DNA of 64,000 nt. Source: a virus. The position numbers and the translations under genes are program-made. The stretch's first letter is position 1, and every line of letters begins with the position of its first letter. Of the stretch, positions 1 to 64,000 are shown piece after piece. The notes beneath the pieces were generated by a model. That model was not told the DNA's origin and made no database searches. It was given only the letters and a program-made list of their open reading frames with translations. Where the stretch lies: IMG/VR virus record IMGVR_UViG_3300028416_000014, positions 1-64,000 of that record; one strand, given 5' to 3'.

Positions 1-9
1 ATCTGCCAT
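1..9 (-). CDS. First codons of a gene continuing past the left edge
   Basis: On the minus strand an ATG at 9-7 opens a frame reading M-A-D and then leaves the window. It is preceded by a good ribosome binding site (ACGGAGAGAAT before ATG) and, further upstream, by the ATATTTATA element seen before other virion genes. It follows the major capsid gene and its terminator, so it probably belongs to the virion cluster. The tail sheath and tube genes are missing from this window and could lie there. The product cannot be identified from three codons. Confidence 0.5.
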
Positions 10-37
10 ATTCTCTCCGTTTTAAAATAACCTTTAT

Positions 38-46
38 TATAAATAT
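38..46 (-). promoter_or_regulatory. ATATTTATA element, candidate late promoter
   Basis: Minus-strand ATATTTATA lies about 30 bases before the ATG at position 9 and just after the capsid-gene terminator. The same 9-mer, or a one-base variant, recurs in other gaps between virion genes. Confidence 0.4.
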
Positions 47-78
47 GGTTTATTAAATATTAAAGGTTAGAATATGGC

Positions 79-110
79 ATAAAAAAAGAGTGACCGTAAA
101 GCCACTCTTT
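79..110 (-). terminator. Rho-independent terminator after the capsid gene
   Basis: On the minus strand the arms AAAGAGTG and CACTCTTT flank a 10-base loop, and a run of T follows. The hairpin lies about 20 bases beyond the stop codon of the major capsid gene. The T run continues into ATGCC, a tail shared with the terminators near 47230 and 58550. Confidence 0.85.
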
Positions 111-132
111 AAAATATGTTTCAATAAATTAA

Positions 133-1761
133 TTACTGAATTTTGTGTAAACCATCTACAAAGATTTTACCGTAGAATTCACCACGTAACATCTTCTTAG
201 CGTAACGAGTCATAACACCTTTTCTTGGAGTAAATGATTTAGGGTCGTACACTAATGGAGTCATAATCAATGGAATATACGGAGCGTAAACAGCACCAGT
301 TTCAAGGAATTGGTTTCCTCTGTATCCCATTAAGATTACATTCTCTTTCATGTATGGGTTTTTGTAAACTTGGAATCTATTAGATAGTGAACCAACCTTA
401 GTAACACCAAATGCGAATTGTGCATCACCATTATCAGCTGATGAAGCATATCCAGGAATTGATTCAATAACAGTCGCAACTTCAGGAGATACAACTAAGA
501 AGTTAGCACCACCACGAAGTGTTTTTTGGTGAATCTTATTAGATACACTTGCAATTACAGTACCCAATGTCTGGAACCATGCACCCTGATTGAAAGATGA
601 TGCTTGTGCTGCTGTTGTTGAATAATCGGCGAATGCCGAGCCATTCCATTCACGACCCACTTGCGTTGACCAAAACCCAGTGGTCTTAGCGTCTTGAATT
701 AACATATCCAAAATTTCCAAATCAATTTCTTGTGAAATATATTCAGATAACATTGATGTTAATTCTGCTTCAGCGTCAATTGAATGGTAAGCGTTAAGGT
801 CTTGTGCGAATTCAGGCGTCCACTGCGCTTTCAACTTACGAGTTTTAGCAACAATTGCTTCTGATTTCATTTCTACGTTCAACTCTGGAATTTCCAAATC
901 AGTTTCAGGACTTGCATTAAATCCAGCTTTTGTTTGTTCGAAATCACCACGTGATATATCAGTAGGTTGTTTGTGATACTTAACAGTAATACTACCGAAT
1001 GCTGCATCTTTAGCAACAAATACGATGTTTCCACCACTTAAAGTAGTAAATTGTGGGAATTGGTCATCAACACCAGTCAATCTAAACCCTCTGATACCTT
1101 TTGTATCAAATCCATCAATTGATGCAGTTTGGATTGTTAACTTAGAAATAACACCACTTGCGATATCAGCTGCATTCGACTGGGAGAATGTAGTGTCATA
1201 GTTATAATCAGCAACACCAAGTGATGCTGTTGTATAATTGTTAGTACCAACTGCGCCAGCAAGTGTTTGTGCAGCACTTACCTGTTCGTTTATAGAGTAT
1301 CCGAAGCGACCGGCACCATACAAACCACCAGATGGGTCTGATGTAGTATCAGTTACACCAAATACAGAATCCGCTTGTGAATCTTTTCCACTACCTGTAG
1401 TAAATCCAGGCTGACCCGTTCCATATTTGAAATCAAGATAAAATACAAGTCCTGATGGTAAGTTCATAGGCTGTACACTTACAAAATCCTTTGCGGCGAT
1501 TTCAGAAAAAATACGTCTTACTAATGGTAGAGCTACACCAGCCCATTCTTCAGAATTAGATACTACACCATTAACAGATGCCTCTTTTACCAATTGTTTT
1601 GCTTGGTTTTCCAATAGGGTTGCAACACCATTTCTGTCTAACTCAGATGATAGCCCTTCCAATAATCCAGTTTTTTCCCATTTTGCAACTAAACCATTTG
1701 TTACTTCTCTTAGTTTAGATGTATGAGATGAACCTTCGTTTAAAATGTTTCTTATGTTCAT
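133..1761 (-). CDS. 23: Major capsid protein (T4 gp23-like)
   Basis: This is the capsid shell protein: 542 residues, against 521 for T4 gp23. The call rests on overall resemblance to the T4-type major capsid family and on position immediately after the protease and scaffold genes. The N-terminus resembles a prohead-protease prosequence. MNIRNILNE at residues 1-9 ends in I-L-N-E, and L-V-K-E at 57-60 is followed by Ala, close to where T4 gp23 is cut (after residue 65). A Shine-Dalgarno-like AAGGATAAGTA precedes the ATG and a strong terminator follows the stop, as expected for a highly expressed late gene. The family call is firm. The cleavage position is inferred. Confidence 0.93.
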   Translation of the reverse strand: MNIRNILNEGSSHTSKLREVTNGLVAKWEKTGLLEGLSSELDRNGVATLLENQAKQLVKEASVNGVVSNSEEWAGVALPLVRRIFSEIAAKDFVSVQPMNLPSGLVFYLDFKYGTGQPGFTTGSGKDSQADSVFGVTDTTSDPSGGLYGAGRFGYSINEQVSAAQTLAGAVGTNNYTTASLGVADYNYDTTFSQSNAADIASGVISKLTIQTASIDGFDTKGIRGFRLTGVDDQFPQFTTLSGGNIVFVAKDAAFGSITVKYHKQPTDISRGDFEQTKAGFNASPETDLEIPELNVEMKSEAIVAKTRKLKAQWTPEFAQDLNAYHSIDAEAELTSMLSEYISQEIDLEILDMLIQDAKTTGFWSTQVGREWNGSAFADYSTTAAQASSFNQGAWFQTLGTVIASVSNKIHQKTLRGGANFLVVSPEVATVIESIPGYASSADNGDAQFAFGVTKVGSLSNRFQVYKNPYMKENVILMGYRGNQFLETGAVYAPYIPLIMTPLVYDPKSFTPRKGVMTRYAKKMLRGEFYGKIFVDGLHKIQ

Positions 1762-1793
1762 TACTTATCCTTAATAAATTAAATGTTTTTAAA

Positions 1794-2687
1794 TTATTTT
1801 AATCCTGCTAACTTTTTCCATCTTGAAGATAAATCATTTGTTTCTGTTATGATTTGCTTCTTAGGAGCAGAACTTTTAATACTTTTTGAAGCGTAACCTT
1901 CTCTTACAACTACTTTTTTGTATTTAGCTACATTAAGATTTTCAGCCAATGTAGTAAATACTAATTTCACTTCTCTTACAGATGAAGTTCTATCAAAGTT
2001 TTCAAGTACTTTAACTTTTTGATTTTCGTTCAAGTCATAAGTTCTGAATAATTTGTTAGTATATAGAAGTTTAGCGTTTAAAAGATTTACTTCATTGATA
2101 GTAGCTCTTAAACTTTCAATAGTTTTATAAGCTTCGTCCAATTCATCTTCATGACCCATTTCTTCTGAATCATCTTCCATTTCTTCTTCCATTTCTTCTT
2201 CATGTGCCATTTCTCTTAGAGTTCTGATTACCTCATCCAAATCAAGTTCTTCATCATCATCCATTTCTTCATGCATACCTTCTTCTTTTTCTTCTTCATG
2301 TGCATCTTCCATTTCAAGTTCACGAATAATTGATTCTAACTCTAAATCATCTTCCATTTCTTCTTCCATTTCTTCTTCGTGGTAACCTTCACCGATTTCC
2401 AATTCTCTTAGGATTTCTTCTAAATCTTCGTCGTCATCCATTTCATCAGCCATCGCTAAAGTTTCATCACCCGGCTCTTCCATTTCTTCTTCGTGGTAAC
2501 CTTCTTCTTTTTCATGACCCATTTCTTCCATCTCATCATCCATTTCTTCAGCTAATTTAGCAGAAATCATAGATTGAAGTTTTGGTGTGAACGCTTCTTC
2601 TAAAGCCAATTTCGCATTTGCTAATGCAGTTTCTTTTACAGCCTTCGCATCTGCGATTGCTTCTGATAACAAGTCTCTTCTTGCCAT
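1794..2687 (-). CDS. 22: Prohead core scaffold (T4 gp22-like)
   Basis: Major scaffolding protein of the prohead core, 297 residues (T4 gp22 is 269). The middle third is extremely acidic and repetitive, with several near-copies of a YHEEEMEE or HEEEMEEEMEDD block alternating with short helices such as ELESIIRELE. The C-terminal part carries the recognisable INEVNLLNAKLLYTNKL segment and the final RWKKLAGLK typical of this family. Several I/L-x-E sites fit its expected destruction by the head protease. An excellent ribosome binding site (AAGGAG, 6 bases before ATG) precedes it. It lies directly upstream of the capsid gene, as in T4. Confidence 0.92.
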   Translation of the reverse strand: MARRDLLSEAIADAKAVKETALANAKLALEEAFTPKLQSMISAKLAEEMDDEMEEMGHEKEEGYHEEEMEEPGDETLAMADEMDDDEDLEEILRELEIGEGYHEEEMEEEMEDDLELESIIRELEMEDAHEEEKEEGMHEEMDDDEELDLDEVIRTLREMAHEEEMEEEMEDDSEEMGHEDELDEAYKTIESLRATINEVNLLNAKLLYTNKLFRTYDLNENQKVKVLENFDRTSSVREVKLVFTTLAENLNVAKYKKVVVREGYASKSIKSSAPKKQIITETNDLSSRWKKLAGLK

Positions 2688-2827
2688 TTATTCTCCTTAA
2701 ATTTTTTACGGAAATAAGATTATTTTAAATCTTAATAGATGTGTTGTTTTATATATCAATCGCTTATTTGGAAACGATATTACTACCATAAATAGTATGG
2801 TTTAATCAAAAACGATAAAAGTGTTTA

Positions 2828-3067
2828 TCATTTTTTAAATTTAGTCAATCTAATTTGATTTTGAATTTGTTTTCTACGTATTTCAGATGGCTTGATATGG
2901 TATCGTCTATCTTTTAATTCTTGCAACTTACCGGAGTCTTTTAACTTACGCTTCCAAAACTTTATTGCTAATTCCAAATTACCATCTACAACTTTTACTG
3001 CATTGGGATTACCCCATACAATCATATCTTGTTTTGTAACCTTTTTATAAAACTTTCTTTCTGACAT
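2828..3067 (-). CDS. rpsU: Ribosomal protein bS21-like
   Basis: A small basic protein of 79 residues resembling ribosomal protein bS21 of the small subunit. The match is the segment from about residue 30: a stretch of the form NLELAIKFWKRKLKDSG, then LKDRRYHIKPSEIRRKQ and a lysine-rich end. This parallels the bS21 pattern of an 'A-L-R-R-F-K' helix, 'R-R-R-E-F-Y-x-K-P' and a basic helix. The first 25 residues are phage-specific. Phage-encoded bS21 is known from marine phages. In flavobacterial ribosomes bS21 helps hide the anti-Shine-Dalgarno sequence. This gene has no Shine-Dalgarno itself, whereas its late neighbours do. Role inferred: it modifies initiation on host ribosomes. Confidence 0.82.
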   Translation of the reverse strand: MSERKFYKKVTKQDMIVWGNPNAVKVVDGNLELAIKFWKRKLKDSGKLQELKDRRYHIKPSEIRRKQIQNQIRLTKFKK

Positions 3068-3069
3068 TA

Positions 3070-3243
3070 TTATTTATTTGAATCTATAATTATTTTAGCT
3101 ACAGTATAACATAATACACCTAAACACATACCACCTAAAATTGTAGATATTGGTGTAAGTAATACAGCTAATACTACTGATATAACCGGCACTGCGAATT
3201 TGTGCTTTAGTATTTCCTTTGCTTTATCTAATACTTTTTTCAT
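3070..3243 (-). CDS. Small membrane protein
   Basis: 57 residues beginning MKKVLDKAKEILKHK, then a hydrophobic stretch of about 30 residues (from AVPVISVVLAVLL through LGVLCYTVAKIII) that could form one or two membrane helices. It starts immediately after the stop of the lipoprotein gene upstream and ends two bases before the bS21 start, so all three are probably translated from one message. No family recognised. Its position beside a lipoprotein gene would suit a lysis accessory or envelope role, but that is a guess. Confidence 0.6.
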   Translation of the reverse strand: MKKVLDKAKEILKHKFAVPVISVVLAVLLTPISTILGGMCLGVLCYTVAKIIIDSNK

Positions 3244-3417
3244 TTATTTTACCTCGTTTAATGTATCTAATTTATGTATACAGCTATCTACTGAACAACT
3301 ATCTTTACAATCTCGTGTAATACTAACTACATCTAATTCTACACCTAAAACATCACCATTTGATGTATCACCACATGATACTATGATGAATGATACTAAT
3401 ACTAATAATTTTTTCAT
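3244..3417 (-). CDS. Small lipoprotein
   Basis: 57 residues. The N-terminus MKKLLVLVSFIIVSCGD is a classic lipoprotein signal peptide with the lipobox I-V-S-C followed by Gly-Asp. The mature part contains four further cysteines (in R-D-C-K-D-S-C and D-S-C-I-H). The export signal is clear and the function unknown. Small secreted lipoproteins in phages may be outer-membrane spanin-like partners or superinfection blockers. The small membrane protein follows with no gap. Confidence 0.65.
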   Translation of the reverse strand: MKKLLVLVSFIIVSCGDTSNGDVLGVELDVVSITRDCKDSCSVDSCIHKLDTLNEVK

Positions 3418-3442
3418 AATTGTTTTTATTGTTTTTATTGTA

Positions 3443-3451
3443 TATAAATAT
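3443..3451 (-). promoter_or_regulatory. ATATTTATA element, candidate late promoter
   Basis: Minus-strand ATATTTATA about 30 bases before the lipoprotein start at 3417, just past the stop of the 807-residue gene. Confidence 0.4.
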
Positions 3452-3470
3452 TAAAAATTAATTAATTAAC

Positions 3471-5894
3471 TTAGTTTACGTAGTATGTCAATTCGTACTT
3501 ACCACTTGGCATACCATATAATGAAATCTGTAATGCTTTTCGCTGTGGTTTACCATTTTTTAATAATCCGATAGTAGCATCTGTATTTTTTTCTGTGCCT
3601 GGTCTAATTCTACCATGTCTACCACCTAGTCCTATTTGTGATTGCCAATCATCTTCATCAATTTCAAATCCACGCTTTTCAATCATTTTTCTGGCATAAT
3701 TTACAGCTTCGGTTGCACTATCGAAATAAGTATCTTTGGCTTCGTTTACTGATTCAACTTTTATTTTGAGTAGGTCTGTTAGTTTTGTGGATTCGTTTGT
3801 TGATTCTAACTTACCACCCATTTTATTATACATCTTTTTCAATCGAGCTAAGTGTTCTTCATCTCGTGCATTAGTGACCATACCTTGTTTCTTAATTTTA
3901 TCTTGAAACATTTTTATAGCATCTTCCAATTTTTTGAGTTCATTGGACTCGTTTACTGATTCTCTGAATAATTTTTTGTAGTATTTTAAAACTTCTTCTT
4001 TATCATCAAAAGAGCCACCCCTAGGAACTAAACTAATACCGGTATCTAAAATTTTTGCGATTGATTTTTTATCACTATATACAAAATAAGCATCAGCACC
4101 TCTATCAAAATCACCACCAGCGATTTTCTTTCCTTTATATGATACGGTAACAGAACCATCTTTTGATACAAATCTAAAGTTACCATCTTTTACATCCCAA
4201 CCTTCGTTTACTGATTCTTTAAGTTCTGCATTGCTAGCTATCAAAGAGTTCATTTTTAAAACACCTTTAATATCTGAATCTTTCAATGAACCTTTACCAT
4301 ATGCCTTAGCGTATTTATCACTCATAAAGATTATTTTAGTAGTACTTTTAAGTCGTGATACTACTGCAAAAAGTGCAGTTGTATTATATTTGTTAGCTGT
4401 CGTACCATATAAATAAATCAATGGATTTTTAAATGCTTTGGAATATTTTTTAAGTTGCGCATCAAATTTATCTGGTTCTATTCTAATTGGATTGGGATAT
4501 AATTTAATTTCATCATCGGCTATATTTGCCCAATCAATCTTTTTATCTAATGATGCTTTTATCTTAGAAGATGATACTGCTTCGTTTACTGATTTAACTT
4601 TTTTTTTGAGTATATCAGTTAGTTTTGTGGATTCGTTTGTTGATTCACCTACGAATTTCTTAGCGTTTTCTTTATCTTCTTTATCAACACCAGTTACTTT
4701 GTAAGTTTTACCATCTACTTCAAATGAATCTTCACCACTTGCGATTGCTTTTGCTCTTGCAGCACCAAACTCATTACCTTCTTCCAATTCGTTGATTTCG
4801 TAGTACTTTCCTAATACTTCACCAATTTCATCGTATGCTGATTCCAATCTTTGTTGTAGTGTAGAAACTTCTTTAAGTGTTTTTTCAAATACTTTAAAAG
4901 ATTCATTCATCCTTTTCATATGTCTACCTACAGTAACACCATCGAACCAATCTTGCGTTTCATCAATAGTCATTTTTTGTGCTACTTCCACCACGTTTTT
5001 GATTGATTGGTATACCTCTTTTAAATCTCGATTTCTGTAGATAGATTCACTATACCGTTTGTATGATTTAACTGCTTCTAAAAACGCTTGTTTTTGTTCT
5101 AAGTTAAGTCCAGATTCTCGTTGTATTTCCTCACCCTTTTCATTTACAAATGAGCGAGCGTATGGGTTAGAGTATACTTGACCTATTTTCATATTCCCAT
5201 TGAAGTATGCTTGGGATTTAAACTCTTTTAATAGTTCTATAGCGTCATCCATTGTGGATTCATTTACTGATTTATATTCTGTAGTTAATCTTTTTTTATG
5301 TTTCTTAGCCATTTTCACTGCGGCTTTTAACGCACTTTTAAAATCAGTAGTAGATTCAAATGCTATTTGGTCGTCATAAGTGTCAATACTAACATAATAC
5401 CCATCATCATCACCAAACCCAATATATAACATCATTTCATCACCACCCGCAAATAGAAAATCGCTAGTACCCGAATCGTATCTAGTCTGAGTAGTTTCGG
5501 AGTCTACTCTTACACCCGTTGCTCGTTCTAGAGCTTTTCTAACCATCTCTTGCTCTTTATCTGTTAAAGCTTCATCCGATGATTCGTTAAGTTTGGCTTC
5601 ATTTACTGATTCTCCATAGAGTTGCTTCCATGTTTTTGCAGCACCTTTTACAGGTTCAACGATATAATGGTTAGTTCCTCTCTTACCCTTACCTGAATAT
5701 TTTACTACTTTGGCTAATATAGATTTACCTTGTTCATCTTCGGCTCGAATTATACTACCAATTTTTAGTTTTTCGTCAGCTGGTACTTTTATGGTCATTG
5801 GGCCATCATATTTTTCGTTTACTGATTCTTTAAGTTCACCTCTTAGTCGTTTGATTTGTTCATTCATCAATTCTCTATTCTTTTTGATACTCAT
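3471..5894 (-). CDS. Modular head protein with repeated SVNE sites (possible packaged polyprotein)
   Basis: 807 residues, located between protease gene 21 and scaffold gene 22. Blocks of about 70-230 residues are separated by S-V-N-E motifs at residues 24-27, 96-99, 209-212, 435-438, 561-564, 646-649 and 715-718, almost always preceded by E or K and followed by A, S, G or K. F-V-N-E at 249-252 and S-T-N-E at 418-421 and 698-701 are related. The segments just before residues 438 and 718 are near duplicates (TNESTKLTD, then a lysine-rich stretch). T4 head protease cuts after I/L-x-E, so these look like cleavage sites. The product would be packaged and cut into about eight small proteins. No block matches a family I know. 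AGGA precedes the start. Cleavage is inferred. Confidence 0.7.
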   Translation of the reverse strand: MSIKKNRELMNEQIKRLRGELKESVNEKYDGPMTIKVPADEKLKIGSIIRAEDEQGKSILAKVVKYSGKGKRGTNHYIVEPVKGAAKTWKQLYGESVNEAKLNESSDEALTDKEQEMVRKALERATGVRVDSETTQTRYDSGTSDFLFAGGDEMMLYIGFGDDDGYYVSIDTYDDQIAFESTTDFKSALKAAVKMAKKHKKRLTTEYKSVNESTMDDAIELLKEFKSQAYFNGNMKIGQVYSNPYARSFVNEKGEEIQRESGLNLEQKQAFLEAVKSYKRYSESIYRNRDLKEVYQSIKNVVEVAQKMTIDETQDWFDGVTVGRHMKRMNESFKVFEKTLKEVSTLQQRLESAYDEIGEVLGKYYEINELEEGNEFGAARAKAIASGEDSFEVDGKTYKVTGVDKEDKENAKKFVGESTNESTKLTDILKKKVKSVNEAVSSSKIKASLDKKIDWANIADDEIKLYPNPIRIEPDKFDAQLKKYSKAFKNPLIYLYGTTANKYNTTALFAVVSRLKSTTKIIFMSDKYAKAYGKGSLKDSDIKGVLKMNSLIASNAELKESVNEGWDVKDGNFRFVSKDGSVTVSYKGKKIAGGDFDRGADAYFVYSDKKSIAKILDTGISLVPRGGSFDDKEEVLKYYKKLFRESVNESNELKKLEDAIKMFQDKIKKQGMVTNARDEEHLARLKKMYNKMGGKLESTNESTKLTDLLKIKVESVNEAKDTYFDSATEAVNYARKMIEKRGFEIDEDDWQSQIGLGGRHGRIRPGTEKNTDATIGLLKNGKPQRKALQISLYGMPSGKYELTYYVN

Positions 5895-5912
5895 TTTTGA
5901 TTCCTATTTTAA

Positions 5913-6527
5913 TTATAAACAACAAACGCCATCAATCTCACAAATGATGTCACGTATTATATTATTGATTTTATTATATGATTTTAATTTATTAGATGTT
6001 ATTGATTCGTTTATTGGTCTCATAAATGCACCATGTGTAGATGGATTAGATACAAAATCCCAACAAACTAAATCAAAGTCATCTTCTACTACAACAGTGC
6101 CACCCTTTGATTCTTTTACTGAACCCATACCACGTGATGATATACCAACTGTACAGCCAGCTTCCAATAGTTCTTTTAGGATGTTTCCGGCTGGAGTTTT
6201 TAGAATTTCAACTTTACCAACCACATCGTTACCATCCCACCATACATCTCTAACTATATGTGATGTATTTTTTAATTCCACCACCGATGAATCCGGATGG
6301 TCTAATTCACCATAAGCACGATTTTCTTTGATTTCTCTATCTTTGTATTTAGATACTTCACGCATTAGGATTTCTTTTGGATATACCCTACCATTTTGGT
6401 TTTTAGCTTCAGCCCTTTGTAAGACACCCTCTACTATTAACCTACCACCATTAGTTGCAATAGCCTCATTGATTTGTGCTTTTGTTAAGCTGAAATTTTG
6501 TGTATCTACTAATAGTCTTTTCATCAT
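5913..6527 (-). CDS. 21: Prohead core protease (T4 gp21-like)
   Basis: Serine protease that matures the prohead by cutting scaffold, capsid and internal proteins: 204 residues (T4 gp21 is 212). Recognisable segments are GRVYPKEIL at 46-54, ELDHPD at 74-79 with the likely catalytic His77, and VGISSRGMGSV at 127-137 with the likely nucleophile Ser130 or Ser131, followed by an acidic VVEDDFDLV. It carries its own I-N-E-A at 19-22 and I-N-E-S at 172-175, which fit self-cleavage at both ends. AAGGA lies just before ATGATG. It sits between the small core gene and the modular head protein, its presumed substrate. Confidence 0.93.
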   Translation of the reverse strand: MMKRLLVDTQNFSLTKAQINEAIATNGGRLIVEGVLQRAEAKNQNGRVYPKEILMREVSKYKDREIKENRAYGELDHPDSSVVELKNTSHIVRDVWWDGNDVVGKVEILKTPAGNILKELLEAGCTVGISSRGMGSVKESKGGTVVVEDDFDLVCWDFVSNPSTHGAFMRPINESITSNKLKSYNKINNIIRDIICEIDGVCCL

Positions 6528-6534
6528 TTCCTTG

Positions 6535-7041
6535 TTATGAGCTTAGTTCTTTTATTTTTCGTGCAACTCTAACCATTCTTTCAGATATTTTCTGAAATCT
6601 AGCTTGTGTTGATTTCCAATATTGTCCGTTGTGTACACCTGCTTCTTGTTTTAATTTTGAATTTTGGTTTACAATACGTTCCATTTTATACATCATCGAA
6701 TTTATCTTTTTGATTGAATCGTTTATTTTTTGATAATCCTTTCTTGAATCATCTTTTTTGTATTCTTTATAAGATATTTCGTTGATTAATGATTCCATCT
6801 TAGTTTCAAAAGCTTCCATTGCTTGTGTATGCTTATTGGATTTTTTGGATTTTTTGTAACCCAACACTTCAATTGTGTCATCATCCAAATCATCTTCATC
6901 GTTAGATTTTGAAAATGCCATTGGCGTTCTTGGTGGGCCTTCACCACCATCTAAATTAGATGTAACATTCGCTTCATCCAATTCTTCTTCTTCATATTGT
7001 TGAAATTTATCGTTAAGTTCTTTTATTAAACTTTTCATCAT
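6535..7041 (-). CDS. Small prohead core protein, position of T4 genes 67/68
   Basis: 168 residues. It lies between the portal and protease genes, where T4 has core genes 67 and 68. The N-terminal helix MMKSLIKELNDKFQQY is followed by an acidic patch and L-D-E-A at about residues 21-24, and a second candidate protease site L-I-N-E occurs near residue 90. The C-terminal half is a basic, coiled-coil-like helix region. The first codons overlap the end of the preceding gene by 4 bases, suggesting coupled translation. The function as a core or internal protein is inferred from position and cleavage-like sites, not from homology. Confidence 0.65.
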   Translation of the reverse strand: MMKSLIKELNDKFQQYEEEELDEANVTSNLDGGEGPPRTPMAFSKSNDEDDLDDDTIEVLGYKKSKKSNKHTQAMEAFETKMESLINEISYKEYKKDDSRKDYQKINDSIKKINSMMYKMERIVNQNSKLKQEAGVHNGQYWKSTQARFQKISERMVRVARKIKELSS

Positions 7042-7883
7042 TTATATACCTTTTTCAGTTCTTTGTATAATTCATAATACCTAAGTAATGATAATACTTG
7101 AGATTCTGATATTATTTTCGATTCTTTCAATTTGGCTGTAAGCTTTGTAACTTCATTTACTTTTATTTTTATAACATCATCTGTTATGTTAATTTTATTT
7201 AGAGCGGATTCTAAGATATTACATTCTTTAACAACAAATGATTTCAACTTTTCAGAATTATCTACTGAATTGATGTATTCCTTTAATACACTTCTTTGTT
7301 TTTTAGTCAGCGTTGTGTATTTTTCGTTAAAGTTTTCAACTAAAAGTTTCCAAGCGAGTAATCTAACTTCTTTAGGCTGTTTTGAATAACTTTCATTTAC
7401 TTTAGATTCTACAACAGATTTTTTAGATTTACCAGTCATATGCTCTAACAAAGTTGATTTACATTCTATATGTTGTTTAGGGCTATCGTTACTTGAATAT
7501 TCAAATAGTTTATATATTGATGCATTTTCTTTATAGTTTGTAATTCTATATTTAAAGAAATCCTCTAAAACATATTTATTTTTAATATCTTTTATTAAAT
7601 TATACTTTTCTCTATTTAATGATTTTTTATTTAATTTAGAGCGCTCGTTAAGTATTATATTTAAAAATTCACTAGCTTTATATTCTGAATTAAATACTTC
7701 GTTGATTGTAGTTTGGTATAATTTAAGTTCTTTTGATAAATCAGTATTATTACTAAAATACTTTTTGATTATAGCCGTAGCGTTTGAATCTCTATTGTTT
7801 AAAGTATCAGTAGCTATCTGCCTTACCAAAAGCTCAAATAGAACACCAGTATTTCTATATTTGTTGTGTTTAAGTTTTTTCAT
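7038..7883 (-). CDS. Head-cluster protein of unknown function
   Basis: 281 residues, lysine-rich and mostly predicted helical, starting MKKLKHNKYRNTGVLFELLVRQIATDTL. Candidate head-protease sites occur at S-K-V-N-E-S (about residue 165) and I-K-V-N-E-V (about 245). It follows the portal gene, and its end overlaps the next gene. The position matches core or vertex proteins in T4-like genomes, and I infer a prohead core role. The gap upstream holds an ATATTTATA element but no Shine-Dalgarno. Confidence 0.6.
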   Translation of the reverse strand: MKKLKHNKYRNTGVLFELLVRQIATDTLNNRDSNATAIIKKYFSNNTDLSKELKLYQTTINEVFNSEYKASEFLNIILNERSKLNKKSLNREKYNLIKDIKNKYVLEDFFKYRITNYKENASIYKLFEYSSNDSPKQHIECKSTLLEHMTGKSKKSVVESKVNESYSKQPKEVRLLAWKLLVENFNEKYTTLTKKQRSVLKEYINSVDNSEKLKSFVVKECNILESALNKINITDDVIKIKVNEVTKLTAKLKESKIISESQVLSLLRYYELYKELKKVYK

Positions 7884-7918
7884 TATATTACATCAATTTT
7901 TACAAACTATAAGTTAAC

Positions 7919-7927
7919 TATAAATAT
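7919..7927 (-). promoter_or_regulatory. ATATTTATA element, candidate late promoter
   Basis: Minus-strand ATATTTATA in the 45-base gap between the portal gene and the 281-residue gene, about 36 bases before the start at 7883. Confidence 0.4.
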
Positions 7928-7928
7928 A

Positions 7929-9761
7929 CTAAATATCAGATTCCAATATATTTTTTTCATCTAACATATCAATTTCATCTTTATTATCAGTAGGTTTTAA
8001 AGATTCTGTTATAATTTTCTTAGTTTTAAGCTTCATCTTCATAGAATCTAACATAGCATTAGTAGATTCACTATTTATAGATTTATTTCCCAATGGGTCA
8101 CGACCAAATGGTGATTTATCAGTTGCGTAATTACCACCCTCTTTTGGTCTACCAGCACCTTCCCAACCACCATCTGGAACTTCATTTTCAAACTGTGGTT
8201 TTTCACTATCACCGCCACTTTCTGTTTGTTGGATTGTTGCAAGGTCGTGTGGTGTTCCGAATGATTCACCTGTAACCGATGGGTCATTACCCTCATTCTG
8301 TATTTGCTCTTGCCTGAACCCTAATTTCAAATCATTGATAACGCCATATTGTTCTTTTTGCCACTCTTGCTGAGACATATTGAATATATTTTCATATATC
8401 CATTTTTGAGATATCAATTTACTATCTTTCAAATCATTAGCTAATCTAATTTTTTCAGACCATAAATTTGCTTTTTCTTGGTCATATATTACCGATGGGT
8501 TTGTTAATTCTATGTTGAAATTAACCAAATCGGCATCAGTATATCCTTGAGAGTATAAATGTATTATTGCTATTTTAGTTAGTTCTGAAAGTGCAATCTT
8601 TTGGATTCGTTCAACCGAGCGAGCGAACCTAATATCTTGTTGAGCTAACGTAGCTTTACCCGATACACCCTCATCATATCCGATAAACGATTTTGGCACT
8701 TTAAGACCTGCTAACATTCTGTTTTTTAAGTATTCAACATCATCAATACCACCAAATTCCATCCCACTTAGAGAATCAATTTCAGTTCCACTCTGACCAC
8801 CCCTAATTGGCAAGTAATAATCTTCCAACATATTTTGAAGATTGAACTTTAGATTGTAGTCTCCAGTGGTTTCATCTATATATGGTGTTTTTTTCATTTG
8901 GTCTATGATATTACGCATATATGTATCCACTTCACCCGGTGGTATATTACCAATATCAATTTTAAAGATTCGCTTTTCAGGCGCCCTCATAATGCGATGT
9001 ATCATCATCGCATCTTCCATCAAGGTTAACTGCTTCCAAGTTTTCCGTGCTCCTTCTAATAAAGAGCGGCCGTAGGGTAGGAAATTACTATCAGATATTA
9101 ATCTGAAGTGGGCCACTTGGAATGATTCTAAGTATTTTGTATTACTTTTAACTGAATGATGGTTTGTATTGTGTTGTTCTACTTCAAATCTAACTGAATA
9201 TGGGTTATCCAAATCGTAACCTTCTTCTCTTATAGTTTCATATACTGAGAGTGGTTGTACATTTACAACACCCAATTCATCATCGATATCCAAATATAAA
9301 TAGTAGTCACCATATTTGACCATACCACGAATCCATGCCCATAGGTTGAATTCGATATTCAAAACATCATAGAATAAATTATTTAAAGTTTTCTTTATTT
9401 TTTCATTTGATGAATTTATTCTAAGAACATCATTCATATCATTTTTTAAAGTACATTCATCAGAATATATATCCAAAACAGATGATATTATGGAATCCTT
9501 ATCCATAGCTTCATAGTCTGTATAAAGTTCTAATTTGTTAGAATGATAATTAAAACGGTCATTGTAAGTTTGCCAATTCTTCTTTGAGTTAGAGCCGTGT
9601 AATCTACCGTATCTATCATAGTAAGATGAGCTTTCTGAATTACCAGAGCTCTGAAGTCTTGATGAGTCAACTACTTTGATTTTGTTTTTGCCGAGCCGCC
9701 TTACAACAACTTGTGTTGAAAACAATCGTTGAAGTCTACTGAATAATGATTTATCTGCCAT
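7929..9761 (-). CDS. 20: Portal vertex protein (T4 gp20-like)
   Basis: Forms the dodecameric portal through which DNA enters and leaves the head: 610 residues (T4 gp20 is 524). The central region is typical of the family: SSVLDIYSDECT near residue 90, IDSLSGMEFGGIDDVEYLKN near 330, and the KVPKSFIGYDEG, GKATLAQQDIRFAR region. The C-terminal roughly 100 residues are rich in Gly, Glu and Asn and look disordered, which accounts for the extra length. It lies directly after the terminase, whereas in T4 sheath and tube genes come between. Confidence 0.93.
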   Translation of the reverse strand: MADKSLFSRLQRLFSTQVVVRRLGKNKIKVVDSSRLQSSGNSESSSYYDRYGRLHGSNSKKNWQTYNDRFNYHSNKLELYTDYEAMDKDSIISSVLDIYSDECTLKNDMNDVLRINSSNEKIKKTLNNLFYDVLNIEFNLWAWIRGMVKYGDYYLYLDIDDELGVVNVQPLSVYETIREEGYDLDNPYSVRFEVEQHNTNHHSVKSNTKYLESFQVAHFRLISDSNFLPYGRSLLEGARKTWKQLTLMEDAMMIHRIMRAPEKRIFKIDIGNIPPGEVDTYMRNIIDQMKKTPYIDETTGDYNLKFNLQNMLEDYYLPIRGGQSGTEIDSLSGMEFGGIDDVEYLKNRMLAGLKVPKSFIGYDEGVSGKATLAQQDIRFARSVERIQKIALSELTKIAIIHLYSQGYTDADLVNFNIELTNPSVIYDQEKANLWSEKIRLANDLKDSKLISQKWIYENIFNMSQQEWQKEQYGVINDLKLGFRQEQIQNEGNDPSVTGESFGTPHDLATIQQTESGGDSEKPQFENEVPDGGWEGAGRPKEGGNYATDKSPFGRDPLGNKSINSESTNAMLDSMKMKLKTKKIITESLKPTDNKDEIDMLDEKNILESDI

Positions 9762-9792
9762 AATATAATTTAGTTAATAATATCTTACAAAA

Positions 9793-9801
9793 TATAAATA
9801 T
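9793..9801 (-). promoter_or_regulatory. ATATTTATA element, candidate late promoter
   Basis: Minus-strand ATATTTATA in the gap between terminase and portal genes, about 32 bases before the portal start. Confidence 0.4.
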
Positions 9802-9815
9802 TGAAAAAAATACAT

Positions 9816-11387
9816 TTACAATAACCACCGAATATCTTCATTGTTTTTACCAACTTTCATATTCCACATATCGGTAGCTTTTTTAGATGTAGTTTTGAAT
9901 ACACCTGAATTTTTAGTTGTTAGAGATAGTGCCCTTTTATTTAGCTCAATACCCTGCTGTCTTAGTTTTAAGGCGGTATCTCTAACCCATAGCGATGTTG
10001 AGAATGATATTACCAAATCATCATTATACCCACGCTGAGCTTCTGCTCTACTACCATTCCAAATAAATACAAATAATTCATCAATCAGCCGTTTTGAACG
10101 TATAATTGGTACACGCTCCCTCATATAAGTATCTAATTTTGATATTACCAGCGGCCTAGTCCTACTTGTCATTGAAAATCCAGGTACCATTTGTGATTTA
10201 TCTTTTAAATCATATGCCTTTTGTAAATGTATATTTTCATCCACATATCCAAATTCCTTATATGAATAGTATAAGTTTTTATAGTTTCTATCTATTGCTT
10301 CTTGAATTACAGCCCAGCCAATATTAGCGTTTTCAATCACTAACAATGCATCATTCCATTCAGTAGCAACATTTACTAACAGATTACCATATTGTTTAGT
10401 TTCTATCTTACCTTTATACTCAGCCACTTGTTCTACCGTTTCAACATCAATTACATGGAATGCTGAATAATCTGCGCCATCACCACGAGCAACATCCGCA
10501 ACAACAATATAATTTTTTGTGTAATTTGGCTGTGACCATAACCAATAATTCCCATCAAAACCACGTTTTTCTATTGGAGTTTGTATGTGGGTATCTTCAA
10601 ACCATTTTAGCAATTCACCATCAACAACTGTGTAACCAGATGATATGAAATCGCAATCACATTCTTGTGCTGCCATCTTTTCACCTAATAGTTTTGTTTG
10701 TTGCTTTCTCCACTTTTTATCTCTTTCTGGATGAACAGTCCAATGTAGTTTAATAGGATTCCATTCATCACCCTCTTCACCTTTCAACCAAGTTTTATGA
10801 AAGAAATTACCAACACCGTTTGGAGTTGATAACACAATTGCTTTACCACCGGTTGATAGTGTAGATTGTGATGATGCCCATATTTCATCAATACCTTTGA
10901 TAAATGCCGCTTCATCTATAATTAACATTGATAGTGCTTCAGAACGACCAGCGTCACCACTTGCTGATGTTGCTTTAATTTGTGAACCATTACCAAGTCT
11001 AAGTGAAAGTTTGTTATCTTCTATTGTATTTCCACGCAACCACGATGGTAAGTTTTCATGCATATATCTAACTTTAGTAACTAAGTTTTTAGCTATTTCT
11101 TGTTTGGTTGCAATTACTAAAATATTTTTATCTTCGTGGAATAACATCATCCACAATGAATATCCAGCTGATAATGTTGATATACCCAATTGTCTTGATT
11201 TTAATATAACATTATATTGGTATTCATTGAATTGACCTAATGCGTTTTCTTGGAAATCATATAGATTGAATAAAATTTTGCCACGTTTTGGATGTTGGAT
11301 GTAACAATATTTTTTAAAGAAGTATATTGGGTCTTTTGCACATTTTATATACTCTTCTCGTATTAATTCTTTTATACTCTTAGCCAT
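9816..11387 (-). CDS. 17: Terminase large subunit (T4 gp17-like)
   Basis: DNA packaging motor and nuclease. I start it at the ATG at 11387 (MAKSIKELIREEY), giving 523 residues. A longer frame begins upstream but would overlap the previous gene, which ends at 11389. The ATPase domain has a Walker A-like KSRQLGIS at 63-70 and Walker B LSMLIIDEAA at 152-161, followed by the coupling motif LSTPNG. The C-terminal RNase H-like nuclease begins near residue 300 with VVADVARGDGADYSAF, whose first Asp is a likely metal ligand. It is shorter than T4 gp17 (610). No small terminase gene was recognised nearby. Confidence 0.95.
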   Translation of the reverse strand: MAKSIKELIREEYIKCAKDPIYFFKKYCYIQHPKRGKILFNLYDFQENALGQFNEYQYNVILKSRQLGISTLSAGYSLWMMLFHEDKNILVIATKQEIAKNLVTKVRYMHENLPSWLRGNTIEDNKLSLRLGNGSQIKATSASGDAGRSEALSMLIIDEAAFIKGIDEIWASSQSTLSTGGKAIVLSTPNGVGNFFHKTWLKGEEGDEWNPIKLHWTVHPERDKKWRKQQTKLLGEKMAAQECDCDFISSGYTVVDGELLKWFEDTHIQTPIEKRGFDGNYWLWSQPNYTKNYIVVADVARGDGADYSAFHVIDVETVEQVAEYKGKIETKQYGNLLVNVATEWNDALLVIENANIGWAVIQEAIDRNYKNLYYSYKEFGYVDENIHLQKAYDLKDKSQMVPGFSMTSRTRPLVISKLDTYMRERVPIIRSKRLIDELFVFIWNGSRAEAQRGYNDDLVISFSTSLWVRDTALKLRQQGIELNKRALSLTTKNSGVFKTTSKKATDMWNMKVGKNNEDIRWLL

Positions 11388-11388
11388 A

Positions 11389-11988
11389 CTATTTACCAAT
11401 TCTATATGAATATTGTAAAGATATAGCTGGTTGTAAATCACTATCAATACCAATACCCAATCCAAATAAATTACGCTTTTTATCTTTATAATTTATCTGA
11501 GGTCCTATGAAACTTAATCTTTGTGGTGTTCCAATCAATCCCAATCCTAAATAAAATTCACGTCTGTTTATGAAATGTTTTTCAGTTATCGTTATTGTAG
11601 GTCTAACTAATGTATAATCTATACCACGTGATAGTATTTTATTTTTTGATATGGTATCATTGATTACAAACTTAACCGAATCAAAATCTTGCGTATCTTT
11701 GTAAATATATTGAGCAAAGAAATCTTCAAGAATCTTAGATGTATCTATAACGATATCACCATATAGTGTATCATATTTTACTATGTATAAACTATCTGTT
11801 ACAGTATCTACCTGTCTGATTATACGAGTCGTAAGTTTTGGAATGTAGTTTGTTATTTCATTGGTGATTGTATCGTATTTTATTTCCGTTTTAGTTATTA
11901 CAACAGGCTCTACATCACCACCACAACTACGTAATAGTATTATTAAAATAACCAACCCAATAATTAATATATCCTTTATGTACTTCAC
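11389..11988 (-). CDS. Membrane-anchored protein with possible beta-rich C-terminus
   Basis: 199 residues. The N-terminus MKYIKDILIIGLVILIILL is a signal anchor, followed by R-S-C-G-G-D, which could be read as a lipobox. Residues 25-100 are rich in Thr, Asp and Val in a pattern (TVTDSLYIVKYDTLYGDIVID) common in envelope proteins of Bacteroidota and their phages. The C-terminal 60 residues (FYLGLGLIGTPQRLSFIGPQ, later AISLQYSYRIGK) resemble outer-membrane beta strands ending in an aromatic-rich strand. It could be a spanin-like lysis protein bridging the envelope. That role is a guess from topology and from the nearby putative holin. Confidence 0.55.
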   Translation of the reverse strand: MKYIKDILIIGLVILIILLRSCGGDVEPVVITKTEIKYDTITNEITNYIPKLTTRIIRQVDTVTDSLYIVKYDTLYGDIVIDTSKILEDFFAQYIYKDTQDFDSVKFVINDTISKNKILSRGIDYTLVRPTITITEKHFINRREFYLGLGLIGTPQRLSFIGPQINYKDKKRNLFGLGIGIDSDLQPAISLQYSYRIGK

Positions 11989-12001
11989 ATTGATACTTTA
12001 G

Positions 12002-12010
12002 TATAAATAT
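12002..12010 (-). promoter_or_regulatory. ATATTTATA element, candidate late promoter
   Basis: Minus-strand ATATTTATA at the end of the cupin-like gene, about 14 bases before the start of the gene at 11988. Confidence 0.35.
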
Positions 12011-12297
12011 TAAAATTTCTTTAGTAATGATATCTTTAAATTAGTATTACCTTTAATGATACGGTGATATTCACCCTTTTTAATATATATAACATCACTC
12101 TTATTTAGTATAAATGGTAGTTCATTATCACGTTGGAATTTCCAACCATTACCCTCTAGTATTGTAACTTCCCTATCTTCTTTATCTCTATGCCATACCA
12201 ATTCTGAAGAATCCGTATCTACTGTAAATTCTCTAATGTAAGTGTTATTACCCTTACTTATTTCGTTATATGGGTTACCAGAATCTACCACCACCAC
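12010..12297 (-). CDS. Small cupin-like protein
   Basis: 95 residues with a single cupin-like fold signature: VWHRDKEDREVTILEG (metal-ligand-like His and Glu spacing) followed by NKSDVIYIKKGEYHRIIKG, resembling the second cupin motif G-x5-P-x-G-x2-H with the Pro replaced. Similar small proteins occur near tail and head genes of marine T4-like phages, and their role is not known to me. There is no ATG. Translation must start at one of the GTG codons overlapping the end of the preceding gene (23-base overlap), so the exact start is uncertain. Confidence 0.6.
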   Translation of the reverse strand: MVVVDSGNPYNEISKGNNTYIREFTVDTDSSELVWHRDKEDREVTILEGNGWKFQRDNELPFILNKSDVIYIKKGEYHRIIKGNTNLKISLLKKF

Positions 12298-12796
12298 TTA
12301 GCCCTAATGATTTAGCGTATCTTGGCAATGCACATGACCAATACCCAGCTTTTGTTTTATCCTTTTTATTAGGACAATCGTGTCTATCGGAAAATGCTTT
12401 TCTTGCTTTTGGGTCTTTAAGTTTTACTGCGAGTTTACCACCACCACCTTTAGCACCAAATGATACTTTTATAACATTACCTTTTTTGTTTTTAACATAC
12501 ACATAGAACTTTTTAGAACCACCGCGTTTAGGTTTATTCAGTTCTACTTTTTTACTCTGATACTCAGCTTCAGCTAGTATTGGAAAATCTAACAATACAG
12601 GTTCACCTTTATATCTACCAACGTTACCAATATCAGAATCTAAAAAGTATTTCAAATTATCACTAACAGATTCCAATTTAAGTTTTCTTAAGTCATTGAA
12701 ATATTGAAAAAACTTTACTGAACCATATCTGTATGGATTCTTATGTAGTGGTACGTTATTGTCCACATTGTATATTATACCTTCATTTAGTTTCAT
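12275..12796 (-). CDS. Basic phage module protein, possible packaged protein
   Basis: 173 residues. The N-terminus reads M-K-L-N-E-G, an L-x-E-G site like the head-protease sites of the neighbours. From about residue 78 comes a conserved phage module (YQSKKVELNKPKRGGSKKFY, a Gly- and Lys-rich centre, KARKAFSDRHDCPNKKDK, then YWSCALPRYAKSLGL) with two cysteines and a strongly basic charge. I recognise the module from marine T4-like phages but know no tested function. The charge and the N-terminal site suggest a DNA-associated protein delivered inside the head. That is inference. Confidence 0.6.
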   Translation of the reverse strand: MKLNEGIIYNVDNNVPLHKNPYRYGSVKFFQYFNDLRKLKLESVSDNLKYFLDSDIGNVGRYKGEPVLLDFPILAEAEYQSKKVELNKPKRGGSKKFYVYVKNKKGNVIKVSFGAKGGGGKLAVKLKDPKARKAFSDRHDCPNKKDKTKAGYWSCALPRYAKSLGLSGGGRFW

Positions 12797-12803
12797 AGTA
12801 GTA

Positions 12804-14759
12804 TTATATATTTGTTAAATCTGATAGTAATTTCATTAATTTTTTATCGTTCTTTTGTTTAGCCAACTTAGCGATATTCTTTAGGTTTTTCTTATTAAGA
12901 CCCTTACCACTATGCCCAACTAAATCTGAATAACCTTTCATCCATCTATCCCTTTTATAATCAATAGAATCTTTGTGATTGACTTGGATATGTTTTTTGA
13001 TTTGTTTTTGTATAGTATCAATCTTCTCCATTTCCGACCAAGATACTTCGTTTATTGATTTGAAATAATCTTTCCAATAATATTTAAGAAATCTAAAGTT
13101 ATTAAATGATAAACTGGTTGTCCAATCCTCTATACTATAGTCTAACGATGACCCGCCTGAATGGAAGTGAACAAATAAATCTTCCGGCGTATCTTGTTCA
13201 TGATATACTTGAGCAAATCTAAAATCGTTAGTCGTATCTGGATGAATAAAAATAGCGAGTGTAACAATACCATTTTCATAATAAAAAGGCCCATTCTTTT
13301 TTATCCATTTTTCTGGATTCTTAATTGATTTGAATCCCTGTATTTTAGCAAATTTCTGAACCATATTCAATAAATTAGTAGTAGAGTCTACTTCATTTAT
13401 CGATTCACCTAGTGGTTTTAAGTCAGTCATATCACCACTCAATTCATAATCAGCAGTCCAACCTACTTTGTTTAACTGCTTAATAGTTTTTTTAGCAGCA
13501 GCATATGAATCATCATCGAAATCATGTGCATCTAATACATCTTGTACTTCTTGTGGTAGTAGTTCATATTCATCAAAATAATCTATCTTAGGGTCGTATT
13601 TGAACTTAGCTTCATTAATTGATTCATCAAGATAATCTAAGAAATATAGTGCTTGTTTTAATGTTCGTGGATAATTACCAGTTTTTTCTTTAGCCAATTT
13701 AACTATGTACATAATAGCTTCTTTCCTACCTTTACCAGCCTTAACTTTATCTGTTATTGATATAGCTTTATCCAATTTCTGCTTTTCATCAGATGATAAT
13801 TTAATTTCATTTACTGATTCTTTTATACCTTGTTTTTTGATAGCTTTCAATAAGTCATCTGTATCTACATACAAAGTTCCAATAACTTCTGTATCACCAT
13901 CAGGTAGTATTTTTTTAAATGTGGCACTTGTTGCATTTACGTTTGTACCTTTTCCTAAATAATATTGATTTTGACCAATTTCATACTTTTTACCATCCTT
14001 ACCTATTATGTTATGATGTTGTCCATGAACCCACATCTGACCACCTACAAATTGTTTTAATCTCTGCTCAGCACTCTTTGCACTTCCAACTACCGATGGC
14101 ATTATTTTTTTAAGTAAAGATAGATTCATATCTGGCTGTGACATATAAAAGTTTCTATCTGTCCATTCATTTACGGATTCTTTCTTCCAACCACCACCTG
14201 CGGCTTTGTATTTCTTAGCGGCCCATGCATTTGCATATGCAGATGGGTATACATCAAACTTTTTCTTAGCTTGTGATTTATAGTAAGACCACTTTGATGG
14301 ATTTGTAGGTACATTCTTTTCTAACAATGTATTTAACTTTTCCACCAAATTGGGTTTATTTGTTGATTCATGTAAACCCATATCAACCCACATTTTTAAA
14401 ACTTTATAATAATCATCAGGAGTTAAACCTCTATCTTCTCCCCAAGTTGTTTCACTTGTAAGGTCGTACATTTGTTTTGCTAACGCTTTTAAATTCCCCT
14501 CTTTCCAATAAAGTGTTGCTCTACGGTTTCCTCTATCCATCAACCTTAATTCTCTACCTCTTTTATCGTGTGGGTCTGTACTCCATCCAGCTGATGAATT
14601 TACGTTAATACTGAACTGTGGTAATCCATCAACTTTAAAAACTGTAAAATCTGGACCAGTTGCATAGTCCTTTGATTGTCTAGTTATTTTTAAAGTTTCT
14701 GTAATCTGAGATTCTCTTAAACTATCTATATATGATATAGTCCACTCTTTTAAATTCAT
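12804..14759 (-). CDS. Second modular protein with SVNE/SINE sites (possible packaged polyprotein)
   Basis: 651 residues built like the 807-residue protein. S-V-N-E or S-I-N-E motifs stand at residues 195-198, 315-318, 380-383, 453-456 and 568-571, each preceded by E, K or G-E. The N-terminus MNLKEWTISYIDSLRESQITE is an amphipathic helix ending in I-T-E, like a capsid-targeting peptide. The block before residue 195 ends with a basic module (KKKFDVYPSAYANAWAAKKY, then GGGW) common in marine T4-like phages. The last block is lysine-rich and helical. Cleavage at the motifs would give six or seven proteins. A strong AGGAG lies 7 bases before the ATG. Processing and packaging are inferred. Confidence 0.7.
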   Translation of the reverse strand: MNLKEWTISYIDSLRESQITETLKITRQSKDYATGPDFTVFKVDGLPQFSINVNSSAGWSTDPHDKRGRELRLMDRGNRRATLYWKEGNLKALAKQMYDLTSETTWGEDRGLTPDDYYKVLKMWVDMGLHESTNKPNLVEKLNTLLEKNVPTNPSKWSYYKSQAKKKFDVYPSAYANAWAAKKYKAAGGGWKKESVNEWTDRNFYMSQPDMNLSLLKKIMPSVVGSAKSAEQRLKQFVGGQMWVHGQHHNIIGKDGKKYEIGQNQYYLGKGTNVNATSATFKKILPDGDTEVIGTLYVDTDDLLKAIKKQGIKESVNEIKLSSDEKQKLDKAISITDKVKAGKGRKEAIMYIVKLAKEKTGNYPRTLKQALYFLDYLDESINEAKFKYDPKIDYFDEYELLPQEVQDVLDAHDFDDDSYAAAKKTIKQLNKVGWTADYELSGDMTDLKPLGESINEVDSTTNLLNMVQKFAKIQGFKSIKNPEKWIKKNGPFYYENGIVTLAIFIHPDTTNDFRFAQVYHEQDTPEDLFVHFHSGGSSLDYSIEDWTTSLSFNNFRFLKYYWKDYFKSINEVSWSEMEKIDTIQKQIKKHIQVNHKDSIDYKRDRWMKGYSDLVGHSGKGLNKKNLKNIAKLAKQKNDKKLMKLLSDLTNI

Positions 14760-15178
14760 TATGCTCCTGTTTTTGAATATGTTGGTTTTTGACCTTTTTT
14801 CTTTTCACCACCCTTTTTGGTGTCTCCACTTTTCTTTTGTGCTGCACGTTTTCTTCTTACAAATGCGGCTCTTCCTTTTTTACCTAATTTTCTAGCTTTT
14901 TCTGCTGATAAACACGCGGCATATGCACCACCCTTTTTACCACCACCACACTTACCTAACTTTTGACCCTCAGCCCCATATCTATCCCAACCACCTTTAG
15001 TTGTTCCACCAGCACCACCTTGACCAAACCATTTTCTTAAATCTTCAGTCATTAGGTTTTGATTACACAACACTTCATAAATATCTGAAAGTGCGTATTC
15101 TTTACACAAAGTAACATCCACACCTTCATTATAATAATGTTTGAACCTACTGTTTAGGTAATTCTTTAGTACTTCCAT
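14759..15178 (-). CDS. Basic DUF5872-like protein
   Basis: 139 residues. The first 45 residues are a separate segment containing Y-Y-N-E-G (residues 16-20), a possible protease site. From LMTEDLRKWFGQGGAGG onward it matches a small module I recognise as DUF5872: GGWDRYGAEGQKLGKCGGGK, then the AYAACLSAEKARKLGKKGR region and a very basic KKGGEKKKGQK tail. Net charge is strongly positive, so nucleic acid binding is likely. It overlaps the 651-residue gene by one base and the putative holin gene by 32. Function unknown; perhaps a packaged DNA-binding protein. Confidence 0.65.
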   Translation of the reverse strand: MEVLKNYLNSRFKHYYNEGVDVTLCKEYALSDIYEVLCNQNLMTEDLRKWFGQGGAGGTTKGGWDRYGAEGQKLGKCGGGKKGGAYAACLSAEKARKLGKKGRAAFVRRKRAAQKKSGDTKKGGEKKKGQKPTYSKTGA

Positions 15179-15404
15179 GTCCTTTTGCCCAAATTTTATC
15201 TACAGATGCTAAACCTAATGAACCAAATGCTAGAGCAGTTACTGCGTTTATCAAACCCATCTCAACCGGATGTTCTGTAAATAGGTTAATGAATAAAGCT
15301 ACACATAGACTTAACCCAGAAACAATACCGATAAATCGTTTAGATGATGGTGTACCCTTTTCATCTTTAAGTAATCCAGTTAACCAATTAACTATCTTTT
15401 TCAT
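15147..15404 (-). CDS. Putative holin
   Basis: 85 residues with the plan of a small phage holin: a basic N-terminus (MKKIVNWLTGLLKDEKGTPS), the segment SSKRFIGIVSGLSLCVALFI forming a first membrane helix, a short polar turn around EHPVEMG, then a second hydrophobic helix (LINAVTALAFGSLGLASV) and a charged tail. Holins of this kind form inner-membrane holes that release the wall hydrolase. Candidate hydrolases here are the glucosaminidase at 57044-57916 and the SleB-like protein at 63310-63840. It overlaps both neighbours. The call rests on topology and general resemblance. Confidence 0.65.
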   Translation of the reverse strand: MKKIVNWLTGLLKDEKGTPSSKRFIGIVSGLSLCVALFINLFTEHPVEMGLINAVTALAFGSLGLASVDKIWAKGHGSTKELPKQ

Positions 15405-15984
15405 TCAAATCCGTTTTTAACTTTCCAATATATTCTTCTTTAAATTTTTGGAAACCTTTTTCTATACGGTCTATTACTTCATCTTTATTTAAACCACCCC
15501 ACTTTTCAATAGAACCATCTTCATTTATAAAGTTAGCTTCAATCGAATATTTTAAAATATCCTTTTCTATCTCTGCTTGTTTCAACCATGCTTCTGCATT
15601 AGCTAATAACTTTTTCTTTTCGTATTCATCATATGTGCCATCTAACTTCATCTGATGTTCCATGTCCACAACACAATCTAAGCACATTCCATGATATGCT
15701 TTCATTTTTAAATCAGCTTGCGCTGGGTCTAAACAACTACATTCATCCTTTCTACAATTAGGAAACTTTTTTAAATCATTTCTGAGCTTATGTAGTTTAC
15801 CTAACTTTACCTTATACCCTCGTTTTTGTTCCCACGTCTGACCATCTTCATCAGTCCAAACATCACCAACGTTTCGTTTTACAACTTCTTTTGTTTTATC
15901 AAATGATACAGTTTTCTTTGTTTGGGTTTTGTGTTTACCCTCTAACATTTCTTTAACTGCTTTGATGTTTTTTAATTTACTCAT
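15388..15984 (-). CDS. Putative zinc-binding protein of unknown function
   Basis: 198 residues. The N-terminal 45 residues are lysine-rich. WTDEDGQTWEQKRGYKVKLG is followed by a cysteine cluster, N-C-R-K-D-E-C-S-C-L and then M-C-L-D-C-V-V-D about 20 residues later, with spacing suitable for binding one metal ion. The C-terminal half is helical and charged. Proteins with this cysteine pattern occur in structural clusters of other T4-like phages, but I know no function. The end overlaps the putative holin start by 17 bases. Confidence 0.55.
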   Translation of the reverse strand: MSKLKNIKAVKEMLEGKHKTQTKKTVSFDKTKEVVKRNVGDVWTDEDGQTWEQKRGYKVKLGKLHKLRNDLKKFPNCRKDECSCLDPAQADLKMKAYHGMCLDCVVDMEHQMKLDGTYDEYEKKKLLANAEAWLKQAEIEKDILKYSIEANFINEDGSIEKWGGLNKDEVIDRIEKGFQKFKEEYIGKLKTDLNEKDS

Positions 15985-16011
15985 AACTTTTGGTTTTTTA
16001 AAGTAATTGAT

Positions 16012-16020
16012 AATAAATAT
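16012..16020 (-). promoter_or_regulatory. ATATTTATT element, candidate late promoter
   Basis: Minus-strand ATATTTATT, a one-base variant, in the gap between the ligase-fusion gene and the zinc-binding gene, about 28 bases before the start at 15984. Confidence 0.35.
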
Positions 16021-16021
16021 G

Positions 16022-18505
16022 TTAATAATACATTAAACCTAATATCTGATTCAATGGTGCAAATGTGCCTGTTAATTTGTAGGTATTACCTTTATATACA
16101 AATACAATACCCTCACTTGGAACTAATTTTTGCTTACCACCTGCGGCTAGTAATCGTTCTAATTCTAATTTTAATTTTTCTATTTTACGTACATCACCAC
16201 TCTTTTTGATATCTTTTACAGTCTGGTCTAATCGTTTTTTCATAGCTCGTAGTGCAGTATCACTATTTACAGTTAAAACCGAACTCATTATCGATAATAC
16301 ATCAGCACCAACCCCTAAGAATATATCTTCAAACTTTCTTAAATTAGATTTTGATAATTTCTTTTGGTCTTTCTTATCAGTTTTTTTAGCCCAAACTAAT
16401 ACATTCGTATCTGTTATGTTTCGTTTATCCAATCTAAAAGATTTATCCATAAACGCCCACCTCTTAACTAATCCCATTTTAGTTTTATTATCTAATGTAG
16501 ATGGTGAATTTTCATCAACCCACACTTCCCACCAAGCTTGATGATAATCAGCAACACCATCACTATCAGTTAACCCATACTCTTTTTGTAATTTATCAAT
16601 CATTGATAGATATTTAGATTGTTTAGTTGATAGCTGGTCTGATTTAGGTAATTGTGTTACGGGCGGCCCTTGTATTGTGTAATTTTTCTGAATGTTTTTA
16701 TTTATTTGCTTAATCATACCGGCTAGCATTCTAGCAGCACTTTGATTTTCACCAATTGCCTTACCATCCACATCATACTGCATTGTACCATGAAATATAA
16801 GTAGCGGTTGTCCGTATGGTATTACATTTACGGATGTTGGATAAATTACCTCTAAATTCATAAACGATGAGCCTTGCTGAAACACTTTATCTCTTTGTGA
16901 TTTACTTAATGATTTGATAGCATTACTCAAATCAACCATAGCAAAATTATATGCATCTGTTAACCCACCCCTACCTTGAAACTTTGAAGCTATACCACTT
17001 ATATCCAACGCACCCTCACCACTATTTTTTAGATGTGATTTATTCCTAGCAGCAATCAAACCCATATCATCACGCCAACTTATAGCTAATGCTTGACCAT
17101 CAGTTTTTTCTCTTGTTAGTTCTAAGTTACCGGTTAGAGCACCCCTAACTATATTTTTCAAATCACTAAAGGTTAAATTCATTTCAATATCAAATGGATG
17201 ATTCATATGCCCATATGCTCCACCTTCTGTAAGTAATGATTCGTTTACGGGTGTTCCACCCAAAAATTCAACAAGTTTATATCCGACTTGAGTAGCAACA
17301 TTATTAATATGATTTTTCCAAGTTTGATAATCAGGTGAATCTTTTATTGATTTATATGATTTAGCATTAACACCACTTACACCAGATGGAAAAAATGATA
17401 CAGGATAAGCATCATCTATTGAACGATTATCATCGGCATATATATCATCACCATTTGGATTTAATATGTAATCTATAACTTGAAATCCAAGTCGAAATGC
17501 AATTTTATCATTAATAGCCTTATATGATTTTGAATCTCCAAAGAAAACTCCAGGACCATCATCTACCAATGATTTACCTAAAGCTCCATTTGTTGATGCT
17601 TCTTTAATCGTTACAAAATTTTCCGATTCTGGTATTTCATCATATACTTTATATACTGATTTTATTATAGCATGTAATCCTTCAGTTTCATCATCTATTT
17701 CAGATGGATACATATTATCTGCTGTTGGAAAGTGTAATTGTGTATATTTTAGTTTTTCAAACCACGGCTCACCTCTACCTTTAGCACTATTTTTACCGAT
17801 AACCCTAACATCATTAGGTGGTAAATATCCTTCTTCAGGCTCACCGGGTTCTACATTCGATTCTGATATTAGTTTGTTTATATCAAACGTACTTAGAAAC
17901 GATTCTAAAGTAGATTCAAGTTTATACAATTTACCACTTATTAGGTTGAAAATTTTAGGATTAAACTTACCGTAAATACGTTTGAATTCAGATTTACGTT
18001 TGGATTCACTACCACTTGATAATGATTTTCTAACTTCAGTACCACTAATTGTGCTTAGAGCTGGTGCTACATAAACATACCCCTTTTGTTTATATCCCAT
18101 TTGGATTTTATCAGGATGGTATGGGTCGAAGTACTTCCCTTTTAATCTATACCTATCCTTTTCACCAACCACCGGTATAAACGCTGTGGTATTCGAATCG
18201 AAATTACCAATGATTTCTTTAGGTGCATATGGATTTCTAATCTGAACTATTTTGGATGATGGAATACCAAACATTTTCATCATTATTTGTTTTTTTTCAA
18301 CAAACTTAAATGGTGATTTTAAAGTATCTGTTTTGTTTGATGTTCCAATGTAAACATTATCTTTACCAAACTTATCTACTAAGTGTTTGTAAGTAGCGTA
18401 ATGTCCTGAATGAAATGGTTGAAATCTACCACTATACACTATAACTTTATTTTCTATATTTTCGGTTAATATGTTCTTAACCCATTCTTTAATTAATTTT
18501 CCCAT
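16022..18505 (-). CDS. Nucleotidyltransferase-ligase fusion
   Basis: I start it at the ATG at 18505 (MGKLIKEWVKNILTENIENK), giving 827 residues; the longer frame overlaps the fibre gene. Residues 21-200 are a cytidylyltransferase-like domain: VIVYSGRFQPFHSGHYATY carries the nucleotide-binding H-x-G-H. After a linker with P-V-N-E-S comes a second enzyme with features of covalent nucleotidyltransferases (DNA/RNA ligases): EKTDGQALAISWR (K-x-D-G, adenylated lysine), SFMNLEVIYP, EGIVFVYKG and YKLTGTFAPL. The N-terminal helix ends in I-L-T-E, like the capsid-targeting peptides nearby. It may act on RNA ends or nucleotide cofactors. Domain calls are by motif; the substrate is unknown. Confidence 0.72.
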   Translation of the reverse strand: MGKLIKEWVKNILTENIENKVIVYSGRFQPFHSGHYATYKHLVDKFGKDNVYIGTSNKTDTLKSPFKFVEKKQIMMKMFGIPSSKIVQIRNPYAPKEIIGNFDSNTTAFIPVVGEKDRYRLKGKYFDPYHPDKIQMGYKQKGYVYVAPALSTISGTEVRKSLSSGSESKRKSEFKRIYGKFNPKIFNLISGKLYKLESTLESFLSTFDINKLISESNVEPGEPEEGYLPPNDVRVIGKNSAKGRGEPWFEKLKYTQLHFPTADNMYPSEIDDETEGLHAIIKSVYKVYDEIPESENFVTIKEASTNGALGKSLVDDGPGVFFGDSKSYKAINDKIAFRLGFQVIDYILNPNGDDIYADDNRSIDDAYPVSFFPSGVSGVNAKSYKSIKDSPDYQTWKNHINNVATQVGYKLVEFLGGTPVNESLLTEGGAYGHMNHPFDIEMNLTFSDLKNIVRGALTGNLELTREKTDGQALAISWRDDMGLIAARNKSHLKNSGEGALDISGIASKFQGRGGLTDAYNFAMVDLSNAIKSLSKSQRDKVFQQGSSFMNLEVIYPTSVNVIPYGQPLLIFHGTMQYDVDGKAIGENQSAARMLAGMIKQINKNIQKNYTIQGPPVTQLPKSDQLSTKQSKYLSMIDKLQKEYGLTDSDGVADYHQAWWEVWVDENSPSTLDNKTKMGLVKRWAFMDKSFRLDKRNITDTNVLVWAKKTDKKDQKKLSKSNLRKFEDIFLGVGADVLSIMSSVLTVNSDTALRAMKKRLDQTVKDIKKSGDVRKIEKLKLELERLLAAGGKQKLVPSEGIVFVYKGNTYKLTGTFAPLNQILGLMYY

Positions 18506-18508
18506 AAT

Positions 18509-18517
18509 AATAAATAC
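18509..18517 (-). promoter_or_regulatory. AGTATTTAT element, candidate late promoter
   Basis: Minus-strand AGTATTTAT a few bases before the ATG at 18505. If it is a promoter, the leader would be extremely short, so this copy is doubtful. Confidence 0.25.
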
Positions 18518-18536
18518 TATTTTAAAAAGTTTACGT

Positions 18537-20867
18537 TTAACTTGGTGCAGTTGGTAGCTCTGGTGAGTCAGAAACAGCCCCACTCGATGCATTAGCTGAA
18601 AACTGTCGTGTTGCGAATATATTTATGTTTTTAATTCTAGTATTAGCACCTGATGTTCCTGTACTTAAACTGAATATAATTTTAGAGTATTTGTTTAAGC
18701 TGCCAGTTGGTATTTCTTGTATAGCGCCAGCAACAAATCCAGAAGATATTGAATAACTTGATGTTAATGTAGATATAGCAGTACCGGTTGAACTTAACGG
18801 GTATGTTTGTATATTTGAAGTTGATTCGAACGAATCGTAGTAATCGATAGTTGTACTACTACCAGTTAAGGCGTTTGCTATTGATATTATAACATTATGT
18901 GAGCTTAATACCACACCATTAGCCGTACCTTTTGCTTGAAATGATATACCCATATGGGTTTCACCTTCTAAAAATCGGACCGGATATTCAACTACAACTG
19001 TGCTTGGGTTTACATCTGATATATATTCAGTATTATCTTGAACTAACACACGGCCTAAGTTTCTAAAATCAGCTACACCTGCTTGGGTGTTTATAAGTTC
19101 ATATAAAGTACCACCATAATTTTGTCTAATTAGTAAGTTAGACCCACTAATACTACCACTTGCATTTAGAACTAAAGCGTTTATACTGCTTGATATTTCA
19201 AACTTAGATTCTATTGATTGTGATGTTATTGTGAATCCACCAATATCACCTGCTGTAGCCGTTACAGTACCATTTAAGGTTACATCACCATTTGGCTGTA
19301 GGTGAAAGTTAGATGAGCTTATTTCTATGTTTCCATCTGAACCACTTATGAATTGTGAACCCGTATTACCTACAAAGAACTTATCGGTTTTTATATCTAA
19401 TACACCACCACCAGCGGTTGTGAATATCATATGCCTATCATCATTATCACCTACCAATTGTAAACCCACCCCACTTAGCGAATCAGAACCTAAAGTAATA
19501 CTTCCCGAATACATTATAAACCCACCAGCGCTTAACCCTAAAGATGCACTTGTTTGGCCGAGATAACCAACTGATTGAATTAACCCGCTTGAACGGCCAG
19601 ACATTTCCATACCCTTTCCAATTTCATTGGATAGATACATTGAACCAGTTACAAGATTATCATTTCCAGCAAAATAATAATTACCACCTTGAAAAACATA
19701 TGGTTCTGATGTAGTTAGAGTTTTGGATATTTCACCACCATAATTTAGGTATTGGAATCTTAGCTTCTTAGCATCTTTTAAGTGTTCTGATGGTATTGGT
19801 ACTTTGATAGTGAATGATGTGCTAAATGGAACTTGCACTTCGTGTAATAGCTCATAGTCACCCGGCAACCCATCTGATTTTATTAATACCTTTACCTTCT
19901 CCACCAACCCAACTATTGGGTCTACATTACTAAGTGTAATATTAGCGTATGACCTCTTATTTTCTGTTGCTTGATTTGAGCTAGTTGAAAAGTAATCAAC
20001 CGATGTTCTAACTTCATCTACAAAATTAAATGTATGGGTTAAATCAGTTTTATCTTGAAACTCGGTAGTGTATGGTTTATCTAATATAACAGTATTACTA
20101 TCAATTACAGAAACAATTATTGGATTATAGTTAAGTGATATTGGGTTTGGTATATTAGTAGCCGGTGTTGCTTTGTTAAATACAGTTGGTGTATCAAAAT
20201 CAAGTGTAGACCCGACCATCTCACCATTAAAAGTGTTGCCAGTAGTACTTGTTTTTTGAGCGATTGGTGTACTTCCTTTATAAATATATCTGACTTTTAT
20301 TGTACCAGAACTTACTTTAGTTAATTCAGTACCGCTAAATGGTAAGTTCTGGTACGATTCTATACTTTCAGATATGGATACTGATGGTAATGATGTTGGG
20401 TTAAATAAAACGGGCGATAGGTTATTCCTATCCCTATCCACTAAAACAACAACAGACCATCTTACGTTTGGGTTACCTTTGAATCTATCTGGTATAGGAT
20501 TACCATTTAAATCCACTTTAGATTCACCAACAATTGTTATCGTAGCGTTACCATTTGGTGTATTATCATCATCTTTATCATGGTATATCCAAATTGATAT
20601 AACCCGACTCTTATCATCTTCTATGTAATCTGGTATTTCAAAATATATAGGATTTCCATTAGAGTCTCTAACATCAATCAATACTTTAGAACCATCAACA
20701 AGGTTTGTTGGATGTGCTTTTATCCTTAAAAGATTCTTCCCTTTCTGTAGTATTTGTGGAACATCGGATACTCTAAAAAAGTTTGGTGATAGCGGTGTAC
20801 TATCATCAATATAAACTTCTATATTTTGTAAATCTTCCCTCTGTTCGTTTTTAAATGTTAATGACAT
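18537..20867 (-). CDS. Tail fibre or host-contact protein
   Basis: 776 residues. The N-terminal 170 residues form an ordered beta-rich attachment region (QREDLQNIEVYIDDSTPLSP, VRWSVVVLVDRDRNN). The middle is rich in Gly, Ser and Thr with fibre-like repeats (GSMYLSNEIGKGMEMSGRSS, SGSITLGSDSLSGVGLQL, ATAGDIGGFTI). The last 200 residues read like a receptor-facing beta domain. The GDIGGFTI motif is common in phage fibre and specificity proteins. AAGGAG precedes the ATG. It opens the tail block, after the recombination genes. Its host receptor cannot be inferred. Confidence 0.7.
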   Translation of the reverse strand: MSLTFKNEQREDLQNIEVYIDDSTPLSPNFFRVSDVPQILQKGKNLLRIKAHPTNLVDGSKVLIDVRDSNGNPIYFEIPDYIEDDKSRVISIWIYHDKDDDNTPNGNATITIVGESKVDLNGNPIPDRFKGNPNVRWSVVVLVDRDRNNLSPVLFNPTSLPSVSISESIESYQNLPFSGTELTKVSSGTIKVRYIYKGSTPIAQKTSTTGNTFNGEMVGSTLDFDTPTVFNKATPATNIPNPISLNYNPIIVSVIDSNTVILDKPYTTEFQDKTDLTHTFNFVDEVRTSVDYFSTSSNQATENKRSYANITLSNVDPIVGLVEKVKVLIKSDGLPGDYELLHEVQVPFSTSFTIKVPIPSEHLKDAKKLRFQYLNYGGEISKTLTTSEPYVFQGGNYYFAGNDNLVTGSMYLSNEIGKGMEMSGRSSGLIQSVGYLGQTSASLGLSAGGFIMYSGSITLGSDSLSGVGLQLVGDNDDRHMIFTTAGGGVLDIKTDKFFVGNTGSQFISGSDGNIEISSSNFHLQPNGDVTLNGTVTATAGDIGGFTITSQSIESKFEISSSINALVLNASGSISGSNLLIRQNYGGTLYELINTQAGVADFRNLGRVLVQDNTEYISDVNPSTVVVEYPVRFLEGETHMGISFQAKGTANGVVLSSHNVIISIANALTGSSTTIDYYDSFESTSNIQTYPLSSTGTAISTLTSSYSISSGFVAGAIQEIPTGSLNKYSKIIFSLSTGTSGANTRIKNINIFATRQFSANASSGAVSDSPELPTAPS

Positions 20868-20880
20868 TTATTCTCCTTAA

Positions 20881-23800
20881 TTATAAATATCGTATGGTGG
20901 AAAAACCATCTATTTTGTTAATATCTATTATCTTATCAACCATATCACGTGTTTTATCAATGTGAGATATTGTAACTATAAAATCAAACTGCGTTTTTAG
21001 GTAATCAAACAATAAATATAATGAATTGAAGTTACCACTATCCAATGAACCAAACCCCTCATCAATAGCTATAAAATTAGGTCGTGGTAAGTTTGATACA
21101 TTCGTTAGTGCTGTTCTAATTGCTACCGATGATATGAACCGTTCCATACCACTTGATAATTCCAATGGCCAATATTTATCATCAGAATATGCTATATATG
21201 AATTTATATTTTTACCATCGGTGTTTAGTAGTATCTGAAAATCTACTAATGGATTTAATATGTTGTTGATTTCAATTTCTAACTTTGGTAATATGTTGGA
21301 TATTAATTGATATGGTATACCATCTCGCTTTACACATGATAGGTATGATTCATAACCCTCATACTTGTTTTCCATAGTTTCAAGCGTATCAATTGATGCA
21401 CTTATATTTTCGATTGTATTAGTGGATATACTCACATTACCACTAATATCAACTATGGATTCATTTATTTCACCTATAGCTTCATCCATATCACTTAATG
21501 ATATCCTATGTTCATTTATCTTTTCGTTTAATTTTGAATTATATTGAATTAAAACTTTTTTTTCTATCCAATTCTGAATGGATTGATTTGTAGATTCTAG
21601 TGAAATATTTAGATTTTGTAATTCCAATTTACAAGAATTAGATATTAGTTTCAACCTATCAATTTCATTTTCAAGCTCTAATATCGATACGTTCAACTCC
21701 TTTACTTCTGTTAGTGTGTCAGTTACATCGTGCTTTTTAACCCCAATAGATGCACTATCGAATTCACCACCAAGTGTAAGTAATTTCATAGATATAAGCC
21801 TAATTTCATTTTCTAAATTTTTAGCTTGCTTTGCAAATGGTGTATTTTTATTAGCTACACAATGGGTGCACCCATCATCGAAAGATAAAGAACCAATACC
21901 ATCTAAGTGTTTTTGTTTATGTGACATATCATTTTCCAATTCAGATACTTGCAATTGAATTTTATCTAATAATTTGGAGTAATGTTGATATTTGGTGTAG
22001 CTTTCTTTTAGTGATTCAATGTTAAATTTAGAATATTCCATATTCAAGCAGTTTAAAGTAGTACCTTTTTTTGAAAGTATATCAATGTACTCCCCATACT
22101 CAATCTGCTTTTTTTGTATTTCATTTTCAAGATTATCTCTATCTGTAGTTAATTCTTCTATATCGATATTAGTTATATCAATTGACTTTATTTGAGATAA
22201 CAATGTCTCTATTTTATTAGATAAGTCGTTTCTATTTAGTTTTAATTTATTTAATTTTAATTTAGTGTCTGATAATATAGCATTCTGCTTTTTAAATTCA
22301 ATTTTTGATTGTGATAGTTTTTCCGGTAAGTTTCTATTTTTATAATCCTTAACCAAAGCACTTAGTTCTTTTATATCATCGCTAGCTATTTGATACAACT
22401 TTTCAAATACGTTAATATTTAAAAACTGAGCTAATAGTTCCTTTCTTTCTTTTTGTGATTTATTAATGAACCCACCGCTATTGTTTTGGTTTGACATGGC
22501 TGTTAATACAAATTCATCATAAGAACCAACGTACTGTCTTATTATTGAATTAGTTTCCCTACGTTCTTCACCATTTAATGAATGTGTTTCACCATCTATA
22601 ATACAGTAAAACTCGACATTAACTTTTACAGTACCCCGTTTGGGTGATTTTTTACCAATTCGTTCAATGTAATAATCTATACCATTTATTTCAAAAACAT
22701 ACTTACAACTGAATTGTGATTTTTGGTTATTTAATACATCAATAGCCTTTGATGTTCTTGAACATTTATCAAATATACAAAATGATAAAGCATCCCATAA
22801 TGATGATTTTCCACTTGCATTTGGCGCAAATATACCATAAGTACCATTTAAATTTTGAAAATCAATGATATTATTTTCACCATATGAAAACATATTTGAA
22901 AATTCAAATCGTTTAGGTTTCCAAATTATATTTTTAAGCTTGTTATTATTAGTGATTCTGTTGTTAATATCAGTATTTATTGATGTTACTACATCAATCT
23001 GCGTATCACTTAGGATAAGTTTATCGTTCAAAAATTCTTTAATAAGTTTATTTTGAAATCCAACATCATCCAAGTTATGAATTGATAAGCTTGATTTTTT
23101 ATTGGTGCTTTCATTTACATTAAGTACTTTTTGTATGGATAATTCCTGTACCTTGCAATTTGTCTTTATATTGGTAACTATTTTATCCAACTGTGATTGT
23201 GTTGTGTTGTTAGCTCTGATTCGTATTCTCGGCTTAGTTGGTATCTCAGGATTACCAATTAATTTGCCATTTTGTACATCTAAAGTAACATATCCATAAT
23301 CATTATGTATTGGTACGAATTCAGATTTTTTAGTATCAACATCCCATACCAAAATACCATGTTCGTTATATTTAGCTTCTGAGTGGTTCTGCATAATAGT
23401 TGAACCACAATATTTAACAGTCCCACTATCATTTAAAGATTGATTTGGAACGTGTATATCACCTAATAGTACTAAATCGTAACCATTAAATGAGTCAATA
23501 TTTACATTCTTATTTTCTATCTGAAATCCATGTTCTGTTTTTACGTTATTAACAGGCCCATGATATAATGCTATTTTATAATCACCACTAACATCGTTTG
23601 ATTTTATTATATTTTTCGAATCACCAAATACAGATGTATGTGAAAATGAAATACCACCCATTTGCCAAACACCACTATCTTTTAAGTAATGTAAGTTTTT
23701 ATGGTTTATAGCATTTACAATCGGTGTAAGCGCATCCATTCTAGATGGGTTATTCAGATTAGCATCGTGGTTTCCCGGTATCAATATGGTTGGTAATAAA

Positions 23801-24051
23801 TCAGATAGTCTTTTTAGAAATGTTTGAGTCATTTCTATAACTTCAGGTGTCATATCGGTTTTAGCATGGACTATATCACCGGCTAATACAATAACAGATT
23901 CTTTGGTTTTTGTATCTGAAATATATTTATATAGTCTATTAAAAACTTCTCTATATTCTTTGTGTCGTTTAAGGTTTCTTATATGTACATCAGCAATATG
24001 GTAAATTTTACCTATATTACCCTTATAATCAATCTTTATTGGTTCTAGCAT
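20881..24051 (-). CDS. Fused Mre11-Rad50 (T4 gp47-gp46) recombination nuclease
   Basis: 1056 residues joining two proteins that are separate in T4 (gp47, 339 residues; gp46, 560). Residues 1-365 are a calcineurin-like nuclease with D-V-H at 21-23, G-D at 58-59, G-N-H-D at 93-96, Y-H-G at 163-165 and G-D-I-H at 197-200. From residue 380 comes the SbcC/Rad50 ATPase: Walker A APNASGKSS at 409-417, long coiled coils, a zinc-hook C-T-H-C at 728-731, the signature ELSSGMERF and Walker B NFIAIDEGFGSLD near the C-terminus. It resects DNA ends for recombination and recombination-dependent replication. All key residues of both halves are present. It overlaps the primase gene by 7 bases. Confidence 0.93.
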   Translation of the reverse strand: MLEPIKIDYKGNIGKIYHIADVHIRNLKRHKEYREVFNRLYKYISDTKTKESVIVLAGDIVHAKTDMTPEVIEMTQTFLKRLSDLLPTILIPGNHDANLNNPSRMDALTPIVNAINHKNLHYLKDSGVWQMGGISFSHTSVFGDSKNIIKSNDVSGDYKIALYHGPVNNVKTEHGFQIENKNVNIDSFNGYDLVLLGDIHVPNQSLNDSGTVKYCGSTIMQNHSEAKYNEHGILVWDVDTKKSEFVPIHNDYGYVTLDVQNGKLIGNPEIPTKPRIRIRANNTTQSQLDKIVTNIKTNCKVQELSIQKVLNVNESTNKKSSLSIHNLDDVGFQNKLIKEFLNDKLILSDTQIDVVTSINTDINNRITNNNKLKNIIWKPKRFEFSNMFSYGENNIIDFQNLNGTYGIFAPNASGKSSLWDALSFCIFDKCSRTSKAIDVLNNQKSQFSCKYVFEINGIDYYIERIGKKSPKRGTVKVNVEFYCIIDGETHSLNGEERRETNSIIRQYVGSYDEFVLTAMSNQNNSGGFINKSQKERKELLAQFLNINVFEKLYQIASDDIKELSALVKDYKNRNLPEKLSQSKIEFKKQNAILSDTKLKLNKLKLNRNDLSNKIETLLSQIKSIDITNIDIEELTTDRDNLENEIQKKQIEYGEYIDILSKKGTTLNCLNMEYSKFNIESLKESYTKYQHYSKLLDKIQLQVSELENDMSHKQKHLDGIGSLSFDDGCTHCVANKNTPFAKQAKNLENEIRLISMKLLTLGGEFDSASIGVKKHDVTDTLTEVKELNVSILELENEIDRLKLISNSCKLELQNLNISLESTNQSIQNWIEKKVLIQYNSKLNEKINEHRISLSDMDEAIGEINESIVDISGNVSISTNTIENISASIDTLETMENKYEGYESYLSCVKRDGIPYQLISNILPKLEIEINNILNPLVDFQILLNTDGKNINSYIAYSDDKYWPLELSSGMERFISSVAIRTALTNVSNLPRPNFIAIDEGFGSLDSGNFNSLYLLFDYLKTQFDFIVTISHIDKTRDMVDKIIDINKIDGFSTIRYL
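20882..20890 (-). promoter_or_regulatory. ATATTTATA element, candidate late promoter
   Basis: Minus-strand ATATTTATA spans the last codons of the Mre11-Rad50 gene, directly before the Shine-Dalgarno of the fibre gene starting at 20867. Confidence 0.35.
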
Positions 24052-24980
24052 ACATTCATTAGTTTGTATTCCATTAACTTCTTAAAAGTTAATTTTTTAG
24101 TATTTTTCATTAATTCGTAAAAACTATTAAATCCCATTTCAGATGGGTCTGAATTTCCAAGTTCTATAAGATGTACATCTATACCAGTGTTCATCAATTC
24201 TTCTGCAAATCTTACTGAATTTTTTAGTGCATCCGAATCTAATGCAAGATATATTTTACTTACACCATTTTTTATGATACTCTTTTTTATATTTGATTGT
24301 GGTGATTTACCAAATAATGGTATTGAATTATTCCTTATTGCTATAGCATCAAATACACCTTCACATATCACAATAGGAAAATCCCAATTAACAAACAATT
24401 CAAACCCAATTACATCTTTTGATACTTGTGGGTTTTTGTGTTTAAAGTTACTTTCATAGAAACTTCTACCTACAAAGTAATTTAATCTACCATTTGAATC
24501 ATATGATGGTACAATTATCTTATTTTTATATTGACCACTATCACAATATCCGATTGAATATTTTATTATTTCACTTGGAGATACACCCCTACCAATCAGA
24601 TAATTTAATGCGTGTTTTCTTATTATAGAGTTTGATGGTTTCCAAAGTGGGATGTATTCAGATGGTAGTTGAACACTTTCAGTAACTTCATCTTTTTTAT
24701 TAGTATGGTATCTATACTTTCGCTTGAGTATAGAATTGTGCTCAGACCATACATTCTTACTAACCTTTAGTTTTTTGAATAGGGATTTTACAGTTTTTCC
24801 CTTTTCATCTGAAATCCAACAATGCCACGGGTTTAATCCATCCGAATTTAATCGTATGTTTATTTCTAATTTAGGTTTGTAATGTTGTTCAAACGGCGAA
24901 TAGAATGCATAGTTATCACCTGAGGTTTTTTTAGATTTACCTAAAACTGATTCCAATAAATTTAATAATCGTTCTTCCAT
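24045..24980 (-). CDS. 61: DNA primase (T4 gp61/DnaG type, TOPRIM)
   Basis: Makes RNA primers for lagging-strand synthesis: 311 residues (T4 gp61 is 342). The TOPRIM core is visible as FPIVICEGVFDAIAIRN (catalytic Glu) and IYLALDSDALKN (D-x-D), preceded by the DnaG-like stretch KNKIIVPSYDSNGRLNYFVG and FVNWDFP. The N-terminal region, where a zinc ribbon is expected, shows only a weak remnant (NPWHCWISDEKGK), so zinc binding is doubtful. It lies beside the recombination nuclease and endonuclease I genes, forming a small DNA-metabolism block inside the tail genes. No helicase gene lies in the window. Confidence 0.85.
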   Translation of the reverse strand: MEERLLNLLESVLGKSKKTSGDNYAFYSPFEQHYKPKLEINIRLNSDGLNPWHCWISDEKGKTVKSLFKKLKVSKNVWSEHNSILKRKYRYHTNKKDEVTESVQLPSEYIPLWKPSNSIIRKHALNYLIGRGVSPSEIIKYSIGYCDSGQYKNKIIVPSYDSNGRLNYFVGRSFYESNFKHKNPQVSKDVIGFELFVNWDFPIVICEGVFDAIAIRNNSIPLFGKSPQSNIKKSIIKNGVSKIYLALDSDALKNSVRFAEELMNTGIDVHLIELGNSDPSEMGFNSFYELMKNTKKLTFKKLMEYKLMNVC

Positions 24981-25009
24981 ATTGTTATAATATACGAAAA
25001 AAGATTGAA

Positions 25010-25441
25010 CTATCCAAAAAAAGTTTGAAATTGTTTTGGTGGTTCATCAATCCATTCTTGTGGTATCTCCTTCTTTGCCCACTTGAATCCGTTTTTGGTG
25101 CACCACTGCGCATATGTAGTTTTAGAACCTTTATATATCTTACCATTTGGCGATTGTAATACGAACCGTAAGTCCATATCAGGATTTTGCTCTTTTATGA
25201 TTAAGTGTTTTTTTCTATCACCAGGTAGAAACCACCCTTTAGATTCTATGTATATACCATTTGGTAATCTAAAATCAGGTTTATACGTATGTTCTGTAGC
25301 AGGTATTACGTACTTTATCTCATTCTGTTCATACTCACCATCAATTCCTTTGGACTTTAGTTGCTCATCTATCTTAGTTTCAAAACCACTTTTATGCCCC
25401 TTTGAACGTTGAATATGTGCCCAATTTGATTTTTTTATCAT
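25010..25441 (-). CDS. Endonuclease I (T7 gp3-like Holliday junction resolvase)
   Basis: Cuts branched DNA before packaging: 143 residues, close to the 149 of T7 endonuclease I. Active-site residues align one for one with a shift of one: Glu21, Asp56 (in YKPDFRLPNG), Glu66 and Lys68 (in IYIESKGW), against Glu20, Asp55, Glu65 and Lys67 in T7. DRKKHLIIKEQNPDMDLRFV and the closing IPQEWIDEPP also follow the T7 protein. T4 uses a different enzyme (gp49), so this is a swap of junction resolvase within a T4-like genome. The neighbouring frame upstream overlaps by 4 bases. Confidence 0.93.
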   Translation of the reverse strand: MIKKSNWAHIQRSKGHKSGFETKIDEQLKSKGIDGEYEQNEIKYVIPATEHTYKPDFRLPNGIYIESKGWFLPGDRKKHLIIKEQNPDMDLRFVLQSPNGKIYKGSKTTYAQWCTKNGFKWAKKEIPQEWIDEPPKQFQTFFG

Positions 25442-25677
25442 ACTTCATATGGATTTATTCGCCAAGAATCTGATTCTATTTCTGAATGAATTTCACCATC
25501 AACATATTCTGTATAATTCGATAGCTCATCATAAATACACTTATCACAACTTTTCAGTTTTATTAAAACTTTACTACCATCTAAAGAATATCTAGCGCTG
25601 GTTGGGTTTGTTACGGCAAATGTAAATATTTTATCTAAATTTTCATCATTAGAATTTACTATGTAATATCTATTCAT
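25438..25677 (-). CDS. Hypothetical protein
   Basis: 79 residues, not recognised. It begins MNRYYIVNSNDENLDKIFTF, contains K-S-C-D-K-C-I-Y (a single C-x2-C pair) and ends acidic. It sits between the large LamG protein and endonuclease I, overlapping the latter by 4 bases, so it is probably co-translated with the DNA-metabolism genes. One C-x2-C pair is too little to claim zinc binding. Confidence 0.55.
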   Translation of the reverse strand: MNRYYIVNSNDENLDKIFTFAVTNPTSARYSLDGSKVLIKLKSCDKCIYDELSNYTEYVDGEIHSEIESDSWRINPYEV

Positions 25678-25683
25678 TTTAAA

Positions 25684-28368
25684 TTATGTATCAAATGGTG
25701 ATTGAAATATTTGGTCACCAGATTCCATATTTCTGGTTCTAACACTACTTGTTGTAGCTGATAAATCAGTTATGGTAAATTCACCATCGCTGAATATGGA
25801 GTTATTTATATCAAGATTTATTATTAGATTGCTAGAACTTGGAATTAGTGTATTATTATACAGATTGTTTACATCGTTTGATGATAATTCAACATCCCAC
25901 ATCCGTACTATATGTAAATCACTATCTGTATAAGCACCAAGGTCTGGTATACTACCTATTGTTAATGGTTCTGAATTTAATATTGTTCCACTTGTGATTG
26001 GGCCACTACCTAATACTGATGTGAAATGTGGTTTCGTTGATGCTGTGTTGTTTATATAAAATTCAATATCATCTTTAGTTCCACCACCATTGTAAGTAGT
26101 AACCACATGATTCCAAGCATCAAATGTTACAGCGCTGCCGCTAGAATATGCATCAATATACCCAGCTGCTGCTTGTCTTAATTGTAAACGTGCTGTACCG
26201 CTAAGAGTGGATGCTGGGTTATATCCTAATACTGAATTAAAATAACCACGAGGTAGACCACCATCCCACTTTGATAATTGAAACTTTGTACGAGATGATG
26301 TAGTAGCATAAAACCACGTTTCAATACTAAATGCATCAGTCCATTGCTTTCTATATTCTACATTATTACCTAATAAAATATCTTCATCTACACCATCAAA
26401 TCTTAAAGATTTTATTATTGTTGGCGATGGAACGATTGGACATGATTTTTTAGGTTGAACTGATTTAGGTAACGTTATTGTGTTTTCAGTAGTTGCAGCC
26501 CAATCCACATCAATTGGTTTATTCCATACAAAAGAACCATCCGATGTTTCTGTTAGCGTTATGTTTGGTGATTGCTCTTCTAACTGCCCAACGAATGGCG
26601 TTCCAAATACACCATCTAAATCAAATCTAACTTTTACAGTTACATCAGTATCATTTCTTTTTTTAAGTGCTGAACCAAGTTTACCAACTGCTAATAAATC
26701 ACCAAAATCATTGTATAATCCAATGGTGGTAACATATGGTTTAAAATTAGAACCAGTAGCGAATCCCTTTAAGGATGTGTTATTTATATCATCATTTTTA
26801 CGTAGAGTTGGGTTTTGTGATACGTTAAATTCATTAGCACCAATTTCACATAGTAATGATACTTCGTTCAACTGCTTTGATGATTTATATTTAACTTGGA
26901 ATCCACTATCAGAACCATAATCCCAATTACCATTTTTACCAACTAAAACATTTTTATAGATGGGTCTTGGGTCTGATATGGATATTATACCATGTTTGTA
27001 AAAAACTTCACCAACCACATTTGTTTGATATGCCGAACCGGTAACATAATCATTATTTGATAATAAGTCTATTTGTGTATCTGTTAAGTTTGTGTTGTAT
27101 ATTCTAACTTCATCTAATGATGCGGATAATGCTCTGAAATCACCACCTATCACATCGTTATCGGCATCGGATAAAAACTTAGAACCAAATAAAATATCGT
27201 ATTCGTTTTGAATCTGACCACCAAATGATAAAGATGATGATGCTTCTTTAGTACCATCTACCCATAATTCTAATTCAGAACCATTTTTATTGAAAACAAT
27301 ATGGTGTTGGTTTGTGTCATTCACCCTAGTTGTGGATAATAATGATGTAGTTGTTAGTCCATCTGAAACAGCTATTTCTACAAGACCTATATTAGTATTA
27401 CCCGAACCATCTACACTTGTTCTGTTGTGTACTTTTATTTCAAAGGGGTATATTGATGTTGAAACGTTTCTACGTCTTAAAATAGGATTTATGGATGTAT
27501 CTATACCATAGTCTCTAAAAGTACCATTTTTACTAACTATCCAATTATATTCTGAAGATACATCAAATTGATAATTAGGTAACGTAACCCACAATGATAT
27601 AGCGTAACTATTATCTTTAAAGAAATTGAAATTTGTGTTGTGGTCTACTCTAACATAGGAAGAACTACCATTTAAGGATATTTGCTTACCAGATGATAGC
27701 TGTGCATCACCAGTTGTTTCTATACCACCAATATATTTTAAACACCTACCAACCGCATTGTGGCTGTAATTACTATTATCTTTGATATGGTCATCATATG
27801 GGTTTCTATTATTTAATTCTTCATTAAATCCCCAATAACCAATTAGATTGGTGTAAGAAGCGTATGAACTTGTACTTATAGCATTATCTATAATATTACC
27901 ATGATATTCATTTATCTTTTCATCCGATAAATTTAGTGCTGATACTATTGATGATGTTACACTATTATCTGTTATGGTGATGCTATTGGGTTTTAAACCA
28001 TCACCCATTCTTTTAACCGGTACTGAAAATATAGAAGCGGATGTATATAATATTCGTTCATTACCAGCCCTATGTTTATAAAATGTTTGATTTAAGCTAG
28101 ACCAAACATTCTTTTGAAACATATTAGAAAGTAGTGGTTTGTTATTTGATGCTGAATTATCTAATTCATCGGATTCTCTAACAACTTCGTTATCTACAGA
28201 TTCGGATACATTTATTTTTTGATTCAATAACGGGGTTATACCTTTTAATACAGATATTTGATAGTAATCATCACGATAATTAGAATCGGTTACTATCCAA
28301 TTTTTGTATACATAATAAGGTTGTGTTCTTATTAATCCACCACATGGTAACGGTTTGTAAACTGCCAT
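25684..28368 (-). CDS. Tail protein with two LamG/ConA-like domains
   Basis: 894 residues. Two concanavalin/laminin-G-like lectin domains are visible. The first is around residues 180-430 (LIGYWGFNEELNNRNPYDDH, then YAISLWVTLP and DEVRIYNTNLTDTQIDLL). The second is near the C-terminus (SIETWFYATTSSRTKFQLSK, WNHVVTTYNGGGTKDDIEFY, RMWDVELSSNDVNNLYN). Such domains bind sugars, suggesting cell-surface adhesion. It follows two other structural genes in the tail block. The N-terminus (MAVYKPLPCGGLIRTQPYYV) probably attaches to the virion. Sugar specificity is unknown. Confidence 0.75.
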   Translation of the reverse strand: MAVYKPLPCGGLIRTQPYYVYKNWIVTDSNYRDDYYQISVLKGITPLLNQKINVSESVDNEVVRESDELDNSASNNKPLLSNMFQKNVWSSLNQTFYKHRAGNERILYTSASIFSVPVKRMGDGLKPNSITITDNSVTSSIVSALNLSDEKINEYHGNIIDNAISTSSYASYTNLIGYWGFNEELNNRNPYDDHIKDNSNYSHNAVGRCLKYIGGIETTGDAQLSSGKQISLNGSSSYVRVDHNTNFNFFKDNSYAISLWVTLPNYQFDVSSEYNWIVSKNGTFRDYGIDTSINPILRRRNVSTSIYPFEIKVHNRTSVDGSGNTNIGLVEIAVSDGLTTTSLLSTTRVNDTNQHHIVFNKNGSELELWVDGTKEASSSLSFGGQIQNEYDILFGSKFLSDADNDVIGGDFRALSASLDEVRIYNTNLTDTQIDLLSNNDYVTGSAYQTNVVGEVFYKHGIISISDPRPIYKNVLVGKNGNWDYGSDSGFQVKYKSSKQLNEVSLLCEIGANEFNVSQNPTLRKNDDINNTSLKGFATGSNFKPYVTTIGLYNDFGDLLAVGKLGSALKKRNDTDVTVKVRFDLDGVFGTPFVGQLEEQSPNITLTETSDGSFVWNKPIDVDWAATTENTITLPKSVQPKKSCPIVPSPTIIKSLRFDGVDEDILLGNNVEYRKQWTDAFSIETWFYATTSSRTKFQLSKWDGGLPRGYFNSVLGYNPASTLSGTARLQLRQAAAGYIDAYSSGSAVTFDAWNHVVTTYNGGGTKDDIEFYINNTASTKPHFTSVLGSGPITSGTILNSEPLTIGSIPDLGAYTDSDLHIVRMWDVELSSNDVNNLYNNTLIPSSSNLIINLDINNSIFSDGEFTITDLSATTSSVRTRNMESGDQIFQSPFDT

Positions 28369-28380
28369 TATTGTTCATAT

Positions 28381-29466
28381 TTAAAAATCTAATTTAACCT
28401 TTACTAAGATTTCATTTGAAAACGATTTTAGTATAGGTTGTGATAATTTTGCTACTGCTAATAGTTCTTGATTGTTATTATATAAGCCAACTGTAGATAT
28501 GTAGACTTTAGGATTATTTACAAATGTAGTTTGAGTAAATGAACCATCAGATGATGTTGAAAATGATGGATTATTTGAAAAGTTATATTCACCATTTTTA
28601 GCTCTTACAAAATAGAATGTTGATTTAACATCTTCTTCATTACGTGCTGCAAATCCATATGATGTATTTATAACAGCCGCTCCACTAATTGATGTAAATA
28701 GTTTAAATGAATTATCACCATTTAAATTAGAACCTGTAACTGTATTGAAACTTAACTCACTATTAAGGGTATCAGCGTTTATTACTATAACACCTTGCTC
28801 TGGATAGACTTGACCATAATATGTTTTGGGTGAATATACACCTGATGATATAGAACCTGATACTAAATTAAACACCCTACCAATCTGTGTTGATGTTTGG
28901 TTTGAATCACCAGAATCATCTATTAGCGATACAACTTTATTTATGGTGGTATCCACTTGTACATTTGAGCCAGTATGTACATTATTAGCAAAAACACTAC
29001 CACTCAATGCGGCTAAATTAAGTTGAAAATTACCGGGGTCTAATCTATCTTTCAATCTGGCTCTATTAACATTTACAACATATATTTGGTTAGTAGATAC
29101 CGAGTTGAATTCAAATGTTCTTTGGCTATCCGGTAAAAGCGTTTGAACATATTGTGAGTATATGGCTTGTGATGGTGAATCCTCATTAACTGATAATGAG
29201 CCACTACCAAGTTTGTTTCCATATGTAACTGAGAATTGTGCTACCGATGTAGATGTCGTAGAAACGCCATCAAATATTTCATAGTAATACTGCTTTTGCG
29301 TAGATGATTGACCGGATGATGTATGAAATGTAGTTAATGTACCTACATTACCAGACCATAGACCCCTAGTTACTCTTTCAGAGCCACCTTCAACTACATC
29401 ACCAACTTTAAATGTTGTATATGTTCTTTTTACAGTATTATATACACCTGCGGGTAAAACTGACAT
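28381..29466 (-). CDS. Structural protein, tail region
   Basis: 361 residues with a beta-rich composition (many Ser, Thr, Val and Gly). The N-terminal part, MSVLPAGVYNTVKRTYTTFKV and onward, recalls a family of virion proteins in marine T4-like phages. The C-terminal part (NPKVYISTVGLYNNNQELLA, AKLSQPILKSFSNEILVKVK) is echoed in the next gene (YVTTIGLYNDFGDLLAVGKL), so the two share a small homologous domain. An AAAGGA ribosome site precedes the ATG. It is probably a baseplate or fibre component. Confidence 0.6.
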   Translation of the reverse strand: MSVLPAGVYNTVKRTYTTFKVGDVVEGGSERVTRGLWSGNVGTLTTFHTSSGQSSTQKQYYYEIFDGVSTTSTSVAQFSVTYGNKLGSGSLSVNEDSPSQAIYSQYVQTLLPDSQRTFEFNSVSTNQIYVVNVNRARLKDRLDPGNFQLNLAALSGSVFANNVHTGSNVQVDTTINKVVSLIDDSGDSNQTSTQIGRVFNLVSGSISSGVYSPKTYYGQVYPEQGVIVINADTLNSELSFNTVTGSNLNGDNSFKLFTSISGAAVINTSYGFAARNEEDVKSTFYFVRAKNGEYNFSNNPSFSTSSDGSFTQTTFVNNPKVYISTVGLYNNNQELLAVAKLSQPILKSFSNEILVKVKLDF

Positions 29467-29489
29467 TTATTTTCCTTTTATTATTTTAA

Positions 29490-30143
29490 TTAAAATGATG
29501 TTGTTGGTACGTTGGATATGGTGGGGTTATTATTAACTTGTAAAGTTATTTCCGTTCTACCACCAGTTTCATTTCCAACCACTACAATTTTTGTGCTTAT
29601 ATTTATACCAGTATCTAATATTTTAGAAGTAACTGTAAAGGTTGAACCACACGTTACTGTTATATTTCGTCTATCTTCATTTACACCTACAGGGTCGGTG
29701 TTGTTACCAATACCATTACCATCGCCAGTAATAGTTGCGGCATCTGAATTTAAAAGTGTTACTGTGTATCCCAGTGATTCATTACCGCCATTTATGGTTG
29801 TTAAATTTACAGTATCGGTAAACCCACCTTCTAATAAGGTTATACTATCCTTAGCATTTATAATTGGTATTCGTACTGTATTCTTAGGTAAGCTAAGTAA
29901 CTTATATTTTAAAGAATAATTCTCGTCTGTAACAGCTTCTATGATTGGCATATTTTCAATTATGATACCATAGTAGTCAGACCCAAGCGGATGTGCTGGA
30001 TTCCATAAATTATAATCAACTTCATCGTCAGCTAATGCGAATTGGCTGATAACAAAGAAGTCTCTACCTTTAGCTAGCAATTCACGACCTTTTTTTGTTA
30101 AAATAGCATCTACCGTAATTGATGAATTATCTAAATATCCCAT
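29490..30143 (-). CDS. Conserved tail structural protein
   Basis: 217 residues. The N-terminal 110 residues (MGYLDNSSITVDAILTKKGR, ELLAKGRDFFVISQFALADD, then YGIIIENMPIIEA) match a protein common in tail clusters of marine T4-like phages. The C-terminal half is a Thr/Gly-rich beta domain of immunoglobulin-like appearance. AAGGA lies before the ATG. It probably initiates or joins tail fibre assembly, but no tested role is known to me. Confidence 0.65.
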   Translation of the reverse strand: MGYLDNSSITVDAILTKKGRELLAKGRDFFVISQFALADDEVDYNLWNPAHPLGSDYYGIIIENMPIIEAVTDENYSLKYKLLSLPKNTVRIPIINAKDSITLLEGGFTDTVNLTTINGGNESLGYTVTLLNSDAATITGDGNGIGNNTDPVGVNEDRRNITVTCGSTFTVTSKILDTGINISTKIVVVGNETGGRTEITLQVNNNPTISNVPTTSF

Positions 30144-30176
30144 ATGTGATTTTCCTTTTTATTATGCTTATCTTAC

Positions 30177-30197
30177 AATAAATATATTAATAAATAT
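30177..30197 (-). promoter_or_regulatory. Double ATATTTATT element, candidate late promoter
   Basis: Two minus-strand copies of ATATTTATT stand 3 bases apart in the 68-base gap upstream of the gene starting at 30143. Confidence 0.4.
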
Positions 30198-30211
30198 TGT
30201 TAAGTTAAATT

Positions 30212-31198
30212 TTACGTATATTTTAAAATGTAATCCTTTTCACTACTATCATCCAATAAACTTAGTCTAAGTTTTTCTAATTCTAATTTCTTTTTAATTT
30301 CAGTATCAGTTATCTTATCACGATTGGTTAGTATAAGTATATCACTTGAATTTGTTATTGAATTTATATCGAAATCCGATTCACTACTTTCTATAATATC
30401 TCTATGTGGTATTATTACTCTACCCATTGATATTTCCAAATCAGAAATATCTTGCTTTGTTTTTTGAGTCGGACTAAGATTTTCAATTTCTGGATTTGAT
30501 TTTAACTTTACCTTTTGTTCTAACATAACATCATCTTCCAAAAAAGTTTGTATTTCGGATGGTGTTAATTTGTTTATTTTTAGTTCGTTTTCTGATAATT
30601 TTCTTAATTTTTCACGCGCCAACCTATCTACTTTGTTTTTTTGTAACTCAGCGTTGGGTATTTGTAATAATTCTTTACCACGTTGTATAGATTCTTTTAC
30701 AGTACGTTCTTCACCACTGGTAATGAATTTATCCTTTACTATCATTGGATATGTATTTTTAACATATAGGTTAAATTCATCTTTCATCAATTGTATCTTT
30801 TTATTAAAGTTTTGCCTACGCTTTAGTTCATCTTGAAATGCGGATTCAATATCAACCCGACGTTCGTTTTCGATAGTTCTTCTATAGGTTTCTTCTTGCA
30901 TTAATCTTATTGAATCTTCATCATTTAACCCATCCGTTGATATAACAGTTGGAACGTTCTTAATTCGCTTAGCTGGTTTAGCTAATATTTCAGATAACTG
31001 TTCATTTGTTACCTTATCTGAATCTAAAACTAATTTATTATTTTTTATTGGTTTGCCAGTGTCTACTATAAGTTCTACTGGTTTTATAATACCGGACACC
31101 TTAGTGGATTCAGATGTAACATCAGTTGGTGAACTTACTAATGGCTTTGATTCTGAAACCTTTATTTTATTATTTACTATTTTTTCGTTTTCATCCAT
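30212..31198 (-). CDS. Hypothetical charged helical protein
   Basis: 328 residues, rich in Lys, Glu, Ser and Ile, mostly predicted helical with coiled-coil potential between about residues 95 and 220 (IRLMQEETYRRTIENERRVD, RREKL-type heptads). The first 90 residues look disordered. It starts immediately after the stop of the 1467-residue tail protein. No family recognised. A chaperone or rod-like linker for the large tail protein is possible, but there is no direct evidence. Confidence 0.55.
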   Translation of the reverse strand: MDENEKIVNNKIKVSESKPLVSSPTDVTSESTKVSGIIKPVELIVDTGKPIKNNKLVLDSDKVTNEQLSEILAKPAKRIKNVPTVISTDGLNDEDSIRLMQEETYRRTIENERRVDIESAFQDELKRRQNFNKKIQLMKDEFNLYVKNTYPMIVKDKFITSGEERTVKESIQRGKELLQIPNAELQKNKVDRLAREKLRKLSENELKINKLTPSEIQTFLEDDVMLEQKVKLKSNPEIENLSPTQKTKQDISDLEISMGRVIIPHRDIIESSESDFDINSITNSSDILILTNRDKITDTEIKKKLELEKLRLSLLDDSSEKDYILKYT

Positions 31199-34100
31199 TT
31201 ATTTACCATTTTTTATATTAAATTCATTACGTCGGGTATCTTCTGTATCCTGTCTTAACTTTTCTAAACTAAAGTTTAAGTCAAATTCACGTATACGTTC
31301 TTCTTCAATTTTTATTAAGTTTTGTAAATTTCTACGAAATTCAACCAAATCATCGTTATATTGCTGTTGTTGATTAAATTGTAATTGTGAATTTATAACT
31401 AATTCATCCATTAATAATGTACTTGGCGTTGTGTTTGTTCCTAATTGTAAATTACCATCAACTGCATTTTGTGATGTTACCACCAATATGTTTGGGTCTG
31501 CATTAAAAACTTCAACTACAGGCCCACCATCAGGTGTTTGTGTTGAATTCGTTGTTATTGAATCCGATGTTATACTACATCCATTGAAAAATAGGTTATC
31601 TAATGATAGTGGTAAATTATCTGTTGATGTTACAGATGGTTTTAATGATGATGAATAAAATAAACCAAGTGATGCTGATAATGATGATGAATAAAAGAAC
31701 TCGGTCGTTGATGCATCTACAGATGGTCTACTATTAAGTATAGATGTACCAATTGGATTGTAATTCCAACTACCATTCGAACCCGTTATCCAATTTATAC
31801 CAACTCCGATATTAGCCGATTGTGAATATATTAAGATATCATATTCATATACAGATGGTGTATACTGTGTACTTACTGTATCAGCCCCAACCGATTCTAA
31901 ATCATCTCGCTGTGCTGTAACTACTAATTCATTACCCAAATCAAATGTGGTATTATATATTGTATTTGAGCCTGTTATATTATCAGATACATCTATGTTT
32001 AAAGTAGCTTCGTAATTAGAGTATTCACCACTTGGTGGTTTATCGGTTTGTTTTAATATTAATGTGTATTGTGGTTGTGTATAACTTAGATTAGTTTTTG
32101 ATTTAACCTTTGGCCTTTCTAAGATATGTGGTTCAATTAGGATACCAGATTGATACTTAACCCTAGCGGGTAGCAATTGCTTAATCTGTTTAAATACTGA
32201 TAAATCATATCTTGATAACAAATCTATTACCGTATCTATCAAATTCCTAGAACTATACTTTCTAAAAACTTGCCTTCTTAAATGGTCTAACTCAACATTT
32301 GTATCATTGTATCCATCTCTAAAATCAGGGTCACCAATAAAATCATCCAATTCAAAATGTCCTGTATGGTTGTATATATCATCATTATACATACTTGTAG
32401 CGGATAGATAAATTCCCAATAAATTTGAATCAATTGGTGCCCTATCAAATGCAGATTTTTCTTTTTTATTATCAACATCTAAATTACCACTCAATGTACT
32501 AGATTCAATTCTAACTTTATTATTTAATATATTGTTGAATGCGGCTGATGGTACTTTTGTATAATATTCATCAACAACACCTAATAAATCAGTAGAATCA
32601 AAACCAAATAATGATGCCGATACAATTCTTCCATCTTGACTTGATGTTATTTGCTGATTTGGGTGTTGTGATAATACACCATATGGGTTTGTTACACTTT
32701 TTAACTGAGAATCTGTTATATACCTAAATTTCAAATCAAAAAATGATGCAGTTGGTGAATTACTATGATACATTTCTCTTGATAGTGTATGTTCATCCAT
32801 TACTATTTCAGATAGTGGATTTGCATAGTATCTTATTTCTTGAATAGAACCACTTAAATAATTTGATGATGCCCATAGTGATGGAACACCACTAGCTGGA
32901 ACTGCTGGGTTACCGATTAAAACAGTACCACTACCAGTCCACGCCGCATTATACGATGGGTCGGATGACCCATTGATTGATATACTAGCAGATTTTCTTA
33001 CTGATATTTCATCTGTTCTATTTCTACGATAATGGATAGTATATATATTATTTTGTGTAATATCATTTATGGGTGTACTTCTTTGTAAAAAGAAACTACT
33101 CATAGTTGAATCGAATACCTTAACATCGGATATTGATGCTGATTTATACCCACCACTACCACTAAGATATAAATGTATATTACCCCTATCGGATGAACCT
33201 GTTGGTTCTAATAGAACTAAGAAATCAACCGATGAGCTGCCTGTTTTGTAAAGTAGTGTTGTTTTTTGTTGAACATTCTGTTTGAATTGAAGTTCAATAG
33301 TATCCATTGAATTTACACTATCTAAAACATAAGTTACCGGATTTATATCATTCATCTTATCCCAAGGTACTGATACATAACTTGGTGAATTCATTCTTAA
33401 ATTATAAACAAATCTGTCATGTTCCCATATTGGTTTAACATCACCATCAACAACAGGCCCACCATATTCCTTTATGTTTAAAAAAGTTTGTGGTATACCA
33501 TACGTTGATATAAGTGCTTTTACTGACCTAGCAGTACCTTTTGTTTTTAGTAGGTATGGTAGGGTATTTACAATTCTTCTCCAAACCTCATAAGTTATCT
33601 GTTCATCGGATTTAGATGCTAATGAACCACTTTGTAATGGGGTACCTGTATTATCAGTACCCAATGCGTACTTCCATAAATCAGAAGTTTGTTTACTATT
33701 AGTAAGTTGCCATCCCATTGACTTAGCAACATCATATAATAATTCGCTTGGCATACCATCAAATGGATGTTCTTCACGCTCATGTATTGATGTTAACTTT
33801 TTAATGTAACTCCATGTTATATCAAAATGATGACCTACCATATCAATAAACAACACATATTCAAGATTTAAAGAATCTTCAGCTATTGATGCTGGTATCA
33901 ATTTGGTTAATCTAGCATCATTACTTGCATCAAATATACTTGCTGAATCAATTAACCCATTGTAATGATTCGTACCTAATGTAGATATGGTTGATACTAA
34001 TTCTAATGGGTATTCGGATGTTTTAGGCCAAGGACTAATACTAAAAGCAGATGAGCTATAGTGGGTATATAATGAACCTGTTGTTTCATAATATAAGAAT

Positions 34101-35602
34101 TTCTCAAACCCATCAAAACCACTTACTACATTATCACGCCTTGTTATCGATTGTGATATATTTGTTAGTGCATTAGAACCACTTACAGATTGTAAGGTTG
34201 TGATTCTACTGTTAAATGATTGTATTAATTCTAGCTTATATTTAAAGTTACGTACACGTTCAACCGCTGATGAAAAATGAACAAAGTTACCAAAATCAGT
34301 ATAATCTACATTTACATTGATATTACCGAACGATGAACTTATATATTTATCTATTATCTGCTGTGATGTACTTAGGTTAGCATCTAATAGGGAATTCCAA
34401 CTTTGTAAATCTGTTCCAGCTGATTGACCATATGGTGTAAGATTTAAAGTAAAGTTTGGTGGTGAGAAGTTATTTTGAATTTGTTCTACAATAGCTGGGT
34501 ATAATATAATCCTTTCAATTTTTGAATCTCTTACGATTCTATGCATTATTGGATTTATATTTTCCAAAGCTGGACTCAATGGCTTGTATAACTTAACAAT
34601 TATTTTTTTAAGATTATTAGGACTACTTGTATCTATACTAGCATCAAAATAACGTACTTTAAACTCTGGTATTATAAAATCACCAGTGTATGTAAAATCT
34701 GCTACTATATTGTAGTATCTACTTAAATCACTTGTATCATTAGTATAATATATAGGGTTACCATTAGTATCCGTCTCTTGAACTAATGTTACATCAGTTA
34801 CATTACCATCTACATCTAATATGGGTGTTACGATGAATTTAGCGGCACGGCCGGTTGTTTTATTACCAGTCACATTTCCGGCTAAGTTGAAGCTAGCATC
34901 TGTTATTTCTATCCAAAAGTTATCATCGGAATCTTGTAGTGTTGGATAAAACTTTGTAGGTGTTGATATCGGACCAGTGGAAAAGCTATCAATTGGAAAC
35001 CCATTTGATGGTGTAAATGATTTAACAACTTCACCAACACGTTTATTGTTATCAAATCTAACATCGGTTACAATTGATAATTCGTTATTTCCAAAGTTTA
35101 AAGATAGGTTTTCTTTGTTATTATTTGCAAAGTTACCAAACCCAATTAGCTGATATAATTCTGTTAAGTTTTCTAAGTTATCAAATGGCGATAATTCCAA
35201 TTCAGTACCATCCGCTGATATCCTATCTATCTTTAATTCAGATGTTATTGGTTTAACGTAGTTGTAAACAACACTATAATAACCTTTATTTAAATTAGCT
35301 TGCCTTATATCGTATTCAGGTACATTTAATATATCATATGTATAGTCGGCAGTTGGGTCTGCTGTTGTATATTTTAACTCGTATGGTGGTAGTGATTGTA
35401 TTAGATTTCCAGATGAATATATATGTGTTTCTACAAACGCATTATCCATTATATTTTCCGATGGTGGGAATTGTGTAGCACTATCCGATGGTAGATTTAG
35501 CCTAACCAGCTTTGATAAATCTAGCGCAGAAAAAACAGGCACACTATCTATTGGTGTTTTTGTATCTGTTACTATATTTGGGTTTTGAAATCTATCTATC
35601 AT
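31199..35602 (-). CDS. Large baseplate/tail protein with LamG-like domain
   Basis: 1467 residues, the largest gene here. Residues around 600-720 (HFDITWSYIKKLTSIHEREE, then the VWRRIVNTLPYLLKTKGTAR, SVKALISTYGIP segment) resemble the tail-protein-I type region that joins baseplate wedge to fibre. Next comes a lectin-like (LamG) fold around residues 740-950 (TIELQFKQNVQQKT, GSIQEIRYYANPLSEIVMDE). The N-terminal 500 residues are beta-rich, and the C-terminus is a charged helix (NLIKIEEERIREFDLNFSLE). It is probably a baseplate wedge or short fibre carrier equivalent in role to T4 gp7 or gp10. The homology is too weak to name it. Confidence 0.7.
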   Translation of the reverse strand: MIDRFQNPNIVTDTKTPIDSVPVFSALDLSKLVRLNLPSDSATQFPPSENIMDNAFVETHIYSSGNLIQSLPPYELKYTTADPTADYTYDILNVPEYDIRQANLNKGYYSVVYNYVKPITSELKIDRISADGTELELSPFDNLENLTELYQLIGFGNFANNNKENLSLNFGNNELSIVTDVRFDNNKRVGEVVKSFTPSNGFPIDSFSTGPISTPTKFYPTLQDSDDNFWIEITDASFNLAGNVTGNKTTGRAAKFIVTPILDVDGNVTDVTLVQETDTNGNPIYYTNDTSDLSRYYNIVADFTYTGDFIIPEFKVRYFDASIDTSSPNNLKKIIVKLYKPLSPALENINPIMHRIVRDSKIERIILYPAIVEQIQNNFSPPNFTLNLTPYGQSAGTDLQSWNSLLDANLSTSQQIIDKYISSSFGNINVNVDYTDFGNFVHFSSAVERVRNFKYKLELIQSFNSRITTLQSVSGSNALTNISQSITRRDNVVSGFDGFEKFLYYETTGSLYTHYSSSAFSISPWPKTSEYPLELVSTISTLGTNHYNGLIDSASIFDASNDARLTKLIPASIAEDSLNLEYVLFIDMVGHHFDITWSYIKKLTSIHEREEHPFDGMPSELLYDVAKSMGWQLTNSKQTSDLWKYALGTDNTGTPLQSGSLASKSDEQITYEVWRRIVNTLPYLLKTKGTARSVKALISTYGIPQTFLNIKEYGGPVVDGDVKPIWEHDRFVYNLRMNSPSYVSVPWDKMNDINPVTYVLDSVNSMDTIELQFKQNVQQKTTLLYKTGSSSVDFLVLLEPTGSSDRGNIHLYLSGSGGYKSASISDVKVFDSTMSSFFLQRSTPINDITQNNIYTIHYRRNRTDEISVRKSASISINGSSDPSYNAAWTGSGTVLIGNPAVPASGVPSLWASSNYLSGSIQEIRYYANPLSEIVMDEHTLSREMYHSNSPTASFFDLKFRYITDSQLKSVTNPYGVLSQHPNQQITSSQDGRIVSASLFGFDSTDLLGVVDEYYTKVPSAAFNNILNNKVRIESSTLSGNLDVDNKKEKSAFDRAPIDSNLLGIYLSATSMYNDDIYNHTGHFELDDFIGDPDFRDGYNDTNVELDHLRRQVFRKYSSRNLIDTVIDLLSRYDLSVFKQIKQLLPARVKYQSGILIEPHILERPKVKSKTNLSYTQPQYTLILKQTDKPPSGEYSNYEATLNIDVSDNITGSNTIYNTTFDLGNELVVTAQRDDLESVGADTVSTQYTPSVYEYDILIYSQSANIGVGINWITGSNGSWNYNPIGTSILNSRPSVDASTTEFFYSSSLSASLGLFYSSSLKPSVTSTDNLPLSLDNLFFNGCSITSDSITTNSTQTPDGGPVVEVFNADPNILVVTSQNAVDGNLQLGTNTTPSTLLMDELVINSQLQFNQQQQYNDDLVEFRRNLQNLIKIEEERIREFDLNFSLEKLRQDTEDTRRNEFNIKNGK

Positions 35603-35603
35603 T

Positions 35604-36497
35604 TTAAGTTATATTTGTAATCTGTATGAAGTTTGGGCTTGGGTTTATAAATTGATTGGATGCATTCCAATCTCCAGTTAATTTAAAAATACCAATGATT
35701 TCACCAGTTTGATTTATTTGTAATATACCACCCGTATTAGTAGCATTATTCCAATTAGATGATATATCAGTTTTGATAGTACCCGGTATTTGATTCCACC
35801 CAGTACCTTGGGTATCGGTTACTATCTTTTGAAGTAAATCATTATCAGCCGCGTTTAGTTTAGTGGATAGATTAGTATCTTTTAATTCATCAAACGATTC
35901 TATTAAAACATAATTATTAGTATAAGTTCCAACATATGGTGTTGTAGTACTACTATCTGTATATAGTTGAGCTCCAGCTGTTAACTGACCTACATAATAA
36001 ACGGTGTTCTTATTAGAAGTATTAACTATAAAAGGTTCTAATACGTGTTTCCATTGATTAGATGAAATTCCAACACTAGGTGGGGCTATGGCTGGTCTCA
36101 ATGTTTCTTTAAGCCTTCGCCTTGCACCTTGGCTACTTTGGTCGATATAGTTATTATTACCATCACCATATATCACCATCTCAACTGTATTGGATACTTG
36201 CTGTTGCTGTTGTATCTCAGCATCACTTAAAACTAAGTTCAAATCCACAAAATTATTACTTACTACAGTTGGTTGTAAATCTGAAATATCATTTATTAAT
36301 TCATCTGATGCCAAATCAATAACATCATTATATTTTTCAGTTTGGTAAAATACAGTTTTAGCAGGTATACGTTTTAACCCATATTGTAGCGTTGAGTCGC
36401 TTGGTAACGTATACGATATTATCTGGTCAGAAAAGTTCTTTCTGATTGCTCGTCTGTTTATTAATAAATCATATATGTTTATTGGTGTATTTGGCAT
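35604..36497 (-). CDS. Baseplate-region structural protein
   Basis: 297 residues, not recognised. It starts MPNTPINIYDLLINRRAIRK, has a Gln-rich patch (EIQQQQQ) and a C-terminal beta-rich domain with many Asn, Thr and Ile. It is wedged between the large tail protein and the DNRLRE-like gene with single-base junctions, so it is probably co-translated and part of the baseplate periphery. Confidence 0.55.
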   Translation of the reverse strand: MPNTPINIYDLLINRRAIRKNFSDQIISYTLPSDSTLQYGLKRIPAKTVFYQTEKYNDVIDLASDELINDISDLQPTVVSNNFVDLNLVLSDAEIQQQQQVSNTVEMVIYGDGNNNYIDQSSQGARRRLKETLRPAIAPPSVGISSNQWKHVLEPFIVNTSNKNTVYYVGQLTAGAQLYTDSSTTTPYVGTYTNNYVLIESFDELKDTNLSTKLNAADNDLLQKIVTDTQGTGWNQIPGTIKTDISSNWNNATNTGGILQINQTGEIIGIFKLTGDWNASNQFINPSPNFIQITNIT

Positions 36498-37597
36498 TAT
36501 CTAACTACTTTAAATATGTATCCATTATCAAAATATTCTTTTCTACCACTTCTATCAACTCTAAATTCAAACTTATAGAATCTTTCAGCTTGTAGTGTAT
36601 TGAATCTAAAATCAAAGTAATTGCCAGTTGAATCACAACTTACCTTAGTATACGTTGTATCAAATGGTATCAACACTAAATTAGTTTCAGCATCTCTTAC
36701 TTGATAATAAGTAGTTTGTGGTAGATACTTTATGGTTGAATACGTAGATGATGTTGAAAAAGTTCTTGTTGGATATCTATCCCTACCAACTATTCTAATT
36801 TTAGCAATTGATTCTTCTTTGTATTCAGATAATAAATTCTTAGGATACATAACTATATTTTCATTTGTTAATTCTTGCAAAGATGTAGTTACAAATGATG
36901 AATCATCCCACCTAGCTTCTAAAGTTGGAACATATATAGTATGTGTTTCATTTGAAAAGAACTTTGATGAACCATATCTTATAGAACCACTTTCTTGGGT
37001 ATCTGGTCTTTTTATGATAAACCCATTATTAACACGTGAACCACTTAACCAATCTCTAACATATTCACTTATTTCAACTTTCAAATCGCTAGTTGATTTG
37101 TTAAACGTTTGTGAATATTGTGTATTGTTAACAGATGATGTATACCAAGTGCCACCACCATCGTTAATTATGGATGAACCAGTAGTACCAGTAGTAAATG
37201 AACCAGTCGGCCATTTAAAACTATCATTTCTGAATTGCCAAGAGCACCCATTCGTTACGATTGGATTATAATGGAATTGACCAATACCTTCTGACCAACT
37301 TTGTGAAACTTGTCGTATATCTAGTTGATATTCAGATTGAACTTCGTTTTCTTCAGTAGATGTTAAGTTAAGATAGAATTTAGCATTTGGTGATATATCA
37401 CCATCTACAATTGATTGTGATATGTTCGAAATATCAAATTGTACCAATATTCTACTATTACCAATGAAAGTTTTTTCTGTTTCTTCATCATAAAACTTGG
37501 TTACCTCTAATATTTCATCGACACCGGTGTTCTGAGCTCTACGAGTTGTTTGCTCATATATCGTTGAATCTTTTTGTCCGTATATTCTAAATATCAT
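36497..37597 (-). CDS. Baseplate protein with DNRLRE-like beta domain
   Basis: 366 residues. The N-terminal 200 residues (DSTIYEQTTRRAQNTGVDEI, RILVQFDISNISQSI, NAKFYLNLTSTEENE, then QSWSEGIGQFHY and FNKSTSDLKVEISEYVRDWL) follow the plan of DNRLRE/CBM-like beta sandwiches found on surface proteins. The C-terminal part (RDRYPTRTFS, ERFYKFEFRVDRSGRKEYFD) is a second beta domain. It overlaps the next gene by one base and has AAAGG before the ATG. Likely a baseplate-attached adhesion or stabilising protein. Confidence 0.62.
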   Translation of the reverse strand: MIFRIYGQKDSTIYEQTTRRAQNTGVDEILEVTKFYDEETEKTFIGNSRILVQFDISNISQSIVDGDISPNAKFYLNLTSTEENEVQSEYQLDIRQVSQSWSEGIGQFHYNPIVTNGCSWQFRNDSFKWPTGSFTTGTTGSSIINDGGGTWYTSSVNNTQYSQTFNKSTSDLKVEISEYVRDWLSGSRVNNGFIIKRPDTQESGSIRYGSSKFFSNETHTIYVPTLEARWDDSSFVTTSLQELTNENIVMYPKNLLSEYKEESIAKIRIVGRDRYPTRTFSTSSTYSTIKYLPQTTYYQVRDAETNLVLIPFDTTYTKVSCDSTGNYFDFRFNTLQAERFYKFEFRVDRSGRKEYFDNGYIFKVVR

Positions 37598-37608
37598 TTA
37601 TTTACCTT

Positions 37609-39549
37609 TTAAAAAGTTTGTGGTATAACTCTACCACGAATATCACTATTTGGAAACTTAACTTCAAAAACTGATGGGTCTTTTGGTGGATATATAATAC
37701 CCTGCTTTGATGCCGTTTTTATACTATATTTATTTGGCGAATAACTACCATTAAATTTATTACTGATTTGTAAACCACCAGCACCATTTATATCTGGTCT
37801 TACAACCGATAGTACACCATCGATACCATCCAATAAAACATAAATTTTAGATAAATATATTGGTTCGTTTATTCTCCAATTATCTATATTGAAATATTCT
37901 TTTAATACATTAATACATCTTAGTAGAACTTCGTTAGCGTTGTAGTTTGGTAAAGTTATTATTTCAAAATCAACTGCTATATTTACTATAAATGCGTTTT
38001 TAATATTTACAGCATCGGTTAATATCCTATGATACGATATATACGTTCTTAAATTATCTTTGGTAGCGGGATTTAATTCAGTTAATATTTTATTATTATC
38101 ATACCCCAATGTATATAAATTAAGTGCCAGCGGGTTATCAATTTCAGTTGTTGTTATCTGACCTTCACTTTCTACACTTTGTAACTGACAATCTTGTGTT
38201 ATATATGCTTTTGCTACTGAACCGAATTGTGGTGGTAAAGCATAACATCTCATTAGGTAATCTTCTCGTGTTACAGTTCTGTTTTGTGCTCCGAAATATG
38301 CCATAGCATTATTACGAATTTCTTCCATCGTTTCTTCACTTCTAGCACCACGAGCTGGTTCTTGATTAGTTGTGGCAACTGAACTACGTACAAATCTAAC
38401 TAAAGAACCATCTAACTGATTTTCGTTTTTGAATGTTGTAGTTATGCTTGTTACGTTTGTTAAGTCTTTAGCAGGTACATTATCAGCTATACCATTACCA
38501 ACTAAATATTCAACAGTTAATGTTGTATTGGATGGTGCAACACCATAGGTTTTTGTATATAAAAAGTTTGATGGGTCAATACCTTGGTCTAAATCACCAA
38601 CCACATTATATAAAGCTGAACCAACGTTATCTGGATTTGGTATTATTTCTTCATCAGCATTAGATGATATACCTGCGCCAAATTGTATAACAACCGAATC
38701 CTTATCTTCAAATCTAGTTGTAAATCGCTTTGGAACTTTTTTTAACTCTAAAAGATATGGTGTATCACCACTATATGGAAAATATTCAGTAGAATTATCT
38801 TCATTATTTTCAACTTGCTCAAATACTGTATTTTGTGCTAAGTATGGTACTTTAGTCCAAACATCATCATCACTATCAGTTATTTTTGTAATTCTAATAA
38901 TATCTTCATCTTCAATTTTTATCTTATCATATATTCTTGGTGAACCAAAAGTAAATGTTGATGTTTTAACAGTACCACTACTAGCTTTTATATTCTTTTT
39001 TAAAAGATAATATGTTGGTTGATTTGTAGTGTTATCAATCTGATAAACGGTTACTTCTGTAGGACTGAATGATGATGATACTGAAAAATCTATAAGTTGA
39101 GTAGTTCTAAATTCAACATCTCTAAAATCAGTAGACCCGATAGTCATTCCTTCAGCTATAATCATAGCATATGAAAAATCAGGCTTTACATTATCACCAC
39201 TTCCCTTTGCCGGTACTAACTGAAATACATCCAAATCAACAGTAGCAGGTACAACATTCTTTGGTTTGTAACCATATGCCGCGGCAAGATTAAATAGATT
39301 AGCTTTTTCTTCCGCCGTTGTAAGTAATGATTCTCTAAGTTGTGTATCTGTATAAAATGATAATACATCACCAACATAAGATGCCATTTCTATAAACATC
39401 ATACCAGGTGATGATTCATTAAAATCATTATATGTATTTGGAAAATAGGTTTTAGCAAAATCTATTAGGTTTTTTCTAAACTGCCCGAAATCCCTACCAA
39501 TTAAACTAACATCCCTATTTAGTGTTTCATATTTTTTCTTTGTTGGCAT
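37609..39549 (-). CDS. 6: Baseplate wedge protein (T4 gp6-like)
   Basis: Central wedge subunit of the baseplate: 646 residues (T4 gp6 is 660). Typical stretches are RDFGQFRKNLIDFAKTYFPN near the start, MMFIEMASYVGDVLSFYTD around 50-70, VQFGAGISSN, and the baseplate-J-like ARGARSEETMEEIRNNAMAY, FGAQNRTVTREDYLMRC region near 400. Gene 25 lies directly upstream, the conserved 25-6 pairing of contractile tails. AGGA lies before the ATG. Confidence 0.9.
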   Translation of the reverse strand: MPTKKKYETLNRDVSLIGRDFGQFRKNLIDFAKTYFPNTYNDFNESSPGMMFIEMASYVGDVLSFYTDTQLRESLLTTAEEKANLFNLAAAYGYKPKNVVPATVDLDVFQLVPAKGSGDNVKPDFSYAMIIAEGMTIGSTDFRDVEFRTTQLIDFSVSSSFSPTEVTVYQIDNTTNQPTYYLLKKNIKASSGTVKTSTFTFGSPRIYDKIKIEDEDIIRITKITDSDDDVWTKVPYLAQNTVFEQVENNEDNSTEYFPYSGDTPYLLELKKVPKRFTTRFEDKDSVVIQFGAGISSNADEEIIPNPDNVGSALYNVVGDLDQGIDPSNFLYTKTYGVAPSNTTLTVEYLVGNGIADNVPAKDLTNVTSITTTFKNENQLDGSLVRFVRSSVATTNQEPARGARSEETMEEIRNNAMAYFGAQNRTVTREDYLMRCYALPPQFGSVAKAYITQDCQLQSVESEGQITTTEIDNPLALNLYTLGYDNNKILTELNPATKDNLRTYISYHRILTDAVNIKNAFIVNIAVDFEIITLPNYNANEVLLRCINVLKEYFNIDNWRINEPIYLSKIYVLLDGIDGVLSVVRPDINGAGGLQISNKFNGSYSPNKYSIKTASKQGIIYPPKDPSVFEVKFPNSDIRGRVIPQTF

Positions 39550-39557
39550 TATAGTTC

Positions 39558-39995
39558 CTATTCTATTATTGTATTTCCAGCTGAATCTACAAAGATTATT
39601 ATTTGTGTATTAGCTCCTTGCTTAGTAACTCTAAAAGATAATTCTATTCTTACTAAGTTTCTATCAAAATCCGGCTGTATTAATATATCATCTATTACTA
39701 TATATGGTAACCAAAATCCTATATCATCACGTAATGATTGTTCTAAATCGACTTCTAAAGAAGAGTTCATTTGTTCAAATAATAATGATGGTATATTAGA
39801 ACCAAAATTAGGTTGAAATACACGCTCACCCTTTCTAGTCAATAGTAAGTTTTTAAGATTGGATATTGATTGTTCTTCAGTAGTATAGCTTAAATTAAAT
39901 AAACCACTACTTTTACCAAATGGTAAAGTTATACCAACAGCAACATCCTTATTTAAATCTAAAGGATTATAGAAATATTCTTTCCGCTGTGCCAT
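39558..39995 (-). CDS. 25: Baseplate wedge protein (T4 gp25-like)
   Basis: 145 residues (T4 gp25 is 132). The gp25/GPW family pattern is clear: SISNLKNLLLTRKGERVFQP, then NFGSNIPSLLFEQMN, DDIGFWLPYIVIDDILIQ, and a final beta strand set. It joins gp6 in the wedge core and helps trigger sheath contraction. AAGGGA precedes the ATG. The next gene (gp6) starts 8 bases after its stop. Confidence 0.92.
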   Translation of the reverse strand: MAQRKEYFYNPLDLNKDVAVGITLPFGKSSGLFNLSYTTEEQSISNLKNLLLTRKGERVFQPNFGSNIPSLLFEQMNSSLEVDLEQSLRDDIGFWLPYIVIDDILIQPDFDRNLVRIELSFRVTKQGANTQIIIFVDSAGNTIIE

Positions 39996-39998
39996 TTA

Positions 39999-40484
39999 TC
40001 ATTTCCCTTTTTTGGCGTTTATCTTTTTCATCAAAGATGAATAGTCACGTGTTAATGCTTCACCAACTTTAGTTCCTTCCAAATTTACATCCATTGGTCT
40101 ACCATCCGGGTCAACGGTTGGTGTCATATTATTAACGGTAGGTGTTCCACTATCATATCCTAACATTTCAGCCATAGCACCACGATTAAAACCTTGTGCT
40201 TGTTGGGATGTAAACATACCATTACCATTTATGTTCTGCCATTCATCAGAATCATAGGTTTCAGTCAATATCTGATTAACCATATTATCTTTTGAGAATT
40301 TAATCTGTTTCTTAGACTTAGGTTGTTTAGTTTCTAATATATGGGAAACATCTAATGGGTCAAACTTTGGCTGTTTAACTTTAGGTTGTACATTCTTAGA
40401 TTCGTTAAGTAGTGATTTGAATTCTTCTCTAACTACTTTTCTAACTATACTTTCTAATAATTTAGCTATTTGTCTTGGTTTCAT
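39999..40484 (-). CDS. Small protein with capsid-targeting-like N-terminus
   Basis: I start it at the ATG at 40484 (MKPRQIAKLLESIVRKVVRE), giving 161 residues; the longer frame adds nine residues of poor context. The N-terminus is a basic amphipathic helix ending E-F-K-S-L-L-N-E-S at about residues 22-30, like the L/I/V-x-E sites of the head proteins. The rest is polar, with DEWQNINGNGMFTSQQAQGF near the middle. It lies among baseplate genes, just upstream of gene 25. It may be a packaged or protease-processed protein, or the site may be coincidental. Confidence 0.55.
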   Translation of the reverse strand: MKPRQIAKLLESIVRKVVREEFKSLLNESKNVQPKVKQPKFDPLDVSHILETKQPKSKKQIKFSKDNMVNQILTETYDSDEWQNINGNGMFTSQQAQGFNRGAMAEMLGYDSGTPTVNNMTPTVDPDGRPMDVNLEGTKVGEALTRDYSSLMKKINAKKGK

Positions 40485-40499
40485 AGTATTACTTTTGTA

Positions 40500-40508
40500 T
40501 ATAAATAT
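40500..40508 (-). promoter_or_regulatory. ATATTTATA element, candidate late promoter
   Basis: Minus-strand ATATTTATA 15 bases before the ATG at 40484, just after the stop of the gp5-like gene. Confidence 0.35.
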
Positions 40509-40525
40509 CAATCAGTTTTAATTTA

Positions 40526-41626
40526 TTACTGTTCCATATTATTTATATTTTGTAAAATTGTCTGAATATTTTGTTTGATGGTTGTACTTTCAATCTTATT
40601 TGATTCAGATTTAGTTTTTGATTGTATGAATGATGTAAAGTTTATCAATGGTTGATTTCCTAATTGTGTAAGTACTTGTGATGTACTTAATGATTGAGCT
40701 ATACTGCTAGATTCATCATGTGCTTTTTCCACATTTTCATTTAACTTAATAACTTCATCTATCAACGTTTTTAATTGTGTAAACAATTCATCCATATCCA
40801 TAGCCCAATTAGGTGTACATATGTTTACGGATTTATCAGCTGATAGTATTATATAATCGGATTTAGAATTTAGTAAGATTCTATCGGATGATAGGATTAT
40901 GCTGGGATTATCAAATTGTGATTGTACATCAACACCCCTACCAATATTACGTTGTGATGTTTGTATTCTAACCCGTTGTGATGCTGTTAACCAAATAGAT
41001 GATAAGTCATCATCTATATTTTCAATAGTAAATTTATTGTATTCACCACTTTGAGCTCTACCATTTGATATTATAGTGATTGGGTCTGATTCATTTGATG
41101 TTGACCATGTGGGTCTTTTGGTAGTTTGTGTTGTAGATGGTGTATATCCAAATCGGATAGAATGACCAAACCTTCCTTCAATTAAAACATCACCTAAGAA
41201 TGGTTGTAATGGACTAACACCGGATTCTTCTATAAAACCCTCACCTAAATCATTTGAAGTATCATCTGTATTAGCAACATTTGGTGTACCGCTTGACGTG
41301 TTATCATAATCGTTATTATTTGATTCCGATGGCTGTGGTGCTATAACTGGTGGTAACGCATTATTATTTGGGTTTAATTGAATTGATATGGGATTCATAT
41401 AGTATAATCTTGAATCCCTAGTAGCTCCATTAGTATTAACACCAATGCTAGGGAATAGTAGAACTAATTCACCTAGTATTGGTAATCTTTTTATATTTGT
41501 ATCTAACGGATACGCTTTTCGAAGTAATCCAGAAGAGTCGGATATAAGAACATCTATACTATAAATTTCATTTATATCTGAGTCTTTTAGATTTATATTT
41601 TTAATTACTCCGGTTTTAAAATTCAT
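40526..41626 (-). CDS. Baseplate hub/spike protein (gp5-like, no lysozyme domain)
   Basis: 366 residues. The middle contains FLGDVLIEGRFGHSIRFGYT, the OB-fold segment typical of gp5-type hub proteins, preceded by KRLPILGELVLLFPS and followed by IWLTASQRVRIQTSQRN and IILSSDRILLNSKSDYIIL, repetitive beta strands that could form the start of a needle. T4 gp5 (575 residues) has an internal lysozyme domain, and none is visible here. It is likely the central spike base. It overlaps the 120-residue gene by one base. Confidence 0.7.
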   Translation of the reverse strand: MNFKTGVIKNINLKDSDINEIYSIDVLISDSSGLLRKAYPLDTNIKRLPILGELVLLFPSIGVNTNGATRDSRLYYMNPISIQLNPNNNALPPVIAPQPSESNNNDYDNTSSGTPNVANTDDTSNDLGEGFIEESGVSPLQPFLGDVLIEGRFGHSIRFGYTPSTTQTTKRPTWSTSNESDPITIISNGRAQSGEYNKFTIENIDDDLSSIWLTASQRVRIQTSQRNIGRGVDVQSQFDNPSIILSSDRILLNSKSDYIILSADKSVNICTPNWAMDMDELFTQLKTLIDEVIKLNENVEKAHDESSSIAQSLSTSQVLTQLGNQPLINFTSFIQSKTKSESNKIESTTIKQNIQTILQNINNMEQ

Positions 41627-41988
41627 TAAGACTCCATATCTTTTAATGAATCAATTTTATCATCAATTATTTTAGCGTTTTCTAATAATTGTTTTTTTTC
41701 TTCATCGGATAACCCAAATGAATCTTCCATATTAGATGATGAGTCTTTAAGCATTCTTTGAATTATTGCCGCTAGTTTTACAATCTGGTCATCATTCTTT
41801 ACTGCGATTTCCATATATTCTTTAATTAAAGGTACTACAACGGTAGCATCATTTATATCCTTAACCAACGGCTCTAACTGACTTATTAATAATTTTATCT
41901 GCCTATCTTTCTTTTTTGAATTTGTATATATATCAGACATTATATCTGAAAATGTTTTTCCTTTGAAAAGTTCGGTATCCTTATCCAT
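41626..41988 (-). CDS. Hypothetical helical protein
   Basis: 120 residues, charged and helical (MDKDTELFKGKTFSDIMSDI, then SKKKDRQIKLLISQLEPLV, and KLAAIIQRMLKDSSSNMEDS). It lies between the spike gene and the sigma factor gene and overlaps both, so it is co-translated. No family recognised. It could be a hub chaperone or a partner of the sigma factor, but nothing shows this directly. Confidence 0.5.
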   Translation of the reverse strand: MDKDTELFKGKTFSDIMSDIYTNSKKKDRQIKLLISQLEPLVKDINDATVVVPLIKEYMEIAVKNDDQIVKLAAIIQRMLKDSSSNMEDSFGLSDEEKKQLLENAKIIDDKIDSLKDMES

Positions 41989-42697
41989 ATATATCCTTTA
42001 ATTTATATTCAGGATTTAAATATCCATCTTTATTGTACTCGGTTAATAATTCAGCATATATCATTTTTAACTTACCAACTACCTTTGTTATGTATTGTGT
42101 ATGTACATTAGTTCGTTCTCTTATAAGTATATATAAAGCCTTCTTATTGTAAGAATATAAGTCAGCTCTAGCTCTAAATAGTTCATTTATGCTATCAGCT
42201 ATCTTTTGGTCACGTTCTTTTGAAAATATATCGAATAAATTAATATCAATATAATCAACGTATTGGTCTATAAAATCGGATTTAGATTCTACTTGATTAT
42301 TTCGTGTAACCTCATTTGTTATATTACGCGTGGTATCAATCATAGATATATCAGCCTTTGCTTTCATTCTAGCATAGTTATTATTATTTTCATTAAATAA
42401 ATAGTTTCTAGCTATTACTGTAAAATATGAAAATGCCTTACCTTTACCCTTAGTGAACTTATGTATTTTTTCATTAAGAAACGCAACCACATTAGCCTTT
42501 ACATCTTCATATGGTACATCGAAGTAGTAAGTTTTCCAAGTATGTATAGAGTTTTCTGCTAATTTATCAAATGCTTTGTGTATGAATCTATTGTAAATTT
42601 TATTCCTAAGTCTATCATCTTCACATTCATTATAAGCTATAATAGCCATTTCGGTTATTTTAGTAAAATACCGCTTACCCTTTTTCTTTCGTGCCAT
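41981..42697 (-). CDS. 55: Late transcription sigma factor (T4 gp55-like)
   Basis: Redirects host RNA polymerase to late promoters: 238 residues (T4 gp55 is 185). The family signature is visible: MARKKKGKRYFTKITEMAII near the start, IHKAFDKLAENSIHTWKTYY, then FTKGKGKAFSYFTVIARNYL, which corresponds to the conserved KG-KAFSYF-IA-NYL block of sigma region 2 that contacts the -10 element. The C-terminal extension (RADLYSYNKKALYILIRERT) may be an HTH-like region. The target could be the ATATTTATA/T element seen before virion genes. Confidence 0.88.
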   Translation of the reverse strand: MARKKKGKRYFTKITEMAIIAYNECEDDRLRNKIYNRFIHKAFDKLAENSIHTWKTYYFDVPYEDVKANVVAFLNEKIHKFTKGKGKAFSYFTVIARNYLFNENNNNYARMKAKADISMIDTTRNITNEVTRNNQVESKSDFIDQYVDYIDINLFDIFSKERDQKIADSINELFRARADLYSYNKKALYILIRERTNVHTQYITKVVGKLKMIYAELLTEYNKDGYLNPEYKLKDIYG

Positions 42698-42974
42698 CTA
42701 TATTATACTTTTCGTTAATAGTATTTATTGAATTTTTTAATTGCTTAAATACATATCCAGTTTCATCATCGGATTCAAATGAACCAATCCTATCTAGTTT
42801 GGTTATTTTATTATAAGCTGAATCTAAATCATTATAAATTGATAATAATAATTCATCCGTTTTATTTAATTCATCTTCAATTTCTTCATATTTTGTTAGT
42901 ATATTATAAAGAGCATAAAGGCATATTGCGAATAATGTAAGTACTACTATCAATATTGTTACTGCGAATTCCAT
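42675..42974 (-). CDS. Small membrane protein with coiled coil
   Basis: I start it at the ATG at 42974, next to the stop of the HD gene, giving 99 residues. MEFAVTILIVVLTLFAICLY forms an N-terminal membrane helix. It is followed by a charged coiled coil (EEIEDELNKTDELLLSIYND, LDSAYNKITKLD) and a short polar tail. It overlaps the start of the sigma factor gene by 23 bases. The topology (short outside, coiled coil in the cytoplasm or periplasm) resembles spanin-like or scaffold proteins. Function unknown. Confidence 0.55.
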   Translation of the reverse strand: MEFAVTILIVVLTLFAICLYALYNILTKYEEIEDELNKTDELLLSIYNDLDSAYNKITKLDRIGSFESDDETGYVFKQLKNSINTINEKYNIDGTKEKG

Positions 42975-42975
42975 A

Positions 42976-43752
42976 TTAAACTTCAGTTGTGTTTCCAAAT
43001 ATTGATTTAAAATCAACTTTATCTGGCATTTTAATATCTTTTAACTTTTGTTTCTTAGTTGGCCTACCACCCTTATTTAAACTATTAGATACTTTTGATT
43101 GTTTAAGTTTCAACCATCTTTCATTTTCATATCGCGCTGCCATAATATCAGCCTGATGCATTATAAATGGTAGCGATGTTTTCAATGAATTATCTTTATT
43201 ATATGATATAAAGTATTCTTTATTACCATCATCATATAAACCATCGGTTAATTTGATACTTAAATATTCTATTTCGGATATTTTGATTCCATAATGGTTT
43301 AGTAGCCAAAAAGTTCTATCATTAAGATTCATAAAGTGCATACTAGCGTTTGTTTTATAAATCTTTCCTTGATTTTCTATATGCCATTGTGAATCATTTG
43401 GAATGTACCAACTATCTGTATCATTACCAACCTTTCCCAAATCATGATGTAATGCAGTAAATATTACAGTTTCTTTATCATAATCACCAATACCCATACC
43501 CATTTCAACATACAAATCATATACCTTTATGGCATTACGTGTAACTCTAAGTATATGGTCAATATACCCACCTGCGAATGCATTGTGAAAATGAGCGGTG
43601 GATGATGCTGGCGTAAGGACTATTCGATTCTCTAATAAATCATACATATTGTTTAAGGATTCCAACCTACTACCACTAAAGGTATTATTGATTAGTTTTC
43701 TAAACTTAACGTAATTTTCTTGTATTGTTGTTTCATCTAAAATGTGTACCAT
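42976..43752 (-). CDS. HD-domain phosphohydrolase
   Basis: 258 residues. The HD superfamily motifs are visible: an N-terminal H in GGYIDHILRVTRNAIKVYDL, the H-D pair in FTALHHDLGKVGN, and a later D in MHQADIMAARYENE. These enzymes hydrolyse phosphate esters such as nucleotides or cyclic nucleotides. The exact substrate is not visible. HD proteins in phages can tune nucleotide pools or degrade signalling nucleotides. It lies between GroES and the small membrane protein. Confidence 0.8.
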   Translation of the reverse strand: MVHILDETTIQENYVKFRKLINNTFSGSRLESLNNMYDLLENRIVLTPASSTAHFHNAFAGGYIDHILRVTRNAIKVYDLYVEMGMGIGDYDKETVIFTALHHDLGKVGNDTDSWYIPNDSQWHIENQGKIYKTNASMHFMNLNDRTFWLLNHYGIKISEIEYLSIKLTDGLYDDGNKEYFISYNKDNSLKTSLPFIMHQADIMAARYENERWLKLKQSKVSNSLNKGGRPTKKQKLKDIKMPDKVDFKSIFGNTTEV

Positions 43753-43757
43753 AACTT

Positions 43758-44057
43758 TTATTTTTTATTTTTTAATATTGATAATAATTCACTTTCTCTA
43801 TAAATGTGATATGTTTTTCCACCATTCTTATGTTTAAAGCCAGTACCATCTAATAATACAGTATCTCCAACTTTAACACTCATTGGTATTTTATTACCTG
43901 TATGTGTAAATAACCCATCACCAACGGCAATTACCTCACCCATCATTGTTGTTTCTGAACCAGATGGTTTGTAAAGACCACCCTTTGTTTTTTCGTCGTA
44001 ACGTTTTACTATTTCAATCACAACTCTATCCCCTAAAGGTTTGTATTCCATTTCCAT
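43758..44057 (-). CDS. groES: GroES-like co-chaperonin
   Basis: 99 residues, the usual GroES length (97). The sequence follows the family: YKPLGDRVVIEIVKR, the mobile loop YDEKTKGGLYKPSGSET (with the GGL at its tip), MGEVIAVGDG, VKVGDTVLLDGTG and YHIYRESELLSIL. It would cap host GroEL to fold phage proteins, the role gp31 plays for T4 capsid protein. Unlike gp31, it is a close GroES homologue. It is followed within 5 bases by the HD gene and preceded by ClpP. Confidence 0.93.
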   Translation of the reverse strand: MEMEYKPLGDRVVIEIVKRYDEKTKGGLYKPSGSETTMMGEVIAVGDGLFTHTGNKIPMSVKVGDTVLLDGTGFKHKNGGKTYHIYRESELLSILKNKK

Positions 44058-44059
44058 AA

Positions 44060-44686
44060 TTATATTATTTTATCTACGATTCCTAATTCTAAAGCTTGAG
44101 TTGATGTTAAAAAGTAATCAGTTTGTTGATTATCTGACCACCATTTCTTATCCTTTTTAGTACATTCTTCCATTATACGATTACAATCATCTTCCAATTG
44201 TTCTGCGAATTTAGCATTGGATTTTACATCTGATAACTTACCTGCTGTAAATGATGATAGCTGATGTACCATTATTTTTGAATGTTTAGATACTGCTCGT
44301 AATCCCGTACCTGCTGTTAATAACAAAGCCGCTGCAGACATAGCCATACCCCTACATACTATATTTGTTTTAACACCATCATTATCTAATGTACGAATGT
44401 AATCTATCAAACCCAATGTTTCAACAACATCACCACCACCAGAATTAAGTAATATGGTTACCGATGTTAAGTTTGGATTAATCTTTCTAAGTAATCTACA
44501 TTTGGATATAACATCAAATAGTAGTCCCGGTTCTATTAAATCATTAATCATAATGATATTATCAGCTACATCAATACCATAATCCAATTCTCTGAATTCT
44601 TGAAACCACTTACTACGCTCATCTGAATTTGTAGTTGTGTAATTTACATTCATTTCAGATTCATTCCCATCGTTATAAAGACTCAT
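44060..44686 (-). CDS. clpP: ClpP-like serine protease
   Basis: 208 residues. The ClpP catalytic residues can be placed: Ser in GMAMSAAALLLTAGTG, His in KIMVHQLSSF and Asp in TDYFLTSTQALELGIVD. The N-terminal SVTILLNSGGGDVVETLGLI matches the ClpP fold. No Clp ATPase gene lies in the window, so it would rely on the host ATPase or act alone. It could alter host proteolysis, including turnover of tmRNA-tagged peptides, since the same phage encodes a tmRNA. It is paired with GroES. Confidence 0.88.
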   Translation of the reverse strand: MSLYNDGNESEMNVNYTTTNSDERSKWFQEFRELDYGIDVADNIIMINDLIEPGLLFDVISKCRLLRKINPNLTSVTILLNSGGGDVVETLGLIDYIRTLDNDGVKTNIVCRGMAMSAAALLLTAGTGLRAVSKHSKIMVHQLSSFTAGKLSDVKSNAKFAEQLEDDCNRIMEECTKKDKKWWSDNQQTDYFLTSTQALELGIVDKII

Positions 44687-44747
44687 ACTACATATTTTTT
44701 TTACAATTTATTAAATATACGAAAAATTATTTAAAAAACAAAATTTA

Positions 44748-45752
44748 TTACATATTATTTTCGTTGAATCTATCTGAATCTGAATAATTTTTAAAATTAG
44801 GGTCAGCCTGGTTTTTAGGTTTTGTAATCTTAGGGTTTGGTGTTTCTATTTGTTTTTTAATTTCTTTTTTTTTACCCAATACTATAGGTAATTCTTCTAC
44901 ATCATCATCAGAATCTTTAATTATAATTGGATTTATTTTTTTAGGTTTATCTGTATATGTTAATTTGTTAAGAGCTAAAACCATAGCTATAGCTAATGGG
45001 TCGAATACAAAAACAATTAGTAAGGTAAACCAATTTACAACAACATCCATTGGTTTATTTGTTATTTTTGATAGATATCGAAGTGTGCCTATTTCAGCAG
45101 TAACTTCTGAATCGGATTGAACTTTTAATATCTTAAAATCAATATTTGTAACAGAGTCGGTTAAACTTTCTATTTTTGTAGAAATTACATTTCGTTGTTC
45201 TTTAGATTCTAGTAACTGGCGTTCTAAAACTCGGCGTGTTGATGATGATGTAGTCGTTATTATTTGACCAGTTTCTCTATCTTTATATTGAATAACATTG
45301 TTTGATAAGCCTTTAGATAGTTCTGTTATAGATTCACTCAAATTTTGCTTTTCAACTATTAACATTGATAGTTGATTATTATATCTATCTTTTTTAAATT
45401 CCAATACTGATATATTTTTATTTAAGATAGCTAATTCATCTGATGTTTTTTGGTATGCTGATGTTAAGAAACCATATATACCAGCTGATGTTATAATCAT
45501 TAATACGAATATCGATAATGTTAGATAGTACTTTACCCAACCCGCAGTTTTCCAATGATTGTGTAAATATGATGCAACTATTAATTTAGAAAATTCTAAA
45601 GAACTAGCTAAGATTATTACTTCATTTTTAGCACCGGCAAATAATGAACTAAGTCCAAAAACAGAATAATATGCAGCTGATGTAGCTAGCATAAACGTAC
45701 TTATAAACATTATGAAAATAAAAATGTTTCTTTTATTAATGGTTTTTTTCAT
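44748..45752 (-). CDS. Polytopic membrane protein with central coiled coil
   Basis: I start it at MKKTINKRNIFIFIMFIST (ATG at 45752), giving 334 residues. There are three N-terminal hydrophobic segments (IFIFIMFISTFMLATSAAYY, NEVIILASSLEFSKLIVASY, YLTLSIFVLMIITSAGIYGF), a long polar coiled-coil region of about 130 residues, and a fourth segment (WFTLLIVFVFDPLAIAMVLAL) before a charged, Pro/Lys-rich C-terminal tail. No family named. It could be a superinfection or envelope-remodelling protein. Minus-strand TATAAATA lies about 35 bases before the ATG. Confidence 0.6.
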   Translation of the reverse strand: MKKTINKRNIFIFIMFISTFMLATSAAYYSVFGLSSLFAGAKNEVIILASSLEFSKLIVASYLHNHWKTAGWVKYYLTLSIFVLMIITSAGIYGFLTSAYQKTSDELAILNKNISVLEFKKDRYNNQLSMLIVEKQNLSESITELSKGLSNNVIQYKDRETGQIITTTSSSTRRVLERQLLESKEQRNVISTKIESLTDSVTNIDFKILKVQSDSEVTAEIGTLRYLSKITNKPMDVVVNWFTLLIVFVFDPLAIAMVLALNKLTYTDKPKKINPIIIKDSDDDVEELPIVLGKKKEIKKQIETPNPKITKPKNQADPNFKNYSDSDRFNENNM

Positions 45753-45781
45753 TTTATTAGTTTTATTAAATTTTAAATCTG

Positions 45782-45789
45782 TATTTATA
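45782..45789 (-). promoter_or_regulatory. TATAAATA sequence, possible T4-type late promoter
   Basis: Minus-strand TATAAATA, the exact T4 late promoter core, 30-37 bases before the ATG at 45752. It is a single copy in an AT-rich gap and may be chance. Confidence 0.35.
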
Positions 45790-45820
45790 AATAAACTATT
45801 TATTTTATAATATAGCAAAA

Positions 45821-45851
45821 TATTATTAATGGGATAACCCCATCAATAATA
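45821..45851 (-). terminator. Hairpin, probable terminator after the UV endonuclease gene
   Basis: The arms TATTATTAATGGG and CCCATCAATAATA (plus strand) form a long stem with one bulge and a short loop. On the minus strand a T-rich stretch (ATATTTTG) follows. It lies about 55 bases past the stop of the UV endonuclease gene. The weak T run keeps the confidence moderate. Confidence 0.6.
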
Positions 45852-45904
45852 ATTATTAGAATAATTTAAATAAGAAAAAATAATTAAACTAATCATAAAC
45901 AAGC

Positions 45905-46816
45905 CTACGGGGTAGTTATATCAACTTCACTCCTGTATTTGATTAAACATAGTTCTTTAGCCTTAGCCTCCAGCATTACATCAACATTATTACCATAAGT
46001 ATTAATATATTCAGATATATAATCTGAATGTGCTTGGGGTTTAATCTTATCATTAGATTCGTGTAATGATTTAGATTCAGAATAATGAACAACAGGTGTT
46101 ATATCACCCCAAGTAGATATCGCAAGTTCTAATGCTTCTTTCTCAGTAAGACCACCCGTATTGAATCTATGATGGTGGTAATCAAATACTATTGGTATAC
46201 CAATCCTATTATGTATGTACATTAAATCTTTTACAGAGTACATGGATGCCTTATCATCGTTTTCTACAGTAAGTCGAGTTTTAACTGAGTCCGGCAATCT
46301 TTCAAAGTTTTTACAGAACCTATCCATAGCAGATTTCTTATCACCATACACACCATTACAATGTATATTGATTTTGTTGTAAGGAGTCCTACTCAATCCC
46401 ATCATATCAAAAACTTCACCATGTACAGATAAATCCGTTATAGTATTGGTAACAACATTATCCTTTGGTGATACCAATACGTTAAATGGGCCTGGATGGC
46501 TCGTTATTCGTTGATTATACTTTTTTGATAATAACCCAACGCCATTAAGTAAACGTTGTACTTTAGAGTAATCTGGAAGCTCTGATAGTTTATATTCAGA
46601 TGACCAAGGAAATAGATTGGATGACATCCTAAAAAAGTGGATATCGTTCTTATAATTCCACTTTATAATCTCTATAAGGTCACGAACATTCTGTAACCCC
46701 AGCTCAGAAGCATAACGAATACCTTTTGATTGAAAGGTTCGTTTTATCATACCACGATTTGTTGTGATACCATCCTTCCGTAAATTCATATTAATACATG
46801 CGTATCCTAAATTCAT
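45905..46816 (-). CDS. uvsE: UV damage endonuclease (UvdE/UvsE)
   Basis: 303 residues. The family is recognised from LGYACINMNLRKDG at the start, FFRMSSNLFPWSSE, RITSHPGPFNVLVSP, KINIHCNGVYGDKKSAMDRF, RLTVENDDKASMYSVKDL, IPIVFDYHHHRFN and VVHYSESK. These carry the conserved His, Glu and Asp metal ligands of the TIM barrel. It nicks DNA 5' to UV photoproducts, giving repair independent of the host. T4 uses the unrelated DenV enzyme, so this is another functional swap. UVDE genes suit a phage of sunlit water. Confidence 0.93.
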   Translation of the reverse strand: MNLGYACINMNLRKDGITTNRGMIKRTFQSKGIRYASELGLQNVRDLIEIIKWNYKNDIHFFRMSSNLFPWSSEYKLSELPDYSKVQRLLNGVGLLSKKYNQRITSHPGPFNVLVSPKDNVVTNTITDLSVHGEVFDMMGLSRTPYNKINIHCNGVYGDKKSAMDRFCKNFERLPDSVKTRLTVENDDKASMYSVKDLMYIHNRIGIPIVFDYHHHRFNTGGLTEKEALELAISTWGDITPVVHYSESKSLHESNDKIKPQAHSDYISEYINTYGNNVDVMLEAKAKELCLIKYRSEVDITTP

Positions 46817-46818
46817 AT

Positions 46819-47115
46819 TTATTGTTTTTCTCTTATTTGTAAATAATCAAAAAATCCAACTTCTAATTCTGTATTAGAATCAAAATTGGTTTTCAAAAAT
46901 GATACCAATTCATTTAAGTACTCTTGAATCATATACGTTTCATCGGAATCTCCAAAACTCTGACCATCCGGCCAATTTTCAGACCACTTACGTATAACTT
47001 TAGTGGCTATATTAAGTTTCCAACTATGTGGAATTACTTCTAAATAATCCCAACCTCGTATTAGCTTGGTATACGAATAAAACTCAAACGGATTAACTAA
47101 CAAATCAACTGCCAT
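46819..47115 (-). CDS. Hypothetical protein
   Basis: 98 residues starting MAVDLLVNPFEFYSYTKLIR. A longer in-frame reading begins at the ATG of the conserved leader (MGLLLF...), so translation could begin there. It is acidic and Trp-rich (LEVIPHSWKLN, KWSENWPDGQSFGDSD) and ends KQ. It is the first gene after a TGTAAC-N19-TATAAT-type promoter and ends two bases before the UV endonuclease gene. Not recognised. Confidence 0.5.
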   Translation of the reverse strand: MAVDLLVNPFEFYSYTKLIRGWDYLEVIPHSWKLNIATKVIRKWSENWPDGQSFGDSDETYMIQEYLNELVSFLKTNFDSNTELEVGFFDYLQIREKQ

Positions 47116-47144
47116 AACTGAATATTTAAAATGTGAATTAAATA

Positions 47145-47208
47145 ACAACAACCCCATAACCAAACAACCTACACTATATTATACGATGTCTAGCTCTAAA
47201 ATGTTTCA
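47145..47208 (-). promoter_or_regulatory. Promoter copy 1 (variant TGAAAC) with conserved leader
   Basis: Minus-strand TGAAAC at 47208-47203, 19-base spacer, TATAAT at 47183-47178, then ATAGTGTAGG and the conserved leader reading TTGTTTGGTTATGGGG. It drives the 98-residue gene and probably the UV endonuclease gene. Confidence 0.8.
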
Positions 47209-47218
47209 TTAAATGGCA

Positions 47219-47246
47219 TAAAAAAAGGGAACTTTTTCAAGTTCCC
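47219..47246 (-). terminator. Rho-independent terminator
   Basis: Minus-strand arms GGGAACTT and AAGTTCCC with a 4-base loop, followed by seven T and ATGCC. It lies 6 bases after the stop of the 62-residue gene and just upstream of promoter copy 1, separating two transcription units. Confidence 0.88.
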
Positions 47247-47251
47247 AATTG

Positions 47252-47440
47252 TTAAGTATATTGTTCACATTCAATATCTGTTATCTCATTTACAAAGTAG
47301 TAGTAAGGTTCTTTTTTGAATACAGTATCAACATCAAGCCATTCTTTCCAAGTTTCTATAATAGGATTATGGTCAATATTAACTTTACGTATAACTGAAA
47401 ACATTTTATCAGATACTTTTATAACTTCTTTTCCAAACAT
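47252..47440 (-). CDS. Hypothetical protein
   Basis: 62 residues (MFGKEVIKVSDKMFSVIRKV...), with Trp-Lys-Glu-Trp and an acidic C-terminus. Its ATG overlaps the stop of the Hsp20 gene (TAATG), so it is translationally coupled to it, and a strong terminator follows. Not recognised. Perhaps an Hsp20 partner. Confidence 0.55.
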   Translation of the reverse strand: MFGKEVIKVSDKMFSVIRKVNIDHNPIIETWKEWLDVDTVFKKEPYYYFVNEITDIECEQYT

Positions 47441-47793
47441 TACTTAACTTTAATTTCAATATTTTTTTTACGTTTCGCTTCGAACTTGGGTATTTTTAAA
47501 TCCAAAACACCATTCGTAACAGATGCGCTAGCTTTAGATAAATCCCAATTACTACCAACTTTATAGGATTTACTTATCTGCCTATCAGTACATTCACCAT
47601 CAATAGTAATAACATTATGTTCGGCTGATATATTTAGATTATCCTTAGAGAATCCAGGTACATCTAAAGTTACATTTAAGTTATCATCATCAACCTTATA
47701 ATTAATCGATTTCATACAAGGTAATCCATTACTAAATGATTGTTCAAAAACATCAAAAAGTTCATTGTAAATTCTATTTTTTGTTAAAAACAT
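47440..47793 (-). CDS. hsp20: Small heat shock protein (Hsp20/alpha-crystallin)
   Basis: 117 residues. The alpha-crystallin domain is evident: NYKVDDDNLNVTLDVPGFSK, DNLNISAEHNVITIDGECT, then KSYKVGSNWDLSKASASVTN, GVLDLKIPKFEAKRKKNIEI. It is shorter than host Hsp20 proteins because the N-terminal arm is brief. It holds unfolding proteins in a refoldable state. Similar genes are common in marine T4-like phages. Together with GroES and ClpP it forms a protein-quality set. Confidence 0.92.
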   Translation of the reverse strand: MFLTKNRIYNELFDVFEQSFSNGLPCMKSINYKVDDDNLNVTLDVPGFSKDNLNISAEHNVITIDGECTDRQISKSYKVGSNWDLSKASASVTNGVLDLKIPKFEAKRKKNIEIKVK

Positions 47794-47873
47794 AGTTTAT
47801 TAATTTAATTAAGTTTTAAAATTTAATTATATATATTCAATTTATGTACCATTGTGTTTTTTATGACAAATTG

Positions 47874-48275
47874 TCAGTTTACACATATAGGATTTGATTT
47901 ACCTATCATAGTAACTGACATTATAACATATCCATTATCTAAATGTTCTATTTTACAGTCTGATACAAGCAACCCATTTTCCATCATAAGATTTTTGATT
48001 GAAGAAATTGATTCTAAATTTTTACCTGTAAATCTTATAACAGTATGTTTATCTGTTAATTTAAATTCATCAAAGTTGATTTTTTCACCATCACCCATAT
48101 CATCATCGATATCATCATCCATATCATCTTCTTCAAATTCATCATCTATAAACCTAAAAGAATACTTAGATAACATAATTTCATATATATACATCAACTT
48201 ATCAGCATTAGTCAGTTCACTAAAAAAATCAAATTCGTCAGCATCCCAGTAGTCATTACCATTAACCATAATCAA
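47874..48275 (-). CDS. Hypothetical acidic protein
   Basis: 133 residues with a very acidic central stretch (DDEFEEDDMDDDIDDDMGD) between a helical N-terminus and a C-terminal region of about 60 residues that looks folded (KLTDKHTVIRFTGKNLESIS, CKIEHLDNGYVIMSVTMIG). Start could be either of two nearby Met codons. It overlaps the next gene by 4 bases. Function unknown. Such acidic proteins sometimes mimic DNA, but this is only a possibility. Confidence 0.5.
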   Translation of the reverse strand: MIMVNGNDYWDADEFDFFSELTNADKLMYIYEIMLSKYSFRFIDDEFEEDDMDDDIDDDMGDGEKINFDEFKLTDKHTVIRFTGKNLESISSIKNLMMENGLLVSDCKIEHLDNGYVIMSVTMIGKSNPICVN

Positions 48276-48466
48276 GCCTTTTTATTTTTGTTATTTAAAA
48301 TTATTGATTTAACTAACCACGTAACATCCATACCTGAAATCAAGTTACTAAAATATTCGCTATGTTCTAACAAATATAATTTTAGCTTATGGGATAAGAC
48401 TTCAGTATCGTTTTCACTTTTTAGAATTTCCTTTATTTTTGTTTTATGTTCATCTGATATTTCCAT
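48272..48466 (-). CDS. Hypothetical small helical protein
   Basis: 64 residues from the ATG at 48466 (MEISDEHKTKIKEILKSEND); a longer frame begins upstream. It is amphipathic and helical with no recognised motif, and its stop overlaps the start of the acidic protein gene by 4 bases. Confidence 0.45.
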   Translation of the reverse strand: MEISDEHKTKIKEILKSENDTEVLSHKLKLYLLEHSEYFSNLISGMDVTWLVKSIILNNKNKKA

Positions 48467-48485
48467 ATAAATAGATATTGTACAT

Positions 48486-48902
48486 TTAATAATTATCATC
48501 TAAAAATGGTATATCATCTTTATTTATCATATTTAAAAACTCCAAACCATCCTTAGATAATTTAAATAGATTGTTACCGCTATTAGTCATAACAGTTTGT
48601 GAATAATAATCTAAAATTTTGTTTAGTATGTAATTGAACATATTAACATATTTTTTATTACTATCATTTAACATTTTACTAATATTAGAAATCATCTTTA
48701 TAGAATAACCACATCCATATTCTTTTAAACCGTAATCAGTTCTATCAAATAGGGCATACATTATGGTATTACTTTTAGCAAGTATTATAAAATCTCTACT
48801 TTTTGAGTATGAATCATTTAAATTTAAAGAAATACCAAAGTTATCTTTGAAAGATAATGATTTAACATAATCTATCAGTAATTCTTTGAATTCATCTGTC
48901 AT
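48486..48902 (-). CDS. Hypothetical protein
   Basis: 138 residues (MTDEFKELLIDYVKSLSFKD...). Ser-, Asn- and Asp-rich with hydrophobic helices (KYVNMFNYILNKILDYYSQ) and no recognised motif. It overlaps the preceding 95-residue gene by 4 bases, part of a chain of tightly coupled small genes from 50.6 down to 47.9 kb. Confidence 0.5.
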   Translation of the reverse strand: MTDEFKELLIDYVKSLSFKDNFGISLNLNDSYSKSRDFIILAKSNTIMYALFDRTDYGLKEYGCGYSIKMISNISKMLNDSNKKYVNMFNYILNKILDYYSQTVMTNSGNNLFKLSKDGLEFLNMINKDDIPFLDDNY

Positions 48903-49186
48903 AACCCCAATGCTATTTTTTTAGTATGAATTGATAATGCGTTTTCTAAAGTATTTATAAGCTTGTTAATTTCATATTCAGTTAATTCAAATTCCTTATT
49001 TGAAACTGATAGCGTACCGATTGGAACTGATTTATCTCGGAAATTATTTTCATTGATATTACCATTTGGTGAAAAATCAATACTTGAAAAATACTTACCA
49101 TATGATTGTTTTTGCTTATCTTTTAGATTTTTTGGTGTAGCAAATGAATGGTTGATATAACCTTTTAAATTTTTCTTACGAGCCAT
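48899..49186 (-). CDS. Hypothetical protein
   Basis: 95 residues (MARKKNLKGYINHSFATPKN...), basic N-terminus and acidic helical C-terminus (FELTEYEINKLINTLENAL). It is preceded by an ATATTTATA element at 49216-49224. No family recognised. Confidence 0.5.
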   Translation of the reverse strand: MARKKNLKGYINHSFATPKNLKDKQKQSYGKYFSSIDFSPNGNINENNFRDKSVPIGTLSVSNKEFELTEYEINKLINTLENALSIHTKKIALGL

Positions 49187-49215
49187 TTTATTTTATTTAA
49201 ACGTTAACTATTTTA

Positions 49216-49224
49216 TATAAATAT
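49216..49224 (-). promoter_or_regulatory. ATATTTATA element
   Basis: Minus-strand ATATTTATA about 30 bases before the start at 49186. It overlaps the stop of the gene upstream. Confidence 0.35.
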
Positions 49225-49517
49225 CACTTTGTTTTATTACGACCGGAAATTCTTTGAAATTTTTTATTAAATTTTTCCAAGCTCATTTTTTTCGGATGCG
49301 TTCTTTGTATGTTTTGGTTTGTTTTTATTATAGAATCAAACCAATACCAAGCCATATGTGATGTTTTTTGTGGTGGTATCATATACTCATTGTGTAATTT
49401 ATTACCGTCACCATCCCAAACATAATATTTACCATTAACCATATAAACCTTTGATTTTGGGTATAAATTCATTACTCTTTTTTTTATTCTACTTAACTTA
49501 TTATTAGATATTTCCAT
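49224..49517 (-). CDS. Hypothetical basic protein
   Basis: 97 residues, strongly basic at both ends (NNKLSRIKKRVMNLYPKSKV, KKMSLEKFNKKFQRISGRNK), with YYVWDGDGNKLHNEYMIPPQ in the middle. It could bind nucleic acid. Overlaps the 70-residue gene by 14 bases. Not recognised. Confidence 0.5.
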   Translation of the reverse strand: MEISNNKLSRIKKRVMNLYPKSKVYMVNGKYYVWDGDGNKLHNEYMIPPQKTSHMAWYWFDSIIKTNQNIQRTHPKKMSLEKFNKKFQRISGRNKTK

Positions 49518-49716
49518 TTTTGTTATTTTTTAAGAATGATTTAGTGACTCCGATGTGGATGTAAACACTATTATTTGAATCGGTAGTGATATTATCATAA
49601 ACCTTTAAATCTTCAGTTTGAACTGTATATGTACCTTTTGAAACATCTATAATTTTACCAACTTTGAATTTTTTAAAAGTACTTACAACCACAAAAGAAC
49701 CACAATTAAAATCCAT
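49504..49716 (-). CDS. Hypothetical small beta protein
   Basis: 70 residues (MDFNCGSFVVVSTFKKFKVG, KIIDVSKGTYTVQTEDLKVY). The pattern suggests a small SH3- or KOW-like barrel. ACTCC on the plus strand gives a GGAGT ribosome site before the ATG. Role unknown. Confidence 0.5.
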   Translation of the reverse strand: MDFNCGSFVVVSTFKKFKVGKIIDVSKGTYTVQTEDLKVYDNITTDSNNSVYIHIGVTKSFLKNNKNGNI

Positions 49717-49724
49717 ACAAACTC

Positions 49725-49925
49725 CTAATCTATTACTTTAATAATCTTAGTATCCGTAACTGATGATACTTCAAAATCAACCACACCGTTTCTAAATTCA
49801 GTATGAATTTTTGCTTCAACATCAGTAACCGAAACACCGTTTACTAAATACTGCTCTACAACTTTTTTTTCTTTACCATTTTGGTCTGTAATCAGAACCT
49901 TTACTTTTGCTATGTAATAAGCCAT
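49725..49925 (-). CDS. Conserved small phage protein (DUF4494-like appearance)
   Basis: 66 residues: MAYYIAKVKVLITDQNGKEK, KVVEQYLVNGVSVTDVEAKI and a C-terminal VSSVTDTKIIKVID. The pattern of a short beta domain with VEQYLV and VTDVEAKI resembles small DUF4494-type proteins seen in Bacteroidota and their phages. I am only moderately sure of that match, and no function is known to me. Confidence 0.5.
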   Translation of the reverse strand: MAYYIAKVKVLITDQNGKEKKVVEQYLVNGVSVTDVEAKIHTEFRNGVVDFEVSSVTDTKIIKVID

Positions 49926-49927
49926 AA

Positions 49928-50263
49928 TTAATTATATTTTATGTTAAATTTATTAAATAATGTATCTTCATCAATAAGTTCATACGAACCATTGCATTCA
50001 CCTAATTCAAAATCTTCAACAACTAAATGAAAATATTGAACCATACGTTCACCATTGTGTTGCCGGCCCGCCGGAATTATTATTATATATATAGGTAAAT
50101 CTTTGTTTATATAAGTTTTGAATCGTCGTGGGCCTATTTCAGTTTCATCTTTATCATAGTTAGCCCGTAATGATTCAAAATAAGCTTCATCCATTTCAAT
50201 CCAAATAGATTCACCAAATAAAAATTGCTCCATTTCTATTACCTTTTTAATCTTATCATCCAT
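49928..50263 (-). CDS. Hypothetical protein
   Basis: 111 residues (MDDKIKKVIEMEQFLFGESI, then RRFKTYINKDLPIYIIIIPA, GRQHNGERMVQYFHLVVEDF). Mixed alpha/beta, acidic. Not recognised. It lies 2 bases from the gene after it and 6 from the gene before. Confidence 0.5.
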   Translation of the reverse strand: MDDKIKKVIEMEQFLFGESIWIEMDEAYFESLRANYDKDETEIGPRRFKTYINKDLPIYIIIIPAGRQHNGERMVQYFHLVVEDFELGECNGSYELIDEDTLFNKFNIKYN

Positions 50264-50269
50264 AGTTAT

Positions 50270-50590
50270 TTATTTTAGTTTATCAAATATTATAGTATCA
50301 TCAACAGAATATGTTGTTTCACCATCATCATTTTTAGATTCAACTAACAAACCTCTATCAACTAATGAATCAATAGCATTCCTTAAATTACCATCAAACA
50401 CTTCAGTATAAATATTATTTACAATAGAATCCAATTTTGTAAGTGCATCTAGTTCTGTTAATGGTAGTAGTGATTTGTAAAGTCTACTTTTAAATTTAAA
50501 TTTATCAATAAACGGGTTATCGAAAAGTAAGTTACCTTCGAATTCAGTTATAACTTCGTTGGTTACTTCTTTAGCTAATTTAGTATGCAT
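50270..50590 (-). CDS. Hypothetical protein
   Basis: 106 residues, helical (MHTKLAKEVTNEVITEFEGN, SLLPLTELDALTKLDSIVN). The C-terminal half resembles a small winged-helix (AIDSLVDRGLLVESKNDDGE, TTYSVDDTIIF), so a DNA-binding role is possible but unproven. It is the first gene after the hairpin following the CobS-like gene. Confidence 0.5.
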   Translation of the reverse strand: MHTKLAKEVTNEVITEFEGNLLFDNPFIDKFKFKSRLYKSLLPLTELDALTKLDSIVNNIYTEVFDGNLRNAIDSLVDRGLLVESKNDDGETTYSVDDTIIFDKLK

Positions 50591-50607
50591 AATATATAAT
50601 ATATAAA

Positions 50608-50639
50608 GAATTGATGTTTCTTTTTAGAAACACCAATTC
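50608..50639 (-). terminator. Hairpin, probable terminator after the CobS-like gene
   Basis: Arms GAATTGGTGTTTCT and AGAAACATCAATTC (minus strand) pair with one G-U over 14 bases around a 4-base loop. The following T run is weak (TTCTTTAT). It lies 14 bases past the stop of the ATPase gene. Confidence 0.6.
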
Positions 50640-50653
50640 AAATTAAGAAATAA

Positions 50654-51955
50654 TTATTTAAACGGATTATCTACGTTATCAGTATTAAACAAATTCGTAT
50701 CACCATCTGAAATACCTACAAACTTTTGAACAAATTGTTTGATGTACAATCTTTCTGATTCAACCCCACCACAATCATCAAATAATGGGTAAACTGTAAT
50801 CTCAGCGGATTCAGCCAAGTTAAACCCATCATCAATCAAAGAACCAATTTCAACGGCCGTTCTGGTAGAAAGTGAATTAGTAAGCTGTGGTGCTTCCTTT
50901 TTAACTTCACTACGAGTCATTGTAGTTATTTCAGATATGGATTGTAAAATCTTTTCATCAACATCAGGATACAACATTGTAAGTAGTGAATGTTCTTCTT
51001 CAAGATTAAGAGTATCCATCTCTATAATTGTGAAACGGTCAATCATAGCCCGGTCCATTTGACGAGTTGAAGTATATTCATTACCAATGTTAGCGGAAGC
51101 GATGAACGAAACACCATCAGCAACTTTAACCACAGGTGAATTTGCCGCCTCATCTAATCTAAGGTATCGTTGCCCATTATCCAATACGGTCATTAGAATG
51201 TTATGAGCCTCAGGATGTGCTCTGGAGATTTCATCTAATACAATTACAGTATTCGGAGTTTGTATTGCTTTAACAAAAGGTGATGGATTAAACACCGTAC
51301 CTTTGGTATTATCAAATTGAGTATTACCAATCAGAGTAGTTCGGGGGTCTTGCGTAGAACCAAGATTGAAGATTTCCATATTATACCCATCAAGTGCGTT
51401 AGCGGCCGCCTTTGCTGCCATAGTTTTCCCACAACCAGCGGGTCCTGTCATCATAATATTTTTACCTCTAAGGATATTACGGATTAAATATTTCCATTTA
51501 AGTTCACTCATAAATAACATTTTAGGTTTTAAATCCTTAGCTTCAGAGTGAATGAAGTTCAAAATGTTTTCATTAGATGGTGGTTTAACTGATGTATTTT
51601 CTACAGGCGTTTCAGTTATTTCAACCTTAACATCATCAGAAATATAATTACTATTAATACCAAATTCGATATTGTATTGTCCCATTTCAGCAATATTACA
51701 ACCAACCATAGCGAATGAACTGGGAACACCACCGGATTTTCTAGTGAACTTAGCCAATCGTAAAGCACCATTATTAAACGATACCTTAACACACCACTTA
51801 TTTGGGTTATTAACTACAGTACCCATACGTTTGTAAGTCCATGTAGACCTATCATTTAGTTCATCTACAAAGTACTTATTACCAACACCATCAACTAAGA
51901 TGATATCTTTATTAGGATTTCTTTCAGCGGAAAAATAAAAAACTTCTTTTTGCAT
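50654..51955 (-). CDS. cobS: MoxR/CobS-like AAA+ ATPase
   Basis: 433 residues. After an N-terminal domain of about 125 residues comes a MoxR-type AAA+ core: Walker A MMTGPAGCGKTMAAKA, the STQDPRTTLIG region, Walker B NTVIVLDEISRAHPE and the sensor IASANIGNEYTSTRQMDRAM, with the arginine stretch DRAMIDRF. Marine T4-like phages carry such genes, usually labelled cobS after the cobaltochelatase subunit. A CobT-like VWA partner is encoded nearby (52394-54463). MoxR ATPases remodel or load metals into partners, and the target here is unknown. It has its own promoter (copy 2). Confidence 0.85.
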   Translation of the reverse strand: MQKEVFYFSAERNPNKDIILVDGVGNKYFVDELNDRSTWTYKRMGTVVNNPNKWCVKVSFNNGALRLAKFTRKSGGVPSSFAMVGCNIAEMGQYNIEFGINSNYISDDVKVEITETPVENTSVKPPSNENILNFIHSEAKDLKPKMLFMSELKWKYLIRNILRGKNIMMTGPAGCGKTMAAKAAANALDGYNMEIFNLGSTQDPRTTLIGNTQFDNTKGTVFNPSPFVKAIQTPNTVIVLDEISRAHPEAHNILMTVLDNGQRYLRLDEAANSPVVKVADGVSFIASANIGNEYTSTRQMDRAMIDRFTIIEMDTLNLEEEHSLLTMLYPDVDEKILQSISEITTMTRSEVKKEAPQLTNSLSTRTAVEIGSLIDDGFNLAESAEITVYPLFDDCGGVESERLYIKQFVQKFVGISDGDTNLFNTDNVDNPFK

Positions 51956-51989
51956 ATTTCTTAATTTTTAATAAATAATCAGATTAAAT

Positions 51990-52054
51990 AACAACAGCCC
52001 CATAACCAAACACCCTACACTATATTATACGATGTCTAGCTCTAAAAGGTTACA
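51990..52054 (-). promoter_or_regulatory. Promoter copy 2 with conserved leader
   Basis: Minus-strand TGTAAC at 52054-52049, 19-base spacer, TATAAT at 52029-52024, then ATAGTGTAGGGTGTTTGG and a leader mini-ORF ATG GGG CTG TTG TTA TTT encoding MGLLLF and stopping a few codons later. Drives the CobS-like gene. Confidence 0.85.
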
Positions 52055-52060
52055 AAAAAA

Positions 52061-52282
52061 CTAACTTTTTTTGAAAAAATAATGTCTATTTTGATAATGG
52101 TTATCAATACTATCTATGTAGTAGCCATTATAGTTACCACTCTGATGTAATACCATTTCAATCATATGAGCAATTCCATCTTTGAACCCATCCTTATTAG
52201 AATATTCATCAGTCCTACATAACTGTTTATTAGCCCAAATAACCATATTTTCAACATTCATTGTTTTTCTACCTTTCGACAT
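52061..52282 (-). CDS. Hypothetical protein
   Basis: 73 residues (MSKGRKTMNVENMVIWANKQ, LCRTDEYSNKDGFKDGIAHM). Start may be the second Met. Basic and Asn-rich, no motif recognised. It is a one-gene unit with promoter copy 3 upstream, and its end lies next to the -35 of promoter copy 2. Confidence 0.5.
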   Translation of the reverse strand: MSKGRKTMNVENMVIWANKQLCRTDEYSNKDGFKDGIAHMIEMVLHQSGNYNGYYIDSIDNHYQNRHYFFKKS

Positions 52283-52309
52283 AATTAAAATTTAAGAGAT
52301 TAAAAATAA

Positions 52310-52372
52310 CAACAGCCCCATAACCAAACACCCTACACTATATTATACGAAAAAAGTGCAACAAATGTTACA
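52310..52372 (-). promoter_or_regulatory. Promoter copy 3 with conserved leader
   Basis: Minus-strand TGTAAC at 52372-52367, 19-base spacer, TATAAT at 52347-52342, conserved ATAGTGTAGGGTGTTTGG leader and a mini-ORF encoding MGLLLFLIS. The -35 lies inside the arm of the terminator hairpin for the VWA gene. Confidence 0.85.
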
Positions 52373-52378
52373 CTTTTT
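52350..52378 (-). terminator. Terminator overlapping promoter copy 3
   Basis: Minus-strand arms AAAAAGTGTAAC and GTTGCACTTTTT form a hairpin with one G-U pair and a T run, 15 bases after the stop of the VWA gene. The T run leads directly into CGTATAAT. Confidence 0.8.
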
Positions 52379-52393
52379 ACAAACTTTTTTTAA

Positions 52394-54463
52394 TTAATGA
52401 AAGAATTTATTCAAAGATTTAGCCAACGGTATCAATGATTCAACATTAATTTTTTGTGAATCGTTACCGTACATTTTAACAAAACTATCATAATTCCAAG
52501 AATCATAACTATCAGATATAAAATAACCTAAAACTTTTATACCATTAGCTTTGATTTTATCAACTTGCGTTTTAGTATGTTTAATAGCGTAATCTCTAAC
52601 ATAATATATATCATTGTTTTGAAATTGTGGTGCTCCATCTGAAAAGTTTATGAAGTACTTTTCTAAATTACCACCGGTATTTATGATATCTTTCATAATA
52701 GCTTCAAAACACAAACCTTCAGGAGTAGTACCCGTACAATCTATATATTTGAATAGTTGTGTAATTTTAGAAAACTTATCTTTTCTACTATCATAAGCCA
52801 ATATAACCAATGGTGTATCATCATTATGATTAGGACAATATGTAGTTCTGTAACTGATAACAACATCTAAATTAGTAGTCATACTTGCCGCCTTAGCAAT
52901 AGCAACAACCGCAGTTTGTGTTTTATCCCATCGAGAACCACTCATAGAACCACTAGCATCAACAGATATATGTATAAGAGATGGTGTTCTTTTATCTATC
53001 TCTATCTGGTTAAATACATTGTAATTACCAGAACCCAATTCATGCATCAATCGGCCGGATATTCTACCTGATTTCATTCTTGGTGTAACTAAAGAACGTT
53101 CTTCAGAGCGTTTTTTTAATCTTTTACCTAACATAATACCCAATTGCGTTCCTTTAACAATGTTTTCATGATATCTATTAACTCTATCAATTCGCCAGGA
53201 ATCAATATCGAGAGGTAGTAAGGCGCTGCCCAATAATTTGGATTCAATTAACTTTTTTGTAAAGTTATTTACAATTGTTACATTGGTTTTATTACCACTT
53301 CTAGCTTTATTAAGTGAATTTTTATCATGCCCACCACCACCACACATTTTACTATTAACACCACTTTCATCAATAGCTTTTATCTTTTTAGAATCAGATT
53401 TAGATATTTTACGTTTTTTGATACTACCATCGATAAAATCTTTTTGCTTTTTAATAGCCTTATCTAATAGTTGTTTCTGTCTATCAGATAAATTACCATT
53501 ACCAGCTGTAGTAGTATTACCATTATCAGAACCATCAGAACCATCACCATCAGAACCATCAGAATCACCATCATTTGATTGTTCGGAATCAGAACCATCA
53601 GAACCATCACCATCAGAACCACCACCACCGGTAGATTGGTCAGAATCATCACCATCATTTGATGAATTGGAACTATCAACTGATATTTGAGATTCAATAA
53701 CTTTAAAAACTTCTAAAGATAATTTAATAACATCCCATGTATCTTTCAATCTGGAAATGTTTTTTAAATCTAGCATTTGCCAAATCAATCCTAACTTAGA
53801 TAACGCACCCAAATCACGTTTTGGATTTGTTATGTTGATAAGACGAAAAAAGTAAGAATCCCAATCTTCTGTACGATATTCAGAACTCAACAAACCCTTA
53901 TCAATTTGCTTAGCGTTGAAATACTTATCGTACATAGATTGATAATAACCCCTGTAGCCAGGTGACGTAGTGTAAACAAACCAATCAATACGTCTATCTT
54001 CAATAACATTTACGATATTTTTCAATTTTGGTGATACGTAATTTTCACAAAAATTTGTGATATCATAAGAACCAACATTAACCATATTCTCATGATACTT
54101 TTCATAAAGTGAATACCAATACGAACCAACAGAACAATCTTCAACATAGTTAGCCCCATTTATGTGGTTTAGTGTTCTAAAATCGGTAAGTTTAATATGC
54201 GACCCTTCGTGAAGAGCCAACCCAACGATTGGGTCAAAATCAGTTTCATCAATTTTAGATGAAATAGTAACAGTTTTACCATCCGTATAACTATCACCTG
54301 TAACGTTAAAATTAACTTTGATTGATTCACCTGTTACGATGTTAACGAAGTTAGATACGGCCCGTTTATATGATGATAAGGCAATATAATCTAACTTAGA
54401 ATCACCATCAATTGGTGAAAAGAAGTCATAATCAATCCAAAATTTACTATTTTTATTATCCAT
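52394..54463 (-). CDS. cobT: CobT-like VWA protein with HExxH metallopeptidase-like domain
   Basis: 689 residues. Near the N-terminus PIVGLALHEGSHIKLTD contains H-E-x-x-H at 85-89, and KNIVNVIEDRRIDWFVY near residue 150 supplies a possible third ligand. This pairing is seen in CobT-like and VWA-linked metallopeptidases. A low-complexity Ser/Asp/Gly stretch follows (about residues 265-325). The C-terminal third is a von Willebrand A domain with a full MIDAS set: D-A-S-G-S-M-S, G-T-T-P-E-G and F-S-D-G-A-P. It is the likely partner of the CobS-like ATPase, although each gene has its own promoter. Cyanophages carry similar pairs. Confidence 0.82.
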   Translation of the reverse strand: MDNKNSKFWIDYDFFSPIDGDSKLDYIALSSYKRAVSNFVNIVTGESIKVNFNVTGDSYTDGKTVTISSKIDETDFDPIVGLALHEGSHIKLTDFRTLNHINGANYVEDCSVGSYWYSLYEKYHENMVNVGSYDITNFCENYVSPKLKNIVNVIEDRRIDWFVYTTSPGYRGYYQSMYDKYFNAKQIDKGLLSSEYRTEDWDSYFFRLINITNPKRDLGALSKLGLIWQMLDLKNISRLKDTWDVIKLSLEVFKVIESQISVDSSNSSNDGDDSDQSTGGGGSDGDGSDGSDSEQSNDGDSDGSDGDGSDGSDNGNTTTAGNGNLSDRQKQLLDKAIKKQKDFIDGSIKKRKISKSDSKKIKAIDESGVNSKMCGGGGHDKNSLNKARSGNKTNVTIVNNFTKKLIESKLLGSALLPLDIDSWRIDRVNRYHENIVKGTQLGIMLGKRLKKRSEERSLVTPRMKSGRISGRLMHELGSGNYNVFNQIEIDKRTPSLIHISVDASGSMSGSRWDKTQTAVVAIAKAASMTTNLDVVISYRTTYCPNHNDDTPLVILAYDSRKDKFSKITQLFKYIDCTGTTPEGLCFEAIMKDIINTGGNLEKYFINFSDGAPQFQNNDIYYVRDYAIKHTKTQVDKIKANGIKVLGYFISDSYDSWNYDSFVKMYGNDSQKINVESLIPLAKSLNKFFH

Positions 54464-54489
54464 ACGTAATGTTTTAATTTAAATAAGTG

Positions 54490-54557
54490 AATACCAACAG
54501 CCCCATAACCAAACACCCTACACTATATTATACGAAAAAAGTGTAACAAATGTTACA
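54490..54557 (-). promoter_or_regulatory. Promoter copy 4 with conserved leader
   Basis: Minus-strand TGTAAC at 54557-54552, 19-base spacer, TATAAT at 54532-54527, ATAGTGTAGGGTGTTTGG leader with a mini-ORF encoding MGLLVFTYLN. Drives the VWA gene. The -35 lies in the terminator arm of the preceding unit. Confidence 0.85.
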
Positions 54558-54563
54558 CTTTTT
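54535..54563 (-). terminator. Terminator overlapping promoter copy 4
   Basis: A perfect minus-strand hairpin, AAAAAGTGTAAC with GTTACACTTTTT around a 5-base loop, followed by T and CGTATAAT. It abuts the stop of the 89-residue gene. Confidence 0.85.
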
Positions 54564-54564
54564 A

Positions 54565-54834
54565 TTACTTTTTTTGTATTTCTTTTTTGATAAAATGTAA
54601 AATAGAACTATCCGTCTGATACTTAACAGCTAAATCCCAAGCCGATTCTAAAAAATTCATATGGTTTTTTGAAAATTCAAATGATAATTCGCCTGAATAT
54701 GTATTTCTAGAACCGGTTATAAGTGCATCAACTGTATAGATATCACTTTTATTAAATGTACCATCAGAGCAATTTTGCATAAGTTCTTTTAGGTACAATA
54801 TTTTATAATTTAGGGTTATAGATTCCCATCCCAT
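54565..54834 (-). CDS. Hypothetical protein
   Basis: 89 residues (MGWESITLNYKILYLKELMQ...). Mostly helical, no motif recognised. It ends at the terminator of its operon (promoter copy 5 to 54563) and follows the 106-residue gene by 11 bases. Confidence 0.5.
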   Translation of the reverse strand: MGWESITLNYKILYLKELMQNCSDGTFNKSDIYTVDALITGSRNTYSGELSFEFSKNHMNFLESAWDLAVKYQTDSSILHFIKKEIQKK

Positions 54835-54845
54835 ATTACTTAATT

Positions 54846-55166
54846 TTAATCAAACCATTGTGAGCGATGTGTCTTAATATTCTTTACATTTAGATTAGGT
54901 TCTTTCAAATCATTTTTAAACATAGTATCTATGATTTTATCATTAACCATTTTATCATTTTCAGAACCTATTTCAGAAGCTTTATCTATCCTATCTCTAT
55001 CGAATTCGTTACCACATATGAAATCTGATGTAGCGGTATATAATTTAGTATGATACCTACCTAAAGGTCTACTACATTCATTTAATTCGTTAGAGCGTTC
55101 ATCTAACAATTTGAATAATTCTTCATCGGACATATTATCCAATTGCTCTTTTGTATGTTTTCCCAT
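54846..55166 (-). CDS. Hypothetical protein
   Basis: 106 residues (MGKHTKEQLDNMSDEELFKL, LDERSNELNECSRPLGRYHT). Charged and helical. Second gene of the operon from promoter copy 5. Not recognised. Confidence 0.5.
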   Translation of the reverse strand: MGKHTKEQLDNMSDEELFKLLDERSNELNECSRPLGRYHTKLYTATSDFICGNEFDRDRIDKASEIGSENDKMVNDKIIDTMFKNDLKEPNLNVKNIKTHRSQWFD

Positions 55167-55172
55167 CTTAAT

Positions 55173-55583
55173 TTATTTAGTTTTATAATACCAATATAAA
55201 TCTTCAGTATTTCCATTGAAATCATCATTCATGACAGAATCCCACAAATCGAATCCGAACTCTTTAAACAACGCTTCACGTAACGTACAGAGTCGGTTAT
55301 ATTCATGTTTATGCGCTTCATCATCCAACTTTAAAGCACGTACACGATTCATACGACCAGAATCTAACGAATCCATATACTTTGTTATATAACTATTTGA
55401 TTTTGAATTTTTAAAAGTAGTATCAAACAATTCATCAGAAAGCTTACGCTGTGATTCAGCTTGTTCAAAATATGGTGAATATTCAAAATCACCATTACGA
55501 ATTCTATCCAATAAAGGTTTTGTTGATGGTAGTGGTTTCTTAATACGACCGGTTACCCACCATCTAAATTTGTTGTATGCCAT
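55173..55583 (-). CDS. Hypothetical protein
   Basis: 136 residues from the ATG at 55583 (MAYNKFRWWVTGRIKKPLPS); a longer frame would need a TTG start. Rich in Arg, Asp and Tyr with charged helices (MDSLDSGRMNRVRALKLDDE). First gene after promoter copy 5. Not recognised. Confidence 0.5.
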   Translation of the reverse strand: MAYNKFRWWVTGRIKKPLPSTKPLLDRIRNGDFEYSPYFEQAESQRKLSDELFDTTFKNSKSNSYITKYMDSLDSGRMNRVRALKLDDEAHKHEYNRLCTLREALFKEFGFDLWDSVMNDDFNGNTEDLYWYYKTK

Positions 55584-55604
55584 AAATCTGTATTTTATTA
55601 ACAA

Positions 55605-55649
55605 TCACTATACACTATTATATACGATGTCTGTTGATAAAAGGTTACA
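55605..55649 (-). promoter_or_regulatory. Promoter copy 5 (diverged -10, short leader)
   Basis: Minus-strand TGTAAC at 55649-55644, 19-base spacer ending GACATCG, then TATATAATAGTG. The -10 is TATATA at the standard spacing, or TATAAT two bases further. The shared TTGTTTGG leader and mini-ORF are missing. Drives the three-gene operon down to 54565. Confidence 0.75.
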
Positions 55650-55667
55650 GTATTTATAACTTTTATT

Positions 55668-56195
55668 TTATTTAGTTAGTGGTACAGATTTCCAATTTAT
55701 TCTATGTATAAGAGAATCGGCAGCACATGTCGCAAACAATTCATCAGGCTTAGATGATACGTTATACCCAAGACCCCTAAACAAACCTTCTGCGGCGGAT
55801 ATAAGTCTATTGGATTCGTAAATCTTATTTTTATTAAAATCCAAATCAATACAATGGATATGTATGCCAGAATTCCTAAGTTTTTCAGCTATATACATAG
55901 TTGCTTCAACTTCTCGCCACAACCTACGAAACGTATCCCTAATTTTAGGAACTTTAAATTCTTTATAGATAGTATGAACACCATGTCCATAGAATTCAAA
56001 ATCATCAAGCGTACCCAAATGAAAAGCAACACAAGTTACATAACCTGTATCGGGATATCTTTTTAAGGATTGTGAATCAGTACCAACGTAAATCCTAACA
56101 TCGAATTGGGCATTTTCTGCTAGGTATCTTTTTACATATGGTACTAATTCAAATTTATCATGTCTATTTCTTTCAGTTTTCCAAAAAGTATTCAT
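55668..56195 (-). CDS. RNase H-like nuclease, DUF458/YkuK-like
   Basis: 175 residues. VRIYVGTDSQSLKRYPDTGY opens an RNase H-like fold (first acidic residue in G-T-D-S-Q), then FRRLWREVEATMYIAEKLR (Glu), HIHCIDLDFNKNKIYESNRL (Asp) and KPDELFATCAADSLIHR (final Asp). This layout fits the DUF458/YkuK group, whose biochemical role is poorly known. The four acidic positions suggest metal-dependent nuclease activity. It follows the synthetase-like gene with no gap, which hints at an RNA-related role. Confidence 0.7.
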   Translation of the reverse strand: MNTFWKTERNRHDKFELVPYVKRYLAENAQFDVRIYVGTDSQSLKRYPDTGYVTCVAFHLGTLDDFEFYGHGVHTIYKEFKVPKIRDTFRRLWREVEATMYIAEKLRNSGIHIHCIDLDFNKNKIYESNRLISAAEGLFRGLGYNVSSKPDELFATCAADSLIHRINWKSVPLTK

Positions 56196-57038
56196 TTATA
56201 CAATTTCACTTAGTTCACTTTCTTTTTCTTTTTTTAATAATTCCCAAGCTCTACCCAATCTAGTCAACCCAATACCACCTCCGAATCTTGGAAAGAACTC
56301 ATAAGATAGGAACTCGTTTAACTCTGATTCAACACGCTCTTTACCAAATAGTTCAAATAACTTCTCACAATATGTACCATCCATAATAGAGTAAAAGAAA
56401 TGCCGCATTTCATCAGAATCACAACTACGCTCAGCCGTACCAAATGTCTCTTGGCCGAACAGTATGATATCACATTTATTAAACTTACCATCACCAATAT
56501 ATTTCATATTCCAAAATGGTGATGTTCTAATTGGGAATGTTTCAAGTGATATCGAATGACCAAGCTCTTTCCACATCTTAGATTCGTGCTCATCTTCGAG
56601 TATTTCTACATCACCATATTCTTTACAAGTCGTATCATAATCAAGTTGTACAGGTGTATCAAATCCTAAATACTCTGCTAATTCAATGTTCAACTTCTTT
56701 AGAGCTTCGAAATCACCTTTGGATTCAAATTCAAACATTGGGAAAATCTTTTCATGTCTGCCTGGTATTGGGTCTTTTTCATTTCTGTATGATGTGGATA
56801 CACAAAAACACCCATTCCAATCCGGATTTTTAAGCAACTCATATTCCAACCACATCTGACCAGTCTGTGGTAATGGCCATACAACACCATCGTAGGTGAA
56901 CGTTGCTACTGAATGTGGGTTTTCACATGCGGCCAATATTGATTTTCTAGATTGTGATGGTACTTCTATAAATCCTTTAGATAAAAAAAAATCTCTTAGT
57001 TTTTGAGTAACCTCGTGATAAGTTTGTGTTTGTTTCAT
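56196..57038 (-). CDS. Class II aminoacyl-tRNA-synthetase-like enzyme (Asx/Lys type core)
   Basis: 280 residues, only a catalytic core. Motif 2 is visible as CVSTSYRNEKDPIPGRHEKI then FPMFEFE (F/Y-R-x-E loop R/H-x-x-x-F). Motif 3 is FPRFGGGIGLTRLGRAW. VWPLPQTGQMWLEYELLKNP is also typical of the Asn/Asp/Lys subclass. The N-terminal OB-fold anticodon-binding domain is missing, as in AsnA-type asparagine synthetases and other synthetase paralogues. It may charge or modify a tRNA, make asparagine or another amide, or modify a protein. AGGA lies before the ATG. The fold is confident, the substrate not. Confidence 0.78.
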   Translation of the reverse strand: MKQTQTYHEVTQKLRDFFLSKGFIEVPSQSRKSILAACENPHSVATFTYDGVVWPLPQTGQMWLEYELLKNPDWNGCFCVSTSYRNEKDPIPGRHEKIFPMFEFESKGDFEALKKLNIELAEYLGFDTPVQLDYDTTCKEYGDVEILEDEHESKMWKELGHSISLETFPIRTSPFWNMKYIGDGKFNKCDIILFGQETFGTAERSCDSDEMRHFFYSIMDGTYCEKLFELFGKERVESELNEFLSYEFFPRFGGGIGLTRLGRAWELLKKEKESELSEIV

Positions 57039-57043
57039 AAATC

Positions 57044-57916
57044 CTATTTTTTGTTATGTTTAATAATTCTATCAGTTAATCTATATTTATTTATTATATA
57101 TTTTAATTTTTGTGAATAACATGGCTCTGTCATACACGATGTAGCATAAACTGAATTACCACGTTTTACAAATTTCTTACTACTATCTACGGTTAAACCA
57201 CCACATAAAGCGTATAGCCATCTGTTTAATGTTGGTTCTTTATGTATTCGCTTTCTATACTTACGCATTAGTAATTGACTATGATATCTAATTGAAAACC
57301 AGACTGACCTATATTTTGTGAATCTATCTGTAGGTGAGTCGTCGTGGGCAATTACAAACATATCTGATTCAGAACCACGATACTTATGCCCGAAATAATT
57401 ATTAGCTTGGGATGCTAATCTACTCTTTCCGAAATTTGATTCAATGATAGCTTGAGCTACTATCAGTTCTGGTGGGATATCTGTATAAACAACCGTTTCT
57501 TCTATGGCAGCCATACACATAAAATCTATAAAATTATCTATTTCGGTACTTTTCCAAGCTCTAAATGCTTTCTTTTGTACACTACCCCTACAATGACTAC
57601 CACGCCATTCACGTTGTGTTACCCAATTACGATATCTTGGCGCACCATTCCATAAATATTTTGAAAGTTTTTTAGTGGGTTTTTCATCGATAACTACTGA
57701 ATCAAATCTACCAGCATATATTTCTAAATCAAATAATAAAGAATCGGTAGTATTGTAATTAATAATATCAACAGATGTATTGATATTTGTATTAGTAGAA
57801 TCATCGATAATTAAATTAGAATTACTACTTTTGTAGTTTAGCGTTAATAAGTATAATAATAGTATTAATAATATTGCTAATTTGTAATTCGATATGAGTA
57901 TCTTCCAAAATTTCAT
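57044..57916 (-). CDS. Bax-like N-acetylglucosaminidase, probable endolysin
   Basis: 290 residues. An N-terminal membrane anchor (YKLAILLILLLYLLTL) is followed by a linker and a glucosaminidase domain of the Bax/FlgJ type: PPELIVAQAIIESNFGKSRL contains the catalytic Glu, then ASQANNYFGHKY, FTKYRSVWFSIRYHSQLLMR and LNRWLYALCGGL. It hydrolyses peptidoglycan sugar bonds. The anchor suggests a signal-anchor-release endolysin or an exported wall hydrolase. It lies between the synthetase-like gene and a secreted protein gene. Confidence 0.85.
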   Translation of the reverse strand: MKFWKILISNYKLAILLILLLYLLTLNYKSSNSNLIIDDSTNTNINTSVDIINYNTTDSLLFDLEIYAGRFDSVVIDEKPTKKLSKYLWNGAPRYRNWVTQREWRGSHCRGSVQKKAFRAWKSTEIDNFIDFMCMAAIEETVVYTDIPPELIVAQAIIESNFGKSRLASQANNYFGHKYRGSESDMFVIAHDDSPTDRFTKYRSVWFSIRYHSQLLMRKYRKRIHKEPTLNRWLYALCGGLTVDSSKKFVKRGNSVYATSCMTEPCYSQKLKYIINKYRLTDRIIKHNKK

Positions 57917-57917
57917 A

Positions 57918-58304
57918 TTATAACAGTTTGGTATTAGTATTGTTAATAAGTATTACACCATTCGGAATTTGTATATTTAATGTTACATTTTCTTCAAGTT
58001 TAACACCATTAATAAATACTATTTTTTTTATTCTATCCAATAGAATTTCACCATTTTTTATAATTATGTTGTATCTACCTACTTTAAAAAGTTGATTAAG
58101 TATCCTATCATTTGTATTTGCTTTTATTTCCGCAGAAATTGTAATTAAGTTGGAATTTGTTGTGGAAATCTGTGTATCATAATCTTCATTAGATATGAAG
58201 TACTCATGTGTATTTACTTTAAACTGTTTTACAAAATTCAATGTTGATTGTGAATATGTAAATGTTGATGCGAGTATTAAAATTGCTGTTAGTAATTTTC
58301 TCAT
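57918..58304 (-). CDS. Secreted hypothetical protein
   Basis: 128 residues with a Sec signal peptide (MRKLLTAILILASTFTYSQS, cleavage likely after Y-S-Q or F-T-Y). The mature part is beta-rich (LITISAEIKANTNDRILNQL, RYNIIIKNGEILLDRIKKIV). Not recognised. It starts one base before the end of the glucosaminidase unit and may work with it in lysis or at the outer membrane. Confidence 0.55.
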   Translation of the reverse strand: MRKLLTAILILASTFTYSQSTLNFVKQFKVNTHEYFISNEDYDTQISTTNSNLITISAEIKANTNDRILNQLFKVGRYNIIIKNGEILLDRIKKIVFINGVKLEENVTLNIQIPNGVILINNTNTKLL

Positions 58305-58537
58305 AACTTTAGGTTTTTAATTTTTAAAAATTCATTTCGATTCTAATATACAAAATATTATCTATATATACAACTTTTTTTATATAAAAAACAAAATTAA
58401 ATTTTGAAAAAGAAAGATTAATAAAATAAAGAACAAATAAAAAACTAAAATTTTCATTATAGTATACATATATAATGGTTACATATTATTTAGTAGAATA
58501 TTGTATTGTATTTACAATAATAACAGAATCAAAAAAC
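58305..58537. other. Noncoding AT-rich gap between secreted gene and RNA array
   Basis: About 230 bases with no convincing gene. On the minus strand TGTAAC and TATAAT occur about 16 bases apart (58480-58455), a loose relative of the promoter family, ahead of the secreted-protein gene. A 25-codon hydrophobic frame is probably chance. Confidence 0.5.
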
Positions 58538-58573
58538 GGCATAAAAAAATGGGTTTGATGTAAATCAACCCAA
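58538..58573 (-). terminator. Terminator at the end of the RNA array
   Basis: Minus-strand arms GGGTTGAT and ATCAAACCC (one bulge) with a short loop, then seven T and ATGCC. It lies immediately after the last tRNA gene. Confidence 0.85.
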
Positions 58574-58581
58574 ATTTAAAG

Positions 58582-58666
58582 TACCCGAAGTGGGAATCGA
58601 ACCCACACTCCAACAATTGGAACAGAATTTTAAGTCCTGCGTGTCTACCAATTCCACCATTCGGGC
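58582..58666 (-). tRNA. tRNA-Leu(UAA)
   Basis: 85 bases with a long variable arm, anticodon loop CTTAAAA and T-loop TTCGATT. No encoded CCA, as for all tRNAs here. It is the last gene of the array. Confidence 0.93.
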
Positions 58667-58674
58667 TTATTCAG

Positions 58675-58759
58675 CGGAAAGAGTGGGATTCGAACCCACA
58701 CATCAAATCTATGATGTACAGATTAGCAGTCTGCTGTATTACCACTCTACCATCTTTCC
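58675..58759 (-). tRNA. tRNA-Ser(GCU)
   Basis: 85 bases with a long variable arm, anticodon loop CTGCTAA, acceptor GGAAAGA pairing with TCTTTCC, discriminator G. Confidence 0.93.
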
Positions 58760-58763
58760 ATAG

Positions 58764-58838
58764 TGCACCTAATAGGATTCGAACCTATGACCCCCTCGGT
58801 GTAAACGAGGTGCTCTGAACCAACTGAGCTATAGGTGC
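58764..58838 (-). tRNA. tRNA-Val(UAC)
   Basis: Anticodon stem CCTCG/CGAGG with loop TTTACAC; regular D and T arms. Its first base overlaps the stop codon of the membrane protein gene upstream. Confidence 0.93.
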
Positions 58839-59131
58839 TAAAACAAATTAATTAGTATTGGTGCTACTTTGTATCCGAAAAAAGCACCAACGGCTGTCGG
58901 TATTGGAAAAACTATAAACTTACCAACATTAGTAACATATTTAGGTCTATTTATAACCTTACCTAAGAAAAAATAATACATTAGATATGTTATCAAAACA
59001 GGCAAATCATGCCCTAATTTGATACTTACGATTATACTAGCCCCAAGTAACCCATAAGTAAAATTACTTAAACTATGCAAAACTACTTCAGAAACAGTTA
59101 TAACTTCTTTTTTGTTTTTGTTCTTACCCAT
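58838..59131 (-). CDS. Small membrane protein inside the tRNA array
   Basis: 97 residues. A charged start (MGKNKNKKEVITVSE) is followed by three hydrophobic segments (LLGASIIVSIKLG, LPVLITYLMYYFFLGKVI, FIVFPIPTAVGAFFGYKVAP). It is the only protein gene between tRNAs, directly before tRNA-Val with a one-base overlap, and shares their transcript. A holin-like or envelope role is possible. No family recognised. Confidence 0.65.
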   Translation of the reverse strand: MGKNKNKKEVITVSEVVLHSLSNFTYGLLGASIIVSIKLGHDLPVLITYLMYYFFLGKVINRPKYVTNVGKFIVFPIPTAVGAFFGYKVAPILINLF

Positions 59132-59156
59132 ATGTAAATTATTTAATTTTTAAAAG

Positions 59157-59230
59157 TGGTCCCTGTAGGACTTGAACCTACGACCAACGGGTTATGAGTC
59201 CGTTGCTCTAACCAACTGAGCTAAGAGACC
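59157..59230 (-). tRNA. tRNA-Met(CAU), elongator type
   Basis: Anticodon loop CTCATAA, standard D-arm (GCTC/GAGC). The acceptor ends in a proper pair, unlike the initiator copy at 59737. An Ile(CAU) tRNA read after lysidine modification cannot be excluded by eye. Confidence 0.88.
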
Positions 59231-59235
59231 TTTTG

Positions 59236-59308
59236 TGGTAATGATAGGATTCGAACCTATGACTCACGGTGCTTCAAACCGATGCTCTACCAACTGAGCT
59301 ACATCACC
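59236..59308 (-). tRNA. tRNA-Phe(GAA)
   Basis: Anticodon loop TTGAAGC on a stem with four good pairs; D-arm GCTC/GAGC and regular T-arm. Confidence 0.9.
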
Positions 59309-59315
59309 ATATTAG

Positions 59316-59389
59316 TTGTCCTAACCAGATTTGAACTGATGACCTTTCACTTATCAGGCGAACGCTCTAACCAACTGAGCTATAGGACA
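59316..59389 (-). tRNA. tRNA-Ile(GAU)
   Basis: Anticodon loop CTGATAA, acceptor TGTCCTA pairing with TAGGACA, discriminator A. Confidence 0.92.
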
Positions 59390-59396
59390 ATAAAAG

Positions 59397-59470
59397 CGGT
59401 CTGGACGGGATTCGAACCCGCGACCCTCTGCGTGACAGGCAGATATTCTAACCAACTGAACTACCAGACC
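59397..59470 (-). tRNA. tRNA-Asp(GUC)
   Basis: Anticodon stem TCTGC/GCAGA with loop CTGTCAC, discriminator G as expected for Asp. Confidence 0.93.
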
Positions 59471-59478
59471 TTTATTTG

Positions 59479-59563
59479 CGGAAGATGTAGGATTCGAACC
59501 TACGATACCTTTCAGTATGCTTGATTTCAAGTCAAGTGCATTCGACCACTCTGCCAATCTTCC
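59479..59563 (-). tRNA. tRNA-Ser(UGA)
   Basis: 85 bases with a long variable arm; anticodon loop CTTGAAA; discriminator G. Confidence 0.93.
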
Positions 59564-59575
59564 AATATTATTTTG

Positions 59576-59647
59576 TACTCCATAGGGGAATCGAACCCCT
59601 CTTACCAGGATGAAAACCTGGCGTCCTAGCCGATAGACGAATGGAGC
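59576..59647 (-). tRNA. tRNA-Glu(UUC)
   Basis: Anticodon stem CCAGG/CCTGG with loop TTTTCAT; T-loop TTCGATT. Confidence 0.92.
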
Positions 59648-59653
59648 AGTACC

Positions 59654-59719
59654 GGTAAGAACGGTAACATATAGCATCTTTGTATGAACTTGTTCTACAA
59701 CGCTTTTTTCGTTCTTACC
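59654..59719 (-). other. Structured spacer with a 10-bp inverted repeat
   Basis: Arms GGTAAGAACG and CGTTCTTACC enclose 46 bases that include a 10-base palindrome GAACTTGTTC. It lies between tRNA-Glu and the initiator tRNA and lacks tRNA arms. It may be a processing signal, a small RNA, or a decayed tRNA. Confidence 0.5.
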
Positions 59720-59736
59720 TAATGTTCAAACATTTG

Positions 59737-59808
59737 TCGCAGAGCTGGGAATCGAACCCAGGACTTACAGGTTATGAGCCTGTCGAGCTACCGCTGCTCT
59801 ACTCTGCA
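59737..59808 (-). tRNA. Initiator tRNA-fMet(CAU)
   Basis: 72 bases. The D-arm region (AGAGCAGCGGTAGCTCG) and anticodon arm ACAGG/CCTGT with loop CTCATAA are those of bacterial initiator tRNAs. The end of the acceptor is weak: T1 faces G72, in place of the usual C1-A72 mismatch. A second CAU tRNA at 59157 serves elongation. Confidence 0.8.
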
Positions 59809-59813
59809 ATTTG

Positions 59814-59887
59814 TCGCCATCAAGGGAGTCGAACCCATATCCTCTCGGCCGTATGACCTAGCGCTTTACCGTTTTAGCTTCATGGCT
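59814..59887 (-). tRNA. Aberrant tRNA-like gene, possible 8-base anticodon loop
   Basis: 74 bases with a recognisable acceptor (GCCAT/ATGGC), D-arm (GCT/AGC) and T-loop TTCGACT. The anticodon stem CTAGG/CCGAG, with one A-G mismatch, leaves an 8-base loop TCATACGG rather than 7. If read as T33-CAU-A37 it would be a Met-type anticodon. The isotype is not settled, and it may be a decayed gene. Confidence 0.5.
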
Positions 59888-59951
59888 AATAATTTACAAT
59901 ATCAATTTCTTCTGCAGCTTCCATATCAATGTTAAATTATGTTTCTTATTT
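59888..59951. other. Short spacer in the RNA array
   Basis: 64 bases, AT-rich. I see no gene or strong hairpin. Confidence 0.5.
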
Positions 59952-60101
59952 GTGGCCCATAGGGGACTCGAACCCTAGACTTAATCAAACATATTGGGTT
60001 GCCGGCCGGACAAGCCATATCTGATAATGTCTGTGTACAGTTAATGCCAATTATCTCTTAGACTAATAGAAGAAGGCCTTCTTCTCTGTACCTTTGAACC
60101 A
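59952..60101 (-). ncRNA. 150-base tRNA-like RNA, not a normal tRNA
   Basis: The 5' TGGTTCA and 3' TGGGCCA ends pair over 7 bases (two G-U) to make an acceptor. A T-arm follows (TAGGG/CCCTA around TTCGAGTC). Between lie GTACAG/CTGTAC, a perfect palindrome AGAAGAAGGCCTTCTTCT and GTCCGGCCGGCAA. No normal anticodon arm is visible. It could be a tRNA with insertions, a tmRNA-like remnant, or a new RNA. Confidence 0.5.
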
Positions 60102-60103
60102 TG

Positions 60104-60177
60104 CGTCCTGAATAGGATTCGAACCTATGACCCTCTGATTAACAGTCAGATGCTCTAACCAACTGAGCTATCAAGAC
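60104..60177 (-). tRNA. tRNA-Asn(GUU)
   Basis: Anticodon stem TCTGA/TCAGA with loop CTGTTAA, acceptor GTCTTGA pairing with TCAGGAC, discriminator G. Confidence 0.92.
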
Positions 60178-60183
60178 AAATTT

Positions 60184-60252
60184 TAATTGCAATAGGAGTT
60201 TAACCTATATTTCTTAGATAAGTACTAAGCGTATTAATTATACTATACAATT
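60184..60252 (-). tRNA. Minimal tRNA-like gene, anticodon CUU
   Basis: 69 bases. Full acceptor (AATTGTA/TGCAATT), D-stem GTAT/ATAC with only a 5-base loop lacking the G18-G19 pair, anticodon stem CTTAG/CTAAG with loop TACTTAT (A at position 33 instead of U), T-stem ATAGG/CCTAT with loop TTAAACT (A at position 56 instead of C). It abuts a similar gene. Confidence 0.6.
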
Positions 60253-60321
60253 ATCCACAATAGGATTTTAACCTATATCCCATCAGTTAAGAACTGAGTA
60301 CATTTGTTATGCTATGTGACT
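60252..60321 (-). tRNA. Minimal tRNA-like gene, anticodon CUU (second copy)
   Basis: 70 bases. Acceptor with one mismatch, D-stem GCAT/ATGT with a 5-base loop and no G-G, anticodon stem with loop TTCTTAA (CUU, nominally Lys), T-stem ATAGG/CCTAT with loop TTAAAAT. Same T-arm as its neighbour; the two touch or share one base. Confidence 0.6.
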
Positions 60322-60322
60322 G

Positions 60323-60393
60323 CACGTCTGTAAGGAATCGAACCCTACCACCGAAGTTTTGGAGACCTGGTCGGCACCTTGCCTGTCAGACGT
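60323..60393 (-). tRNA. tRNA-Trp(CCA)
   Basis: Anticodon loop CTCCAAA, acceptor ACGTCTG pairing with CAGACGT, discriminator G; regular T-loop. Confidence 0.88.
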
Positions 60394-60552
60394 ATTTAAA
60401 AAATTGAAGAGTGGTTTTTAAAGGAACTTTGGTGGCTCCCCCTTCAGATGTTTACATCATCAATTAATTACTTATCCTTTTTATAATCTTGTCTCTTTAT
60501 TGTATAAACGAACAATGGAATACAAGCGTTTGGAAAATAAGTTAAACCAGTG
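60394..60552. other. Unexplained 159-base gap in the RNA array
   Basis: No tRNA T-arm and no convincing gene. It contains a small hairpin (GATG TAAA CATC on the minus strand) after an AAGGATAAGT stretch, and the block GGAGCCACCAAAGTTCC. It could hold a small RNA or a decayed tRNA. Confidence 0.5.
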
Positions 60553-60625
60553 TCCACCGAGAAGGAATCGAACCTTCACTCCCCTGATTAAAAGTCAGAT
60601 GCTTTGCCAATTAAGCTACCGGTGG
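60553..60625 (-). tRNA. tRNA-Lys(UUU)
   Basis: Anticodon stem TCTGA with loop CTTTTAA, acceptor CCACCGG pairing with TCGGTGG, discriminator A. This is the conventional Lys tRNA, in contrast to the minimal CUU pair. Confidence 0.92.
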
Positions 60626-60642
60626 TTTTATTAAAAACATAG

Positions 60643-60713
60643 AGCGGATACCAAGATTCGAACTTGGAACTGAAGATTGGAAATCTACAATGTTACCATT
60701 ACACCATATCCGC
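60643..60713 (-). tRNA. tRNA-Gly(UCC)
   Basis: Anticodon loop TTTCCAA, acceptor GCGGATA pairing with TATCCGC, discriminator T typical of Gly. Confidence 0.92.
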
Positions 60714-60744
60714 TTGAAAAAAACCCACAATGTCAAAGAACTAA

Positions 60745-60805
60745 CACCCACTATAACCAAACAACCTACACTATATTATACGATGTCTATCATCAAAAGG
60801 TTACA
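60745..60805 (-). promoter_or_regulatory. Promoter copy 6, inside the RNA array
   Basis: Minus-strand TGTAAC at 60805-60800, 19-base spacer, TATAAT at 60780-60775, then ATAGTGTAGGTTGTTTGG. The leader ATG is changed (TTATAG), so no mini-ORF. Long A tracts lie just upstream. Drives the tRNA genes from Gly(UCC) down to Leu(UAA). Confidence 0.85.
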
Positions 60806-60844
60806 ATAAATATGATTTTTTTTAATTTTTTTTAATTTTTTTTG

Positions 60845-60917
60845 TGGAGCTATTCGGACTTGAACCGAAAATAATAGAATGCAAATCTATCGTGATAGCC
60901 AATTTCACCATAGCCCC
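60845..60917 (-). tRNA. tRNA-Ala(UGC)
   Basis: Anticodon loop TTTGCAT on stem ATAGA/TCTAT. The acceptor GGGGCTA/TAGCTCC contains the G3-U70 wobble pair that marks alanine tRNAs. Confidence 0.92.
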
Positions 60918-60923
60918 ATATCG

Positions 60924-60994
60924 AGGTTGGTGTAGGAATCGAACCTACTTAAAAAGGGTTGCAACCTTTCACCTAACCATTCGGACAACCAACC
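60924..60994 (-). tRNA. tRNA-Cys(GCA)
   Basis: Anticodon stem AAAGG/CCTTT with loop TTGCAAC, discriminator T as expected for Cys. Confidence 0.92.
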
Positions 60995-61001
60995 ATAATT
61001 G

Positions 61002-61084
61002 TGGAAGTAGAGAGATTCGAACTCCCGAAACCATAGGTAACAGATTTACAGTCTGCCTGCTTTGAGCCACTTGCATATACTTCC
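61002..61084 (-). tRNA. tRNA-Tyr(GUA)
   Basis: 83 bases with a long variable arm, anticodon loop CTGTAAA. Confidence 0.93.
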
Positions 61085-61091
61085 GAAAATG

Positions 61092-61279
61092 AATGCTTAG
61101 CAGGACTCGAACCTGCGCGCTTATGTAGTTTTTCTCAACGGACTGTTTTACCTTCTAGTCAGTAAAATTCCCCACCGTGTTTCGATTCAGAAACTTACCT
61201 AGGTATTTCAACTACTTGCTCTGTAAACTGTGTGATGGGCGTAAGAGCGCACCAGTGACTCCAACTGAGCTATAAGCAT
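61092..61279 (-). ncRNA. 188-base tRNA-like RNA with two large insertions
   Basis: Acceptor ATGCTTA/TAAGCAT, T-arm GCAGG TTCGAGT CCTGC, and D-stem GCTC/GAGC split by about 40 bases that fold into their own hairpin (ACTG...CAGT). The anticodon stem GTAG/CTAC carries roughly 85 inserted bases with internal stems GTTTC/GAAAC and TTTTAC/GTAAAA. One reading of the loop gives TT-GAA before the insert. It may be an intron-bearing tRNA or a new RNA class. Confidence 0.55.
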
Positions 61280-61296
61280 TCATTGTTTTTTAATAG

Positions 61297-61370
61297 TACT
61301 ACTGGTGGGATTCGAACCCACACTTATATGATTCTAAGTCATATGCCTCTGCCAATTGGGCTACAGTAGT
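61297..61370 (-). tRNA. tRNA-Leu(UAG) with short variable arm
   Basis: Anticodon stem TATGA/TCATA with loop CTTAGAA. The D-arm is Leu-like (3-bp stem, large loop) and the discriminator is A, but the variable region is only 5 bases instead of the long arm usual for bacterial Leu tRNAs. Confidence 0.8.
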
Positions 61371-61377
61371 GTTTTTG

Positions 61378-61452
61378 GGTGCTATATCAGAATCGAACTG
61401 ATAACCTTTGGAATCACAATCCAACGCTCTAACCGATTGAGCTAATAACACC
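61378..61452 (-). tRNA. tRNA-His(GUG)
   Basis: Anticodon stem TTGGA/TCCAA with loop TTGTGAT. The encoded extra G at position -1 faces discriminator C, the hallmark of His tRNA. Confidence 0.93.
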
Positions 61453-61457
61453 ATTTG

Positions 61458-61529
61458 AGCGAAAGGCGGGATTCGAACCCACAACTTTCTACTTGGTAAG
61501 CAGATACTCTACCATTGAGTTACTTTCGC
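61458..61529 (-). tRNA. tRNA-Gly(ACC)
   Basis: Body and discriminator T typical of Gly, but the anticodon loop is TTACCAA, giving A34. Bacterial Gly tRNAs normally have GCC, UCC or CCC. Confidence 0.85.
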
Positions 61530-61534
61530 AGTTG

Positions 61535-61608
61535 AGCCATCTATCAGAATCGAACTGATAACCTGTTGATTACAAATCAACTGCTCTAGCCAATTGAGCT
61601 AAGATGGC
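61535..61608 (-). tRNA. tRNA-Thr(UGU)
   Basis: Anticodon stem GTTGA/TCAAC with loop TTTGTAA; acceptor GCCATCT pairing with AGATGGC. Confidence 0.92.
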
Positions 61609-61613
61609 ATTTG

Positions 61614-61687
61614 TACATCCGATAGGATTCGAACCTATGACCTACGCATTAGAAGTGCGTTGCTCTATCCAGCTGAGCTACGGATGC
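61614..61687 (-). tRNA. tRNA-Arg(UCU)
   Basis: Anticodon stem ACGCA/TGCGT with loop CTTCTAA; regular arms. Confidence 0.92.
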
Positions 61688-61738
61688 TTTAATAAAAAAC
61701 CCACAATATCAAACAACATTTATCTTAGTCGGAATTAC

Positions 61739-61803
61739 AGGATTCGAACCTGTGGCTTCTACATCCCAAATGTAGCACTCTAACCTAACTGAGCTAAATT
61801 CCG
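61739..61803 (-). tRNA. tRNA-Pro(UGG)
   Basis: Anticodon stem CTACA/TGTAG with loop TTTGGGA; acceptor CGGAATT pairing with AATTCCG. The 5' end is placed from the acceptor pairing. Confidence 0.9.
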
Positions 61804-61807
61804 ATAG

Positions 61808-62135
61808 TGGAGCTGGTGGGATTCGAACCCACGTCCAATCATACTTTCACTATAAGGTTTACAGTAATTAGGATAAGTTTTTCTAAACTTCCAAAACTGA
61901 TATCATTAAAAATGATTGGGAATCATTTACGGTTAATCTATCAATACCTTATTTTACCATCTACTTCCTTTTACATCTTATTCAACTACAAGCATACTTA
62001 CTGAAATGATGTGCTTTCTTACCTAAGAATTAGGCTGCGATAGCAAGAGAAGTGTCGCCACTTAAAGGTTTGATGTAGGTCATCACCCATACTGAACTTA
62101 TAACTTCCATACGCTGTCAATTCCATGTCAGCCCC
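61808..62135 (-). ncRNA. ssrA: tmRNA (ssrA), one-piece, tag GDTSLAIAA
   Basis: 328 bases. The 5' GGGGCTGA and 3' CAGCTCCA ends form a tRNA-Ala-like acceptor with the G3-U70 pair; the T-arm reads GTGGG TTCGAAT CCCAC. The tag frame at 62059-62030 reads Gly-Asp-Thr-Ser-Leu-Ala-Ile-Ala-Ala-stop, ending in the small hydrophobic residues that proteases recognise. It rescues stalled ribosomes and tags the stalled product. A ClpP gene in the same window could receive tagged products. Confidence 0.92.
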
Positions 62136-62160
62136 AATTTTCAAATAACTTTTTTTGTTG

Positions 62161-62234
62161 TAACCCATAAGAGATTCGAACTCCTAACCTTCTGGTTCGT
62201 AGCCAGATACTCTATCCAATTGAGCTAATGGGTT
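62161..62234 (-). tRNA. tRNA-Arg(ACG)
   Basis: Anticodon stem TCTGG/CCAGA with loop CTACGAA; A34 is normal for this isoacceptor, which is read after conversion to inosine. Confidence 0.92.
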
Positions 62235-62242
62235 TTTAATTG

Positions 62243-62314
62243 TTGGTTCATTAGGATTCGAACCTAAACTAACTGCGTCAAAGGCAGTTGTGCTAACCGT
62301 TACACTATGAACCA
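62243..62314 (-). tRNA. tRNA-Gln(UUG)
   Basis: Anticodon stem ACTGC/GCAGT with loop CTTTGAC; acceptor TGGTTCA pairing with TGAACCA. First RNA gene of the array after the lipoprotein gene. Confidence 0.92.
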
Positions 62315-62320
62315 ATACCT

Positions 62321-62578
62321 TTAGTTAATGTATTTAGTAGGATTTGAATTTCGTACACGTTGTTTTGTGTAAATGTGAACTGTATCACTACCATAAATTG
62401 CGTAAAATTCATCAATCAATTCACCATCGTCGTGAAACCTATCATCACCATAACGAAGTGTATACGTTTTATCCGGCATCCGTACACATTTGCCGGATTT
62501 TAATGATGGTGAAACAATCCAAGGTGAACAACTTGAAAAAACAAACGCAAAAACCGAAAAAATTAAAAACTTATTCAT
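62321..62578 (-). CDS. Lipoprotein
   Basis: 85 residues from the ATG at 62578 (MNKFLIFSVFAFVFSSCSPW). The signal peptide ends in the lipobox F-S-S-C followed by Ser. The mature part (CVRMPDKTYTLRYGDDRFHD, then IDEFYAIYGSDTVHIYTKQR) is polar and short. Promoter copy 7 precedes it and the RNA array follows 6 bases after its stop, so it leads that transcript. The function is unknown. Phage lipoproteins often block receptors or aid lysis. Confidence 0.65.
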   Translation of the reverse strand: MNKFLIFSVFAFVFSSCSPWIVSPSLKSGKCVRMPDKTYTLRYGDDRFHDDGELIDEFYAIYGSDTVHIYTKQRVRNSNPTKYIN

Positions 62579-62609
62579 ATGTATCAAAATATTTTTAAAA
62601 AGTCAAAAA

Positions 62610-62660
62610 ATCAAAACAACTTACACTATATTATACGAAAAAATTCCTAATTATGTTACA
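62610..62660 (-). promoter_or_regulatory. Promoter copy 7 (diverged leader)
   Basis: Minus-strand TGTAAC at 62660-62655, 19-base spacer, TATAAT at 62635-62630, then ATAGTGTAAGTTGTTTTG. The leader beyond this has diverged. A/T tracts lie upstream. Drives the lipoprotein gene and the first part of the RNA array. Confidence 0.82.
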
Positions 62661-62676
62661 TTTTTTTTATTTTTTT

Positions 62677-62832
62677 TTAAGTTTTTCTTAAATTATTTAT
62701 CAAAAAAAGTGCGGATACTATGTTAATAGCATAAAATGTGTACTTTAGTGTAGGTACAACCGATGCATAAAACAATAACATCGATAAAACGAATAAAATC
62801 CAAAACCTACTTTTATAAATTTTTGTTTTCAT
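62677..62832 (-). CDS. Small membrane protein
   Basis: 51 residues. Two hydrophobic segments (FWILFVLSMLLFYASVV and TFYAINIVSALFLI) are separated by PTLKY. It overlaps the end of the 54-residue gene by 20 bases in another frame. Holin-like topology, but too short and AT-rich to be sure. No family recognised. Confidence 0.5.
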   Translation of the reverse strand: MKTKIYKSRFWILFVLSMLLFYASVVPTLKYTFYAINIVSALFLINNLRKT

Positions 62833-62977
62833 GTTTATTTTTTTTTGTTATATGGTAAAATTGCTGTTCATCACCCGGGTCGGATACTATAACACCATTA
62901 ATACTTTTTTTCTTAGATATTAATGTATTCAAAGCAGTTCTTAGCTTTTCTATCCGTTGTTTTTCTTTATCATCCAT
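62813..62977 (-). CDS. Hypothetical small protein
   Basis: 54 residues (MDDKEKQRIEKLRTALNTLI, SKKKSINGVIVSDPGDEQQF). A start two codons earlier is also possible. It overlaps the end of the 70-residue gene by 8 bases. Charged helix followed by a short polar domain; not recognised. Confidence 0.5.
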   Translation of the reverse strand: MDDKEKQRIEKLRTALNTLISKKKSINGVIVSDPGDEQQFYHITKKNKHENKNL

Positions 62978-63182
62978 CTTCATTTCGCTTTGATATTTCT
63001 GTTTTTAGGAATTCAACCAAGTTTTGAGCTTCTATAGCTTGCCCTATTTTAATACCAAGCTTCAGAAGTGTATATGCATCGGTATCAAATTGATTAAATA
63101 CACCATAAACTTCACCATTAAAGGTGATTTTAAATTCATTTTCGTTTTCAGTTGGTGTAAATATTAAATTAGAATCATTCAT
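62970..63182 (-). CDS. Hypothetical protein
   Basis: 70 residues (MNDSNLIFTPTENENEFKIT, FNGEVYGVFNQFDTDAYTLL, KLGIKIGQAIEAQNLVEFLK). A small beta then helix fold. Not recognised. Its ATG overlaps the stop of the 39-residue frame before it. Confidence 0.5.
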   Translation of the reverse strand: MNDSNLIFTPTENENEFKITFNGEVYGVFNQFDTDAYTLLKLGIKIGQAIEAQNLVEFLKTEISKRNEDG

Positions 63183-63298
63183 AACTTTTTCTTTATTTTT
63201 AAAAATTGATTATATGATTTGTTCATAAATAACAAACCATGATATATTAAAATTACATATAAAATGGTATTAAATATGATACTTTCCAATGAATTCAT
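63179..63298 (-). CDS. Very small possible membrane peptide
   Basis: 39 residues (MNSLESIIFNTILYVILIYH...), one hydrophobic segment and a lysine-rich end (KIKKKL). Its stop overlaps the next ATG (ATGA), the coupling pattern of real phage genes, but such a short AT-rich frame could be chance. Confidence 0.35.
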   Translation of the reverse strand: MNSLESIIFNTILYVILIYHGLLFMNKSYNQFLKIKKKL

Positions 63299-63309
63299 AA
63301 GTAATTGGG

Positions 63310-63840
63310 TTAGCTTGTTACATAATATTGGTGTTTTTTGGTAGCCAATACAAATTTATATTTTGGGTTTCCACTATGATATGTACATTTATGATTTGAA
63401 AAATACTTAGTATCACCCATATCATAATATACCACACCATTTAATACGTTTTTAATTTCCGATTCAATTAATGGTTTATATTTTTCACTTTTAGTAGTAA
63501 ACCAATATCTACCACCACCACGTTTTACAGTACCACTACCATACGATGTATTACTATATAACATATTAGATATGTAAGTAAACCCACTCATTTTAAATCG
63601 ATTTAACATCACCTGAATCATACAGTTGATATCAACACTATCATTCTTACTTTGAGTTAAAATATAAGCCGCAAGTGTATCTAAATTAGGTAATCTAGAA
63701 TCACATACAGTTACCGTATCAATATCAATGGTAAGTGTAGTATCTATAATATCACAAAACTTGCGATTAATACTATTATCATTTTTCAAAGAAGTGTTAA
63801 AACAACTAACACAAATGTAAAACAGAACAAAATATTTCAT
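63310..63840 (-). CDS. Possible cell-wall hydrolase (SleB-like), exported
   Basis: 176 residues. The N-terminus MKYFVLFYICVSCFN resembles a lipoprotein or Sec signal (V-S-C). The segment LDTLAAYILTQSKNDSVDIN, then IQVMLNRFKMSGFTYISNML, resembles the SleB/Hydrolase_2 pattern of a helix with N-R-x-K followed by a Gly-rich part (TSYGSGTVKRGGGRYWF). The usual catalytic Glu is not clearly in place, so activity is uncertain. It may be a second wall-degrading or lysis protein. Confidence 0.5.
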   Translation of the reverse strand: MKYFVLFYICVSCFNTSLKNDNSINRKFCDIIDTTLTIDIDTVTVCDSRLPNLDTLAAYILTQSKNDSVDINCMIQVMLNRFKMSGFTYISNMLYSNTSYGSGTVKRGGGRYWFTTKSEKYKPLIESEIKNVLNGVVYYDMGDTKYFSNHKCTYHSGNPKYKFVLATKKHQYYVTS

Positions 63841-63846
63841 AAATTA

Positions 63847-63951
63847 TTACTTTAGATTTTTAACATCCCTATTCCAAGAATCAATATCATCAGCGATATC
63901 AGTATACAAACTACAAGCAATCAAAGAAAGAACGCAAATCCAAATAATCAT
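63847..63951 (-). CDS. Very small lipoprotein
   Basis: 34 residues (MIIWICVLSLIACSLYTDIA, then DDIDSWNRDVKNLK). Lipobox L-I-A-C gives a mature peptide of only about 22 residues, the size of outer-membrane spanin-like or lysis lipoproteins. It is the first gene after the promoter leader at the right edge, 7 bases before the next gene. Confidence 0.5.
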   Translation of the reverse strand: MIIWICVLSLIACSLYTDIADDIDSWNRDVKNLK

Positions 63952-63976
63952 AATAACATTTTTTAAATATGAAAAA

Positions 63977-64000
63977 TAACAACCACCACAACCAAACAAC
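63977..64000 (-). promoter_or_regulatory. Leader of promoter copy 8, cut by the window edge
   Basis: Minus-strand GTTGTTTGGTTGTGGTGG at the edge matches the leader of the other copies. The -10 and -35 should lie just beyond 64000. The leader ATG is replaced by GTG. Confidence 0.6.

Follow-up and report, generated by a model that had tools for sequence, protein, structure and literature searches.

We propose that the head gene cluster of this marine T4-like phage encodes a head-cargo polyprotein that would be cut by the adjacent S77 protease, packaged and injected, and whose blocks would be exchangeable among relatives; as an overall explanation we give this a probability of about 0.7. The stretch of DNA analysed, hereafter the window, comprises 64,000 bases of a 67,428-base IMG/VR virus fragment, in which genes for the capsid protein Gp23, the S77 protease, a scaffold-like protein, the portal and the terminase lie on the minus strand. 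The features of this region are as follows:

133..1761, minus strand: major capsid protein Gp23 (Pfam Gp23, E 8e-79), with an LVKE/A site after residue 60
1794..2687, minus strand: scaffold-like acidic protein, net charge -58, with INE at residue 197
3471..5894, minus strand: putative modular polyprotein ORF of 807 aa with seven SVNE, between protease and scaffold
5913..6527, minus strand: head maturation protease, Peptidase_S77 (Pfam E 5.9e-36), with its own candidate site INE/A after residue 21
6535..7041, minus strand: 168-aa core-type protein with homologues in loci L114 and L116 (blastp)
7929..9761, minus strand: portal-type gene, 610 aa, aligned over its full length with a gene annotated gp20 in phage immuto
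12275..12796, minus strand: 173-aa protein, phrog_7595, a single gene in the window
12804..14759, minus strand: second putative modular polyprotein, 651 aa, with five S[VI]NE ending after residues 198, 318, 383, 456 and 571

The scaffold-like label follows from gene order, between protease and capsid; searches of this protein against Pfam and PHROG returned nothing above chance. The 651-aa ORF, which stands upstream of the terminase in transcription order and some of whose blocks reappear in loci L020, L021, L025 and L031, had been missed by an earlier note on this DNA that described a single such gene. Separator-flanked blocks lie inside the homologues of the 6535..7041 protein in L114 (348 aa) and L116 (208 aa), and the 12275..12796 protein forms the C-terminal block of a fusion in L034 and, judged by eye, in L023. 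The cluster also holds a gene for ribosomal protein S21 (2828-3067), which adjoins the scaffold gene and keeps this position in several relatives (L006, L007, L029-L031, L141 and others); whether S21 is expressed late or packaged is worth asking.

The earlier note had placed seven SVNE motifs in the 807-residue protein, each with E or K before it, beside the protease gene. All of this was borne out: the motifs end after residues 27, 99, 212, 438, 564, 649 and 718, every one is preceded by E or K, and the neighbouring gene is the Peptidase_S77 listed above. Composition shuffles of the same protein gave a mean of 0.033 SVNE and a maximum of 2 (20,000 shuffles), against the seven observed, and two STNE occur in addition at residues 418 and 698. 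The ORFs of at least 50 aa in the window contain 17 S[VIT]NE in all, nine in the 807-aa ORF and five in the 651-aa ORF, with the remaining three spread over three other ORFs. An assembly error is unlikely, because other contigs repeat both proteins: up to residue 491 the 807-aa ORF recurs on another contig at a rounded 100% identity, with a few substitutions visible, and two contigs carry the whole 651-aa ORF at 100%. Searches of the whole 807-aa ORF against Pfam and PHROGs gave no match above the curated cut-offs, and Pfam located no peptidase domain within the chain; a match to MnmE_helical (E 0.00036) falls under the cut-off, extends over several blocks and was attributed to chance. Cut at its motifs, the ORF is divided into these pieces:

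5814..5894, minus strand: N-terminal piece, residues 1-27, ending KESVNE
5598..5813, minus strand: block of residues 28-99, related in the general comparison to a near-identical copy in L004 alone
5259..5597, minus strand: block of residues 100-212, whose own search found the L004 contig alone
4581..5258, minus strand: block of residues 213-438, in which a conserved helical head-cluster protein is followed by a mini-domain (about 373-416) and then by an internal tag
4203..4580, minus strand: block of residues 439-564, whose own search found the L004 contig alone
3948..4202, minus strand: block of residues 565-649, with none related in the general comparison
3741..3947, minus strand: block of residues 650-718, with the KKLEDAIKMFQDK module, which occurs in many contexts, and an internal tag
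3474..3740, minus strand: block of residues 719-807, a single gene in L023, L025 and L031
4581..4643, minus strand: internal tag and separator, residues 418-438, STNESTKLTDILKKKVKSVNE
3741..3803, minus strand: internal tag and separator, residues 698-718, STNESTKLTDLLKIKVESVNE

The seven sizeable blocks fell into seven different clusters, no two being grouped as alike, and the TNESTKLTD segment is duplicated with 66 of 84 bases identical; the blocks are thus as dissimilar, this duplication apart, as had been claimed. Because no relatives were seen for blocks 28-99, 100-212, 439-564 and 565-649 (L004 apart), the case for their independence is the pattern itself.

To compare this architecture among relatives, 179 loci, some of which share a contig, were gathered with the 807-aa and 651-aa proteins, a protease alignment, two recurrent blocks and two named phage regions as queries. 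In the first 121 loci and the window, 33 of 1919 ORFs contained at least two S[VIT]NE; removal of eight identical or contained copies left 25 modular proteins, and all ORFs of this kind that were found lie on uncultured contigs. Cutting the 25 proteins at their separators gave 119 blocks of at least 30 aa in 59 clusters, 20 of them with several members, the clusters being built by single linkage with a few blocks joined through chaining alone. Block order varies among the proteins, and three of the clusters (4, 6 and 8) have different neighbours in different proteins. The KKLEDAIKMFQ block (residues 650-701 in the window) is present in ten of the 25 modular proteins, nine by pattern plus that of L117, beside varied neighbours, and a search with the module of block 650-718 returned 25 loci, some from contigs already in the set. 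Block shuffling between motifs in related phages, which had been set beforehand as a check, was therefore found. Two recurrent modules (one related to the 650-718 module of the window) and block 719-807 had no match in named phage records, nor did the KRFYQ block in bacterial and archaeal genomes.

The borders of homology lie close to the motif more often than expected by chance. With separators masked and at identities of at least 65%, 84 of 180 distinct internal alignment ends lie within 10 aa of a separator (mean 27 and maximum 61 in 1000 rotations), and at identities of at least 30% the count is 131 of 492 against 70 expected and a maximum of 105 in rotations. Over all alignments of up to 95% identity the median distance from end to separator, 48-50 aa, is not smaller than the 42-44 aa of the rotations, because many ends fall inside blocks and the measure leaves out weaker separators. 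On this evidence, with the same blocks found elsewhere reordered among unrelated neighbours, the motif is a separator, and the comparison of genes shows a modular, shuffled design, with a standard separator, for a putative head-cluster polyprotein.

These ORFs are found with head genes. Among 82 loci fetched by block sequence, some sharing a contig, 50 have an ORF with at least two separators, and 46 of those 50 also carry a T4-type head gene. The modular ORFs occupy three slots: from the protease to S21 or the scaffold, from a 281-aa gene to the protease, and upstream of the terminase. Over all loci, a head gene lies no more than four ORFs away from 72 of 82 modular ORFs, compared with 1896 of 2714 in the background; the latter proportion is high since the protease served to select many of the loci.

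We next consider the separator as a site for that protease. The T4 enzyme, gp21, is described as cleaving after L/I-x-E (PMC9026906). The separators have the form [EK]S[VI]NE, and in 113 of 160 distinct contexts the next residue is A, G or S, compared with a background of 0.20 within these ORFs. Capsid genes carry [LI]-[VIL]-x-E in 71 of 74 cases by pattern, and the three that the pattern missed have, by eye, QILNE, QLIKE and QLIKE. Ahead of the protease core, [ILV]NE is present in 68 of 114 ORFs against 0.15 in core stretches of the same length; this count replaced [ILVMF]xE, found in 114 of 114, which was without background and had some matches at the core edge. The LVKE/A and INE/A sites that the earlier note had read in the capsid protein and the protease are both present. 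V at P3 is absent from the published T4 motif (L/I) and would be an extension of that rule, for which the support here consists of the capsid and protease sites. The ORFs thus carry repeated sites that fit the protease of their own virus, whose specificity is deduced from the T4 rule together with the sites in capsid and protease, and we infer with good support that the head protease cuts at the separators; cutting at the two STNE joints is doubtful. For the earlier identification of the motif as a head-protease site, the agreement with the gp21 rule and with the capsid and protease sites stands, and the cutting itself is a probable consequence.

The flanks of recurrent blocks bear on the same point. 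One widespread block was retrieved with a search of its own, and its closer copies were chosen by pattern to the exclusion of some divergent copies, among them stand-alone ORFs; all 24 distinct flanks of the chosen copies have E at the left edge of the block, and 20 have I or V two residues before it. The KKLEDAI block has [ILV]xE within 14 aa in 19 of 21 distinct left flanks (0.26 in random windows) and S[VI]NE in nine of the 21, so that the exact letters are less well conserved than the cleavage-like pattern; conservation of the motif at this edge, on which the earlier proposal had been made to depend, holds for most flanks in the case of the pattern and for some in the case of the letters.

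Phage polyvalent proteins with 2-15 domains are described in PMC5512222, where the N4 virion RNA polymerase is reported to be packaged unprocessed, and the modular ORFs do combine several unrelated, shuffled domains in one ORF. The proteins could then be packaged or expressed whole, with SVNE as a linker or docking motif, and a Pfam scan of 54 modular ORFs for domains known from polyvalent proteins, such as ArdC-type peptidase, LPD, ParB and ART, gave one weak match, to the polyvalent-associated domain LPD5 (E 0.0096, under the cut-off) in a single ORF. We consider this unlikely: an uncut linker needs neither a fixed E two residues after I or V nor a small residue behind it, and the separator pattern also occurs at the capsid maturation site and in the adjoining protease genes.

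If the chain is cut, the nature of its products is relevant to their fate. Internal blocks have a median length of 75 aa and 104 of 121 are net positive, which makes them like the T4 internal proteins, small and basic (PMC9026906), and unlike the acidic scaffold; the whole 807-aa chain has a net charge of +9 and block 213-438 of -6. Two of the seven sizeable blocks of the window are found elsewhere as single genes. Block 719-807 stands alone in L023 (98 aa, MIKLKELLEGN...), L025 (99 aa, MISLKSLLMEA...) and L031 (a 123-aa ORF), and for the conserved part of block 213-438 there are 16 ORFs that exceed it by no more than 45 residues, one of them at least (L005) being truncated by a contig end. 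In L034 and L032 this conserved part is a 190-aa gene after the protease that starts MKLKSLLNES or MKLKDLLNES and ends MKLKDLIK; in Microcystis phage Mel-JY01 the conserved part is likewise a single gene after the protease. Another Mel-JY01 head-cluster protein (L016:11401-12567), which has the look of an ADP-ribosyltransferase, gave nothing in Pfam, and the assignment was dropped.

The model of block 719-807 shows a compact alpha+beta domain (mean pLDDT 84). No PDB fold matched it at E<=0.001, and a VIA Z of at most 5.3 was uninformative; its best matches among viral models are to a phage protein of 117 aa without characterisation (E 0.0017, TM 0.72) and to one of 1134 aa that bears the name anti-CBASS Acb1 (E 0.03, TM 0.63). 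Both fall short of E 0.001; the second is a hint of a link to defence, from which no conclusion is drawn. Residues 213-430 are modelled mostly as helix with low confidence (mean pLDDT 55). Pfam assigned DUF3008 to five of the 54 modular ORFs and 16 other families to one or two each, 14 of the 16 no better than E 1e-4. Outside this 54-ORF set, L109:4377-6632 combines a DUF3008-like N-terminus (under the Pfam cut-off), an AAA_33/zeta-type kinase domain and two KKLEDAI copies. An ORF of the same make in L118, without S[VIT]NE, contains a 94-aa block (10523-10807) that matches 62 named phage records from many hosts and is a whole gene in both phages checked for length, phiM12 (100 aa) and Milano (94 aa); the neighbours of that gene are mostly hypothetical, and the 1.5-2.5 kb displayed include no annotated head gene.

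These data also bear on whether the chain is a disposable core protein like T4 gp22 or gp67, which would fill the prohead, be chopped and be expelled before DNA entry, its blocks being filler. T4 core proteins are described as cut into several fragments and mostly removed (PMC9026906), block 213-438 holds a conserved helical head-cluster protein, and modular ORFs sit in core-gene slots. The scaffold here is acidic (-58), in contrast to the net positive charge of most internal blocks; the compact model of block 719-807 and the whole-gene counterparts of the L118 block, away from annotated head genes, also argue against filler, and we regard a disposable core as very unlikely for the ORF as a whole. 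Block 213-438 may itself be a core protein rather than cargo, as it includes a conserved helical head-cluster protein that relatives, a number of them, have as a single gene. Of the earlier suggestion that one gene yields about eight internal proteins, the modularity is supported.

At the DNA level, the separator valine is encoded by GTA in all 134 distinct contexts, which come from many loci (background 0.52), serine by TCN in 205 of 209, and asparagine by AAC in 140 of 209 (background 0.38). Single-motif ORFs have GTA in 30 of 39 cases. With GTA invariant, the V-type separators resemble duplicates of a single DNA string more than independent inventions; they would thus also have spread as copied DNA, which fits exchange at the joints, and the number of motifs then overstates the independent evidence of protein-level selection. 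Codons vary elsewhere: Ile separators use ATA 16, ATT 13 and ATC 7 times, those of the 651-aa ORF are also variable, and the six SINE separators of L093 mix TCC, TCT and TCG, ATT and ATC, and AAC and AAT, a variety that points to selection on the protein there. We dropped the notion that GTA is kept to set an out-of-frame stop, since Ile separators have no ATA preference (16/36). The codon bias of V-type joints would be expected if the separators were mainly DNA joints, that is, 12-15 bp sequences promoting recombination between head genes with the protein as a by-product; the codon variation of L093, the 651-aa ORF and the Ile separators speaks against this, and as the principal explanation we give it very little credence. 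A role in recombination and the proposed cargo polyprotein can be true together.

Entry of the polyprotein into the prohead would require a signal. T4 internal proteins have N-terminal targeting propeptides of 10-19 residues, in which Asp at position 10 inhibits processing (PMC9026906). Related single genes carry a tag pattern drawn by eye, M/T-K-L-x-x-L/I-L-K, at their N-terminus, and the window has it at two internal joints; in the window chain a K-L-x-x-L-L-K tag stands directly before a separator (ESTKLTDLLKIKVESVNE, followed by AKDTYF). Matches that include the first residue number 131 (79 N-terminal, 7 C-terminal and 45 internal), a first count that was inflated because the start Met is part of the pattern; recounted without the start Met, 88 of 256 matches to the tag core begin at residues 2-8, where 7 are expected. 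Ten of the 45 internal matches lie within 30 aa of S[VIT]NE. The N-terminus of the 807-aa ORF, MSIKKNRELMNEQIKRLRGELKESVNE, does end in a site but departs from the tag pattern. Most separators lack an adjacent tag, so that tags would not account for the targeting of every released piece. The tag is a candidate capsid-targeting signal.

Taken together, we propose the following for the head-cargo polyprotein. The ORF would encode a chain of small, separately folding and mostly basic proteins, and tags resembling capsid-targeting sequences would bring it into the prohead. There the adjacent S77 (gp21-type) protease would cut after the E of each E/K-S-V/I-N-E separator and free about seven small proteins inside the head, which would stay associated with the DNA and, in the manner of T4 internal proteins, pass into the host at infection. 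Gain, loss and reordering of blocks would follow from the identical protein sequence and nearly identical DNA of all joints. Packaging and injection are suggested more weakly than cutting, by analogy with T4; the roles of the blocks are likewise a matter of analogy, and they may include a defence-like action as for the T-even internal proteins, described as diverse defence proteins whose common feature is the targeting sequence only (PMC3012670).

The closest known counterparts are T4 IPI-IPIII and Alt, with a head cluster that includes an S77 protease, a short N-terminal tag, the L/I-x-E rule and proteins that are small, basic and diverse (PMC9026906, PMC3012670); the present system resembles them in these respects, its tags being tag-like N-termini in many of the ORFs. 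Linkage to S77 and Gp23 is found here as in T4; T4 makes each internal protein from its own gene, whereas here many lie in one ORF, and the standard separator and internal tag copies are features of this system and not of T4 internal proteins. Polyvalent proteins of phages and plasmids are likewise chains of many shuffled domains, which a mobile element carries into the host, and their authors draw the polyprotein analogy; their release is proposed to occur through embedded peptidase domains, or they act whole (PMC5512222), whereas the candidate protease here is the separate head protease and the separator is uniform. In SPN3US and phiKZ, which have multiply cleaved head and ejection proteins, a related protease cuts head proteins after x-x-E, sometimes at several sites, but the accounts in PMC10052503 and PMC5694885 describe extra cuts that remove long propeptides and leave one mature protein per gene. 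Our search of the open-licence literature on head proteases, polyproteins and shuffling found no phage head polyprotein of this kind. RNA virus polyproteins yield several products per ORF through repeated protease sites; the present case differs in being a tailed DNA phage with a structural protease and a block mosaic between relatives. In phage literature the term polyprotein has also been applied to a DNA polymerase fusion of hot-spring viruses (PMC7689252).

Two cultured phages carry proteins of interest. In Flavobacterium phage immuto, a possible laboratory model, a protein encoded upstream of the terminase (L017:4347-6872) is 841 aa long and contains single SVNE and SLNE sites. In Methylophilales phage Melnitz, a multi-domain protein of 462 aa (L187:6736-8124) apparently contains a relative of window block 719-807: in an alignment with relatives, a stretch chosen by eye is 38% identical to L025, a weak match, and blastp of the window block against Melnitz protein 20 gave none.

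More tentatively, and with somewhat less than even confidence, this may be a general cargo-loading system of marine T4-like phages, in which each joint would serve simultaneously as protease site, as a component of a targeting signal and as a place of DNA exchange; any small gene could be spliced in frame into a head polyprotein and delivered with the genome, so that former early or host-takeover genes would yield pre-packaged proteins active from the very start of infection, possibly against host defences. If the proposal is correct, a tailed phage uses the polyprotein strategy for packaged proteins, with a natural plug-in joint, and such phages would have a new way to load helper proteins into their heads. 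Pieces between ES[VI]NE in head clusters would then give a sequence rule for discovering packaged proteins in uncultured phages, these pieces would be candidates for anti-defence and takeover functions, and the joint would offer a design principle for capsid cargo loading.
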